From an uncultured Sphingosinicella sp. (GTDB taxonomy: Bacteria; Pseudomonadota; Alphaproteobacteria; Sphingomonadales; Sphingomonadaceae), in contig NZ_CADCWD010000070.1 in assembly GCF_902806315.1 (NCBI RefSeq), positions 1 through 47,711 of the forward strand: DNA of 47,711 bases, in the 5' to 3' direction. The translations under genes and the position numbers were made by a program. The notes beneath the pieces are model-generated. The model ran no database searches. It was not told the DNA's origin and was given only the letters and a program-made list of their open reading frames with translations. Shown piece after piece: positions 1 to 47,711 of the stretch. The first letter of the stretch is position 1; each line of letters starts with the position of its first letter.

Positions 1-1
1 A

Positions 2-208
2 ACGCCGGCAATTGCCGCAGCCAATGGCTCGGCTGCCGCTGCTCGCGCAGCGTCCGTAGCTGCTCCGGCGGGTGAGACCGTCGAGGATGACAGCGAGCTG
101 TTTGGCCGCCGTGGTGGCTTCATCATTCCGCTGCTCGTGATCATCGTGATCATCATCGGCATCTACATTGCCGTTGACGATGAGGACGGCCCGCCAGTCA
201 GCCCGTAA
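2..208 (+). CDS. C-terminal part of a small single-pass membrane protein (partial)
   Basis: The frame is open from base 2 and ends at TAA 206-208; the start lies outside the window. The visible 68 residues have an Ala/Pro-rich stretch, an acidic patch (ETVEDDSE), an FGRRGG turn, then a strongly hydrophobic Ile/Leu/Val segment long enough to cross the membrane once, and a short acidic tail ending in PPVSP. This looks like the small tail-anchored proteins of unknown function common in sphingomonads, but I cannot assign a family. A strong hairpin follows 32 bp after the stop, so this is the last gene of its transcript. Confidence 0.6.
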   Translation, partial: TPAIAAANGSAAAARAASVAAPAGETVEDDSELFGRRGGFIIPLLVIIVIIIGIYIAVDDEDGPPVSP

Positions 209-240
209 ATCGGGTCGACTGACAGACGGAATAGAGTTTA

Positions 241-272
241 TCAGGCGGATGAGGACCTCCTCATCCGCCTGA
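241..272 (+). terminator. Strong hairpin, probable transcription terminator
   Basis: A perfect 14-bp inverted repeat (TCAGGCGGATGAGG / CCTCATCCGCCTGA) with a 4-nt loop lies just downstream of the first gene. The following bases are only moderately T-rich (ACTCATTTG), so it is not a textbook intrinsic terminator, but position and stem strength fit one. Confidence 0.6.
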
Positions 273-345
273 ACTCATTTGTACTGCCTGATCGGCTATT
301 CAGGGCAAGTCCATTTGGTTTCGCCGAGAATCGACTCCTCGTCCG

Positions 346-1362
346 ATGTCAGCTCCAAGCCGCCTAACCCTGTTTTCATTGGCTGCCCTGTCGGCGGCTT
401 CTTTGGCGCTGGAGGAGCCTTCCGCCCTGGAGGCCGCTGAGCCTCGGGTCCTGCAAGGCAGCTATCTTCGCGCGGAAGATCATCGCGTCGGACAGGTGGC
501 TTACCGCATCGCCGCCCTCGCCGGACCGCTCTGCCCGGCCAGTTCCCCGCTGACCGGCATTCTCTACCATCACCTCAATGAGTATGAGTCGGCGGACCGC
601 TCGGGCATGATCGCCCAATTCGATCTCGATCGAGGTCTCGGCGTTCTCAGCGTTATCGGGGACAGTCCGGCCGCTGCCGCAGGATTGACGGCGGGAGATG
701 TGCTTCTCACGGTAAACGGCAGGTCGCTAAACCTAGACCCGGCCCTTGCTCCTCCCAAATCAACGGCCCGTCGTGCTGCCCTTGAGGCTGCCGAACTCCA
801 GATCGAGCAAGCTCTGGCTCACGGCACCGCGCGAATCGGCGTGCTCCGCCAAGGCCACCAGACCGAGCTCTCGCTCACCTCCAGGCCCGGGTGCCCGGGG
901 CGCGTCAGGCTTGCTCGCTCCCGGCAGACCAACGCTTTTGCCAATGGCCGCTACGTGACCCTAACGACCGCCGTCTTGGCCTTCGCCCAGAGTGATGATG
1001 AACTCGCGATCATCATCGCTCATGAGATGGCGCACAATATCCTCAACCATCCCGATCGCCTCGATTCGGAGGGAGTGCCGAAGGGGCTTCTGCGCGGCAT
1101 CGGTCGCAAGGCGCAGAAGGTCTGGGCGACGGAAGCGGAGGCCGACCGGCTTGGCATCCGGCTCGCGTCCGCAGCGGGCTACGATGTCGCGGCGGCGATT
1201 CCCTTCTGGCGCCGATTTTACGCGAAGTTCGACGGGCCGCAGATCTTCCGGACGCATCCCAGCCTCGGCGCGCGTGAGAGGATCATCACGGAGACGATTG
1301 CGGAGCTAAACCTGGGTGCGCAGCGACCAGAGCTCGGGAAAGGCGCGCTTCCCGACCGTTGA
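346..1362 (+). CDS. PDZ-domain M48-family zinc metalloprotease
   Basis: The 338-residue protein has a hydrophobic N-terminus (residues 7-22, probable signal peptide), a PDZ-like module around residues 85-180 (GVLSVIGDSPAAAAGLTAGD, then VNG), and an M48-type catalytic region. The zinc motif is HEMAH at 226-230, and the downstream EAEAD at 263-267 fits the third ligand of the ExxxD type. Cys63 and Cys183 are the only cysteines and could form a disulfide if exported. M48 proteins of this layout act in the periplasm, for example in outer-membrane quality control like BepA/LoiP, but the PDZ precedes the peptidase here and substrates cannot be read from sequence. Its 3' end overlaps the convergent tryptophan dioxygenase gene by 57 bp. 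Confidence 0.85.
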   Translation: MSAPSRLTLFSLAALSAASLALEEPSALEAAEPRVLQGSYLRAEDHRVGQVAYRIAALAGPLCPASSPLTGILYHHLNEYESADRSGMIAQFDLDRGLGVLSVIGDSPAAAAGLTAGDVLLTVNGRSLNLDPALAPPKSTARRAALEAAELQIEQALAHGTARIGVLRQGHQTELSLTSRPGCPGRVRLARSRQTNAFANGRYVTLTTAVLAFAQSDDELAIIIAHEMAHNILNHPDRLDSEGVPKGLLRGIGRKAQKVWATEAEADRLGIRLASAAGYDVAAAIPFWRRFYAKFDGPQIFRTHPSLGARERIITETIAELNLGAQRPELGKGALPDR

Positions 1363-2106
1363 CTGGAGATAGGCGACACCCGCCGTCCCGCCGGTGCCGC
1401 GCTTCAGCCCGATGATTCGCTCCACGGTCAGCACGTGCTTGTGCCGCCAGCCGGCCATTGCATCGTCCAGATCGACCAATTTCTCGGCGAGCTGATAAAG
1501 CGGCCACCAGCGCGCCGGATCGCGATAGACCTGCACCCAGGCCCCCTCCACTTCCGGCCGCGGCCGGTAGGCCTCGCTCCAGTCGCGTTCCAGAACGTCC
1601 TCGGGGAGAGCGAAACCCGCACGCGCCAACGCGGCATTGGCCTCGTCCCAGAGACTCGGATGGCGAAGCGCTTCGCTGAGCGCCTGATGCCAATCGGAGC
1701 CACCTGGCTGGTAGCGCAGATGCGCCGCGTCCTTGAGACCGAGCAGATACTCGACCAGCCGAAACTGCGCGGACTGGAAGCCGGAGCTGGAGCCCAGAAC
1801 GTGCCGGAACCGGGTATAGTCCGCTGGCGTCATCGTCGCGAGCACGTCCCAGCTCAACGTCATCACCGCCTGGATGCGCGACACCCGCGACAGGATCTTG
1901 TGAACCGGGATGAGTTCGTCCCGCCTTATGTGGTCGAGCGCAAGCTCCAGCTCCCGCACAATCTGCTTCAGCCACAGCTCTTTCGTCTGGTGGATGACGA
2001 TGAACAGCATTTCGTCGTGATGGTCGGAGATCGGATGCTGCGCCGTGAGCAGCTGCTCCAGCCCCAGATAGTCGCCATAGCTCATCGAGGCCGGAGTGTC
2101 GGTCAT
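1306..2106 (-). CDS. kynA: Tryptophan 2,3-dioxygenase
   Basis: The product is a 266-residue heme dioxygenase that opens the indole ring of L-tryptophan to N-formylkynurenine, the first step of the kynurenine pathway. Family signatures are MSYGDYLGLEQLL near the N-terminus, the HHDEMLFIVIHQTKELWLKQ region carrying the distal histidine, and DDAMAGWRHKH with the heme-proximal histidine near the C-terminus. I chose the ATG at 2106 rather than one 11 codons upstream because AGGCAGGGGC sits directly before it. No kynB or kynU gene is nearby; the gene follows rsh and a DUF411 gene on the same strand (48 bp gap), so it may be cotranscribed with them. Confidence 0.93.
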   Translation of the reverse strand: MTDTPASMSYGDYLGLEQLLTAQHPISDHHDEMLFIVIHQTKELWLKQIVRELELALDHIRRDELIPVHKILSRVSRIQAVMTLSWDVLATMTPADYTRFRHVLGSSSGFQSAQFRLVEYLLGLKDAAHLRYQPGGSDWHQALSEALRHPSLWDEANAALARAGFALPEDVLERDWSEAYRPRPEVEGAWVQVYRDPARWWPLYQLAEKLVDLDDAMAGWRHKHVLTVERIIGLKRGTGGTAGVAYLQSTVGKRAFPELWSLRTQV

Positions 2107-2154
2107 GCCCCTGCCTAGCACGCCGACGAGCCCGCGCAAAAAGCGCCGGCGGCG

Positions 2155-2619
2155 TTAGCCGTGCGTGGCGAAGACGGTGCTGCGGCCGTTCGGTGCGAAA
2201 GCGTAAACCTTGTAGGGATCGCGCCGGCCGTGACCGACATCCATTCCCGGAGAGCCGGCCGGCATACCCGGAACGGCAAGACCGCGGATGATGCGGCTCT
2301 TGCTGCGGATCAGGCGCTGGATGTCGGCGGGCGGCACGTGACCCTCGATCGCATAGCCGTGGACCAGCGCCGTATGGCAGGATTGAAGGTCCTGCGGCAC
2401 ACCTTGCGCCCGCTTCACGCGCTGAATGTCGCCCGTTTCAACGACCGGCAACTTGCGCTTGAAGCTCGCCTCCATCCGCTTCGCCCATTCGAGGCAGCAG
2501 CCACAGCCCGGGCTATGCCACATGACGAAGCCGTTGGCAGGCGCGGCCACCAACTGCGCAGGCACCAAGGCGGCCGCGCTGGCGGTGCCGAGGAAAAGGC
2601 GGCGATCGAGCATCTGCAT
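2155..2619 (-). CDS. DUF411 metal-binding protein with twin-arginine-like signal
   Basis: The 154-residue protein begins with DRRLFLGTASAAAL followed by an Ala-rich stretch, which resembles a Tat signal peptide with cleavage near residue 26. The mature part carries the DUF411 signature HSPGCGCCLEW, a third cysteine (QSCHT), VHGYAIEGHVP and a Met/Gly-rich segment (VPGMPAGSPGM). DUF411 proteins are periplasmic and are usually linked to copper or other soft-metal handling; that role is family knowledge, not shown here. It starts 9 bp after the rsh stop codon, so it is very probably cotranscribed with the stringent-response gene, and kynA follows. Confidence 0.85.
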   Translation of the reverse strand: MQMLDRRLFLGTASAAALVPAQLVAAPANGFVMWHSPGCGCCLEWAKRMEASFKRKLPVVETGDIQRVKRAQGVPQDLQSCHTALVHGYAIEGHVPPADIQRLIRSKSRIIRGLAVPGMPAGSPGMDVGHGRRDPYKVYAFAPNGRSTVFATHG

Positions 2620-2628
2620 GACCGGCTT

Positions 2629-4716
2629 CTACAGTCGTTCGGCGGTCGAGACCACATCGGTGGCTCTTAGCGCCGCGAGGATGCGCATCAGGTGCTGGAC
2701 GTCATGCACTTCAATGTCGAGGTGGAAGGTGTGGAATTGACCGTCGCGGTTGGTCTGGTCGAGGCTGACAATATTCGCGCCGTGGCCGCCGAGGATGCCC
2801 GTGATCACCGCCAGCGACCCCGGCTCGTTCTTGATGACGATGCACAGCCGCGCCGTGCCGCCGTCCGATTCGTCTCCCCAGGCGAGATCAACCCAGTCCG
2901 CATCGACGCCGTCGGCCAGGCGGTCGCAACCGATCGCGTGTACCTCAATGCCGGTGCCCTCACGTCGCAGGCCGACGATTCGGTCACCGGGAATAGGATG
3001 ACAGCATTCGGCCAGGTCGAAGGCGACGCCCGGCGTTAGGCCCTTGATCGAAATCGCCTGACGCTGGGGGGGCGGCTTGATCCCATTGCGGCTGGTCGAA
3101 CCGGGCATCAGCGCTTCCATGACCTGCACGTCGTCGACGCGCTTGAGCGCGATCGCTTCCATCAGTGCACTGTCGTCATGGAGGTGAAGCCGCTTCAGCG
3201 CCTCCGCCATGGATTCCCAGCCGAGCGGCGCCGGCAGACGCTGCACGATCTCGTCGTAAATCTTGCGCCCCAGCGCGACCGTCTCCTCCCGCTCCTTTGA
3301 TTTGACGAAGCGGCGAACCTTCGCGCGGGCCTTGCCGGTCACCACGAAATTCAGCCAGCTCGGCTGGGGGTGCTGTGCTTTCGAGACCAGGATCTCGACC
3401 TGATCGCCGTTGTCGAGCGGCGTGCGAAGCGGCATCACCCTCCCATTCACCTTCGCGCCGACGGTTTGGTCGCCAAGATCGGTGTGAACCGCGTAAGCGA
3501 AGTCCACCGGCGTGGCGCCCTTGGGCAGCTGGATCAGCTCGCCTTTCGGCGTGAAGGCGAAGATCCGGTCCTGATACATCGCCATACGGGTATGCTCGAG
3601 CAGCTCCTCCGCGCTGCCGGCATGTTCCAGGATTTCGATAAGGTCGCTGATCCACGGATGCTGCGCCTTGGCGGCCGCCTTGCCCTCCTTATACGCCCAG
3701 TGCGCAGCAAGCCCGTGCTCGGCCTGGGCGTGCATGTCCCGGGTGCGGATCTGGATCTCGATCCGCATCTGCTCGTCGTGGATCACGGACGTGTGCAGCG
3801 ACTGGTAGCCGTTCCGCTTCGGCGTCGAAATGAAGTCCTTGAAGCGTCCCGGCACCATCGGCCAGCGCTGATGGATGAGACCCAGCGTTCGATAGCAATC
3901 CTCCACGCCGTCCACGATCGCGCGGAACGCCATCACGTCCGACAATTGTTCGAAGCTGACGTGCCGCTCGGCCATCTTGCGCCAGATCGAATATGGGTGC
4001 TTCTCGCGCCCCTGCACCTTCGCCTCGACACCATGCGCTTCGAGGTGCGCTTTGATGCCGCGGCCGATGCGGTCGATCATATCGCCGCCGCCCTTGTGGA
4101 GCTGCTCCAGCCGCTTGGAGATCGACTGGTAGGCGTCCGGCTCCAGCTCGCGGAAGGCGAGCGTCTGCATCTCCTGCATGAACTCGTACATTCCGATCCG
4201 CTCGGCGAGCGGCGCATAGATGTCCATCGTCTCGCGTGCGATCCTGCGCCGCTTCTCCTCGTTCGAGATGAAGTGGAGCGTGCGCATATTATGGAGGCGA
4301 TCCGCGAGCTTCACGAGCAGGACGCGGATGTCGCCAGACATGGCGAGCAGGAATTTGCGGAGGTTTTCAGCAGCGCGCTGGTTCTCGCTCTGCGCCTCGA
4401 TCTTGGAAAGCTTGGTGACCCCATCGACCAGCCGCGCGACATTCTTGCCGAACAGCTTCTCGACTTCCTCGGGAGTGGCGACTGTATCCTCAATCGTGTC
4501 ATGGAGAATGGCCGTCGCGATCGTCTCGTCGTCGAGATGAAGGTCGGTGAGGATGCCGGCCACCTCGATCGGATGGCTGTAATAAGGGTCGCCCGAGGCG
4601 CGTTTTTGCGAGCCGTGGGCCTTCATCGAGAAGACGTAGGCTCGGTTGATCATCGCCTCGTCCGCATCCGGATCGTAGGCCCTGACCTTTTCAAGCAGTT
4701 CATATTGCCTCAGCAC
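2629..4716 (-). CDS. rsh: Bifunctional (p)ppGpp synthetase/hydrolase (Rsh, RelA/SpoT family)
   Basis: The 695-residue protein makes and degrades (p)ppGpp in the stringent response. An HD hydrolase domain (about 35-180) keeps H48 and the HDxxED motif (H72 D73, E76 D77), so hydrolase activity is expected. The synthetase domain (about 230-345) contains FKDFISTPKRNGYQSLHTSV. A TGS domain (about 384-446), a CCHPIPGD motif region and a C-terminal ACT domain (LCIVIKNEPGSLAVITGIL) follow. The start is GTG at 4716, giving (M)LRQYELLEKVRAYDPDAD, the usual alphaproteobacterial N-terminus; an upstream in-frame ATG at 4827 would overlap the preceding gene and adds unrelated sequence. The start codon sits inside a predicted hairpin (4711-4740). 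It is followed by DUF411 and kynA on the same strand. Confidence 0.95.
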   Translation of the reverse strand: MLRQYELLEKVRAYDPDADEAMINRAYVFSMKAHGSQKRASGDPYYSHPIEVAGILTDLHLDDETIATAILHDTIEDTVATPEEVEKLFGKNVARLVDGVTKLSKIEAQSENQRAAENLRKFLLAMSGDIRVLLVKLADRLHNMRTLHFISNEEKRRRIARETMDIYAPLAERIGMYEFMQEMQTLAFRELEPDAYQSISKRLEQLHKGGGDMIDRIGRGIKAHLEAHGVEAKVQGREKHPYSIWRKMAERHVSFEQLSDVMAFRAIVDGVEDCYRTLGLIHQRWPMVPGRFKDFISTPKRNGYQSLHTSVIHDEQMRIEIQIRTRDMHAQAEHGLAAHWAYKEGKAAAKAQHPWISDLIEILEHAGSAEELLEHTRMAMYQDRIFAFTPKGELIQLPKGATPVDFAYAVHTDLGDQTVGAKVNGRVMPLRTPLDNGDQVEILVSKAQHPQPSWLNFVVTGKARAKVRRFVKSKEREETVALGRKIYDEIVQRLPAPLGWESMAEALKRLHLHDDSALMEAIALKRVDDVQVMEALMPGSTSRNGIKPPPQRQAISIKGLTPGVAFDLAECCHPIPGDRIVGLRREGTGIEVHAIGCDRLADGVDADWVDLAWGDESDGGTARLCIVIKNEPGSLAVITGILGGHGANIVSLDQTNRDGQFHTFHLDIEVHDVQHLMRILAALRATDVVSTAERL

Positions 4717-4740
4717 CGGCCCAAATTGGGTCCGGTGCTG
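4711..4740 (-). promoter_or_regulatory. Hairpin enclosing the rsh start codon
   Basis: Read on the minus strand, CAGCACCGG pairs with CCGGTGCTG (9 bp). After one bulged A, CCC pairs with GGG around an AATTT loop. The GTG start codon of rsh is within the 3' arm and the only purine-rich stretch upstream (GGG) is in the upper stem. No T tract follows, so this is not a terminator. It could restrain rsh translation initiation or require ribosomes arriving from the upstream gene, which ends 26 bp before the hairpin. Confidence 0.5.
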
Positions 4741-4766
4741 CTGCGTTGCAACAGAAAACGGACGCG

Positions 4767-5093
4767 TCAGGGCCGCGCCGCAGTCCGCACGTCGGCAGAA
4801 GGTGCCGTTTTGGCGCGGGCATTGCACCTAGCGAGCTCTTCGGCCGGCAGCGCCTCGCCCTTGAAGCTGAAGCTGCGCAGCGCGCCGATCTCCCTGGCGA
4901 GAACCGCACACGCCACGGCTGGACGGCTATGGCCCTGAGCAGCCGCGCACCCCGCATCGCCGCACTTCCACAACGTGTCCCGGAGCGCGAACTTGGCCTT
5001 GCTCGGTGCGACTTCCGGCTGCGCCTGGAACAGCGGAGCGGCCGAAGCGGGCGCGGCAAGGAGGCCGAAGGCGAGGATGGCTGTGCGAAGCAT
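4767..5093 (-). CDS. CC_3452-type small secreted cysteine-containing protein
   Basis: The 108-residue protein has a clear signal peptide (MLRTAILAFGLLAAPASA, cleavage near 18/19). The mature part has four cysteines (44, 49, 62, 90) with the pattern DTLWKCGDAGC, then RPAVACAVLAREIG and ELARCNARAK. This matches my recollection of the CC_3452 family of small periplasmic proteins in Caulobacter and sphingomonads, whose function is unknown. A good Shine-Dalgarno (GAGGAG) precedes the ATG. It is divergent from the HxlR gene, and two perfect dyads lie in the shared 120-bp promoter region, so HxlR control is likely. It ends about 50 bp upstream of rsh on the same strand. Confidence 0.75.
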   Translation of the reverse strand: MLRTAILAFGLLAAPASAAPLFQAQPEVAPSKAKFALRDTLWKCGDAGCAAAQGHSRPAVACAVLAREIGALRSFSFKGEALPAEELARCNARAKTAPSADVRTAARP

Positions 5094-5113
5094 GATCTGG
5101 ACTCCTCTGCTCA

Positions 5114-5157
5114 GTTGCTATCTGCAACCTATATGCGAGTCCGTTGCGTTACGCAAC
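5114..5157. promoter_or_regulatory. Two tandem GTTGC-N5-GCAAC operators in the CC_3452/HxlR promoter region
   Basis: Perfect dyads GTTGC-TATCT-GCAAC (5114-5128) and GTTGC-GTTAC-GCAAC (5143-5157) lie between the divergent genes, with centres 29 bp apart, close to three helical turns. The same side of the DNA would therefore face two bound dimers. HxlR-family regulators bind such dyads and are usually autoregulated; that these are the sites of the adjacent HxlR protein is inferred. A third copy of the dyad occurs at 42829-42843. Confidence 0.7.
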
Positions 5158-5213
5158 TCTATTGCTTCGGCACATGACAATGTTGTAAAAAGGCGTAAAC
5201 CTGCGGCACCAGC

Positions 5214-5675
5214 ATGAAGCCCGATCACCAGAAGAGCTTGCTTACCAATTGCGCCATTCCCGCAGCGCTGGAGGCGGTCGGCGAGCGTTGGTCGTTCCTG
5301 ATCCTTCGCGGCGCCTTTAACGGTCTGCATCATTTTGAGGAGTTCCAGTCGACACTCGGCATTGCTCGGAACATCCTTTCAAACCGCCTTGCCCGGATGG
5401 TTGAGCACGAGATCCTGAAGCGGGAGCCCGATCCTGCCGACCGACGCCGCGTGGCTTATCGGCTGACGGAGAAAGGCCGTGAGCTGCTGCCGGTGCTGAT
5501 CGCCCTGCGTCAGTGGGGCGAGAAATGGGTGTCGGGCGTGCCGAGCAACCCCGTGTTGGTCGATCGGGCAGCACGGCGTCCCGTGGCTCCCATCGCGGTA
5601 ACGGCCGCCGATGGCCGGCCTCTCTCATTGGAAGAGCTCGACTGGGTGGATCGGGCCGAAGTGGCGCAGGGCTAA
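5214..5675 (+). CDS. HxlR-family winged-helix transcriptional regulator
   Basis: The 153-residue protein has the HxlR winged-helix fold over residues 10-100: CAIPAALEAVGERWSFLILR, then the recognition region (FEEFQSTLGIARNILSNRLARM) and the wing (DPADRRRVAYRLTEKGREL). Cys13 occupies the N-terminal position that several HxlR proteins (YodB, HypR) use to sense quinones, diamide or hypochlorite, so thiol-based sensing is plausible but unproven. A C-terminal extension of about 45 residues (RRPVAPIAVTAADGRPLS) follows. The gene is divergent from the CC_3452 gene with two perfect dyads between them. Its last 3 bp overlap the convergent alkyltransferase gene. Confidence 0.9.
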   Translation: MKPDHQKSLLTNCAIPAALEAVGERWSFLILRGAFNGLHHFEEFQSTLGIARNILSNRLARMVEHEILKREPDPADRRRVAYRLTEKGRELLPVLIALRQWGEKWVSGVPSNPVLVDRAARRPVAPIAVTAADGRPLSLEELDWVDRAEVAQG

Positions 5676-6228
5676 GCCCCCGGCGCGGTTGCCCAGCCTA
5701 GATCGTCGAACAAGGTCGGCTCCGCCCCGCGCCGGGCGCGTTCGATCTGCAGCAGCCGCATCTTCGTTGAAACACCGCCCGGCGCGCTGAAGCCGCCGCT
5801 GCGCCCGTCGGCAGCGACGATGCGGTGACACGGAATGATGATCGGGATCGGATTGCGGCCGAGCGCCCGCCCCACCGCGCGCGCCGCACCTGGGCTTCCA
5901 ATGGCAGCGGCAAGCTCGCCATAGGTGCGCGTCTCGCCGCAAGGAATGGCGAGCGCCTCGCGATAGACCTCCCGCTCGAACGGGGCCGCGCCGTCCAGCG
6001 CCAGCTTCACGCCCAGAAAGTCGACCGACTCGCCTCCGAAAAGACGCGCGATCATCCCGACCACCCGCGCGATCGGCTCAGGCGGCGCACGCTCCGCCCC
6101 GTCGGGGAAGCGGCGCTGGAGATGGTGAAGCAAGGCGCCGCGGTCCTCCGCCGGCAGCGCGGCTCCGACAACCGCATCCCCGCGCCAGGCGATGCCGCAT
6201 GGCCCCAGCGCCGTATCGCAGCCAGCAT
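5672..6228 (-). CDS. ogt: Methylated-DNA--protein-cysteine methyltransferase (start codon unresolved)
   Basis: The enzyme removes alkyl groups from O6-alkylguanine onto its own cysteine. The active site IPCHRI, the preceding GRNPIPII and GRALG helix, and TYGELAAAIGSPGAARAVG are the conserved DNA-binding and catalytic region. The frame stays open up to an in-frame TAG at 6253-6251, and the upstream part encodes a good family N-terminus (YAGCDTALGPCGIAW, then DAVVGAALPAED). Yet between that stop and the TTG at 6133 there is no ATG, GTG or TTG in frame. The ATG at 6228 is one frame off. Either a one-base deletion just after this ATG broke the start, or an unusual start codon is used, or a shortened protein starts at TTG 6133. 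It lies directly after rpoZ on the same strand. Confidence 0.8.
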
Positions 6229-6269
6229 AGAGCCGGCCGCGTCCGAAATCCTAGCCCTGAGGCCGGCGA

Positions 6270-6611
6270 TCAGTCGTAATCGGCGCCGAGATTGGTGTTG
6301 CGCGGCGGAGCTGCGGCGGTGAGGCGCAGCGCCTCGGCCGATGCGCTGAGCGAACCGACTTCGTCCGGAGCGTCCTCATCGTCGACCTGCACCTTCTGCA
6401 GATTGGAGATGACAGCTTCCTCAAGATGCTTCGGCTTCACCGTAGTCTCGGCGATCTCGCGGAGCGCAACGACCGGGTTCTTGTCGCGGTCGCGGTCGAT
6501 GGTCAGCTCGGCGCCGCCCGAAATCTGCCGCGCGCGCTGGGCCGCGAGCAGCACCAGGTCGAAACGGTTCGGAATCTTGTCGACGCAATCTTCGACGGTA
6601 ACGCGCGCCAT
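6270..6611 (-). CDS. rpoZ: DNA-directed RNA polymerase omega subunit
   Basis: The 113-residue protein is the small omega subunit that helps assemble RNA polymerase around beta-prime. The N-terminus [30 protein letters not shown] and the following [13 protein letters not shown] are diagnostic. The C-terminus is longer and more acidic than in E. coli ([14 protein letters not shown]), as in other alphaproteobacteria. In many proteobacteria rpoZ and the ppGpp enzyme gene are neighbours; here rsh lies about 1.5 kb away on the same strand with HxlR and ogt between them. The alkyltransferase frame follows immediately downstream. Confidence 0.96.
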
Positions 6612-6729
6612 GGAGCAGCTCCGCTTGGCTAAGGCTGAATGGGGAAGCAGGCGAACTAGGGACAGGGCGGCCCAATGTCAAGATTTTCGGGGGTTGCGCT
6701 CCCCCGCCCAGCCCCTCATCTGCGCCGGC

Positions 6730-7905
6730 ATGGCCGAAGCCAACCCGCAGCAAAACGCCGTCGAGGTCGTGGCCACGGTCGAGGGCAACCGGCTCACCTT
6801 GCTGCCCGACGGGCCCGAGCGGCTGGAAGCGCTGATCGCGCTGATCGACGGCGCCGAGCGAACGCTTCGCCTCCTTTATTACATGTTCCTCAGCGATGCG
6901 TCCGGCGAGCGCGTGCGCGACGCGCTGCTCAAGGCGGCGGAGCGCGGGGTCAAGGTCTCGTTGCTCGTCGACGGGTTCGGCAGCGATGCGGCCAAGGCTT
7001 CATTCTTCCAGCCGCTCGTCGATAGCCAGGTCCGCTTCTGCCGGTTCAGCGCCAAATGGGGACGCCGCTATCTGCTCCGCAACCACCAGAAGCTGGCGCT
7101 CGCCGATGAGCGCCGGGTGATCATCGGCGGTTTCAACGTGTCCGACGACTATTTCGGCACGATCGAGTCTGGCGCGTGGCGTGACCTCGGCCTTCAGGTC
7201 GAGGGCGACAGCGTGCTTGGGCTCGTCCACTATTTCGACACTCTCTTCGAATGGACCTTTCGGCCTGGTGGCCGCATTCGGGAGCTCCGCCGCGTCCTGC
7301 AGCAGAGCAGCGTCACACAGGGCAAGCTCCACTGGCTGTTCGGCGGCCCGACGCGCCGGCTCAGCCCCTGGGCCCGCGCCGTTCGCCGGGACATGCGCAG
7401 GGCACAGCGGCTGGACCTCATTGCCGCCTATTTCGCGCCGAGCCTCGGCATGCTTCGCCGCATCGCTGGCATCGCACGGCGCGGCAAGGCGAGGGTTATC
7501 ACCGCCGCCAAGTCCGACAACACCTCTACAATCGCTGCGGCGCGGAGCACCTATTGGTGGCTGCTGAAGCGCCGGGTCGAGATCTACGAATACCAACCGA
7601 CCAAGCTTCATTCGAAGCTGTTCGTGGTCGACGACGTCGTCCACATCGGATCGGCCAATTTCGACATGCGCAGCCTGTTCCTCAATCTGGAAATGATGCT
7701 GCGCGTCGACGACAAGGCCTTTGCGGACGCTATGCGTCGCTTCGTGGACGGGGAGGTGGCGAACAGCGAGCCGATCACGCGCGAGAAGCACAATGCGCAG
7801 CGCAGCCTGCTCAACCGCCTCCATTGGGGTTTCGGCTATTTCATCCTTGCGGTTGCGGACTACCGAATATCGAGGACCTTAAACTTCGGCCCCGACGGAG
7901 AATGA
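6730..7905 (+). CDS. Phospholipase D / cardiolipin synthase family protein
   Basis: The 391-residue protein has two HKD motifs: H119-x-K121-x4-D126 (NHQKLALAD, followed by GGFN) and H294-x-K296-x4-D301 (LHSKLFVVD, followed by GSANFD). This is the two-lobed arrangement of cardiolipin synthases, which exchange phosphatidyl groups between phospholipids. There is no N-terminal transmembrane segment, unlike ClsA, so it resembles ClsB-like proteins; a C-terminal hydrophobic patch (WGFGYFILAVADY) may touch the membrane. I chose the ATG at 6730, because the open frame upstream is antisense to rpoZ. It is divergent from rpoZ and convergent with a phospholipid methyltransferase-like gene. Confidence 0.88.
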   Translation: MAEANPQQNAVEVVATVEGNRLTLLPDGPERLEALIALIDGAERTLRLLYYMFLSDASGERVRDALLKAAERGVKVSLLVDGFGSDAAKASFFQPLVDSQVRFCRFSAKWGRRYLLRNHQKLALADERRVIIGGFNVSDDYFGTIESGAWRDLGLQVEGDSVLGLVHYFDTLFEWTFRPGGRIRELRRVLQQSSVTQGKLHWLFGGPTRRLSPWARAVRRDMRRAQRLDLIAAYFAPSLGMLRRIAGIARRGKARVITAAKSDNTSTIAAARSTYWWLLKRRVEIYEYQPTKLHSKLFVVDDVVHIGSANFDMRSLFLNLEMMLRVDDKAFADAMRRFVDGEVANSEPITREKHNAQRSLLNRLHWGFGYFILAVADYRISRTLNFGPDGE

Positions 7906-7921
7906 CGGGACCGGGGAGAGC

Positions 7922-8539
7922 CTAGTCCTTCCAGGCCCAGAAGAGCGTGGCGGGCGGGATGTTCACCCACTCGAAGCCTTTGTCGATCCGATCGAAATGC
8001 GGAGCGATATACTGCCGCACCTTCGGTGAGAATTGGTAGACCAGGAAGGCGCCGCCGGGCCGCAGCGCTTCGGCGGTTTCGGCCGCGATCGCAGGTCCGA
8101 CGCCCGGCGGAAGCGTGGAGAAGGGAAGTCCGGAAAGAATATAGTCGGCCTGGGCGAAGCCGCGCTCGGCCATGATCTTGCGCACGTTCGCGGCCGAGCC
8201 GGTGACGGCCTCCAGGCGCGAATCCATGAATTTGCTGTTGAGGTACGATGTGAAGTCGGCGTTTGTGTCGATCGTCAGCAGCGTGCCGTCAGGCGCAAGA
8301 CGGTCGAGGATATGCTGGGTGAAGGTGCCGACGCCCGGCCCATATTCGATGAACAGCTTGGTATTGGACCAGTCCACCGGATCGAGCATCTTGTCGATCA
8401 GCACCTTCGAGGAGGGGATCACCGATCCGACCATCACAGGGTGCTTGATGAAGCCGCGCAGGAACTGCCAGAGCGGGCCTCCGCCGGCGCGACGGTTATA
8501 GGCTCGGTCGCGGCGGGCCTGTTCGATGGAAAAAGTCAT
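7922..8539 (-). CDS. Class I SAM-dependent methyltransferase, PmtA-like (phospholipid N-methyltransferase family)
   Basis: The 205-residue protein carries the SAM-binding motif EYGPGVGTFTQHIL with a downstream acidic residue (LLTIDTN), and GLPFSTLPP at the motif IV position, a combination typical of rRNA-dimethylase-like enzymes that include the Rhodobacter-type phosphatidylethanolamine N-methyltransferases. HPVMVGSVIPSS near the N-terminus is also typical of that group. Substrate is inferred, not shown. I chose the ATG at 8539 because GGGAG lies 6 bp before it; the longer frame to 8734 adds low-complexity sequence. Together with the convergent cardiolipin-synthase-like gene it suggests membrane lipid modification. 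Confidence 0.75.
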   Translation of the reverse strand: MTFSIEQARRDRAYNRRAGGGPLWQFLRGFIKHPVMVGSVIPSSKVLIDKMLDPVDWSNTKLFIEYGPGVGTFTQHILDRLAPDGTLLTIDTNADFTSYLNSKFMDSRLEAVTGSAANVRKIMAERGFAQADYILSGLPFSTLPPGVGPAIAAETAEALRPGGAFLVYQFSPKVRQYIAPHFDRIDKGFEWVNIPPATLFWAWKD

Positions 8540-8737
8540 TACGGCTCCCGAAATATCTGGCGCGCCAAGCGCGTTGGCAAAACAACGCCGGAATGGCAAG
8601 CGCGGCCCAGTGCAGGTCCAAAAAAACGACATTTGTCCACCAAAGTGGTGTCCCAGAGACCCTTTGACGGGGAAAACGCGCGAAAAGAACAACATAGGTG
8701 AAGCCGGAGTAGCGCCTCTCATGCTCAAGGGCATTCG

Positions 8738-9994
8738 ATGAACGGCTTCTCCCTCTCCCGCGAGCGTTTCTCCCTGCTGTTCGCGGTCATGCTCGTGGCC
8801 GCCGCCGGCAACACGGCGATGCAGTCGCTGATGCCGTCGATCGGGCGCGAGCTTGGGGTTGAAGACCTATGGGTCGCCGTCGCGTTCAGTCTCTCCGCGA
8901 TCCTGTGGGTGGTCGCCGCGCCGCATTGGGCGCGCCGCGCCGATCAGCGCGGACGGCGCGCGCTGATGCGGCTGGGCCTCTACGGCTTTATCTCGTCGAT
9001 GCTGGTCTGCGGGCTCGTGATCGCCGCAGGGCTCGCCGGCCTGCTCGGGCCCATGGCGGTGTTCTTCATCTTCATGCTCGGCCGCGGCATTTACGGCTGG
9101 TTCGGCTCTGCTTCTCCGCCAGCGGTGCAGGCCTATGTCGCAGCGCGCACTGAAGGCCAGGAGCGAACCAACGCCCTCTCCGCCATTGCCTCCTCCTTCG
9201 GTCTCGGCACGATTATCGGGCCGGCGATCGCTCCGCTGTTCATCTTCCGCCCGCTCGGGCTCTCCGGTCCGCTAATCGTCTTCGCGCTGATCGGCGCGGC
9301 TGTGTTGACGGCCCTCGTCCTGCGCCTGCCCGACGACACGCCCAAAAACCCCGCGCGCGGCCGCATCGTCGATTATCCTTCGATTGGCGTGGGACGTCCT
9401 CAGCTCGATCGCAAAGAGGGTGAGTCGGCGCGCCTGCGCTGGCTCGATCCCCGCATTCTGCCCTGGAGCATCGCCGGGATCGTCGGCGGCCACGGCTATG
9501 CCGCTTTGCTCGGCGTGATCGGCTTCCTCGTCATCGACCGGCTGAAGCTGCCGCCCGAACATGCCCAACAGTCGATCGCGCTCGTGCTGATCGCGGGCGC
9601 GGTGGCGACGCTCTTCGCTCAATGGTGGCTGATCCCTCACTTGCGCATGTCGCCGCGCGCCCTGGTCTTTTGGGGCTCGATCGTGGCTGCGGTCGGCTCC
9701 GCGGTCACCGGCCTTGCGGACGGCGTCTACGGCCTCAGCATGAGCTTCGCGCTCGCCTCGGTCGGCTTCGGCCTCTACCGGCCCGGCTTCACCAGCGGCG
9801 CTTCCCTATCCGTCGATCCGGAGGAGCAGAATGCGGTCGCGGGCATGGTCGCGTCCGTGAACGGCATTCCATACATCGCCGCGCCCGTGATCGGAGTGGC
9901 GCTTTACAAGCTGTGGATGCCGCTCCCGTTCCTCGTCACCGGTTTCGTGATGCTCGGCCTCGCTTTCTGGATCAGCCGACGTCTGCGCCCTTAG
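8738..9994 (+). CDS. Major facilitator superfamily transporter
   Basis: The 418-residue protein has about 12 hydrophobic segments and the MFS loop 2-3 signature in the form WARRADQRGRRALMRLG. A cytoplasmic loop of about 45 residues (PDDTPKNPARGRIVDYPS and onward) separates the two six-helix halves. It resembles drug- or metabolite-type exporters, but no substrate can be assigned. It is divergent from the methyltransferase gene across a 198-bp gap in which I see no clear regulatory motif. Its last 23 bp overlap the convergent Cdc48-like gene. Confidence 0.88.
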   Translation: MNGFSLSRERFSLLFAVMLVAAAGNTAMQSLMPSIGRELGVEDLWVAVAFSLSAILWVVAAPHWARRADQRGRRALMRLGLYGFISSMLVCGLVIAAGLAGLLGPMAVFFIFMLGRGIYGWFGSASPPAVQAYVAARTEGQERTNALSAIASSFGLGTIIGPAIAPLFIFRPLGLSGPLIVFALIGAAVLTALVLRLPDDTPKNPARGRIVDYPSIGVGRPQLDRKEGESARLRWLDPRILPWSIAGIVGGHGYAALLGVIGFLVIDRLKLPPEHAQQSIALVLIAGAVATLFAQWWLIPHLRMSPRALVFWGSIVAAVGSAVTGLADGVYGLSMSFALASVGFGLYRPGFTSGASLSVDPEEQNAVAGMVASVNGIPYIAAPVIGVALYKLWMPLPFLVTGFVMLGLAFWISRRLRP

Positions 9995-12281
9995 GTCCGC
10001 GCGGCGTCAGCATGCCGGGCGAGATGAAGCCGATCCCTCCGCCGACGCTCCGCGCCTCCTGCTTGAGGCTCGCCTCGATCTTCTCGTAATCGGCTTCCAT
10101 GTCGGGCGTCACGGAGGCGCGCGTCTCCTTCAACGCCCGCTCGAAATGCTCGCCCGTGACCGTCGTCGCGGAAAGGTTCTCCCTCAGCGCGAACAGACCT
10201 GCCCTTCGAACGAGGTCTTCGAGGTCCGCCCCGGTGAACCGGTCGCTGCGCTCCGCAAGCGAGTCGAGATCGACATCATCGGCGAGCGGCATCTTCTTGG
10301 TCTGGATGCCGAGAATGTGCCGCCGCCCAGCCGTATCGGGCACCGACACATAGATCAGCTCGTCGAACCGCCCCGGACGCAGCAAAGCCGGATCGATGAG
10401 GTTGGGCCGGTTGGTCGCGCCGATGACGACGACCGAGCCCAGCTCCTCCAGCCCGTCCATCTCGGCAAGGATCGTGTTCACGACCCGCTCGGTTACCTGC
10501 GGCTCGCCCATGCCGCCGCCGCGCGCGGGCACCAGGCTGTCGAGCTCGTCGATGAAGATGACGGTCGGCGCGACCTGCCGTGCGCGGGCAAAGAGCCGGG
10601 CGATCTGCTGTTCGCTCTCGCCATACCATTTCGAGAGCAGGTCAGAGGATTTGGTGGCGATGAAGTTCGCCTCCGCCTCCCGCGCTGTGGCCTTTGCGAG
10701 CAGCGTCTTGCCCGTGCCCGGCGGGCCATAAAGCAGGAAGCCCTTGGCTGGCCGGACACCCAGCCGCTTGAACGCTTCGGGGTCCTTCAACGGAAGCTCG
10801 ACACCTTCTCGGAGCCGCTCCCGGGCTTCGTCGACGCCGCCGATATCGTCCCAACCGATTGTGGGGGCCTGGACCATCACTTCGCGCATCGCGGAAGGCT
10901 GGACACGTTTCAACGCCTCGTCGAAGTCGCTCCCCTTCACGGACAGGGTTTCGAGCACCTCGGGCGGGATCGTCCCTTCTTCCAGGTTGATCTGCGGCAT
11001 GATGCGACGGATCGACTCGATCGCCGCCTCGCGCGTCAGCGCCGCAAGATCGGCTCCTACGAAGCCATAGGTGCGTCGGGAGAGCTCGTTCAGGTTCACT
11101 CCGCCGTCCAAGGGCATGCCGCGCGTGTGGATGCCCAGGATCTCGCGCCGTCCGCGTTCATCGGGAACGCCGACCACGATTTCGCGATCGAAGCGGCCCG
11201 GCCGCCGCAGCGCTTCGTCGATCGCCTCCGGCCGGTTGGTGGCGGCGATGACGACCAGATTCTGCCGCGGCTCGAGACCGTCGAGCAGCGTCAGCAGCTG
11301 CGCGACCAGACGCTTCTCGGTCTCCCCCTGCACCTGACCCCGCTTGGGCGCGATCGAATCGATCTCGTCGATGAAGATGATGGAAGGCGCGGCCTTACCC
11401 GCTTCCTCGAACAGCTCGCGCAGGCGCTTCTCGCTCTCGCCATAGGCCGATCCCATGATCTCGGGGCCGGCAATGTGGAAAAAGTTGGCGTCGCTTTCGT
11501 TGGCCACGGCACGGGCGAGCCGCGTCTTGCCGGTGCCCGGCGGGCCGTGCAGGAGCACGCCCTTGGGCGGATCGACCCCCAGCCGCTCGAATATCTCGGG
11601 GTAGCGAAGCGGCAGCTCCACCATCTCGCGCAACTGGTCGATGGTCGATCCGATGCCGCCGATATCGTCATAAGTGACGTCGGCGCGGCGCGTGTCCTTG
11701 GCCTCGGTATATTCGGAGCGAAGCTCGACCTCTGTGTTCGCGTCGATATGGACGATGCCCTTGGGCGTCGTGGAGACGACCGTCAGGCGGATCTCCTGCA
11801 GCGCATAGGCTGGCGCGTTCAGCATCTGGCGAAGCTCGGGCGGAATGTCGCCGCGCTGCACCTGCTGTTGGCCGGTCGTCGAAACAACATCGCCGGCCGT
11901 CACCGGCTTCATTCCGAAGCTCCGCTTCAGCGCACTGGCCGAGCCTTGGAGGCGTAGGTTCTTCTGCGCGGGCGCGAAAACAACGCGCTGTGCAGGCTTC
12001 GAATCCGCCTTGCGCACGGCGACGAAGTCGCCCGAGCCGATTTCGGCATTGGCGCGCTGCAGGCCATCGAGCCGAATGATGCCAAGCCCCTCATCCTCCG
12101 GATAAGGCGAGACCGCCCGCGCAGGCGTGGAGCGCTTGCCGACCAGCTCGATCACGTCGCCTTCGCTGACGCCGAGCGTCGCCATCACCGAGCGTGGAAG
12201 CCGCGCAATCCCGCGGCCGCTGTCGTCGGGGCGCATATTGGCCACCTGGAGCCGCGTCGGGCCTCTCTCGTCGTCCGCCAT
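9972..12281 (-). CDS. Cdc48/p97-like double AAA+ ATPase
   Basis: The 769-residue protein has an N-terminal double-psi-barrel-like domain (about 1-190: GIARLPRSVMATLGVSEGDVIEL) and two AAA domains. D1 has Walker A GPPGTGKT at 246-253 and Walker B FIDEID at 303-308; D2 has Walker A GPPGTGKT at 519-526 and FIDELD. Both carry the second region of homology (ATNRP, RRPGRFD / LRPGRFD). Both catalytic glutamates are present. Eukaryotic and archaeal relatives are protein unfoldases; the bacterial substrates are unknown. The start at 12281 (MADDERGP) is placed after GGAAGATTTCAGC; the longer frame runs into a terminator. There is no adaptor or protease gene next to it. Confidence 0.92.
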   Translation of the reverse strand: MADDERGPTRLQVANMRPDDSGRGIARLPRSVMATLGVSEGDVIELVGKRSTPARAVSPYPEDEGLGIIRLDGLQRANAEIGSGDFVAVRKADSKPAQRVVFAPAQKNLRLQGSASALKRSFGMKPVTAGDVVSTTGQQQVQRGDIPPELRQMLNAPAYALQEIRLTVVSTTPKGIVHIDANTEVELRSEYTEAKDTRRADVTYDDIGGIGSTIDQLREMVELPLRYPEIFERLGVDPPKGVLLHGPPGTGKTRLARAVANESDANFFHIAGPEIMGSAYGESEKRLRELFEEAGKAAPSIIFIDEIDSIAPKRGQVQGETEKRLVAQLLTLLDGLEPRQNLVVIAATNRPEAIDEALRRPGRFDREIVVGVPDERGRREILGIHTRGMPLDGGVNLNELSRRTYGFVGADLAALTREAAIESIRRIMPQINLEEGTIPPEVLETLSVKGSDFDEALKRVQPSAMREVMVQAPTIGWDDIGGVDEARERLREGVELPLKDPEAFKRLGVRPAKGFLLYGPPGTGKTLLAKATAREAEANFIATKSSDLLSKWYGESEQQIARLFARARQVAPTVIFIDELDSLVPARGGGMGEPQVTERVVNTILAEMDGLEELGSVVVIGATNRPNLIDPALLRPGRFDELIYVSVPDTAGRRHILGIQTKKMPLADDVDLDSLAERSDRFTGADLEDLVRRAGLFALRENLSATTVTGEHFERALKETRASVTPDMEADYEKIEASLKQEARSVGGGIGFISPGMLTPRGPKGADVG

Positions 12282-12394
12282 GCTGAAATCTTCCTCTCTC
12301 GGCCCATTGGCCAGATAAGAAGGGACAACAAAGCTTCCACCCCGCCGGTTCAAAAACAGTTCGGGGCCGTGCCGACCAACTCGGACACGAGCAC

Positions 12395-12425
12395 AAAAAA
12401 AGGGCCGGCTCCGAAGAACCGACCC
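12395..12425 (-). terminator. Intrinsic terminator with UUCG tetraloop
   Basis: On the minus strand GGGTCGGTTC pairs with GAGCCGGCCC (10 bp including G-U pairs) around a TTCG loop, followed directly by seven T residues. This is a textbook rho-independent terminator. No protein gene ends here on this strand, so it most likely ends a short non-coding transcript and insulates the downstream AAA ATPase gene. Confidence 0.85.
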
Positions 12426-12490
12426 TAAAAGTTTTAGGAGAGGATGCCTGAAAGGCACGCTCCTTATCCGCGCCGGGCCGCCATTGTGCA
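12395..12490 (-). ncRNA. Candidate small regulatory RNA upstream of the Cdc48-like gene
   Basis: The 333-bp gap 12282-12614 between the AAA ATPase and LysR genes contains a strong minus-strand terminator with no protein gene before it. The preceding transcript has a small hairpin (TGCC-TTTCA-GGCA), a pyrimidine-rich single-stranded stretch (CATCCTCTCC), a self-complementary CCTAAAACTTTTAGG, and then the UUCG-capped terminator with U7. This is the layout of an Hfq-type sRNA. It reminds me of the alphaproteobacterial suhB/MmgR family, but I cannot run the covariance model. The 5' end is not determined; 12490 is an estimate. A six-codon ORF (MAARRG) is present but is unlikely to matter. Confidence 0.55.
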
Positions 12491-12502
12491 ATTGCGAAGG
12501 AA

Positions 12503-12519
12503 TGTGCTACGATTGCACA
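12503..12519. promoter_or_regulatory. LysR-type box (T-N11-A dyad) upstream of the lysR gene
   Basis: TGTGC-TACGATT-GCACA is a perfect interrupted dyad that contains the T-N11-A core expected for LysR-type regulators. It lies 96 bp before the LysR start codon and between that gene and the divergent sRNA candidate, the usual place for an autoregulatory site. The assignment is inferred from position and symmetry. Confidence 0.45.
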
Positions 12520-12614
12520 TCTTGCATGTGGGATTCGGCTGATTTCGGCGACGTTGCTGAAATAAGTCAGAAAAGTTGCAGCGCACAACGAGGAGGCGCA
12601 AGGAGCGGCAAAGG

Positions 12615-13514
12615 ATGCGCAGGCTTCCCCCTTTGACGGCCATCGAAGCCTTCGTCCAAGTGGCGCGCCTCGGCTCGATGAAGGCCGCGGCAGAGGCGCT
12701 CGCCCTTTCTTCCCCTGCCCTTACCCGCCGGGTTCAGGCGCTTGAGCGCTATGTCGGCCACACCTTGTTCGAGCGGCGGCACCAGGCGGTGTCGCTCAAT
12801 CCGGACGGCGAGCGGCTGCTTGGCGAGATCGGGCCCTCCATCGACGCGCTGGCCCTGGCGATGGAGCGGGCGGCGGGCCAAAGCGAGATGATGCGGCTCA
12901 GGCTGGCCGTCCCCTCCCTTTTCGCCTCGCAGCGGCTGATGCCGAGCCTTCCGACTTTGCGGGCGAAGTTTCCGGACCTTCACATCGACATCGACACCGG
13001 CGCCAATCGCTTGGCACGGCTGGACGACGGCATCGACGCGGCAATCGCCATCACCACCGAAGTCGATCCCGTCCTTTACTCCCGCCGCATCGACAGCAAC
13101 TGCGTGATCGCGATCGGCTCCCGCGAGGTGCAGGAGGGGCCGAACGCGATCCGCGACCCCGCGCAGCTCGCGAGCGCCACCATCTTCCTCCACCGCGACA
13201 TGCCGGAAACCTTCACCTATTGGCGCGAGGCGATCGGCTTGCCCGATCTCCAGCCCGCCGCCACCGATCATTTCGATTCCGGGCAGCTGATCCTCGACGC
13301 CGCCGCGCAGGGCCTGGGCGTTGCTTTCATGCTCGAAAGCCATTTGTTCGGCTCCAGCGACGATCGCCTCGTCCGCATCTTCGAACAGAGCGTGCCCAGC
13401 CCCTACAGTTACTGGTTCGCCTGCCGCCGCTCCTCGCTGACCCGGCGGCCGGTAAAGATCTTCCATGATTGGCTGTTCGAGACGGTAGCGGCGCGACCGA
13501 AATCGCCGGCGTAA
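12615..13514 (+). CDS. LysR-family transcriptional regulator (GcvA-like)
   Basis: The 299-residue protein has an N-terminal winged HTH (PPLTAIEAFVQVARLGSMKAAAEALALSSPALTRRVQALER) and a substrate-binding effector domain (LRLAVPSLFASQRLMPSLPTL onward). The PLTAIEAF opening and the VAFMLESHLF region resemble the GcvA group, but the ligand is unknown. I chose the ATG at 12615, preceded by AAGGAGCGGCAAAGG; an upstream in-frame TTG at 12576 has no comparable site. A T-N11-A dyad lies upstream. Confidence 0.9.
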   Translation: MRRLPPLTAIEAFVQVARLGSMKAAAEALALSSPALTRRVQALERYVGHTLFERRHQAVSLNPDGERLLGEIGPSIDALALAMERAAGQSEMMRLRLAVPSLFASQRLMPSLPTLRAKFPDLHIDIDTGANRLARLDDGIDAAIAITTEVDPVLYSRRIDSNCVIAIGSREVQEGPNAIRDPAQLASATIFLHRDMPETFTYWREAIGLPDLQPAATDHFDSGQLILDAAAQGLGVAFMLESHLFGSSDDRLVRIFEQSVPSPYSYWFACRRSSLTRRPVKIFHDWLFETVAARPKSPA

Positions 13515-13577
13515 GCGCTAGTCAGCGTCGCTCGAAGCCGAGTTGCCGCGACCCAGCTCCAATGAACAGGCTGAAGC

Positions 13578-13697
13578 ATGACCGACCATGATCCGGAACC
13601 GGAAGGCAGATCGACCGCTTTTGTCTCGATGATGGGAGCCGCGGCGCTGCTCGCCTGGTTCGCATTGCTGTGGTTCATGTTCGGGGACGTGCTCTGA
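13578..13697 (+). CDS. 39-residue single-pass membrane protein
   Basis: A short ORF from ATG 13578 to TGA 13695-13697 encodes an acidic N-terminal segment (MTDHDPEPEGRST) followed by a hydrophobic, Trp/Phe-rich segment (FVSMMGAAALLAWFALLWFM) and a short FGDVL tail. This is the charge and hydrophobicity layout of a real small membrane protein rather than random sequence. Codon choice is strongly G/C at third positions, as in its neighbours. The ribosome binding site is weak (AGG about 9 bp upstream). Function unknown; it lies between the LysR and Crp genes. Confidence 0.55.
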   Translation: MTDHDPEPEGRSTAFVSMMGAAALLAWFALLWFMFGDVL

Positions 13698-13743
13698 TCC
13701 ATCGGCCACGGGCTGCGCCCGCTAGGGTGGAAAGGAGAGCAAA

Positions 13744-13833
13744 ATGGGGTTCACCCCGCCCTGTATGTGCGATCCCGTTGCGCTCGACGGGCGAGTGGAG
13801 CGGATCGGCTGCTCCCATGAGCGCTGCACATGA
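13744..13833 (+). CDS. 29-residue cysteine-containing leader peptide coupled to a Crp regulator
   Basis: An ATG at 13744 follows an excellent Shine-Dalgarno (AAAGGAGAGCAAA). The frame encodes 29 residues with four cysteines (PPCMCDP near the start, then GCSHERCT at the end). Its TGA stop overlaps the ATG of the downstream Crp-family gene (ATGA at 13830-13833). The downstream gene has no ribosome binding site of its own, so the small ORF may deliver ribosomes to it. Whether the peptide itself has a function, for example metal or redox sensing, is unknown. Confidence 0.5.
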   Translation: MGFTPPCMCDPVALDGRVERIGCSHERCT

Positions 13834-14558
13834 TTGCCGATACCCAGGGTTCCTGCCGAAACATCCTCCTTCGGGCCATGTCGCCGGAGGATTTTGCGCT
13901 GCTCGCCCCTCTCCTCACCCGCGTCACAATCGAGGTGGACGAGGTGCTCGCCGGTCCCGGACAGCCAATCGAGGCCATCTTCTTCCCGGAAACGGGGATC
14001 GTCACCTTTTGCGAGTTCCACGAGCGCGGAAGCCGCGTCGGAGTTGCTCATACGGGCTATGAGGGCTTTGCCGGCTGGCCCGTCCTGCTGGGATCCAATT
14101 CATCGCCGCACGAGGCAAGGATGACCGCCGTCGGCGGCACCGCCTTCCGGATCTCCGCCCCCGACATGCTGGCCTCATGCCGCGCCAGCGCGACGCTGCA
14201 CGATTTGCTGCTGCGTTTCGTCCGAGTCTTCACTGTCCAGCTCAGTTGCACGGTGGTGTCCAGCCTCACGCAATCCGTTGATACTCGTTTGTGCCGCTGG
14301 ACGCTCATGGCTCACGACCGGGTGGAAGGCGACGAGATCGAAGTCACGCACAGCGAGATCGCCGTGATGCTCGCCATCCGGCGGTCGAGCGTCACGGATG
14401 CGCTGCACATCCTGGAAGGCGAGGGGCTGATCCGCTGTCATCGTGGCATGGTGACGGTCCGGGACCGCGCCGGCTTGCGGCAGCGCGCCGGCGACACCTA
14501 TGGCACGGCCGAGGCCGAGTACAGCCGGCTCATCGCTCCGTTTCCGGAAGCCGGCTAG
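13830..14558 (+). CDS. Crp/Fnr-family transcriptional regulator
   Basis: The 242-residue protein has a cyclic-nucleotide-binding-type beta barrel (about 12-130: LAPLLTRVTIEVDEVLAGPGQPIEAIFFPETGIV) and a C-terminal winged helix (VTHSEIAVMLAIRRSSVTDALHILEGEGLI). It lacks the FNR N-terminal cysteine cluster and the canonical cAMP-binding residues of CRP, so the signal is unknown. It belongs to the same subgroup as the protein at 31758-32549. The start overlaps the stop of a small leader ORF (ATGA), and the end overlaps the convergent SDR gene by 4 bp. Confidence 0.85.
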   Translation: MIADTQGSCRNILLRAMSPEDFALLAPLLTRVTIEVDEVLAGPGQPIEAIFFPETGIVTFCEFHERGSRVGVAHTGYEGFAGWPVLLGSNSSPHEARMTAVGGTAFRISAPDMLASCRASATLHDLLLRFVRVFTVQLSCTVVSSLTQSVDTRLCRWTLMAHDRVEGDEIEVTHSEIAVMLAIRRSSVTDALHILEGEGLIRCHRGMVTVRDRAGLRQRAGDTYGTAEAEYSRLIAPFPEAG

Positions 14559-15310
14559 AGCTTCAAAGCTCCGGCGATGCGGCGCATCGCAGCCCGCGGG
14601 ATCAGGCGGTTCGACTGGGCGCTGATCTTGTTGGCAAGGCCGGGAATCACCACCGCCTGATTGCGATCCAGGCCGCGCAGGCCCGCGCGCACCACCGGCT
14701 CAACAGCCCCGATGAAGAGACGGAGCGCCGGTTTCTTGAAACCCGCGATCGGCCCGAACTCGGTGTCGGTAGGCCCGGGGCAGAGCGCGGTCACCTTGAT
14801 GCCGCTCCCTTTCATCTCCTGATGCAGCGCTTCGGTGAAGGAGAGGACGAACGCCTTCGATGCGAAGTAGATGGCGATCCGCGGCCCCGCCTGGAAAGCG
14901 CCTGTCGAGGCGACGTTGAGGATCGCGCCCCGCCCCCGCTCGCGCATGGCCGGCAGAACGGCGTGGGTGAGTTCCACCAGCGCGCGGACGTTGAGGTCCA
15001 CAAGGCCGAGCTGGCGACCGATCGACAGGTCCGCGAAGGGGCCGGTGACGCCGGCCCCGGCATTGTTGATGAGCGTCCCGACCGTGAGGCCGCGGGCGGC
15101 AAGATCAGCCATCAGCCTTTGGACGGCGCCCGGCTCGGCAAGGTCAGTGACGAAGATTTCCGTGTTGCCGCCAAGTTCCGTGGCGAGCGCCTCCAGCCGG
15201 TCCCGCCGCCGTGCGACCAGAGCAAGGACATCGCCGCGCCGGGCGCACGCGCAAGCGAACTCCGCCCCAAGACCGCTCGATGCGCCCGTCACCAGGGTGA
15301 CGACGCGCAT
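14555..15310 (-). CDS. Short-chain dehydrogenase/reductase
   Basis: The 251-residue protein is a classical SDR. It has the Rossmann motif TGASSGLG at 8-15, the basic residues RRRDR expected for NADP binding after the second strand, NNAG, catalytic Ser in NVASTGAF, and YFASK as the Tyr-x3-Lys motif. The loop CPGPTDTEF is typical of the family. Substrate cannot be assigned. The start is 2 bp downstream of the cyclophilin stop codon on the same strand, so the two genes form an operon. Confidence 0.9.
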   Translation of the reverse strand: MRVVTLVTGASSGLGAEFACACARRGDVLALVARRRDRLEALATELGGNTEIFVTDLAEPGAVQRLMADLAARGLTVGTLINNAGAGVTGPFADLSIGRQLGLVDLNVRALVELTHAVLPAMRERGRGAILNVASTGAFQAGPRIAIYFASKAFVLSFTEALHQEMKGSGIKVTALCPGPTDTEFGPIAGFKKPALRLFIGAVEPVVRAGLRGLDRNQAVVIPGLANKISAQSNRLIPRAAMRRIAGALKL

Positions 15311-15312
15311 GC

Positions 15313-15774
15313 TCAGGCGCGCAGCGACGCCTTGACGATCTTGCCGGGAGTGCGCGGGGGCTCGCCCTTAGGGAGCGCGTCGACATGCTCCATGCCTTCC
15401 ACGACTTCGCCCCAAACGGTGTACTGACCGTCGAGGAAGCGGGCATCGTCCAGGCAGATGAAGAACTGGCTGTTGGCGCTGTTCGGGTTCTGCGAGCGCG
15501 CCATGGAAGCGACGCCGCGGACGTGCGGCTCGCGGCTGAATTCGGCCTTGAGGTCGGGCTGCTTGGAGCCGCCCATGCCGGTGCCGGTGGGATCTCCACC
15601 CTGCGCCATGAAGCCGTCGATCACGCGGTGGAAGACCACGCCGTCGTAGAAGCCCTCGTCAGCGAGCTGCTTGATGCGCTCGACATGGCCCGGCGCGAGG
15701 TCGGGCCGCAGACGAATGACGACGTCGCCGCCGCTGTCGAGATTGAGCACGAGCGTGTTGAGTTCGTCCGCCAT
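15313..15774 (-). CDS. Cyclophilin-type peptidyl-prolyl cis-trans isomerase
   Basis: The 153-residue protein has no signal peptide and is a cytoplasmic cyclophilin of the PpiB type. The conserved segments YDGVVFHRVIDGFMAQGGDPTGTG (catalytic Arg in FHR), SMARSQNPNSANSQFFICL and LDGQYTVWGEVVEGME are complete. It catalyses proline isomerisation during protein folding. The downstream SDR gene starts almost at once. It is divergent from mgtE across a 119-bp gap that contains an 8-bp inverted repeat. Confidence 0.93.
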   Translation of the reverse strand: MADELNTLVLNLDSGGDVVIRLRPDLAPGHVERIKQLADEGFYDGVVFHRVIDGFMAQGGDPTGTGMGGSKQPDLKAEFSREPHVRGVASMARSQNPNSANSQFFICLDDARFLDGQYTVWGEVVEGMEHVDALPKGEPPRTPGKIVKASLRA

Positions 15775-15893
15775 TTGGGTCTCCTGATGCTGTTTGGCGA
15801 GCGACTTAGGACGGGCGGCTAGAATTGTCGACAGGCGCGGTAGGCCGTCCTAGGAAGCGCCGAACGCGCGCAAAACCAGGCGGAGAGGGGGCG

Positions 15894-17315
15894 ATGAGCG
15901 ACAGCAATCTCGAAGCGCCCCAAGCCCTTGCCCCCGCCGCGCACCCCGAAGAGCGGATGGACGAAGACGACCGGCTGAAGCCCGAATTCGTCCGTTCGGT
16001 GCTGGACCGCGTCGAGGCGGGCGACCGCGAGGGCGCGCGCGAACTGGTCGAGCCGCTCCACCCCGCCGACAAGGCGGACCTGTTCGAGGTCGTGAACAGC
16101 GACGAGCGGCGCGCGCTCGCCTCGGCCGTTGCCGACCTTCTCGACGGCGATGTGTTCGCCGAGATGAACGACTGGGTGCGCGACGAGCTGATCGACGCGC
16201 TCGAGCCGCACGAAGTCGCCGTCATCGCGGGCGACATGGAAACGGACGACGCGGTCGCGATCATCGAGGACATGGAGGAGAGCGAGCAGCGCGCCGTCCT
16301 CCGCGCGCTCGACCCCGACGACCGGGCAGCGATCGAGGAAGCGCTCTCCTTCCCGGAGGAATCCGCCGGCCGCCTGATGCAGCGCGACCTGATCGCGGTG
16401 CCCGAGCATTGGACCGTCGGGCAAGTGATCGATTACCTGCGCGCCGGCGAGGATCTCACGACGGATTTCTGGGAGATTTACGTGGTGGATCAGCGCCACC
16501 ACCCGGTCGGCACGGTGATGCTGAGCTGGATCCTGCGCACGCCGCGCAACTTCGCCGTGGCCGACCTGATGCAGCGGGAGCAGACCTTGATCCCGGTCGA
16601 CATGGACCAGGAGGAAGTCGCGCTTCGCTTCCAAAAATATGCGCTGATCTCGGCCGCCGTCGTCGACCAGGCGGGCCGGCTCGTCGGCATGATCACCGTC
16701 GACGACATCGTCCACATCATTCAGGAGGAGGCCAGCGAGGACGTGCTGCTGCTCTCGGGCGCGGGCGACGAGGGCGATATCAACCAGCCGATCCGCGACA
16801 GCTATCGCGCGCGGGTGCGTTGGTTGGTGGCCAATTTGTTCACGGCGCTCGTCGCCTCCACCATCATCGCCCTGTTCGGCGCCGCGATCGAGCAGATGGT
16901 CGCGCTTGCCGTGCTGATGCCGATCGTCGCTTCCATCGGCGGCAATGCCGGCACGCAGACGATGGCGGTGGCCGTCCGTGCGCTCGCGATGAACCAGCTC
17001 ACCCGCTCGAACACATGGCGCACCATCTCACGCGAGATCCGTCTCGCGCTCCTGAACGGGCTCACGATCGCGATCCTCATCGGCGTCGGCGCCGGGCTCG
17101 TCTTCTGGAACCCGCAGCTCGGCATGGTGATCGCTGCGGCGATGCTGATCAACATCGCCGTCGCGGGTCTCGCCGGAGTGCTCGTCCCTGTCATCCTCGA
17201 ACGGCTCGATCAGGACCCCGCGGTCGCCTCGTCGGTCTTCGTGACGATGATCACCGACTCGATGGGCTTCTTCGCCTTTCTCGGCCTCGCCGTCGCGTCC
17301 GGCCTCGCGGGCTAA
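15894..17315 (+). CDS. mgtE: Magnesium transporter MgtE
   Basis: The 473-residue protein has the three MgtE parts in order: an acidic N-terminal superhelical domain (about 25-135, HPADKADLFEVVNSDERRAL), a tandem CBS pair (about 140-265, ESAGRLMQRDLIAV and VGMITVDDIVHIIQEEA), and five transmembrane helices with the selectivity motif LMPIVASIGGNAGTQT. It is a Mg2+-gated Mg2+ channel; the acidic N and CBS domains close it at high Mg2+. I chose the ATG at 15894 with GGAGAGGGG just upstream. I see no M-box-like leader. A DUF1489 gene follows on the same strand. Confidence 0.95.
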   Translation: MSDSNLEAPQALAPAAHPEERMDEDDRLKPEFVRSVLDRVEAGDREGARELVEPLHPADKADLFEVVNSDERRALASAVADLLDGDVFAEMNDWVRDELIDALEPHEVAVIAGDMETDDAVAIIEDMEESEQRAVLRALDPDDRAAIEEALSFPEESAGRLMQRDLIAVPEHWTVGQVIDYLRAGEDLTTDFWEIYVVDQRHHPVGTVMLSWILRTPRNFAVADLMQREQTLIPVDMDQEEVALRFQKYALISAAVVDQAGRLVGMITVDDIVHIIQEEASEDVLLLSGAGDEGDINQPIRDSYRARVRWLVANLFTALVASTIIALFGAAIEQMVALAVLMPIVASIGGNAGTQTMAVAVRALAMNQLTRSNTWRTISREIRLALLNGLTIAILIGVGAGLVFWNPQLGMVIAAAMLINIAVAGLAGVLVPVILERLDQDPAVASSVFVTMITDSMGFFAFLGLAVASGLAG

Positions 17316-17357
17316 GTTGTTGATCTCCCGAAGAGAGTGCGGCAGATGGCCTGAGCC

Positions 17358-17762
17358 ATGGGGTTCCTCAACATCAGCAAGGTAGCCGTCGGCTGTGCCA
17401 GTTTCGATGCTCTGAGGAAACGGCAGGAGGCGCGGCTGAGCGGCGGCGTCGTTCCGATCGTTACGCGCTTCAAGCCCAAGCGGGCGGACGAGCTCATTGG
17501 CGGGTCCATCTACTGGATCGTCAAGCACCGGATCACGGCCCGCAACCGGATCGTCGGTTTCGCCGAAGGCGAGGACCGGCGGACGGTCATCCACCTCGAT
17601 CCGATACTCGTGGCCGTGAAAGCCGCACCCAAGCGGGCACATCAGGGCTGGCGCTATCTGGCGCCCACCGATGCCCCGGCGGATTTCGATGGAACGGATG
17701 AGGGCATTTCGTTCCTGCCGCCCGGCCTGGCAGTCAAACTTGCGGCGCTGGCGCTGATCTGA
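17358..17762 (+). CDS. DUF1489 family protein
   Basis: The 134-residue soluble protein matches the alphaproteobacterial DUF1489 family by its opening (MGFLNISKVAVGCASFDALRKRQ), the segment VTRFKPKRADELIGGSIYWIVKHRI, the acidic loop DLDP-like IHLDPILVAVKAAPKRAHQGWRYL and the C-terminal AP(A/D)DF...LPPGLAVKLAALALI. No function is known for the family. There is no signal peptide or membrane segment. It follows mgtE by 42 bp and may be cotranscribed; its end is 3 bp from the convergent GIN-domain gene. Confidence 0.8.
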   Translation: MGFLNISKVAVGCASFDALRKRQEARLSGGVVPIVTRFKPKRADELIGGSIYWIVKHRITARNRIVGFAEGEDRRTVIHLDPILVAVKAAPKRAHQGWRYLAPTDAPADFDGTDEGISFLPPGLAVKLAALALI

Positions 17763-17765
17763 GGC

Positions 17766-18470
17766 CTATTTGCCGCAGCTGATGCTACCGGCACCTCTGT
17801 GATCCACCGTGCAAGCTGGCGTTCCTGCGATGGCCACATCGCCGGCGCCGGTCGCCGTCAGCTTCACGGCGCGCTTGACGCCGAGACCGATCGCGCCCGA
17901 CGTGTCGGCGGCGATTTCCGCATCCTCGGCGGTCAATTGGCTGCCATCGAGCTCGCCCGCGCCGGTGACGGTCGCGCGGAGGCTCTTCACCTTGCCGGCG
18001 ACAATGAGCTTGCCCGCACCGAGCAGGCCGAGCGTCAACATGTCGGCTTCGACGTTGGCGATCCCGATCCGGCCGCTGCCGGAAATCGCAGCATCGAACT
18101 TCATTGCGCGCGCCTTGTCGACGCTGAGGCTGCCCGAACCGATCACGGTGGCGCCGCGTAGTTCGTGCGTGGTCACGGCGAGCTTGACCGCGCCCGTGCT
18201 CTTGCCCGGATAACCGCCCCAGGCGGAGCGGTTCGGCCGGATTTTCAGCGTGCGGTTCTGAACTTCGATCGAGACCCGCTCGAGTGCCTGAGTGTCGCCG
18301 GTGGCAAGGGCCGAGACGCCCTTGCCGGTAACCAGCGTCACCTGGAAAGGGCCTTCGACATGGATGCGGTCGAAGTCAGTGATCGTGTAGCGCCGCTCGG
18401 CCGCCGAAGCGGGGTGGCCAAGCAAAGCGATGAAAGCGAGGGGCATGATCCTGGTCATGAGCAGGACCAT
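17766..18470 (-). CDS. Exported GIN-domain (DUF2807) protein
   Basis: The 234-residue protein has a signal peptide (about residues 5-23, ending HPASAAE) and a GIN/DUF2807 beta-helix-like domain: YTITDFDRIHVEGPFQVTLVTG, then repeats with GSGSL, GSGRI, GAGKL, GAGEL, GAGDV and GAGSI turns. A pair of cysteines near the C-terminus (ACTVDH and SCGK) may form a disulfide. Function of the family is unknown, probably envelope-related. ATG at 18470 or 18458 could be the start; neither has a strong ribosome binding site. It follows a paralogous lipoprotein gene 48 bp upstream on the same strand. Confidence 0.85.
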   Translation of the reverse strand: MVLLMTRIMPLAFIALLGHPASAAERRYTITDFDRIHVEGPFQVTLVTGKGVSALATGDTQALERVSIEVQNRTLKIRPNRSAWGGYPGKSTGAVKLAVTTHELRGATVIGSGSLSVDKARAMKFDAAISGSGRIGIANVEADMLTLGLLGAGKLIVAGKVKSLRATVTGAGELDGSQLTAEDAEIAADTSGAIGLGVKRAVKLTATGAGDVAIAGTPACTVDHRGAGSISCGK

Positions 18471-18518
18471 GCGCCGCGATTCGTTAAACCGGAGCTAACC
18501 ACGCTCCATCCCGAGGCC

Positions 18519-19259
18519 CTAGGCGGTGCAACGCACTCCGCCCGAGCCGCGCTTGCTGACGTTGCACTTGGCCGAGCCGCTCACCTCGACATCGCCCGAT
18601 CCGACGATCGAAATGTTCGCGGTCTCGCTGGCATGGATGCGGATGTTGCCCGATCCAGCGACCGAGGCCGATGCGGTCCGCACCTGCACGCCGCCCGTGT
18701 CGATGTCCCCGGACCCCGCGATCGAGACGGACGAATTCTGGGCGGTGCCCACGGCCTTTATGTTGCCCGACCCGGCGACCGAAAACTTCGTTTCCGCAAC
18801 CAGGATCTGCCCGATGTCGAGGTCCCCGGACCCGGCGACGGAGGCTTGGAACCGATCCCCCTGCACGCGGTCGACGCGCATGTCGCCGGAACCTGCGACC
18901 GCTGCGGAGCGGATTGCCGGCAGCGTGACATAAACCGTCGTCTTCGGCCGATTGCCGCCCCAGCCGATGTTCCAGTTCGAGCCCCGCTTGTTGCCAATCT
19001 TGAGCGTGCCGTCCTCGACCTCAATCTCCAGCCGGTCGAGCGCTTCTGCTACGCCTTCCGCGCGCACCGAATGGGCGCCGCCGACCGTAACGATCACGTC
19101 CTGCGAGCCCCCGCTTCCAACGGCGTCGAAGCCGCTCAACTGGTAGCTGCGCTGAGTGACAGGCCCGCCGTCGCCCCCTCCGCTGCTCTCCTGGGCATTG
19201 GCGCCCATGTTGCAGGCGGCAAGCGCCAGGGTGGACATCAGGATCGCAGCCAATCGCAT
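18519..19259 (-). CDS. GIN-domain (DUF2807) lipoprotein
   Basis: The 246-residue protein starts at ATG 19259, behind a strong GGAGG site. It has a lipoprotein signal (MRLAAILMSTLALAAC) with the lipidated cysteine at residue 16. The domain opens with YQLSGFDAVGSGGSQDVIVTVG and continues as a regular series of AGSGD or AGSGN turns about 18-20 residues apart, a right-handed beta-helix pattern. Two C-terminal cysteines (KCNV and VRC) match those of the downstream paralogue. The two genes look like a tandem duplication with different membrane attachment: one anchored, one soluble. Confidence 0.88.
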   Translation of the reverse strand: MRLAAILMSTLALAACNMGANAQESSGGGDGGPVTQRSYQLSGFDAVGSGGSQDVIVTVGGAHSVRAEGVAEALDRLEIEVEDGTLKIGNKRGSNWNIGWGGNRPKTTVYVTLPAIRSAAVAGSGDMRVDRVQGDRFQASVAGSGDLDIGQILVAETKFSVAGSGNIKAVGTAQNSSVSIAGSGDIDTGGVQVRTASASVAGSGNIRIHASETANISIVGSGDVEVSGSAKCNVSKRGSGGVRCTA

Positions 19260-19318
19260 CACGGACCTCCTCGCTGTGTTAGGTGAACAATACAGGCGCG
19301 GGGGCAGCCGCGCAATAT

Positions 19319-19346
19319 GAAAAAGGCGGCCCATCGCGGGACCGCC
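19319..19346 (-). terminator. Intrinsic terminator after carD
   Basis: On the minus strand GGCGG-T-CCC pairs with GGG-CCGCC around a GCGAT loop and is followed by TTTTT. It lies 27 bp after the carD stop and separates carD from the downstream GIN-lipoprotein gene. Confidence 0.8.
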
Positions 19347-19372
19347 CTCTTCGTGTTCAGCTGGGGAGAAGC

Positions 19373-19909
19373 TTACTTCTCGACCACCTTGTCCTTGTTG
19401 TAGATCGCCGCAGCCTTGTTGAGGATCTCCAGGATCTTCACCAGCGCCGCCGGCTCATCCACCTCTTCCATCGCCGCCAGCTCGCGGGCGAGACGGCTGG
19501 AAGCCGCCTCGAAAATCTGCCGCTCGGAATAGCTCTGCTCCGGCTGATCGTCGGCACGGAACAGGTCGCGAGTCACTTCGGCGATCGAGATGAGATCGCC
19601 CGAATTGATCTTCGCTTCATATTCCTGGGCCCGGCGCGACCACATCGTGCGCTTCACCTTGGGCTTGCCCTTCAGCGTCTCAAGCGCATCGCGCAGCGTC
19701 TTGTCCGACGAAAGCTTGCGCATGCCGACGCTTTCGGCCTTGTTGGTGGGAACCCGGAGCGTCATGCGCTCCTTTTCGAACCGCAGAACGTAAAGTTCGA
19801 GCTGCATGCCCGCAATGTCGGTGCTCTGGAGCTCGATGACACGGCCAACGCCGTGCTTGGGATAAACTACGTAGTCGCCAACGTCGAAGCTCAACGCCTT
19901 CGCTGCCAT
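19373..19909 (-). CDS. carD: CarD family transcription factor
   Basis: The 178-residue protein has the RNA-polymerase-interacting Tudor-like domain at the N-terminus (FDVGDYVVYPKHGVGRVIEL, then LYVLRFEKERMTLRVPTNKAESVGMRKL) and a helical DNA-binding C-terminus (RTMWSRRAQEYEAKINSGDL). CarD proteins bind the RNA polymerase beta subunit and stabilise open complexes, especially at rRNA and other growth-related promoters. It is monocistronic: a terminator follows and 203 bp without a gene precede it. Linked regulators of the same process, rpoZ and rsh, lie elsewhere in the window. Confidence 0.95.
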   Translation of the reverse strand: MAAKALSFDVGDYVVYPKHGVGRVIELQSTDIAGMQLELYVLRFEKERMTLRVPTNKAESVGMRKLSSDKTLRDALETLKGKPKVKRTMWSRRAQEYEAKINSGDLISIAEVTRDLFRADDQPEQSYSERQIFEAASSRLARELAAMEEVDEPAALVKILEILNKAAAIYNKDKVVEK

Positions 19910-20112
19910 TTATTCGCCTTCCCGTGGAAATAGATCGCCAATCGCGCCAAACCGCACCCGCCCCATCAGATGCATTCAGTGATTCGATTTTTGCGGCGAT
20001 TCTCGTCTGATCACCTACGCAGATGCGATACACATCCGCTTCGATGACAATTTTATAACAGAAATTAGGACGGAAAGCTAGCTTTTCCGCCAAAGTCGCT
20101 GCCAAAAAAGAA

Positions 20113-20529
20113 CTAAGCGGGGGTTCCGGCACGGTGCCGGCGCGCGTCGATGCTCCATGGCCCGGGACCGGCGAACACGAAATAAAGGAATATGAAGCAG
20201 TAGAGGATAGCCGCATCGCCGCCATTGTTCACCGGGAAGGCGTTCTGCGGCGCATGGGCCATCCAGTAAGCGACGGCCATCGTGCCCGAGGCGAGGAAGG
20301 CCGCGGGCCGCGTGAACAGCCCGATCGCGATCAGGAAGCCGCAGACCAGTTCGATCACGCCCGCAAACGCGCCGGGATTGTTGAGCGCGAGCCCGGAGCC
20401 GGCATATTCACCCACCGGGAACGAGAGGAACTTCTGCGTTCCGTGCGCCATGAAGATGAGGCCGGTGACGATCCGGACGATGCTGAGCACTCGCGGCGCC
20501 CAATCCCGTAGCTGCGCGTCCAAAGCCAT
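20113..20529 (-). CDS. DoxX family membrane protein
   Basis: The 138-residue protein has four hydrophobic segments and the DoxX opening RIVTGLIFMAHGTQKFLSFP, followed by ELVCGFLIAIGLFTRPAAFLASGTMAVAYW and a C-terminal helix. DoxX proteins are four-helix inner-membrane proteins linked in some species to thiosulfate or quinone redox chemistry; the role here is unknown. I chose the ATG at 20529 behind GGGGGAGG; an upstream ATG at 20586 adds an unlikely N-terminus. It lies downstream of fdxA on the same strand with a 89-bp gap. Confidence 0.85.
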   Translation of the reverse strand: MALDAQLRDWAPRVLSIVRIVTGLIFMAHGTQKFLSFPVGEYAGSGLALNNPGAFAGVIELVCGFLIAIGLFTRPAAFLASGTMAVAYWMAHAPQNAFPVNNGGDAAILYCFIFLYFVFAGPGPWSIDARRHRAGTPA

Positions 20530-20618
20530 GTTTTCCTCCCCCTGACCGTCAGGTGGCGGAGAATAGCAGAGGCCGGCCGGGCTCAAAAGCCCGATCGTTG
20601 CAGCGCCGGTATGAGGAG

Positions 20619-20957
20619 CTAGTCGCCCTGGCCGGGTTCGGCGGAGAAGTATTTGTCGAACTTGCCTTCCTCGCCCTTATGCTCGTCCGCATCTTCGGGG
20701 GAGGGGCGCTTGCGCGTGAGGTTGGGCCATTCCGCGGAATAAGTGGCGTTGATTTCGAGCCACTTCTCCAGACCCGCCTCCGTGTCGGGCAGAATCGCCT
20801 CGGCCGGGCATTCAGGCTCGCACACGCCGCAATCGATGCACTCGCTGGGATTGATCACCAGCATGTTATCGCCCTCGTAGAAGCAGTCCACCGGGCAGAC
20901 CTCCACGCAGTCCATATATTTGCAGCGGATGCAGGCTTCGGTGACGACGTAGGTCAT
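20619..20957 (-). CDS. fdxA: Ferredoxin FdxA (7Fe type)
   Basis: The 112-residue protein has nine cysteines in the N-terminal 50 residues (C9, C12, C17, C21, C25, C40, C43, C46, C50), matching the [3Fe-4S][4Fe-4S] seven-iron ferredoxins of the Azotobacter FdI type. [29 protein letters not shown] is diagnostic. It is a small soluble electron carrier; partners are not evident from neighbours. It follows the S4-domain gene by 24 bp on the same strand, so helicase, S4 protein and ferredoxin probably form one transcript, an order I associate with sphingomonads. Confidence 0.95.
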
Positions 20958-20981
20958 GGGCTTCTCCTGAAGCCTCTGGCC

Positions 20982-21275
20982 CTAGTCTTGGCTCCCTCCG
21001 CTCGTCAACGGGGTGTCGGGAAGCTCGCTGTAGAGCGCCCGTGCCTCGGCCGGAGGCCCGCGGCGGGCGGGGATCGCCTCGATCCGGATCACTCGCACCC
21101 GGCCGTGAACCGCAAAGCTCAGCACATCCCCGATCTTCACGGGTGCATGCGAGCGAGCGATCACGCGACCCGAGAGGCGGATGCGCCCGTCCTCGGCGAG
21201 TTGCTGGGCAAGCCCGCGGGTCTTCACGATCCGCGCGAACCAGAGGAACTTGTCGAGCCGAAGGCTCTCAGCCAC
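20982..21275 (-). CDS. S4-domain RNA-binding protein (Hsp15-like)
   Basis: The 97-residue protein carries an S4 domain at its N-terminus (LRLDKFLWFARIVKTRGLAQQLAEDGRIRLSGRVIARSHAPVKIGDVLSF). The family includes Hsp15, which binds stalled 50S subunits carrying peptidyl-tRNA. The start is GTG 21275, which lies inside the end of the helicase gene: GTGGCTGA contains both the start and the helicase stop (8-nt overlap), so translation is probably coupled. The larger open frame upstream is antisense or out-of-frame helicase sequence. Confidence 0.85.
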   Translation of the reverse strand: MAESLRLDKFLWFARIVKTRGLAQQLAEDGRIRLSGRVIARSHAPVKIGDVLSFAVHGRVRVIRIEAIPARRGPPAEARALYSELPDTPLTSGGSQD

Positions 21276-23781
21276 GCCTGAGGCCCGCAAGCGCCGCAAA
21301 GGCGTGCGATGGATTGGCGGGAGCTTCGGCCCGCTCGCGGACCTTGCCGCGCCAGATCCAGCCGGCATCGCCGTTGGTCGGACGGAAGCCGACATCCTTG
21401 AGCAGCCTCGCCAGCGCCTGCGGCTGGAGACCGAGCGAAGTGATCAGCGCTTCATCCACAACCTGCGGCTGCTTGCCGGCCCGCGCTTCATGGGCATGCT
21501 TGGCGATCCGCTCGGCGATGTCGACGCGGAGCATCTGGGGGCCCAGCGCGCGGAAGCCGAGGCGGGTAAGGAGATCGCGCGCCTTGTCGTTCGGCGTCGG
21601 CAGGACGACACTGGATTCGGGCGGCAGCGCCGGCATCGTCTCTCCGGCCGCGGCGGATCGCAACGCCGACCGCCAGCGCCGTGCTTCCGGCCGAAGGACT
21701 TCGGGCATGAACAGGTCGAGCGCGCCGATCCGGATCTTGAGCTTGGCGAGGCGGCGGCGCTGGTCCCTATCGACTTGGGCGAGCGGCTTCGCCACGGCTT
21801 CGCGGCCGATGATGCCGCCTTCGTCCACCAGCATCGCCAGCACGGCCCGGAGCGCGGGCGTTGCGCCGGGATCGTGAGTTGCCATTCCGGCGACGCGCAG
21901 GTGCCCGAGCCAGCGCTCGATCTGGTGCGCGACCCATAGCTTCAGGCGCTCAACCGCCGCTTCCTTGCCGCGGGGCGACAGCCGCTCGAGACGGGAGTCC
22001 AGGAGGACACGCGGGGAGAGAAGGTTCTTGCCGGGTCCAAGCCGCGCCACCTGATGTCCGCGCCAGAGGATTGCGACCGGTTGGTCGGCGTCGGTGCGGA
22101 GCGAGAAATTGTCGTCCGTATCGGCAACCAGAGCCTGCGCCCGCCGCTCGAACTCCCCGCCAAGGCGCCGCTCGGCGGTGGCGAGCAGCATCTTGCGGTC
22201 GGAATGGCGGGCGGAGGGGTCCACCTCGAAGTGGAAGCCCTCCAGGCGGCCGATCGGGTAACTGCCGACGCTGACCTCGCCCTGCTCGTCGACCACCACC
22301 ACCGGAAACTCGCCCGCGCCCTTGCCGACGTCGCGCATCAGGACGGAAGTGCGGCGATCGACGAAGCGCTGGGTGAGCCGCTCGTGAAGCGCGTCCGACA
22401 ACTTCTCCTCGACCGCGCGCGTGCGCTCGGCCATCTCCTCCGGCGCCAGCAGCCAATCGGGACGATGGGCGATATAGGCCCAGGTCCGCACCCCTGCGAT
22501 GCGGTCGGCGAGGGCGTCGATGTCGCCCTGGACGTTGTCCAGCTTGGCGACCTGCTCCGCGTACCAGCCCTGCGGGATGCGGCCATTGCCTTCGGTCAGG
22601 TGCACATAGATGCGGGCGACCAGCCGGGCGTGGGGCTCCGGACCCGTCTTCCTGAAGTCGGGCAGGCCGCATGCCGCCCAGAGCCGCCGCACACGTTCAT
22701 AGCCGACGGCGCGCTCGCGCACCTCCGGATCTTCCGCCAGCCGCTTCAGCACCGCGAGATCGATCGCTTCGGGCGCGGGGCGAAGACCGGCTGTATCCGG
22801 CCGCCGTTCGAGCGTCCGGATCAGCGCCTCCATGCTGCGGAAGTCGGGATCGCCCTCGCGCCAGTAGAGGTGGTCGAGCGGAGCGAAGCGATGCTGCTCG
22901 ATGGCCTCGATCTCTTCGGGGCGGAACTCGGCCGAGAGCTCGCCCTCGAGCGTCAAGCTTCCGAACGTGCCGTCACGCTGGTGCCGCCCCGCTCGCCCGG
23001 CGATCTGCGCCATTTCCGCAGGGGTCAGCCGGCGCCGGCGCTTGCCGTCGAACTTGCTGAGCCCCGCGAACGCCACATGAGTCACGTCCATGTTGAGACC
23101 CATGCCGATCGCGTCCGTCGCAACCAGGTAATCCACCTCGCCCGCCTGATACATCGCGACCTGCGCATTGCGGGTTCGCGGCGAAAGAGCGCCCATCACC
23201 ACGGCCGCACCGCCGCGCATCCGGCGCAGCATCTCGGCGACCGCATAGACCTGCTCGGCCGAGAAGGCGACGATGGCGGAGCGCGGCGGCAAGCGGGAGA
23301 GCTTGGTCGGCTGGACGTAGCTCAAGGTGGAGAAGCGAGGACGACCGATGATCTCCGCCTTGGGAAGGAGGGCTCGCACCATCGGAGCCAGCGCTTCCGA
23401 CCCTAAGATCATGGTCTCATCGCGCCCACGCGCGTGGAGCATCCGATCGGTGAAGACATGGCCGCGCTCCGGATCCGCCCCGAGCTGCGCCTCGTCCAGC
23501 GCGACAAAGGCGAAGTCGCGCTCCATCGGCATCGATTCCGCGGTGCAAAGGAACCAGCGCGCGTCCTTGGGAAGGATCTTCTCCTCGCCGGTGATGAGGG
23601 CAACCTGGTTTGCGCCCTTTAGCTTCACCACGCGGTCGTAGATTTCCCGGGCGAGAAGCCGCAGCGGGAAGCCGATCATCCCGCTGGAATGAGCGCACAT
23701 GCGTTCGACCGCCAGGTGGGTCTTGCCTGTATTGGTCGGCCCCAGAATGGCCGCCAGCGGCGACCGGGCGTATTCGCTCAT
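21268..23781 (-). CDS. SUV3-like DEAD/DEAH-box RNA helicase
   Basis: The 837-residue protein resembles the mitochondrial degradosome helicase Suv3 over its first 450 residues. It has Walker A GPTNTGKT at 14-21, motif Ia-like IGFPLRLLAREIYD, LITGEEK, motif II DEAQ, and the RecA2 motifs VATDAIGMGLNMDVTHVAF and QIAGRAGRHQ. After this comes a Suv3-type helical region and a long C-terminal domain of about 350 residues with basic patches and no assigned family. A role in RNA turnover with a 3' exonuclease is family knowledge. It is the first gene of a helicase-S4-fdxA unit and is divergent from the M23 peptidase gene; the 215-bp gap between them shows no clear motif. Confidence 0.88.
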   Translation of the reverse strand: MSEYARSPLAAILGPTNTGKTHLAVERMCAHSSGMIGFPLRLLAREIYDRVVKLKGANQVALITGEEKILPKDARWFLCTAESMPMERDFAFVALDEAQLGADPERGHVFTDRMLHARGRDETMILGSEALAPMVRALLPKAEIIGRPRFSTLSYVQPTKLSRLPPRSAIVAFSAEQVYAVAEMLRRMRGGAAVVMGALSPRTRNAQVAMYQAGEVDYLVATDAIGMGLNMDVTHVAFAGLSKFDGKRRRRLTPAEMAQIAGRAGRHQRDGTFGSLTLEGELSAEFRPEEIEAIEQHRFAPLDHLYWREGDPDFRSMEALIRTLERRPDTAGLRPAPEAIDLAVLKRLAEDPEVRERAVGYERVRRLWAACGLPDFRKTGPEPHARLVARIYVHLTEGNGRIPQGWYAEQVAKLDNVQGDIDALADRIAGVRTWAYIAHRPDWLLAPEEMAERTRAVEEKLSDALHERLTQRFVDRRTSVLMRDVGKGAGEFPVVVVDEQGEVSVGSYPIGRLEGFHFEVDPSARHSDRKMLLATAERRLGGEFERRAQALVADTDDNFSLRTDADQPVAILWRGHQVARLGPGKNLLSPRVLLDSRLERLSPRGKEAAVERLKLWVAHQIERWLGHLRVAGMATHDPGATPALRAVLAMLVDEGGIIGREAVAKPLAQVDRDQRRRLAKLKIRIGALDLFMPEVLRPEARRWRSALRSAAAGETMPALPPESSVVLPTPNDKARDLLTRLGFRALGPQMLRVDIAERIAKHAHEARAGKQPQVVDEALITSLGLQPQALARLLKDVGFRPTNGDAGWIWRGKVRERAEAPANPSHAFAALAGLRRG

Positions 23782-23996
23782 GCAAGCTAGATTGGGCTTT
23801 GGACGCCAAAGCGCAACAACTTAGGCGAGTTCCGCCGGGAAAGCACGGCTCGTCCGCCCGAGCGGCACGCCCCGTCTTGTTCGTTACGGGTCCCGCTTCT
23901 TGTTAACTTTACTTTTACCAGGTTCTTCCACAGTCCTCGTCACTGGCGCGGGAGACTCTCCTGCGGCGGGGAATCGGGGCTGCGGGGTTCTGCCTT

Positions 23997-25532
23997 TTGT
24001 ATCAATATAGCGAATTCAGCGCCGGATCGGGAGGCGGGGCAGCGGTCCTGAGCCTCCAGAATGCGCTCCATCGCCCGCCGGTGCGCCCGAGCCTCGGCGA
24101 GAAAGTAACCGCGCTTCGCTCTCGTGCCGGCGAGATCGACCTTGTCGTCGACCTCGGCCTCCGCATCGGATCACGGGAGTGGTTCCGCGGCCTCGGGACC
24201 TGTTTCGCCCTCTGCTACGCCGCTTACTCCTTCGCTCCGCCGCTCGATTCAGTTGCTGGAGCAGCTCCGGCGCCACTGGCCGACGCACAGTGGGAAGAAT
24301 CCCGCGCGCTCGCCATCGCTCCGCTCGCGCTGGGCGCAGATACTGGCCGCCGCATGGCCGCGAGCGACGCGGTCGAGCCGCTCGCAGACGCTCCGGAACG
24401 GCCCAGCGTCGACCTGCTCGCCACTCTGGGCTTCGGCGACGGCTTCGCCCGCGTGCTCGAACGGGCCGGTGTCGCCCAAGTGGAAGCCGCCCGGATCGAG
24501 GCGATGGTCGCGACCGCGGTCAACCCGGCCGACATCAAGCCCGGCACGACGATGGACCTGACGCTCGGGCGCCGCCCGAACAGCAACGTCGCGCGTCCGG
24601 TCGAGGCCCTATCCTTTCGGGCGAGCCTTGCGCTCAAGCTCCAGTTCCAGCGCGTGAACGGCCAGCTGGTCATGAATCGGATCCCGATCACCATCGACGG
24701 AACGCCGCTGCGCATCCAGGGCCGGATCGGCACCAGCCTCTACCGCTCCGCGCGCGCCGCCGGCGTGCCGGCCAAGGCGGTCGAAACCTACATCCGCGCC
24801 ATCGCGGCCCAACTCGACATCGGAAGCCTCACGGAAGACGATCGCTTCGACGTCGTCCTTGAGCATCGCCGCGCCGCCACCGGCGAAAGCGAGAGCGGTG
24901 CGCTCCTTTATGCTGGGCTGCAGCGCAGCAGCGGCCGCAGCCTGCAGATGATGCCCTGGGAGCAAGGCGGACGCGTTCAATGGTTCGAAGCTTCGGGTGT
25001 CGGCAAGGCAAGCGGCATGCTGCAGAGACCGGTGCCGGGCTCTGTCTCCTCAAGTTTCGGTCTGAGGCGCCACCCGATCCTCGGCTATACCCGCATGCAC
25101 AAGGGCATGGATTTCCAGGCGGGCTACGGCACTCCGATCCTCGCCGCCACCGATGGACGCGTTGCAATGGCCGGCTGGTCAGGCGGCTACGGCAAGCAGG
25201 TGCGCATCGACCATGCCGGCGGCCTTATGACCAGCTACAGCCACATGAGCCGCATCATCGCGGCGCCCGGCGAGTATGTGAAGCAAGGCGAGCTGATCGG
25301 CTATGTCGGCTCGACCGGCCTTTCGACCGGCCCCCACCTTCATTACGAACTCCACCGCAACGGCGTGCCGATCAACCCGGCCTCCGTCCGCTTCACGCTG
25401 CGCTCGCAGCTCGACGGCCCCGCGCTCGCAGCCTTCCGCTCAAGGCTCCAGAGCCTGCTGGCGATCCGGCCGGGTGTGGCCGAGCCGGTGCAGTCGGCCG
25501 GCGCCGCGAAGCCCGGCTTCTCCAGCCTCTAA
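23997..25532 (+). CDS. M23-family (LytM-like) murein endopeptidase
   Basis: The 511-residue protein has an N-terminal part with a hydrophobic stretch at about 65-80 (FALCYAAYSFAPPL, likely membrane anchor), a central region (about 150-340) and a C-terminal M23 domain. The zinc-binding elements are visible: GLRRHPILGYTRMHKGMDF (first His and Asp) and GPHLHYEL (HLH). A complete metal site predicts activity as a peptidoglycan D,D-endopeptidase in the periplasm. The start used is TTG 23997; there is no convincing ribosome binding site, so the N-terminus is uncertain. A strong bidirectional terminator follows. Confidence 0.85.
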   Translation: MYQYSEFSAGSGGGAAVLSLQNALHRPPVRPSLGEKVTALRSRAGEIDLVVDLGLRIGSREWFRGLGTCFALCYAAYSFAPPLDSVAGAAPAPLADAQWEESRALAIAPLALGADTGRRMAASDAVEPLADAPERPSVDLLATLGFGDGFARVLERAGVAQVEAARIEAMVATAVNPADIKPGTTMDLTLGRRPNSNVARPVEALSFRASLALKLQFQRVNGQLVMNRIPITIDGTPLRIQGRIGTSLYRSARAAGVPAKAVETYIRAIAAQLDIGSLTEDDRFDVVLEHRRAATGESESGALLYAGLQRSSGRSLQMMPWEQGGRVQWFEASGVGKASGMLQRPVPGSVSSSFGLRRHPILGYTRMHKGMDFQAGYGTPILAATDGRVAMAGWSGGYGKQVRIDHAGGLMTSYSHMSRIIAAPGEYVKQGELIGYVGSTGLSTGPHLHYELHRNGVPINPASVRFTLRSQLDGPALAAFRSRLQSLLAIRPGVAEPVQSAGAAKPGFSSL

Positions 25533-25540
25533 TCCAACAA

Positions 25541-25576
25541 AAAAGAGGCGCTCCACCCGAGTGGAGCGCCTCTTTT
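25541..25576. terminator. Bidirectional intrinsic terminator
   Basis: AAAAGAGGCGCTCCAC pairs perfectly with GTGGAGCGCCTCTTTT around a CCGA loop (16 bp, T tract on both strands). It separates the convergent M23 peptidase and HerA-like ATPase genes. Confidence 0.92.
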
Positions 25577-25620
25577 CCCTTCGAAGAACCGGGTCGAAGT
25601 GCCACTTCGACCCGATCTTA

Positions 25621-27318
25621 TTACCTGCCCTGGGCTCGCCAGCGCTTGACCACGCGCGCGACCATCGCTTCTTCCTCGCCGCTCTGCTTCCAAAGCTCAG
25701 AGAACATCGGGTCGGACGAGGCCGGCCGGCGGGAATGTTCGAGGTCGTCGAAAGCGACGCGGATCGGGATCGAGACGCCCTCGCCGCACACGATGCACTC
25801 GCGGTTGCGGAGCGCCGGAATGACGTCGAGGAAGCCCCGCGCGCCTTCCGGCATGGCCGCCTTCACGAAATGTTGGTCGCGCTCGTTGTTGAGGCGCATC
25901 GCAATGATGGTGCCGCACTGGGAGAGCACGCCTTCGGCCAGATCCGACGGGCGCTGCGTGATCAGGCCCAAGGAAACGCCGTATTTACGGCCTTCCTTGG
26001 CGATCCGCTCCAGGATCTTGCGGACGGCCTGGCCGCTCGACGTCTTGTCGGCCGGCACGTAGCGGTGCGCCTCTTCGCAGACGAGGAGGACCGGACGCTG
26101 CAGCTCGTTCCTTGACCAGATCGCATAATCGAAGACGAGACGGGAGAGCACCGCCACCACCACAGAGGTGATGTCCGACGGCACGCCCGACACGTCGACG
26201 ATCGAGATCGGCTTGCCCTTGGCGGGCAGGCGGAAGATCTTCGAGATGAAGGTCGACATGCTGTCGGCGACGAGCATGCCGGAGAACATGAAGCTGTAGC
26301 GCGGATCCGCTTTCAGTTCGTCGATCTTGGTCTTGAGCCGCATGTAAGGCGCGGTGTCCGTTGCCTTATTGAGGATACCCATTTCGTTCTGGATGGCGTT
26401 GCTGAGGTCGGTCAGCGTGTACGGGATCGGCGAATCCACGGTGAGCTTGGTCAGCCCTTCTGCTACCCGGTTCTTGGAACGGGCGTGGAGCAGGCACTTG
26501 GCTAGAATGTCGGCGTCGGCCTGGCGATCCGAGCCCTGCGACGTGAGCATGACCTCGCAATGCTCTTCGAAATTCATCAGCCAGTAGGGCATGGCAAGGT
26601 TGTCGACGTTGAACAGCTCGCCATAGCCTTTGAACGCGGCCGAATATTCGCCGTGCGGGTCGATCATGACGATGTGACCCTCGGGAGCCATATCGCAGAT
26701 GCGGTGCATGATGAGCGCGGCCGACGTCGACTTACCCGTGCCGGTCGATCCCAGAAGCGCGAAATGCTTGCCGAGCATGGCGTCGATATAGAGAGCGCCG
26801 CGCACGTCCTTGGTCGGATAAACGGTGCCGATCTCGATATGCGCGCGCTCGTCGGCGGCGAACATCTGCTTCAGATCCTCGCCGGTGACCGGGAAGACCC
26901 GGTTGCCTGGGATCGGATAGCAGGTGATGCCGCGCTTGAAGTTGACCAGCTTGCCGCTTTGCTCGTCCTCGTCGCCTTCACCCAGGAAGTCGATATCCGC
27001 GAGGACCACATCGCCGACGTCGCCGGCCTTGAGGTTGCGGACGTTGGCGAGGAGCCAACGCTTGCCGACCTCGAGCTTGACCTGGCTGCCGACCTGGCCG
27101 GACAGAGCGACGCTGGGGTCCGGATCCTGGCCGAGCGCGCGAAGCGCGGCGCCGTCCACCTGGATGCGCGCACCGCCGCCCGAAATCTCGGTGACGATGC
27201 CGATATGACTGTGCCGCTCCACGCGGGGCTGGACGATCGCGGCGACGGTGGAGGCGATCCGCTCGTTGGTGCCAGCGGTCTCATCGACCTGAAAACCGTT
27301 CGGGTTCAGCATATCCAT
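25621..27318 (-). CDS. HerA-like DUF87 ATPase
   Basis: The 565-residue protein has an N-terminal beta-barrel region (about 25-130: HIGIVTEISGGGARIQVDG, the HAS-barrel) and a HerA/FtsK-type ATPase: Walker A GSTGTGKS near 190, Walker B VLLVCEEAH, and a sensor region GLITQRPSDLAEGVLSQCGT. HerA proteins form hexameric DNA translocases that work with NurA nuclease in archaea. No nurA-like, Sir2 or DUF4297 gene is adjacent, so it is probably a housekeeping DNA translocase of unknown role. It is monocistronic: the next upstream gene on this strand, TIGR02186, ends 94 bp before it. Confidence 0.85.
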   Translation of the reverse strand: MDMLNPNGFQVDETAGTNERIASTVAAIVQPRVERHSHIGIVTEISGGGARIQVDGAALRALGQDPDPSVALSGQVGSQVKLEVGKRWLLANVRNLKAGDVGDVVLADIDFLGEGDEDEQSGKLVNFKRGITCYPIPGNRVFPVTGEDLKQMFAADERAHIEIGTVYPTKDVRGALYIDAMLGKHFALLGSTGTGKSTSAALIMHRICDMAPEGHIVMIDPHGEYSAAFKGYGELFNVDNLAMPYWLMNFEEHCEVMLTSQGSDRQADADILAKCLLHARSKNRVAEGLTKLTVDSPIPYTLTDLSNAIQNEMGILNKATDTAPYMRLKTKIDELKADPRYSFMFSGMLVADSMSTFISKIFRLPAKGKPISIVDVSGVPSDITSVVVAVLSRLVFDYAIWSRNELQRPVLLVCEEAHRYVPADKTSSGQAVRKILERIAKEGRKYGVSLGLITQRPSDLAEGVLSQCGTIIAMRLNNERDQHFVKAAMPEGARGFLDVIPALRNRECIVCGEGVSIPIRVAFDDLEHSRRPASSDPMFSELWKQSGEEEAMVARVVKRWRAQGR

Positions 27319-27412
27319 AGCGGCAGTAATTCCCCCCTGTTTGCCTTGGGTATCGCCGCATCGCTAAATCATAAGGGTAAACAAGCCGTTCGAGCTGCCT
27401 GTGCGGCGGCGC

Positions 27413-28177
27413 CTAACCGCGACGCTTGAAGGCGGCGCTCGCGCTCCAGCCGAGGAACAGCGAGATCAGCACGGCGAACAGGCCGTACGCCAGCGACCAG
27501 CGCTCCGCTGCCGTCGCGACGAAGCGCTCGAAGCCGAGCTTCTCGACGCGGATCTCGCGCACCGCCGCGGCGAGAACCTTGCCGTCCTTGATGAGGAAGG
27601 TCTCGGCCGTATAGTCGCCGATCGGCACCCGAGCGGGAATGCTGAGGCGCGCCCGATAAAGCACGCCTTGGCTGATCTCGACGCCGCGCGGATTCTCGAA
27701 ATAAAGCTGGCGGCGCTTCATGAGATCGATCAGCCCCGCCTCGAAACGCTGTTGCTCCTGCCGGGCCGCGCCGGCGCCGGGAGAGAGCTGCAAATTCTCG
27801 ACGCCGAGCTCGTAAATGGCGGCGATACGATCGTCGACCAGGGCCGGCAACGGCCGCGAGGAAGCGACCGCGTAGAAGGACGGCGCGGAGCGGAAGCGCT
27901 CGCTCGCCACATTCATCCAGATGCCGGCCACCTTCCGCTTCTCCCGCACGACGATCGGCTCGACCGGGCCTTTGAGGACGACGACGATGTCGGCCGGATC
28001 GCTCGGCACCCTGCCACCAGGATAGAGGATCGCCCCGAACAGCAGCAGCTCCGCTCCCGTGAAGCTGTAGCGAACCTCGACTTGGCGATGCGACACGTCG
28101 GGCACCAGCTTCGGCTCCGCCTGCGCGAGCAGCAGCGGCGCGAAGAGGAGCAGGAACAGGGGCCGAAGCCAGCTCAT
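27413..28177 (-). CDS. TIGR02186 family membrane-anchored protein
   Basis: The 254-residue protein has a signal peptide (about 1-20, ending LLLAQAEP), a long periplasmic region (HRQVEVRYSFTGAELLLFGAILYPGG at the start, about 30-225) and one C-terminal transmembrane helix (LAYGLFAVLISLFLGWSASAAF). This matches TIGR02186, a family of unknown function found next to TauE/SafE exporters in alphaproteobacteria. Its start overlaps the TauE stop codon (ATGA at 28174-28177), so the two are translationally coupled and probably work together. Confidence 0.85.
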   Translation of the reverse strand: MSWLRPLFLLLFAPLLLAQAEPKLVPDVSHRQVEVRYSFTGAELLLFGAILYPGGRVPSDPADIVVVLKGPVEPIVVREKRKVAGIWMNVASERFRSAPSFYAVASSRPLPALVDDRIAAIYELGVENLQLSPGAGAARQEQQRFEAGLIDLMKRRQLYFENPRGVEISQGVLYRARLSIPARVPIGDYTAETFLIKDGKVLAAAVREIRVEKLGFERFVATAAERWSLAYGLFAVLISLFLGWSASAAFKRRG

Positions 28178-29085
28178 AGGCCCTGGACCGTGTAAATTTC
28201 GGGCGGGCGCCAGCCGAGCTCCAGCCCCATGCGAAGCGCGACGGCGAGCACGATGATGGCAAGCACCATGCGGAGCAGCTCTGGCTTGGCCTTTTGCGCG
28301 AAGCGGGCGCCATATTGGGCGCCGACGACGCTCCCCAGGAGCAGCAGCACCGCGAGCACGATATCGACCGACTTGGTGGTGGTGGCATGGATCAGGGTCG
28401 TCGCGGCGGTCACGAACAGGATCTGGAGCAGCGAGGTGCCGACCACGACGCTCGCCGACATGCCGAGCAGGTAGATCATAGCCGGTACCACCAGGAAGCC
28501 GCCGCCCACCCCCAGCAGCACGGTCAGCATGCCGGAGAAGAAGCCGAGCGCGAGTGGCGCCAGCGGTGAAATGTAGAGGCCGGACTGGTAGAAGCGCCAG
28601 CGCATCGGCAGCACCGCGATGATGGGATTGTGCCGCCGCCCGGCTTTCTTGCGCGGATTGGGCTTGATGATCTCGAGCGCGGTTGCCGCTTCCTTGGCCA
28701 TCAGGAGCCCGATCGAGCCGAGCAGGATCACGTAGAGCAAGGCGATGGCGGTATCGATCTGGCCGGTGTCCTGCAGGAGGCGGAACAGCCCGCCGCCCGC
28801 CAGCGCGCCGAGCGTGCCGCCGGCGACCAGCACCGCGCCCATCCGGTAGTCGACGCCCTTGCGGCGGCGGTGCGCCATCACTCCGGAGACGCTCGCGCCG
28901 GTGATCTGGGTCGTGGAGGAGGCCACCGCGACGGCGGGCGGGATGCCGTAGAAGATGAGGATGGGCGTCGTCAGAAAGCCGCCGCCGACGCCGACCATGC
29001 CGGTGAGCAGGCCCACGACCGCACCCAGGCCGACGATGACGAGGACATTGACCGACAGGCCTGCGACAGGAAGGTAGATGTCCAC
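28174..29085 (-). CDS. TauE/SafE-family sulfite/organosulfonate exporter
   Basis: The 303-residue membrane protein has about eight hydrophobic segments and the two TauE repeats with GMVGVGGGFLTTPILIFYG and GMLTVLLGVGGGFLVVPAMIYL, each containing the family's GxGGGxxxxP motif. TauE/SafE proteins export sulfite, sulfonates or related anions. I prefer GTG 29085 (MDIYLPVAGLSVN), because family members begin this way; TTG 29094 is also open. It is the first gene of a two-gene unit with TIGR02186. I see no sulfur metabolism genes nearby. Confidence 0.87.
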   Translation of the reverse strand: MDIYLPVAGLSVNVLVIVGLGAVVGLLTGMVGVGGGFLTTPILIFYGIPPAVAVASSTTQITGASVSGVMAHRRRKGVDYRMGAVLVAGGTLGALAGGGLFRLLQDTGQIDTAIALLYVILLGSIGLLMAKEAATALEIIKPNPRKKAGRRHNPIIAVLPMRWRFYQSGLYISPLAPLALGFFSGMLTVLLGVGGGFLVVPAMIYLLGMSASVVVGTSLLQILFVTAATTLIHATTTKSVDIVLAVLLLLGSVVGAQYGARFAQKAKPELLRMVLAIIVLAVALRMGLELGWRPPEIYTVQGL

Positions 29086-29142
29086 GGGCGGCAAACTAGC
29101 CGCTAGAGACTCCGGATGGGAACCCGCGCCGCCCCAGCCGGA

Positions 29143-30156
29143 TTAAAAATCTGTCGAGAGGGTAAGAGCGGGCCCGGAGCCCGGCCTCGCATTGCCTGCG
29201 ACGCGCACCCTCCAGTAGGCGGAGATGCGAACCTTCTCGCCGAAGGCTGGCAATCGGTAGGAAGCCTGAGGACCGACGTCGAGCCGTGACACGCCCGGCT
29301 GCGCTGCTCCCCACGCGCCCAGCCCCACGCTTAGATCTTGAGCGAACGGGATGCCGAGCCGCACCGCCCCGTCGACGAAACCGTCACGCGACTTCAGCCC
29401 GACGAACCCCGCTTGCGCATAAGCGTCCAGCGTGACGCGCCCGTAGATCGGTTTTTCGCTGATGCCGCCGTGCGCCAGCACCGCGAACGCGCTTCGGCCG
29501 TCGGCCCCAAGCGCCTGTCGCCGCTCGGCGAGGAGGCGCACTGGAATCCCCCGGTGCGGCTGCCACTCCACCCCGAGCGCCGCCTCGGCACCTCCAGGTT
29601 CGTTCAGCGGAGCGTATATCCGCCCGCTCAACGCCAGTCTCTCGGTCAACCGGTAGGTGGCCCGAAGGCCCGCCTGACTGCCGCCCAGCAAACCACCCGT
29701 GGCGAGCTGCGGCCCTTCGCCCCGGCGCACCAATGCCCAAGCAGACACCGACCAACGGCTAGGAACCCCGGAGAAAGGCGTTCCGGGTGCAAGCGGTGGA
29801 CGCTGCGGCGAAGAGCGAGGAGGCAAGAAGATCTGCGCGAGCTGGCTACCCGCGGAGCTGGTGCTCTCGGCGGCCGGCGGTACTACATCGATCCTTTCGC
29901 CGCCTCGGATCATTTCAGCCGACTTTGAGGGGCGCTCAACCAAGACACGTTCGACCTCCTCACGCGGTTCGGCGTCAGGCAGCACAGGCTGAACTCGCCT
30001 CGCTGCAACGGCAGGCGAAGCCGCGGCGCGCTTGATGAGCACCGGGAGCGGAGCCTCCGCTGCCAGCCACCAGCCCGGCGCAAGCATCGCCGCACGCACG
30101 GCCACCCAGCCTCCAAGCACCAGCCCCAGGAATCGAAGCGGTGCGGGACCGCTCAT
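29143..30156 (-). CDS. NfrA-C-like outer-membrane beta-barrel protein
   Basis: The 337-residue protein has an N-terminal signal or membrane segment (about 8-33), a Pro/Ala/Arg-rich linker to about residue 130, and a C-terminal half rich in alternating strands (WSVSAWALVRRG, GLRATYRLTERLALSGRIYAPL, PQASYRLPAFGEKVRISAYWRVRVA) that ends in aromatic STDF, as outer-membrane barrels do. The C-terminal part resembles the barrel region of phage-N4 receptor NfrA. The start overlaps the stop of the glycosyltransferase gene (ATGA). I infer an outer-membrane partner for a secreted glycan made by the neighbour. The family match is by impression only. Confidence 0.6.
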   Translation of the reverse strand: MSGPAPLRFLGLVLGGWVAVRAAMLAPGWWLAAEAPLPVLIKRAAASPAVAARRVQPVLPDAEPREEVERVLVERPSKSAEMIRGGERIDVVPPAAESTSSAGSQLAQIFLPPRSSPQRPPLAPGTPFSGVPSRWSVSAWALVRRGEGPQLATGGLLGGSQAGLRATYRLTERLALSGRIYAPLNEPGGAEAALGVEWQPHRGIPVRLLAERRQALGADGRSAFAVLAHGGISEKPIYGRVTLDAYAQAGFVGLKSRDGFVDGAVRLGIPFAQDLSVGLGAWGAAQPGVSRLDVGPQASYRLPAFGEKVRISAYWRVRVAGNARPGSGPALTLSTDF

Positions 30157-31565
30157 TCAGCCGGGACTTGGATCGGGAAGCGATGCGCAGTCTTGCCCCA
30201 GACGGTGGTTCCGCTCCGCCGGATTGCAAGATAGCGGTAGATCGCGCGCTGCGCCGCCCACATCGAGATCAGGTTCGACACGAGCACTCGCGGGATCGAC
30301 CTCAGGCCCTGAGCCCAGCCATAAGCCCGCGTCACGAACGCAAACCGCACCGCCAGGCGCCAGCCGAGCATCGCCAAATTCACGTTCAGCAGGAGCTGGA
30401 GGGCTTCGCTAACCTCTGGGAGAGGCACACCCATGATCAAAGCTCGGGTCTGGAGCACTCCCCAAAGGAGCAGCGTAAGGTAAGCCGCACAGAGCAGGAT
30501 CGCAGCCAGCACGGATTGCCGGTCCCTGAGGCGCATCCAGCGCTCTGCAAACCCGCCGCTCCAGCCGAGGCGGTCCCAGCCGGAGAGCGCGATTCCCGTC
30601 ATCCACCGGGCCTTTTGATTGACGGCTGCCTGGACGCTGCCGGGGAAATATTCCTTCGTGGCAACCACCGCCCCACCCTTGCACGCGCGCAGCCTGACGA
30701 ACGCGGCCTTCGCGCCATAAGCGTGAAGCTTGAGGCCGAGCTCATAATCCTCCGTGAGGCTGTCCGCCTCGAATGGAAGGCCTCCATTCTTCGCCGCCAT
30801 CATCTGGAGCCCTGCGCGCGAGAAGGCGCAGCCCACGCCTGCGGACGGAATGCTGGCGCCGAGCGCCTGGCGAACGACGAGTTCCTTGCCATGCGCCTCC
30901 GCAAACTCGTCCGCGTAGGAGGTTGAAACCCAGCTCGCATCCTCGACCAGGGGAAGCACCGGCAGCTGAACCAGGTCATACTCCTCAACCAGACGATCGA
31001 AGATGCGCAGCTCGGCCGAATGCACGACATCCTCGGCGTCTTGAAGCACGACTGCCTTGGCCTGCCTCCCAACTCGCCGCTCCTCTTCCAGCAACCCCAA
31101 CCAGAGGCCGTTCAGGCAATCCGCTTTGGTCGTTCCGCCGGGCACCGGCCCGACGATCAGCCGAACCCGGCGATCATCCACGCTGCGCACAGCCGCGATC
31201 GTGGCCGGATCGTTCGGATAAGCGCCGACGAAGATGAGATATTCGCCGTCGCCGAAGGTCTCCAAGCTGTTCCGGAGCATGTCGCCGATGACGGCGCTCT
31301 CGTCCCATGCGGGCACGAAGACAGCGATCAGGCCAGGCGACCTAGCCTCGGGCAAGCTGTCCGCTCGCAGCATCGCGCCAGGCCGTAGCCGGTGCCTCGC
31401 CGTCCTCCTGATCCAGATCGCATCCACGGCAAGGTCGCTGAGGCCTAGCAGGAGGAACCCGGACGCGGCAAACAGCAACGTTTCGTGCATGAAGTAGCCG
31501 AGCACCGCGAAGAAAGGTTCGGCCACGTCGAACATCACCCCCGATTCGGAGGCAAGAACATCCAT
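30153..31565 (-). CDS. Processive family 2 glycosyltransferase, NfrB-like
   Basis: The 470-residue inner-membrane protein has an N-terminal hydrophobic segment (about 28-45), a GT2 domain (80-325) and several transmembrane helices after 340. GT2 hallmarks are VPAWDE at 85-90, the DAED nucleotide-sugar site at 176-179, TED at 271-273 and the processive-synthase motif QKARW at 317-321. It resembles the glycosyltransferase part of NfrB, which with NfrA exports a surface glycan in E. coli. It lacks the C-terminal c-di-GMP-binding domain of NfrB. The barrel gene follows with an ATGA overlap. ATG 31565 or 31535 could be the start. A hairpin lies in the 5' region. Confidence 0.8.
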   Translation of the reverse strand: MDVLASESGVMFDVAEPFFAVLGYFMHETLLFAASGFLLLGLSDLAVDAIWIRRTARHRLRPGAMLRADSLPEARSPGLIAVFVPAWDESAVIGDMLRNSLETFGDGEYLIFVGAYPNDPATIAAVRSVDDRRVRLIVGPVPGGTTKADCLNGLWLGLLEEERRVGRQAKAVVLQDAEDVVHSAELRIFDRLVEEYDLVQLPVLPLVEDASWVSTSYADEFAEAHGKELVVRQALGASIPSAGVGCAFSRAGLQMMAAKNGGLPFEADSLTEDYELGLKLHAYGAKAAFVRLRACKGGAVVATKEYFPGSVQAAVNQKARWMTGIALSGWDRLGWSGGFAERWMRLRDRQSVLAAILLCAAYLTLLLWGVLQTRALIMGVPLPEVSEALQLLLNVNLAMLGWRLAVRFAFVTRAYGWAQGLRSIPRVLVSNLISMWAAQRAIYRYLAIRRSGTTVWGKTAHRFPIQVPAE

Positions 31566-31579
31566 TTCGGATACGATAT

Positions 31580-31606
31580 GAGCAATATGCGGTTTCCCGC
31601 ATGCTC
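31580..31606. promoter_or_regulatory. Bulged hairpin upstream of the glycosyltransferase gene
   Basis: GAGCA-ATA-TGCGG pairs with CCGCA-TGCTC around a TTTC loop (10 bp with a 3-nt bulge). It begins 14 bp upstream of the glycosyltransferase start and is in the region divergent from the Crp gene. It could be a leader structure or a protein-binding dyad; no T tract follows on either strand. Confidence 0.35.
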
Positions 31607-31757
31607 AACTCCGCGGCAATTAATCCAAAGCAACCACTTTCAAGGGGTTATTGTCGACTCGCCGACAGACGTTCCTCACCCGTTATGGTATTTCTCCCAT
31701 ATCCGACCGAGTTGAGGCGCCGTTCGCGCCTGGTTCTGTATCATTGGGGGGAACATC

Positions 31758-32549
31758 GTGGTCGAGACCGCAGGAAGCGCGGGCGGCTTGCAGCCGACCG
31801 CTATCGCGACGCTCTTCGCAGGCAATCGCCTGCTTGCAACCTTCAGCCCCGGCGACCGCGCCATTCTGGAATCGGCGGCCGAAGTGGTCGAGCTGACACG
31901 GGACGCGGTGCTGTTCGATGCAGGCGGGGAAGTGCCGGCGAGCTACTTTCCTGCCGCCGGCGCGATGATTTCGCTCGTTATCTTCATCGGAGACGGGCGC
32001 ACCGTTGAAGTCGCCACGATCGGCAAGGAAGGCGCCGCAGGCGGGATCGTCAGCTGCGGAAGCGCGCCCGCCTTCGCGCGCGCCGTCGTGCAGATGTCCG
32101 GGCCGGCGCTCCGCGTGCCCATCGCCGCGATTGAGAGCGTCAAGGCGCGCTCGGCGCATGTGCGCAGCATCTTCTGCCGCTATGCCGACGCCTTGCTCGC
32201 GCAGGTGATGCAGTCGGTCGCGTGCAACGCCCTTCACCCGATCGAGACGCGCTGCTGCCGCTGGCTGCTGACCGCGCACGACCGCGTCGAAGGCGAGATC
32301 ATCCCGCTGACGCAGGAATATCTGGCCGAGATGCTGGGCGTCCAGCGCACCAGCGTCAGCCCGATCGCGCGCAGTCTGCAGGACAAGGGGCTGATCAGCT
32401 ATCGCCGCGGCCGGATCGAGATCACCGACCGCGCCGGGCTCGAGCGCAACGCCTGCGAATGCTATCGCTCGGTCGAGCGGCATTTCGCGGCCGTGCTCCC
32501 CGAGCCCAAGCCCCAGAAGCTGATCGACGCGGGCGGCGGGATGGCGTGA
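31758..32549 (+). CDS. Crp/Fnr-family transcriptional regulator
   Basis: The 263-residue protein has an N-terminal cNMP-binding-like barrel (about 20-140, LLATFSPGDRAILESAAEVVELTRDAVLFDAGGEVPASYFPAAG) and a winged helix (LTQEYLAEMLGVQRTSVSPIARSLQDKGLISYRRGRIEI). It belongs to the same subgroup as the protein at 13830-14558 and lacks the FNR cysteine cluster. GTG 31758 is the start, behind GGGGGGAA. It overlaps or abuts a small HWE-type histidine kinase gene on the same strand. The 192-bp gap to the divergent glycosyltransferase gene has two hairpins and an imperfect TATGG/CCATA dyad. Confidence 0.87.
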   Translation: MVETAGSAGGLQPTAIATLFAGNRLLATFSPGDRAILESAAEVVELTRDAVLFDAGGEVPASYFPAAGAMISLVIFIGDGRTVEVATIGKEGAAGGIVSCGSAPAFARAVVQMSGPALRVPIAAIESVKARSAHVRSIFCRYADALLAQVMQSVACNALHPIETRCCRWLLTAHDRVEGEIIPLTQEYLAEMLGVQRTSVSPIARSLQDKGLISYRRGRIEITDRAGLERNACECYRSVERHFAAVLPEPKPQKLIDAGGGMA

Positions 32550-32557
32550 GGCAGGCC

Positions 32558-33223
32558 ATGCCGCCTCTGGCCTCCGTGGACCCGCCGGGCGGCGCCGGAT
32601 CTGCCAGCTCATCCGAAGCGATGAGCGACGACACCCTGCGCATGCTGGAGCTCAGCCACCGCACCAAGAACATCCTCAGCATCGTCCAGGCGTTGGTGAA
32701 CCAGAGCCTGCGCGCGGACCGGCCGATGGAGGAAGCTCGGCACGTGCTCAGCAACCGGCTGGTCGCGATGGGCAATGCCGTCGATACATTGCTGCGAACC
32801 GAATGGCAGCCGGCGGCGCTGGAGGACATCGTCAAGGCGGGCCTGGTCCATGGCGCAAGCTTCGAGGGGCGGGTGCGCATTTCCGGCGCGGCCGTGGAGA
32901 TCGGCGCGGGCGCGGCCATGTCGCTCAGCCTGGTCCTCCACGAACTGGAGAGCAACGCCATGAAATATGGCGCGCTTTCCACCCGGAGCGGCACCGTCGA
33001 CATACGGTGGACGGTGATCGGGAGCGGCGACGGCGCCACCTTGATGATGTTCTGGGAAGAGCGCGGCGGACCGCCTGTGTCCCTCCCCGAGCGACAGGGC
33101 TTCGGCACTCGGCTGATCGGCTCCGGGATTGCGCGCAGGCTTGGCGGGACGGCGGATTGCCGGTTCGATCCGGAGGGTTTCGGATGGACGCTCTCCGCCC
33201 CGATGACGGAATTGATCGTCTAA
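32558..33223 (+). CDS. HWE-family histidine kinase without sensor domain
   Basis: The 221-residue protein contains the dimerisation/phosphoacceptor helix with His34 (ELSHRTKNILSIVQALVNQS) and an ATPase domain with the N-box HELESNAMKYGAL, the W-x-E motif (FWEERGG) and a G-box-like GFGTRLIGSGIARRLGG, which define the HWE/HisKA_2 group. There is no PAS, GAF or transmembrane segment, so its input must come from a partner. I chose ATG 32558, 10 bp after a GAGG site; GTG 32546 would overlap the Crp stop codon. HWE kinases commonly feed the alphaproteobacterial general stress response, but no PhyR gene is in the window. Confidence 0.85.
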   Translation: MPPLASVDPPGGAGSASSSEAMSDDTLRMLELSHRTKNILSIVQALVNQSLRADRPMEEARHVLSNRLVAMGNAVDTLLRTEWQPAALEDIVKAGLVHGASFEGRVRISGAAVEIGAGAAMSLSLVLHELESNAMKYGALSTRSGTVDIRWTVIGSGDGATLMMFWEERGGPPVSLPERQGFGTRLIGSGIARRLGGTADCRFDPEGFGWTLSAPMTELIV

Positions 33224-33298
33224 TCGGGTTGGAAAGGCCGCCGGGGATTCCCCTTCGTCCCCGCCGCCGTTAGGGTCGCGCGATTCACGGGAGATCCC

Positions 33299-34582
33299 AT
33301 GGCGCCGCGACGCCCCCGCACTGCACCTCGATCGGCCCTGCGCGAGTTCCTCCGGAGCGAAGCGGCGGGCGGCATCCTGTTGATCGCTGCTGCGGCGGCG
33401 GCGATGATCATCGCCAACAGCGCGCTTGCTGAGGCTTATCACCACCTCCTCCACGATCGGCTGGGGCCGGAGCTCACGCCCAAGCTGGGGCCGATGACCC
33501 TGCATCTGTGGATCAACGACGGGCTGATGGCGATCTTCTTCCTGCTCGTCGGCCTGGAGATCAAGCGCGAGTTCGTGGATGGCCGGCTGTCCACCTGGGA
33601 CCAGCGGCGCCTCCCCTTCATCGCCGCGGGAGCCGGCATGGCGCTCCCGGCCGCGCTCTACCTCGTCCTGACTGCGGGCACCGATGGGCTGACGGCGGGC
33701 TGGGCCATCCCGGCGGCCACCGATATCGCCTTTGCCATCGGCGTCCTCGCCTTGCTGGGCAGCCGCGCGCCGACATCGCTCAAGCTCTTCCTCACCACCG
33801 TCGCGATCGTCGACGACATGGGCGCGGTGGCGATCATCGCGCTCGCCTATACGGCGGCGATCGACAGCCTCGCGCTTGGCGCGGCGGCCGGCATCCTCCT
33901 GATCATGTATGTGATGGGCAAGAGCGGGGTGACGCGCCTGTCCGTCTACCTGATTCTTGCAGCGATACTCTGGTATTTCGTGCTTCTCTCCGGCGTCCAT
34001 GCCACCATTGCCGGGGTGCTTGCCGCTGCCACCATCCCGATCGTGCGCACACCGGGAGCGCCGGACAGCGCGGAATCACCGCTGCACCGGCTCGAGCACA
34101 AACTCGCGCCAATCGTCGCCTTCTTCATCGTGCCCCTGTTCGGTCTCGCCAATGCCGGCGTGTCGCTCGCCGGACTGGGCGCGGACGAGATCCTCGCGCC
34201 GCTTCCGCTCGGCATCGCCGCCGGCCTCTTCATCGGCAAGCAGGCCGGCATCTTCGGCGCCGTGTGGCTCTCCGTTCGCTTCGGCCTTGCCCAACGTTTG
34301 CGGGGAGCGACCTGGATGCAGGTCTATGGCGTGTCGCTCCTGTGCGGCATCGGCTTCACCATGAGCCTGTTCATCGGTGCGCTCGCTTTCCCCGGCGATG
34401 TTGTGCTGATCGAGGAGGCGAAGATCGGCGTAATTCTCGGCTCGCTCGCCTCAGCGGTTTGCGGTTATCTGGTCCTGCGGTTCGCCCCGCTTCACCCGGA
34501 TCAGGCACGGTGCGAAAGCGAGCAATCGGGCGAGATCGATGCGGACGGCGACGTCGCCACGATGGAGGAAGTGAATAGATGA
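33299..34582 (+). CDS. nhaA: Na+/H+ antiporter NhaA
   Basis: The 427-residue protein is a complete NhaA with about 12 transmembrane segments. The family signatures WINDGLMAIFFLLVGLEIKREFVDG, GWAIPAATDIAFAIGVLALLG (with the functional Asp pair), LKLFLTTVAIVDDMGAV and CGIGFTMSLFIGALAF are present. It exchanges Na+ or Li+ for H+ for salt and alkaline pH tolerance. The C-terminus is polar and acidic. Its stop overlaps the start of the DUF885 gene (ATGA at 34579-34582), and the HDAC-like gene is coupled in turn. Confidence 0.96.
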   Translation: MAPRRPRTAPRSALREFLRSEAAGGILLIAAAAAAMIIANSALAEAYHHLLHDRLGPELTPKLGPMTLHLWINDGLMAIFFLLVGLEIKREFVDGRLSTWDQRRLPFIAAGAGMALPAALYLVLTAGTDGLTAGWAIPAATDIAFAIGVLALLGSRAPTSLKLFLTTVAIVDDMGAVAIIALAYTAAIDSLALGAAAGILLIMYVMGKSGVTRLSVYLILAAILWYFVLLSGVHATIAGVLAAATIPIVRTPGAPDSAESPLHRLEHKLAPIVAFFIVPLFGLANAGVSLAGLGADEILAPLPLGIAAGLFIGKQAGIFGAVWLSVRFGLAQRLRGATWMQVYGVSLLCGIGFTMSLFIGALAFPGDVVLIEEAKIGVILGSLASAVCGYLVLRFAPLHPDQARCESEQSGEIDADGDVATMEEVNR

Positions 34583-35871
34583 AGCTTGTTCGGCTGGTCC
34601 TTGGGCTGCTGCTCCTCTCCGGCTGCTTGTCCGGACAGATGGGCAAGGACAGCCTCGACGAGATCGCCAAGGACTATGTCCAGATGACGCTGGAGATCGG
34701 CGAGCGCGAGCCCGGCTATGTGGACGCTTATTACGGGCCCAAGGAATGGCAGGACGCGGCCAAGGCGGCGCCGCGCTCGCTCCCCGACCTCGTCAAGGAA
34801 GCCGCTTCTTTGTCGGCGCGAACCGCCGCGGTCGATGCCGAGCGGCTCGACCCGCTCTCCCGCCGCCGCCGCGAGTTCCTGCTCGCTCAGCTCCGCGCGG
34901 CGAGCACGCGCCTGCGCATGATCGGAGGCGAGAAGCTGAGCTTCGCGGAGGAAGCGCAAGGCCTGTTCGGCGTCCGCGTCGAGACGAAGCCGCTGTCGGC
35001 CTATGATCCCGTGCTCGATCGCATCGCCGCGCTCGTGCCCGGGCGCGGCGCGCTGTCCGAGCGGGTCGAAACATTCCAGAACCGCTTCACCATCCCCAAG
35101 GATCGCCTGCAGCCGGTGTTCGACGCGGCGATCGAGGAGTGCAAGCGCCGCACCGCGCAGTATATCCAGCTGCCACCCGGCGAGCGCTTCACGATGGAGT
35201 TCGTGACCGGCAAGAGCTGGTCCGGCTACAATCACTATCAGGGCAATTATAACAGCCTCATCCAGATCAACACCGACCTGCCGATCCGCATCAGCCGCGC
35301 AGTCGATCTCGGTTGCCACGAAGGTTATCCCGGCCACCACGCGCTCAACATGCTGCTGGAGCAGCGCCTGACGAAGCAGCGCGGCTGGGTCGAGTTCAGC
35401 GTTTATCCGCTTTACTCGCCCCAGTCGTTGATCGCGGAAGGCACCGCCAATTACGGCATCGACCTCGCATTTCCGGGCGAGCAGCGCCTCGCCTACGAAA
35501 CGCAGGCTCTCTACCCCCTCGCCGGGCTGCCGACCCGCGGCGCCAAGGATTATCTGGCGCTGCTGGCTGCGACGCGGGACCTTGCCGGCGCGCGCTTCAC
35601 GATCGCGAAGGACTATCTGGAGGGCCGCATCAACCGCAAGCAAGCGGTCGAGCTCACCCAGAAATACCAGCTCGTGTCGCAAAAGCGGGCCGAGCAGTCG
35701 ATCGACTTCACCGAGCAATACCGAAGCTATGTGATCAATTACGGACTGGGGCAGGACATGGCTCGCGCCTATGTCGAAGCGGCGGGACCGACGCCGCAGG
35801 CGCGCTGGGCCGCCTTCGAGCGGATCATTTCCGAGCCAACCCTGCCCGGCGACCTCCTCGTTCGCCCCTGA
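34579..35871 (+). CDS. DUF885 family metallopeptidase-like lipoprotein
   Basis: The 430-residue protein has a lipoprotein signal (MKLVRLVLGLLLLSGC, lipidated Cys16) and the DUF885 domain. Its key motif is HEGYPGHH, which fits the HExxPGH zinc motif of the family, with a likely downstream glutamate in IAEGTANYG. Relatives are peptidase-like proteins of the M32-like fold; substrate is unknown. It is coupled to nhaA by an ATGA overlap and to the downstream HDAC-like gene by TGATG, so these three proteins are produced together. Confidence 0.87.
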   Translation: MKLVRLVLGLLLLSGCLSGQMGKDSLDEIAKDYVQMTLEIGEREPGYVDAYYGPKEWQDAAKAAPRSLPDLVKEAASLSARTAAVDAERLDPLSRRRREFLLAQLRAASTRLRMIGGEKLSFAEEAQGLFGVRVETKPLSAYDPVLDRIAALVPGRGALSERVETFQNRFTIPKDRLQPVFDAAIEECKRRTAQYIQLPPGERFTMEFVTGKSWSGYNHYQGNYNSLIQINTDLPIRISRAVDLGCHEGYPGHHALNMLLEQRLTKQRGWVEFSVYPLYSPQSLIAEGTANYGIDLAFPGEQRLAYETQALYPLAGLPTRGAKDYLALLAATRDLAGARFTIAKDYLEGRINRKQAVELTQKYQLVSQKRAEQSIDFTEQYRSYVINYGLGQDMARAYVEAAGPTPQARWAAFERIISEPTLPGDLLVRP

Positions 35872-36875
35872 TGCGCAGCTTCTTCGATCCAAGGCAGCTC
35901 GAACATGCCCCCGCGGTCGAGCTCCACAATGGCGGCTTTATGCCTTATGCCGAGACCACCGCGCGCGTGGATTCGATCCTGGCGGCCATCGGCTCCACCG
36001 AGCGGCCGGACGATAAGGGCGAGGCCCCGCTCCTTCGCGTCCACCCGCAAGCCTATCTCCACTTCCTGAAGACGGCCTACAGAGACTGGAAGGCCGCCGA
36101 CCGCCCTGGCGATGCCTTCCCCTACGCCTTCCCGGTCGCCCGCCGCCGCGACCTCCGCCTGGACCGCATCGACGCGCGGCTCGGTCGTTATGCGATGGAC
36201 GCCTGCTCGCCCATTTCGTCGGGCACCTGGAGCGCCGCTTACTGGAACGCCCAGACGGCGCTCTCCGCGCTCGACGCCGTGCTGGCGGGCGACCCGTCGG
36301 CCTTCGCGCTCTGCCGCCCTCCCGGCCACCACGCGGGGGCCGATTATGTCGGCGGCTATTGTTACCTCAACACCGCCGCCATCGCTGCCGAAGCGGCCAT
36401 CGCCGCCGGGCGCAAGCGCGTCGCCATCCTCGACATCGACTATCACCACGGCAACGGTACCCAGGACATCTTCTGGGCGCGCGGCGACGTGCTGTTCGTC
36501 TCGATCCACGCCGATCCCGCCACCGATTACCCCTTCTATTGGGGTCACGCCGACGAGCTCGGCGAAGGCGAGGGAGAGGGCGCGACCCTCAACCTTCCGC
36601 TCCCCCGCGGCACCGGGCTCGCCGAGTTCGAGCGCGCGCTTGCCACCGCGCTACACCGCATCGGCAGCTATGCTCCTGACCTGCTGATCTGCTCCTACGG
36701 CGCAGACACCTATGCCGGAGACCCGATCAGCCACTTCGCGATCGAGACCGCCGACTATGCGGCAATCGCCGCCCGCATCGCCGCCCTGCGACTGCCGACT
36801 TTGATCGTGATGGAAGGCGGCTATGCCGTCGACGATCTCGGCGCCAACGTCGCCGCTTTCCTGTCCGGCTTCTAG
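35871..36875 (+). CDS. HDAC-family deacetylase (acetylpolyamine amidohydrolase-like)
   Basis: The 334-residue cytoplasmic protein has the histone-deacetylase fold motifs: RPPGHHA with the two catalytic histidines (153, 154), DIDYHHGNGTQ with zinc ligands Asp190 and His192, SIHADP, and GADTYAGDP with the third zinc ligand. Bacterial members hydrolyse acetylpolyamines or other N-acetyl amines. The start ATG 35871 overlaps the DUF885 stop (TGATG). The stop codon overlaps that of the convergent outer-membrane channel gene. Why it is coupled to nhaA and DUF885 is unclear. Confidence 0.87.
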   Translation: MRSFFDPRQLEHAPAVELHNGGFMPYAETTARVDSILAAIGSTERPDDKGEAPLLRVHPQAYLHFLKTAYRDWKAADRPGDAFPYAFPVARRRDLRLDRIDARLGRYAMDACSPISSGTWSAAYWNAQTALSALDAVLAGDPSAFALCRPPGHHAGADYVGGYCYLNTAAIAAEAAIAAGRKRVAILDIDYHHGNGTQDIFWARGDVLFVSIHADPATDYPFYWGHADELGEGEGEGATLNLPLPRGTGLAEFERALATALHRIGSYAPDLLICSYGADTYAGDPISHFAIETADYAAIAARIAALRLPTLIVMEGGYAVDDLGANVAAFLSGF

Positions 36876-38320
36876 CGACTGACAGGCGCCACCATCGCCT
36901 GCCGGCTGGAAGCCGTCTGCCAGCCGCCGCCAAGTGCCTTGAACAAGGTCACCTGATAGTCCGCGATCTGCCGTTCGGATTCGGCAAGCGCAGCCTCCGC
37001 TTCGCTCAGCGTCCGCTCGGCGTCGAGCACGGTGAGGAAGCTGTCGGCGCCATTGCGGAACCGCAGTCGGGCTAGCTGGGCGGCATCGCCGCTGGCATCG
37101 CGCGCGATGAGCAGGGCCGCGCGCCGGTCGAGCTCGTGGGCATACCGGCTGAGTGCGGTCTCGGTCTCGCCGAGCGCTTCCAGGACCGTGCTGTCGAACG
37201 AGGCGAGCGCGCCTTGAGCACCGGCTTCGGCCTGGCGGATGCGCGCACGGGCGGCGCCGAGGTTCGGGAAGGACCAGGAGATGAGCGGGCCGAGGCCGAA
37301 GCGGAAGGCCGGGCCTGAGGCCAGGTCTCCGATCGACGTGGCGGTCGAGCCGATCGATGCCCCAAGGCTGATGCGCGGATAGAGATCCGCCGTTGCGACG
37401 CCGATTCGCGCGGTGGCGGCGGCAAGCTCGGCCTCAGCCTGGCGGATGTCGGGGCGGCGGCGAAGCAGCTCGGCACCATCGCCGATCGGAATAGCCTGAC
37501 GAAGGCGTGGCGTCGTCGTGCAGGCAAAGCCCGACGGCGGTAGATCGGACGGCGCGCGGCCGGTGAGCACGGCAAGGCGGAACAGTGCCCGGTCCCGCTC
37601 TGCCTCGAACAATGGAAGTGTGGCGGCCGTGCGCTCCCGCTCCGCCTGCGCCCGGGCAGTATCCAGGCGAGTTCCGCGTCCTGCTTCCAGGATACGGCGC
37701 GTGAGGGTGAGCGTGTCGTCCTGCAGCCGGAGCGTCAGCCGGCCGACAGCGAGCTGCTCGGCGGCCGAGCAGGCGTTGGCATAAGCGCGCGCCGTCTCAC
37801 CCGCGACCGAGACCCGCACCACGTCCAGCGCCGCCTCAGCGGCGGCCGTGTCCGCGCGCGCGGCCTCGATGGCGCGCCCGACGCGGCCGAACAGGTCCAC
37901 TTCGTAAGAAGCGTCGAGGCCGAGATCGAACACGGTGTTCGTGTCCAGCGAACGGTCGAGTCCCTGCGCCGCGCCGGACTGGCGGCCATAGGTCGCGGAG
38001 GCCGAGGTGCCGGTCTGCGGCAGTCTCTGGTCCCTCACCTCGCGCAGCACCGCGCGGGTGCGGGCGAGGTTCGCCGCCGCGACGCCGAGATCGCGGTTCG
38101 CCGCGAGTGCCTCGCTCACGTAGCGGTCGAGTGTCGGATCCTCGTAGAGCCGCCACCAATCGTCCGGCAGCGGCGCCGTCGAGAAGACCGGTCGCTCGCC
38201 AGCGACGAAGCGGCTGGCCGAGCCTTGCGGCGGCGCTGGCTGGGCGAAATTGGGCCCGACCTTGGCGCAGCCCGCGAGCAGCAGGGCCGTGGCGGCGAGG
38301 GTGAGCGCGAGCCGGCTCAT
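36872..38320 (-). CDS. RND efflux system outer-membrane channel (NodT/TolC-type lipoprotein)
   Basis: The 482-residue protein has a lipoprotein signal (MSRLALTLAATALLLAGC, Cys18), the opening KVGPNF of NodT-type factors, and two OEP repeats rich in heptad-type helices (DDWWRLYEDPTLDRYVSEALAANRDL; RRRPDIRQAEAELAAATARIGVATADLYPRISL). It forms the trimeric outer-membrane exit of the pump. ATG 38320 overlaps the stop of the RND pump gene (ATGA). It is the last gene of the efflux operon. Confidence 0.92.
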   Translation of the reverse strand: MSRLALTLAATALLLAGCAKVGPNFAQPAPPQGSASRFVAGERPVFSTAPLPDDWWRLYEDPTLDRYVSEALAANRDLGVAAANLARTRAVLREVRDQRLPQTGTSASATYGRQSGAAQGLDRSLDTNTVFDLGLDASYEVDLFGRVGRAIEAARADTAAAEAALDVVRVSVAGETARAYANACSAAEQLAVGRLTLRLQDDTLTLTRRILEAGRGTRLDTARAQAERERTAATLPLFEAERDRALFRLAVLTGRAPSDLPPSGFACTTTPRLRQAIPIGDGAELLRRRPDIRQAEAELAAATARIGVATADLYPRISLGASIGSTATSIGDLASGPAFRFGLGPLISWSFPNLGAARARIRQAEAGAQGALASFDSTVLEALGETETALSRYAHELDRRAALLIARDASGDAAQLARLRFRNGADSFLTVLDAERTLSEAEAALAESERQIADYQVTLFKALGGGWQTASSRQAMVAPVSR

Positions 38321-41300
38321 TCCGCCGGCTCCGGCAGCGGCTCGGGCCTTTGCGGTCCTCGCAGCCGGTCGCGGAAGCGTTCGAGCTGCCCGGCCAGCGC
38401 GCGGCACACCACGTAGAAGACCGGTGTGAAGATGAGGCCGAACAGGGTCACGCCGATCATGCCCGCGAACACCGCGGTGCCGAGCGCCTGCCTCATCTCG
38501 GCGCCCGGGCCGGAGGCGATCACCAGCGGCACCACGCCCAGGATGAAGGCGAAGCTGGTCATCAGGATCGGGCGAAGGCGCAGCCGCGCCGCATCCACCG
38601 CCGCATCCCAGCGCGTCATGCCATGCTCCTCGTTCTGGCGCGCGAACTCGACGATCAGGATCGCGTTCTTGGCGGCCAAACCGACCAGCACGACGAGCCC
38701 GATCTGCGTCAGGATGTTGTTGTCCATGCCCCTCAGGTTGATGCCGGTGATGGCGGCGAGCAGGCACATCGGCACGATCAGGATCACCGCCAGCGGCAGC
38801 ACCAGGCTCTCATATTGCGCGGCGAGCAGCAGGAAGACGAACACCACCGCCAGCGCGAAGATGATCGACGCGGTGTTGCCGACCGACCGCTCCTGATAGG
38901 CAAGCTCGGTCCATTCGAAACCCATTCCTTCCGGAAGCGAGGCCGATGCAATCTCCTCCATCGCGGACAGAGCCTGGCCCGAGGAGAAGCCGGGTAAGCG
39001 GTCCCCCTGCACTTCGGCGGCCGGGAAGAGGTTGTAGCGCACCACGCGATACGGCCCGCTCTCGTCGCGCAGGTTCGCGACCGATCCGATCGGCACCATC
39101 TCGCCTGAATTGGAGCGCGTCTTGAGGTTCAGGACGTCTGACCGGTCGTTGCGGAACGGCGCGTCGGCCTGGGCTGTCACGCGGTAGGTGCGGCCGAGCA
39201 GGTTGAAGTCGTTGACGAAGGCGGAGCCGAGATAAACTTCCATCGTCTCGAACACGCGCGAGGGCGGCACGCCCAGCATCTCCGCCTTGTCGCGGTCGAT
39301 GTCGGCATAGATGCGCGGCGTGCCCGTGTTGAAGAGCGTGAAGACAGAGGTGAGCCCCGTCGTGCCATTGCCCTTCATCATGATATCGGTCGCCGCCGCT
39401 TCGAGCGCGCGGTAGCCGCCGCCGCTGCGATCCTGGACGATCATCTTGAAGCCGCCGCCGGTGCCGATGCCCTGGACGGGCGGCGGCGGGATGACGAGCA
39501 CGAAGCCGTCGTCGATCGCGCCGAGCTTCATGCGAAGCTCGTTCAGGATCGTCTCGGCGTCGAGCCCTTCTTCGCCCCGCTTGTCGAACTCGTCGAGCGT
39601 GAAGAAGACGGTTCCGGCATTGGGCGCCACGGTGAAGGTCGCGCCGTCGAGGCCCACGAAAGCCGCCCCGTGAGCGACGCCCTTGGTCGACAGCGCAATG
39701 TCCGAAACCTGCTTCACCACCGCGTCAGTGCGCTCCAGAGTCGAACCGGGCGGGAGCTGCACAACGCCGATGAAATAGCCCTGGTCCTGCGCCGGGATGA
39801 AGCCGGTCGGCGTGTCCTGAAAGCGCCACAGCGTGACCCCGATCAGCACCGCATAGACGGCAAGCACCAGCGGCGTCCTCCGCACCAGCCTGCCGGTCAT
39901 CCCGCCATAGCCGCCCGACAGCTTGTCGAAGCCGCGGTTGAACCCGTTGGCGAAGCGCTTGAACGGCACCTGCCACCATGGCACCTCGGTACAATCGTGA
40001 TGCTGGGCGTGCGGGCGCAGGATCACCGCGGCGAGTGCCGGCGACAGCGTCAGCGAGACGAGCGCCGAGATGAGGGTCGCGGCCGCAATGGTAAGCGCGA
40101 ACTGCTGGTAGAATTGCCCCGAAATACCGCTGATGAAGGCGGTGGGCACGAACACCGCGCACAGCACCAAGGCGATGGAGATGAGCGCCGTGGACACCTC
40201 GTCCATCGTCTGGTGCGCCGCCTCCTTGGGGTTCATCCCTTCGCTGAGCTTTCGCTCGACATTCTCGACCACGACGATGGCGTCGTCGACGACGATGCCG
40301 ATCGCGAGCACCAGCCCGAACAGCGACAAATTGTTGAGACTGAAGCCGAACGCCGACATGATCGCGAAGGTGCCGATCAGCGAGACCGGGATCGCCAGGA
40401 TCGGAATCAGCGACGCTCGCCAGGTTTGCAGGAAGACGAGCACCACGACCACGACCAGCAGGATCGCCTCGATCAAAGTCACCTGCACCGCCTCGATCGA
40501 GGCGCGGACATAATTGGTCGGATTGTAGATGACGTCGTAGGCGAGCCCGGCTGGGAATTCCTTCTCGAGCTCCTCCATCGTCGCGAGGATGCCGTCAGCG
40601 GAGGAGAGTGCGTTCGAGCCCGGCCGCTGCGCGATACCGATCGCCACCGCCGCCTTATTGTCGAGGTAGGCGTTGATCGTATAATCCTGCGCGCCGAGCT
40701 CTACCCGCGCGACGTCGGAAACCCGCGTCGGCCGGCCCTGCTCATCCGTCTTGATAATGACGTTGGCGAACTCGGCCGGATCCGTGAGACGGCCCAACGT
40801 CTGGACGTTGAGCTCATAGCCGGATCCGCCCCGCGCGAAGGGCGGAGCGCCGACCGAACCCGCGGCGACCTGGACGTTCTGCGCCCGCAGGGCCTGCACG
40901 ATCTCGGTGCCCGTAAGATTGCGAGCCGCAGCGCGCTCCGGGTCGATCCAGATCCGCATCGAATATTCGCGGCCGCCGAACACGGTCGCGTTGCCGACGC
41001 CGTCGAGCCGCGCGATCCGGTCGCGCACCCGCAGCGCGTAATTGGAGACATAGGTCTGGTCGAGCGTCCCGTCGGGCGAGAGCAGGTGGACGACCATCAG
41101 GAAGTCCGGCGTCGCCTTGCGGGTGATCACGCCCAGCCGGCGCACCTGCTCGGGGAGCCTCGGCTCCGCGGCCGTGACCCGGTTCTGCACCAGCACCTGC
41201 GCATTATCGAGGTCCGTCCCTAGCGCGAAGGTGACGGTCACCGTCAGCCGCCCGTCCCCCGTCGAGTTCGAGGACATGTAGAGCATGTTCTCGACGCCGT

Positions 41301-41514
41301 TGATCTCCTGCTCGAGCGGCGTCGCCACGGTGTCCGCCACCACCTCGGCCGAAGCCCCGGGATAAGCGGCGGTCACCGTCACCGTCGGCGGTGCGATCGA
41401 CGGATATTGGGCGATCGGGAGCGAAGGATAGGCGAACAGCCCAATCAGCACGATGATGACCGAGATCACGCTCGCGAAGATCGGGCGATCGATGAAGAAG
41501 TGCGGAAAACGCAT
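38317..41514 (-). CDS. RND multidrug efflux pump, HAE1 family (inner-membrane permease)
   Basis: The 1065-residue protein matches full-length AcrB/MexB-type pumps. The opening FFIDRPIFASVISVIIVLIG, the proton-relay aspartate pair in LAIGIVVDDAIVVVENVERKL (TM4), and FPAGLAYDVIYNPTNYVRASI are conserved; the C-terminal half repeats the layout (VLVGLAAKNAILIVEFARQNEEHG). It exports hydrophobic toxicants using the proton gradient. It starts 3 bp after the adaptor gene ends. No TetR, MarR or two-component regulator is adjacent; a GTTGC-N5-GCAAC dyad upstream of the operon suggests control by the HxlR protein. Confidence 0.95.
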   Translation of the reverse strand: MRFPHFFIDRPIFASVISVIIVLIGLFAYPSLPIAQYPSIAPPTVTVTAAYPGASAEVVADTVATPLEQEINGVENMLYMSSNSTGDGRLTVTVTFALGTDLDNAQVLVQNRVTAAEPRLPEQVRRLGVITRKATPDFLMVVHLLSPDGTLDQTYVSNYALRVRDRIARLDGVGNATVFGGREYSMRIWIDPERAAARNLTGTEIVQALRAQNVQVAAGSVGAPPFARGGSGYELNVQTLGRLTDPAEFANVIIKTDEQGRPTRVSDVARVELGAQDYTINAYLDNKAAVAIGIAQRPGSNALSSADGILATMEELEKEFPAGLAYDVIYNPTNYVRASIEAVQVTLIEAILLVVVVVLVFLQTWRASLIPILAIPVSLIGTFAIMSAFGFSLNNLSLFGLVLAIGIVVDDAIVVVENVERKLSEGMNPKEAAHQTMDEVSTALISIALVLCAVFVPTAFISGISGQFYQQFALTIAAATLISALVSLTLSPALAAVILRPHAQHHDCTEVPWWQVPFKRFANGFNRGFDKLSGGYGGMTGRLVRRTPLVLAVYAVLIGVTLWRFQDTPTGFIPAQDQGYFIGVVQLPPGSTLERTDAVVKQVSDIALSTKGVAHGAAFVGLDGATFTVAPNAGTVFFTLDEFDKRGEEGLDAETILNELRMKLGAIDDGFVLVIPPPPVQGIGTGGGFKMIVQDRSGGGYRALEAAATDIMMKGNGTTGLTSVFTLFNTGTPRIYADIDRDKAEMLGVPPSRVFETMEVYLGSAFVNDFNLLGRTYRVTAQADAPFRNDRSDVLNLKTRSNSGEMVPIGSVANLRDESGPYRVVRYNLFPAAEVQGDRLPGFSSGQALSAMEEIASASLPEGMGFEWTELAYQERSVGNTASIIFALAVVFVFLLLAAQYESLVLPLAVILIVPMCLLAAITGINLRGMDNNILTQIGLVVLVGLAAKNAILIVEFARQNEEHGMTRWDAAVDAARLRLRPILMTSFAFILGVVPLVIASGPGAEMRQALGTAVFAGMIGVTLFGLIFTPVFYVVCRALAGQLERFRDRLRGPQRPEPLPEPAE

Positions 41515-41517
41515 GTT

Positions 41518-42777
41518 TTAGCGACCCGACTGCGAGGAAGAGGCCGAAGCGGCGGGCGGCGCTGAATAAGCGGTTCCGACCTGCGGCCCTTCTCCCGGTG
41601 CCGGCGCGGTGATCCGGCCCAAGCGCGCCGTCGCCTTGTCACCCGGTCTCACGCGCTGAAGCCCCGAGATGATCACCCGGTCGTTGGGCGAGAGGCCCGA
41701 CCGGACCACGCGCAAGCCGTCCACCATCGGCCCGAGTTCAATGACCTTGGGCGTCACGGTTCCGTCACGTCCCACGGTCATCGCCACCTTGCGGGTCTGG
41801 TCGGTGCTGATTGCCGCTTCGGGCAGCAGCAGCCCGGTATAGGCGCCGCTGCCGAGCAGCCGCATCCGCCCGAACATGCCTGGCGTCAGGAAGCCGTCCG
41901 GATTGGCGACCACCGCGCGGCCGCGGATCGTGCCGGAGCGCGCGTCGAGCGCGTTGTCGACGAAGTCCATGCGGCCGCGGATCGAATAGCCAGGATCGTC
42001 CTGCAGCCGGATCTCGACTGGATTGGCGGCAAAGCGCGACGACGTGCGCGAGCCCGCCCGGTTCTGCCGCTGATATTTGAGGTAGACAGATTCCGAGCCC
42101 TCGAATTGGAAGTGGATCGGATTGACCGACATGATCGTCGTCAGCACCGTCGCTTCGCCTGTGGAGCCGCCGGCGACGAGATTGCCACGGTCTATGCGCG
42201 TGTCGGAGACCCGGCCGGAAATAGGCGCCCGCACCTGAGCGAATTCGACGTCGAGCGCGCGCGCCCGGACCGCAGCTTGCGCAGCGCCCAGGGCCGCCTG
42301 TGCGGATGCGACGGTGGCCGCCCGCGCTTCATATTCCTCGCGGCTGACCGCCTGCGCATTCAGCAAGGTGCGGGACCGCGCCGCCTCGCTGCGAGCGAGG
42401 TTCAGCGCCGTCCGCGCCCGCGCCTCGTCCGCCTGAGACTGGGCGAGCAGTGCTTGGAATGGCCGCGGGTCGATCTGGAAGAGGAGCTGCCCCTGGCGGA
42501 CCGTCTGGCCGTCCCGGAAATTGATCGACTGGAGGTAGCCCGAAACCCGCGGCCTCACATCGACCCGCTGCATCGGCTCGAACCGGCCGATATATTCGTC
42601 CCAATCGATGATCTGGCGCTGCACCGGCTGCGCGACCACCACCGGCGGCGGCCCTTGGGGCGGCCCTTGCGCCTGCGCTTGGCCGGAGCCGTCGCTGCAA
42701 CTGGCCAACAGGCCCGTCGCTGCTGCTACAGCCGCCGTGAGTGCAAGAATGTTCGTTTTTTGTGCAGGACCAACCAT
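41518..42777 (-). CDS. RND efflux system periplasmic adaptor (membrane fusion protein)
   Basis: The 419-residue protein has a lipoprotein-type signal (residues 6-27, ending TGLLASC) and the AcrA-like order: beta-barrel start (VDVRPRVSGYLQSINFRDGQTVRQGQLLFQID), alpha-hairpin with coiled-coil heptads (ALLAQSQADEARARTALNLARSEAARSRTLL), lipoyl half (RAPISGRVSDTRIDRGNLV) and barrel domains to the C-terminus. It bridges pump and outer-membrane channel. I prefer the ATG at 42777, near GGGGG; ATG 42798 or 42819 are possible. The GTTGC-N5-GCAAC dyad is about 50-65 bp upstream of this start. Confidence 0.92.
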   Translation of the reverse strand: MVGPAQKTNILALTAAVAAATGLLASCSDGSGQAQAQGPPQGPPPVVVAQPVQRQIIDWDEYIGRFEPMQRVDVRPRVSGYLQSINFRDGQTVRQGQLLFQIDPRPFQALLAQSQADEARARTALNLARSEAARSRTLLNAQAVSREEYEARAATVASAQAALGAAQAAVRARALDVEFAQVRAPISGRVSDTRIDRGNLVAGGSTGEATVLTTIMSVNPIHFQFEGSESVYLKYQRQNRAGSRTSSRFAANPVEIRLQDDPGYSIRGRMDFVDNALDARSGTIRGRAVVANPDGFLTPGMFGRMRLLGSGAYTGLLLPEAAISTDQTRKVAMTVGRDGTVTPKVIELGPMVDGLRVVRSGLSPNDRVIISGLQRVRPGDKATARLGRITAPAPGEGPQVGTAYSAPPAASASSSQSGR

Positions 42778-42828
42778 GTGCACACCCCCGATGTTCATCT
42801 TGCGGTCAGGTTGTGACACTTCTGAGAA

Positions 42829-42843
42829 GTTGCAATGGGCAAC
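42829..42843. promoter_or_regulatory. GTTGC-N5-GCAAC operator upstream of the RND efflux operon
   Basis: GTTGC-AATGG-GCAAC is identical in its ten fixed bases to the two dyads in front of the HxlR gene. It lies in the divergent region between the efflux operon and the maleylacetoacetate isomerase gene. It partly overlaps a second dyad, ACTTCT-G-AGAAGT, at 42818-42830. Control by the HxlR protein is inferred from motif identity. Confidence 0.6.
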
Positions 42844-43037
42844 CCACCGGCCTTTCCGCTAGGTCGTTGTTATTGCAGACGAAATATTTTTATACCGACC
42901 CGGATTAAATTGCTTTTCTGGGCGTCCATGTTGGTTGAAGGGCGCTGAGGTCCGACTCGGACAGACGATTTTCTATTCGGCGCTAACCTAGATCAATCGG
43001 TTTGACGCGGTCGGCACGACGGTTATTGGGAGCGCGA

Positions 43038-43679
43038 ATGAGCAAGCCTATCCTCTTCGACTATTACCGCTCGTCTGCCGCCTATCGCGTCCGGATTGCG
43101 CTCAACCTCAAGCAGATCGATCATGCTTCCGTTCCGGTGAACCTTGGTGCCGGCGAGCAGAAGGAAGCCGAATTCCGCGCCCGCAACCCGCAGGGTTTCG
43201 TCCCGATGCTGGAAGTGGACGGCCACCGCATAGCGCAAAGCCTCGCGATCATCGACTATCTCGACGCGACCCGGCCCGATCCCGCGATCGTGCCGAAGGA
43301 CGCCGCCGACCGTGCCCATGTGCTAGCCCTCGCGCTGGTCGTCGCCTGCGACATCCACCCGCTCAACAATTTGCGCGTGCTGAAGCACCTTGTCGGTCCG
43401 CTCGGGCAGGATGAGAACGCGAAGAACGCCTGGATCGCCACCTGGATCGGCCAGGGCTTCGCCGCGCTCCAAGCCATGGCGGCGGAGAAAGCCGGCCGCT
43501 TCCTGTTTGGCGACGCACCGAGCCTGGCCGACATCTGCCTCGTGCCCCAGATGTACAACGCCCGCCGCTTCGACGTCCCGCTGGACGATTATCCGCTGCT
43601 CGTCCGGATCGATGCCGAGGCGAGCGCGCATCCGGCATTCGCCGCGGCCCACCCGGACAGAGTCGCGCCCGCTGCCTGA
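43038..43679 (+). CDS. maiA: Maleylacetoacetate isomerase-like glutathione S-transferase (zeta class)
   Basis: The 213-residue protein has the thioredoxin-like N-terminus with the zeta-class motif SSAAYRVRIALNLK (in place of SSCSxRVR), cis-Pro segment NPQGFVPMLEVDG, and QSLAIIDYLDAT. The all-alpha C-terminal domain has HPLNNLRVLKHL and SLADICLVPQMYNARRFDV. Family members isomerise maleylacetoacetate or maleylpyruvate with glutathione in aromatic degradation. I chose ATG 43038 behind GGGAGCG. No fumarylacetoacetase or dioxygenase gene is adjacent. A class II aldolase gene follows 32 bp downstream. Confidence 0.85.
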   Translation: MSKPILFDYYRSSAAYRVRIALNLKQIDHASVPVNLGAGEQKEAEFRARNPQGFVPMLEVDGHRIAQSLAIIDYLDATRPDPAIVPKDAADRAHVLALALVVACDIHPLNNLRVLKHLVGPLGQDENAKNAWIATWIGQGFAALQAMAAEKAGRFLFGDAPSLADICLVPQMYNARRFDVPLDDYPLLVRIDAEASAHPAFAAAHPDRVAPAA

Positions 43680-43711
43680 AGAGGATAAGCTAGCCGAAAA
43701 GGAGAGCGGAA

Positions 43712-44524
43712 ATGGGCAGAGTCGACGCAATCGCGAGGATGGTGGTCTCCCCGCTCGCCTCGGTCGAAATCCCTTCGCTGGAAGGCAAGGTCTCCGACGA
43801 GGAGTGGAAGATCCGCGTCGATCTCGCGGCCGCCTACCGGCTTATTGCATTCTACGGCTGGGACGACCTCATCTTCACGCACCTGTCGGCCCGTGTCCCG
43901 GGGCCCCAGCACCACTTTCTGCTCAACCCCTACAATCTTATGTTCGACGAAGTGACCGCGTCCAGCCTCGTCAAGGTCGACACGAACGGCAACCCGGTCG
44001 AGCCGTCGCCCTTCATCACGAACCCGGCCGGCTTCACGATCCATAGTGCCGTCCACATGGCCCGCCCCGATGCCGGCGCGGTCATTCATCTCCACACGCC
44101 GCACGGTCAGGCGGTCTCCGCGCACAGCGACGGCCTGCTGCCGATCACCCAAACCGCGATGCTGATCCGCTCCGAAGTGGCCTATCACGACTATGAGGGC
44201 GTCGCGATGGACCTGGAGGAGCGCGAGCGCATCGTCGCGGACCTCGGCGACAAGAGCGCCATGCTGCTCCGAAACCACGGCACCCTGGCTTTGGGGGAGA
44301 CGGTCGGCGAGGCGTTCCTCAAGATCTACTATCTGGAGCGGGCTTGCGAAGCGCAGATCCTCGCCCTTTCGGCAGGGGAGGCCAATCTCAGCAACCCGCC
44401 CCAAGGCGCCCCTGAAGTCACCGCGCAACAGGGCAAGATGGGGCTCAAGCTCGCCGCCGGTGCCCTCGCCTGGCCCGCGCTCCTGCGCAAGGCTTACCGC
44501 CTTGACCCGGAGTTCGCGACTTAG
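43712..44524 (+). CDS. Class II aldolase/adducin-family protein
   Basis: The 270-residue protein has the family segments FYGWDDLIFTHLSARVPG, FTIHSAVHMARPDAGAVIHLHTPHG (with the zinc-binding HxHxxH-type HLHTPH) and LLRNHGTLALGETVGEAF. Fuculose-phosphate aldolase relatives carry similar metal histidines, but many class II members of this type have unknown substrates. AAAAGGAGAGCGGAA precedes the ATG. It follows the maiA-like gene by 32 bp and may be cotranscribed with it. The 241 bp that follow contain an inverted repeat (TGGCGG/CCGCCA) but no clear terminator. Confidence 0.87.
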   Translation: MGRVDAIARMVVSPLASVEIPSLEGKVSDEEWKIRVDLAAAYRLIAFYGWDDLIFTHLSARVPGPQHHFLLNPYNLMFDEVTASSLVKVDTNGNPVEPSPFITNPAGFTIHSAVHMARPDAGAVIHLHTPHGQAVSAHSDGLLPITQTAMLIRSEVAYHDYEGVAMDLEERERIVADLGDKSAMLLRNHGTLALGETVGEAFLKIYYLERACEAQILALSAGEANLSNPPQGAPEVTAQQGKMGLKLAAGALAWPALLRKAYRLDPEFAT

Positions 44525-44765
44525 GCACAGCCCGAGGGCGAAGGTTTGCAAATTTTTGGCGGCAGCGGCTTACCGCCAGCGCCGGCCCTAAGAGTTTCGA
44601 ATTTCTGGCGGATTTAGCCGGAGCTGCGGTGGGAATGAGTGAGGACCACCCTTCCTGGCTGATCCAGCACCCTTGCCATTTATCCGTTGGTAACCCCTTA
44701 CTCCGCTAACAGGTGCGAGGGGCGGCGCGGCTTTGGCTCGGCCGCGGGCCTTCGGGGAGTTCCAG

Positions 44766-45191
44766 TTGCCAAAGACATATCCAGTATACGTTGTGGACGA
44801 CGAAGAGGGCGTGCGCGCCATGCTGGTGGAGCTTTGCGCCCACCGCGGTCTCGCCTGCCGCGGCTTTGCCGACGGAGACGAGTTCCTCCAGGCTCTGGAC
44901 GGGCTTGAACCGGGCTGCGTGCTGCTCGACATGCGCCTGCCGCGCCTGAACGGGCTCCAGGTTCAGGCCGAAATGGTAAAGCGCGGGCGGGCTCTGCCGG
45001 TGGTTGCGATCACCGGGCATGCCGACGCCGACATGGCCGTCGCCTCGATGAAGATGGGTGCGGTCGATTTCCTTGAAAAACCGTTCCTGGGCGAGGTGCT
45101 GTTCGAAGCCGTCGATCGTGCATTTGCGAAGGTGGAGCAGATGGAGGGTTCCGCCAAGCCGAACGGAACGACGGCGCCGCGAGAGGGTTAA
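44766..45191 (+). CDS. Single-domain response regulator (FixJ-type receiver)
   Basis: The 141-residue protein is a lone receiver domain: acidic pocket D11/D12 (VVDDEEG), phosphoacceptor D55 (VLLDMRLP), T83 (AITGHAD) and K105 (EKPF). After the domain there is only a short polar tail, with no DNA-binding or enzymatic output. It resembles the receiver half of FixJ/TodT-type regulators. I chose TTG 44766 behind GGGGAG; a TTG at 44733 is also open. No kinase gene is adjacent, so it is an orphan. Confidence 0.87.
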   Translation: MPKTYPVYVVDDEEGVRAMLVELCAHRGLACRGFADGDEFLQALDGLEPGCVLLDMRLPRLNGLQVQAEMVKRGRALPVVAITGHADADMAVASMKMGAVDFLEKPFLGEVLFEAVDRAFAKVEQMEGSAKPNGTTAPREG

Positions 45192-45225
45192 ATCCTTTTA
45201 AGAACGCACTGGAAATCACCACGTC

Positions 45226-45861
45226 GTGCCTATGAGAGGATTCAGCCCGATAGCGGCGCTACTTGCGCTGGGCTTCGCCTCGTCTGCCGCCGTGCCGCAG
45301 ACGGTGGCCGAGGGGCAGGCGCGCGCCGATTATCTCGCCTGGCTTGCCCGGGAGCCCGCAGCCCGCGCTCAGGTGCTTTCGTTCAAGACGTTCCTGCAGA
45401 TGAAGGACGTCGAGAACGTCGTACCCATCTGGCAACTGGTCCGAACGGCGAGCAAGTGGCGCGACTGCTCGGGCCCGCGCTTCGAAGTGGCTCCAGTCGC
45501 CGAATGGCAGAATATTTCCGAGACTCTGGGATACGTGAAGAACCACGTCCGGCCGGTAATCGGCGAGGTCCAGGCCATGTCCGGGTACCGCAACGCGGAG
45601 CTCAACCAGTGCTCCGGCGGGGCCAAGGCAAGCGCCCACCGCCACTTCTATGCGCTCGATCTGGTGCCTGAGAAGCCGCTCGACCGGGCGGCGATGATCC
45701 GAAGCCTCTGCGCGATACATAACTTTCGAGGACAGGATTACGGGATCGGCCTTGGCTTCTATAACGGCAACCGATTCCACGTGGACTCCAAGGGCTTCCG
45801 CCGCTGGGGCCCGGACGGCAAAGGCTCGACCTCCCCCTGCGTCACGGGCGCCTACGGCTGA
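45226..45861 (+). CDS. D-Ala-D-Ala carboxypeptidase-like protein (peptidase M15 family), exported
   Basis: The 211-residue protein has a signal peptide (about residues 7-27) and a C-terminal M15_3-type zinc peptidase domain. Its motifs are SGYRNAELNQCSGGAKASAHRHFYALDLVP (first His and Asp ligands) and FHVD (second His). Relatives trim peptidoglycan peptides. Cysteines at QCSGG and SPC may form a disulfide. The start is GTG 45226 with GGAAA upstream, or ATG 45232 two codons on. It is 34 bp downstream of the response regulator gene. The following 233-bp gap holds a possible sigma-factor-type promoter. Confidence 0.8.
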   Translation: MPMRGFSPIAALLALGFASSAAVPQTVAEGQARADYLAWLAREPAARAQVLSFKTFLQMKDVENVVPIWQLVRTASKWRDCSGPRFEVAPVAEWQNISETLGYVKNHVRPVIGEVQAMSGYRNAELNQCSGGAKASAHRHFYALDLVPEKPLDRAAMIRSLCAIHNFRGQDYGIGLGFYNGNRFHVDSKGFRRWGPDGKGSTSPCVTGAYG

Positions 45862-45993
45862 TGGCCGGCCTTCAGCCGCAGCGCTGGCCTGATTAGCGGC
45901 GTCACAACCGGGCCGATCCGAGCGGTCGAGCACGCGGTTATTCCCTCCTGGACGAACCGGCACCGTTACTGGAGCCTTGGGGCCCTTCCGCCG

Positions 45994-46019
45994 GGAACGG
46001 GCAATCATCGCGATGAGTT
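45994..46019 (+). promoter_or_regulatory. Possible EcfG-type promoter upstream of the ECF sigma gene
   Basis: GGAAC is followed after 17 bases by AGTTT. The alphaproteobacterial general-stress sigma factor EcfG recognises GGAAC-N16-17-CGTT; one base of the -10 element differs. It lies 76 bp upstream of the first ATG of the sigma gene. Confidence 0.3.
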
Positions 46020-46094
46020 TAACATAAGTAAGGTCCCGCAACTCACCTTCTTTACGTCCCGGATCAGCAGCGTTGCACTCGTTCCCCCTCGTGC

Positions 46095-46812
46095 ATGGAG
46101 ATCGTCAGACACTTGCGAACTTCGTCAGCCCTGCTCCAATCGAGGATTCAAATCGCACCCGTCGAGGATGCTGCCCGCGACGGCAGCTCCCTCGCCCCCA
46201 TGCTTGCGCAGGTGGGAGAGGGTGACAGGTCTGCTTTCGCGCAGGTTTACGGGCATACATCGGCAAAGCTCTTCGGAGTGTGCCTCCGAGTGCTCGGCAA
46301 CAGAAAGCGAAGCCGAGGACGCTTTGCAGGAGGCCTTCATCAAGGTCTGGCTTAAGGCAGCGGTGTTCGATCCCTCCCGGTCCAGCCCGATCACATGGCT
46401 TTCGGCACTCGCCCGCAACACCGCCATAGACCGGCTTCGGGCTCGCGGCTCCCGCCCCGCCGAGCCGCTCAGCGCGGCGGCTTTCGCGGTTCCCGATCCC
46501 TCTGCCTCGGCCTGCGCCACGCTCGAAGCGTCTGAGCAAAGCCGGCTGATGGCAAGCTGCATCGACCAGCTCCAGGACAGACAAGCCGCTGCCATTCGGG
46601 GCGCCTTCTTCGGCGGCGCAACCTATGTCGAACTAGCCTCGAGAGAGGGGGTCCCGCTCAGCACGGTGAAGAGCTGGGTGAGGCGGGGGCTCGTCCATCT
46701 CAAATGCATCTGCACGGCCGGCGCAGCCGCTGAGGAGGAGCACGGCCTGTTCGTTGCTTCGCAGGAGCGTCCAGCTTCAATCCTCAGGCCGCTGCCGATG
46801 CGAGCGCATTGA
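46095..46812 (+). pseudogene. ECF RNA polymerase sigma factor, interrupted by a one-base frameshift
   Basis: The first frame (from ATG 46095; ATG 46200 is also possible) encodes sigma region 2 up to AKLFGVCLRVLGN. The next frame continues SEAEDALQEAFIKVWLKAAVFDPSRSSPITWLSALARNTAIDRLRARG and then region 4 (YVELASREGVPLSTVKSWVRRGLVHLK). The join lies at 46300-46310; removing one A from GAAAG restores one ECF protein. The tail after region 4 is unusually long. It overlaps the convergent AraC gene by 29 bp, and no anti-sigma gene follows, although this type usually has one. It may be a true pseudogene or a sequencing error in the A run. Confidence 0.75.
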
Positions 46813-47710
46813 GGCGGTAGGTCGACGGGTCGACTCCGAAGGCATCCTTGAAGGCCCGGGAGAACTGGCTTCGACTGGCATAGCCGACGACAGAGGCCAG
46901 GCACTTGATCGGCAACCGGGTGGTTTCCAGAAGCCGCGCCGCCGACTGCATTCGAACCTGTTGAACGAACTCCATCGGAGTAACCTTGTGCTGGGCGACG
47001 AAGTGGGCCGCGAACGAGGAACGGCTCATTCCAGCAAGAGCCGCCAGGCTCGCGACGCTGTGCGGCTGTTCGGGATGAGAGACGATCGCCCGCATCACCG
47101 GAAGGAGGCGGGGATCGCCCCATGTACCGGAAAGAGGCGAGGAGTCCGTGAAGCCGGAAAAGGTTTCCCGAAGAAACCAGATAAGGATCTGCTTCATCAG
47201 GCAGTCAGCCACCATCGCGGTCCCTACGTCAGGCTGGCTCAGCTCCCGATGGAGGGCAGCGAAGCTGGCGCTGAAGCGCGCATCTTCGTCGACGCAGGCG
47301 ATGAGCGGCTCCCGGACCTGCTCGAGTACGGCCCGGTGGCCGGCATAGACGGAGGACAGCGAAGCGCATCCGAGCAGCAGATCGGCAGGACCGTCGGAGG
47401 CTTGAAACGCCACCAGGTTCTCGCTGTAGAGCGAGCAGCTTTCCTGCGCCTCCACCTGGTGCCGGATCGATCCATCCCCGGTGATGTGCTTTGGGCAATC
47501 CGGAGGCACTATGATGATGGTGCCGGGCGCGATCGCGGTCCGCTTGCCCTCGGTTTCGACGAAGCCGCTTCCCCGAAGGACGAAATGGCACACAACCGCA
47601 TCCATCGCCCCGACGCTCAGCCGCCAGTCCCGCCCGATCTCGCACACGCCGAATGCGCTCAGCTGCAGGTCCAGAGACCATAAGTTGTTGTGTATCAGCG
47701 CAACGTTCAT
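46784..47710 (-). CDS. AraC-family transcriptional regulator with AraC-type cupin domain
   Basis: The 308-residue protein has an N-terminal cupin-like sensing domain (about 20-200: CHFVLRGSGFVETEGKRTAIAPGTIIIVPPD) and a C-terminal pair of helix-turn-helix motifs (SVASLAALAGMSRSSFAAHFVAQHKVTPMEFVQQVRMQSAARLL and VVGYASRSQFSRAFKDAFGVDP). It resembles the AraC_binding cupin_6 regulators found in proteobacteria. Start ATG 47710 is the last codon in the window, so an earlier start beyond the edge cannot be excluded. Target genes are not evident. Its 3' end overlaps the sigma factor frame. Confidence 0.87.
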   Translation of the reverse strand: MNVALIHNNLWSLDLQLSAFGVCEIGRDWRLSVGAMDAVVCHFVLRGSGFVETEGKRTAIAPGTIIIVPPDCPKHITGDGSIRHQVEAQESCSLYSENLVAFQASDGPADLLLGCASLSSVYAGHRAVLEQVREPLIACVDEDARFSASFAALHRELSQPDVGTAMVADCLMKQILIWFLRETFSGFTDSSPLSGTWGDPRLLPVMRAIVSHPEQPHSVASLAALAGMSRSSFAAHFVAQHKVTPMEFVQQVRMQSAARLLETTRLPIKCLASVVGYASRSQFSRAFKDAFGVDPSTYRLNALASAAA

Positions 47711-47711
47711 C

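Follow-up and report, generated by a model that had tools for sequence, protein, structure and literature searches.

Between the divergent genes CC_3452 (minus strand, ATG at 5093) and hxlR (plus strand, ATG at 5214) of an uncultured Sphingosinicella sp. lie two perfect DNA dyads, and the question that this locus raises is which protein reads them and on behalf of which gene. The window, that is, the whole stretch of DNA analysed here, spans 47,711 nucleotides, and its dyads match the description in the original prediction: two identical GTTGC-N5-GCAAC sequences, both exact, with a start-to-start distance of 29 bp (Table 1). We favor, with a probability of roughly 0.78, a reading in which HxlR represses CC_3452 locally, through a tandem operator that modification of Cys13 would open. 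The arrangement, a divergent regulator and its target, is of a known kind; the target family is of unknown function.

Table 1. Positions of the dyads, genes and putative promoter elements within the window
Feature	Position	Strand	Remarks
CC_3452 family gene	4767-5093	minus	108 aa; signal peptide by inspection only; cysteines 44, 49, 62, 90
Dyad 1, GTTGC-N5-GCAAC (GTTGCTATCTGCAAC)	5114-5128		centre 5121, over the putative CC_3452 transcription start; exact match; conserved in genus and family
Putative CC_3452 -10, TATAGG	5128-5133	minus	17 bp from the -35
Dyad 2, GTTGC-N5-GCAAC (GTTGCGTTACGCAAC)	5143-5157		hxlR-side half contains the putative CC_3452 -35; exact match; conserved
Putative CC_3452 -35, TTGCGT	5151-5156	minus	placed by the recurring TTG-to-TAGG distance across loci
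Tentative hxlR promoter, ATGACA, 16 bp, TAAACC	5174-5201	plus	by inspection, weak; downstream of both dyads
hxlR	5214-5675	plus	153 aa; HxlR-like winged helix; single cysteine Cys13

Exact GTTGC-N5-GCAAC dyads are far more frequent in the window than chance would provide (three matches versus 0.04 expected, a number reached in 0 of 100 shuffles), and the source genome (2.69 Mb in 97 contigs) holds four exact places, two of which are the 5114-5157 pair. Relaxed to GTTKC-N5-GMAAC, the single dyad shows no genome-wide enrichment (12 places versus 18 for a reversed control pattern), and a lone relaxed dyad therefore carries little meaning. It is the tandem pair, not the single dyad, that is the distinctive feature. 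A 44-bp pattern of the pair, sought in 26 genomes of the genus at the fixed 29-bp spacing and with up to two mismatches, occurs at 10 places in nine genomes, versus none for the control. Seven of these places are the gap between CC_3452 and hxlR, including every one with zero or one mismatch; the remaining three carry two mismatches each.

When the other dyad places of the source genome were viewed against the reading frames (10 loci), several proved to lie inside long frames. The third exact dyad of the window, at 42829-42843, is situated between a divergent RND adaptor-like gene, as we take it to be, and another gene, presumably a maleylacetoacetate isomerase look-alike. This place was rejected as a second target, as 18 genus relatives of the RND adaptor-like gene (52-55% identity) have no one-mismatch counterpart upstream. 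A scan also flagged 5143-5157 as terminator-like. The hairpin or terminator reading was likewise rejected, because in 54 of 86 exact sites the half-sites would not form a fully paired RNA hairpin, which favors a DNA-binding protein.

The original prediction had been staked on conservation upstream of orthologous genes, and such conservation is found at the level of both genus and bacterial family. Matches to hxlR occur in 25 of the 26 genus genomes, 24 of them close (at least 231 bits), and in 13 genomes CC_3452 stands divergently beside the gene. All 13 of these hxlR orthologues are accompanied by a site and 11 by two, spaced 27-31 bp apart and by exactly 29 bp in seven of the 11. The family survey comprised 128 CC_3452 places, drawn from sets of 16 and 112 with three shared places counted once, of which 117 were paired loci, defined by a divergent hxlR within 700 bp of CC_3452 (measured between model matches). 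With the pattern GTTKC-N5-GMAAC and at most one mismatch, a site accompanies 113 of the 117 paired genes, whereas 60 shuffles of the same regions yielded a mean of 4.98; 65 loci have an exact site (shuffled mean 0.23) and 102 have two or more (0.10), leaving four without a site at one mismatch. The commonest spacings over the 117 loci are 7, 27, 34, 51, 44, 17, and 29 bp, and some loci of other genera, L151 and L165 among them, carry up to four dyads at recurring steps of 7, 17, and 27 bp. The CC_3452 family itself is present in 113 of 199 sampled genomes and 56 of 96 genera of the bacterial family.

CC_3452 genes that stand alone bear on the identity of the binder. Among the 11 in the bacterial family that lack an adjoining hxlR, none has an exact site and two have a one-mismatch site (shuffled mean 0.45, largest 3); their scores under our own model, 51-93 bits versus 55-127 for paired genes, mark them as more distant paralogues. 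Outside the bacterial family, five of seven CC_3452 places score above the family cut-off, all without an hxlR match in the locus, and four of the five have no site, the exception (L264) having two with one mismatch each. Fur, or some other regulator of perhaps global reach, could in principle bind the sites, and the available part of a Caulobacter iron study reports that CC_3452 rises 2.52-fold when iron is limiting and 2.51-fold when fur is mutated (PMC3751524). This reading is nevertheless highly improbable, considering that solo CC_3452 genes mostly lack sites, that the genome shows no excess of single dyads, and that close copies of the pair occur only at the CC_3452-hxlR locus, unlike a global regulon.

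The reciprocal comparison concerns hxlR genes that lack CC_3452. In the genus, nine of 11 such orthologues have no site, the two exceptions being G009, where dyad 2 remains exact, and G018, where it has one mismatch. In an HxlR-side survey of the best 80 of 527 confirmed relatives, 65 loci have CC_3452 and 64 of these have a site, counts that are not independent of the others, as L059-L073 lie on the same contigs as genus loci and the sets of 80 and 117 may overlap further. The other 15 of the 80 were called without CC_3452, and three of them have a site; one of the three is L102, whose contig ends 231 bp upstream and which was left out of the judged loci, so that 12 of 14 judged loci without CC_3452 among these best 80 have no site. 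Where hxlR is kept without CC_3452 and sites, it must have another role or target. Two more distant HxlR paralogues (L030 and L032, 59 and 58 percent identity, from two genomes) have no dyads upstream.

The sites thus co-occur with CC_3452 and hxlR and are largely absent where CC_3452 is missing, which argues that they serve the CC_3452 promoter. Beyond CC_3452 lies what we take to be a Rel/SpoT-like gene, and a Rel tree of 53 loci implies nine changes of CC_3452, at least seven of them forced by supported branches. In seven independent pairs on this tree, sites go with CC_3452 in five and against it in none (p 0.0625; underpowered), and the weaker HxlR tree offers only four supported pairs, on average 1.8 with CC_3452 and 0.0 against. 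Individual dyads also erode: in alignments, L064 retains dyad 2 but no longer has dyad 1, and the dyad 2 of L066 and L067 is degraded. L131, L136, and L138, all from Sphingomonas, lack both CC_3452 and the sites, whereas L128 and L137, with an almost identical Rel, carry both, and this set is a natural deletion experiment. Some losses look like single deletions that took gene and sites together. Rel itself was rejected as the true target, as 25 of the 80 loci have no rel match in the flank (the only region examined, with several of the 25 named Novosphingobium), yet 23 of the 25 have CC_3452 and a site.

The position of the dyads relative to promoters points to the same gene. A strict sigma-70 scan of the window did not find a CC_3452 promoter, and the CC_3452 promoter elements in Table 1 were placed by comparison across loci. 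Over the 117 regions, TTGY and TARG lie 23 bp apart in 90 pairs (next commonest distance: 9), and 87 regions aligned on this spacing share a long footprint that ends in TAGGTAGTGATTCGCAAC; in the window TAGG begins 25 bp on, because the hexamer starts TATAGG. With the promoter so placed, the -35 would be overlapped by dyad 2 and the start point by dyad 1, which is where repressors classically sit. CC_3452 is therefore a probable target, as originally supposed, its putative promoter bearing sites that are conserved with the gene. Alternatively, the main purpose of HxlR at the dyads might be regulation of hxlR, CC_3452 being affected only secondarily or not at all. Divergent regulators often act on both sides, and RrpA and RrpB of Campylobacter jejuni, in the accessible portion of their description, protect sites upstream of themselves, RrpA also upstream of its divergent target (PMC8765430). 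At the present locus, however, the tentative hxlR promoter is downstream of both dyads, and in most loci where hxlR remains without CC_3452 the dyads are gone; we consider this alternative quite improbable. Of the proposed operator role, the part concerning the CC_3452 promoter is supported, and the part concerning the promoter of hxlR is not, nor is autoregulation through the dyads, given the missing sites in the genus and judged loci described above.

For repression of CC_3452, we strongly infer HxlR as the candidate binder. Among those neighbours of the loci that were annotated, hxlR is the only regulator gene found beside the sites. Downstream of it is an ogt-like gene on the opposite strand, followed by a gene presumably encoding the RNA polymerase omega subunit; PADLOC found nothing. 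The protein passes PF01638 (76.1 bits versus a cut-off of 20.8), and its best NCBIfam match is RrpB (NF047364), but far below the cut-off (44.2 versus 175 bits). Its winged-helix stretch LGIARNIL shows no variation across 27 aligned rows, some of them from genomes without CC_3452. The centres of the GTTKC half-sites are 10 bp apart, about one helical turn, which matches the 34.8 Å, or one turn, between the recognition helices of DNA-bound Bacillus subtilis HxlR, according to the available text of the structural study (PMC7835342).

Cys13, the sole cysteine of the protein, is found in the N-terminal sensor place to which it had been assigned, aligning with the N-terminal cysteine of HypR (YybR) and of B. 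subtilis HxlR. A cysteine at this position, within C-x9-G-x-R-W, recurs in all 80 of the best 80 of 527 HxlR loci, though only 27 of these 80 proteins have a single cysteine, and a one-cysteine switch is thus not general. By position and homology, Cys13 is possibly the sensor whose modification releases HxlR, and HxlR would act as a repressor. The opposite sign, activation of CC_3452 through the sites as B. subtilis HxlR activates its target, merits very little credence. It is true that structure records name B. subtilis HxlR an activator and that formaldehyde activates it, as the accessible part of the same study states (PMC7835342). On the other hand, the dyads lie over the putative -35 and start, usual repressor territory, and the Lys two residues past the cysteine, which that source makes part of the formaldehyde switch, is Ile15 in the window protein.

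Repression by a thiol-responsive HxlR protein would have parallels in YodB, CatR, and HypR, the thiol-sensing MarR/DUF24 repressors of B. subtilis, with which the window HxlR shares a Pfam family. Their targets are a quinone reductase or a dioxygenase, whereas here the target is probably an exported small protein. A putative CatR operator, TTACGTTACGTAA, resembles dyad 2, a likeness that is not used here as evidence. More than one box is likewise present at the catDE promoter, with two CatR boxes and one YodB box in the part of the account available (PMC6212828). SydR, a MarR-type, redox-sensitive repressor of Sinorhizobium meliloti, similarly has a divergent intergenic region with two perfect inverted repeats of the same sequence, but this repeat, TATCGCGATA, is unlike GTTGC-N5-GCAAC, each gene has one repeat upstream of its start site, and the protein has two cysteines; the authors liken it to OhrR, and the word HxlR is absent from the portion of text available (PMC11633110). 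RrpA and RrpB have divergent target genes, as here, although their half-sites in the available text, TATCAT or TTATAA at 17-24 nt, differ from the dyads of the window (PMC8765430).

The putative target passes the CC_3452 family model NF047636 (90.1 bits versus a cut-off of 40), and the protein is probably exported. Of 47 aligned CC_3452 proteins, 40 have all four cysteines, seven (L081, L083, L096, L111, L124, L128, and L130) lack the first two jointly, and none lacks just one, a joint loss which suggests that two disulfides hold the protein together. Its predicted structure has a mean pLDDT of 82, and a Foldseek search of this model against the PDB gave no match at E 0.001 or better. Among the literature matches listed, none describes the CC_3452-hxlR pair or how sphingomonads control CC_3452, and the Caulobacter iron study is the one paper, as far as its available part goes, that names CC_3452 (PMC3751524).

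Taken as a mechanism, the two dyads would form a tandem operator for the HxlR encoded next door, with one HxlR dimer per dyad reading the GTTKC half-sites. HxlR bound at dyad 2, over the -35, and at dyad 1, over the start point, would block RNA polymerase. Once Cys13, in the N-terminal helix, is modified, HxlR would leave the DNA and CC_3452 would be switched on, yielding a small, probably exported protein with seemingly two disulfides. A bolder and rather doubtful extension would make HxlR and CC_3452 a sphingomonad-wide envelope thiol-stress switch, in which a cytoplasmic cysteine regulator comes off an array of as many as four dyads (in 7, 17, and 27 bp steps) and the exported disulfide protein, without a recognised solved fold, serves as a periplasmic protectant or scavenger. 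A likely operator, promoter, and regulator are now proposed for the CC_3452 family of unknown function, which is thereby tied to a likely thiol-responsive regulator, and the signal that releases HxlR would hint at the role of CC_3452.
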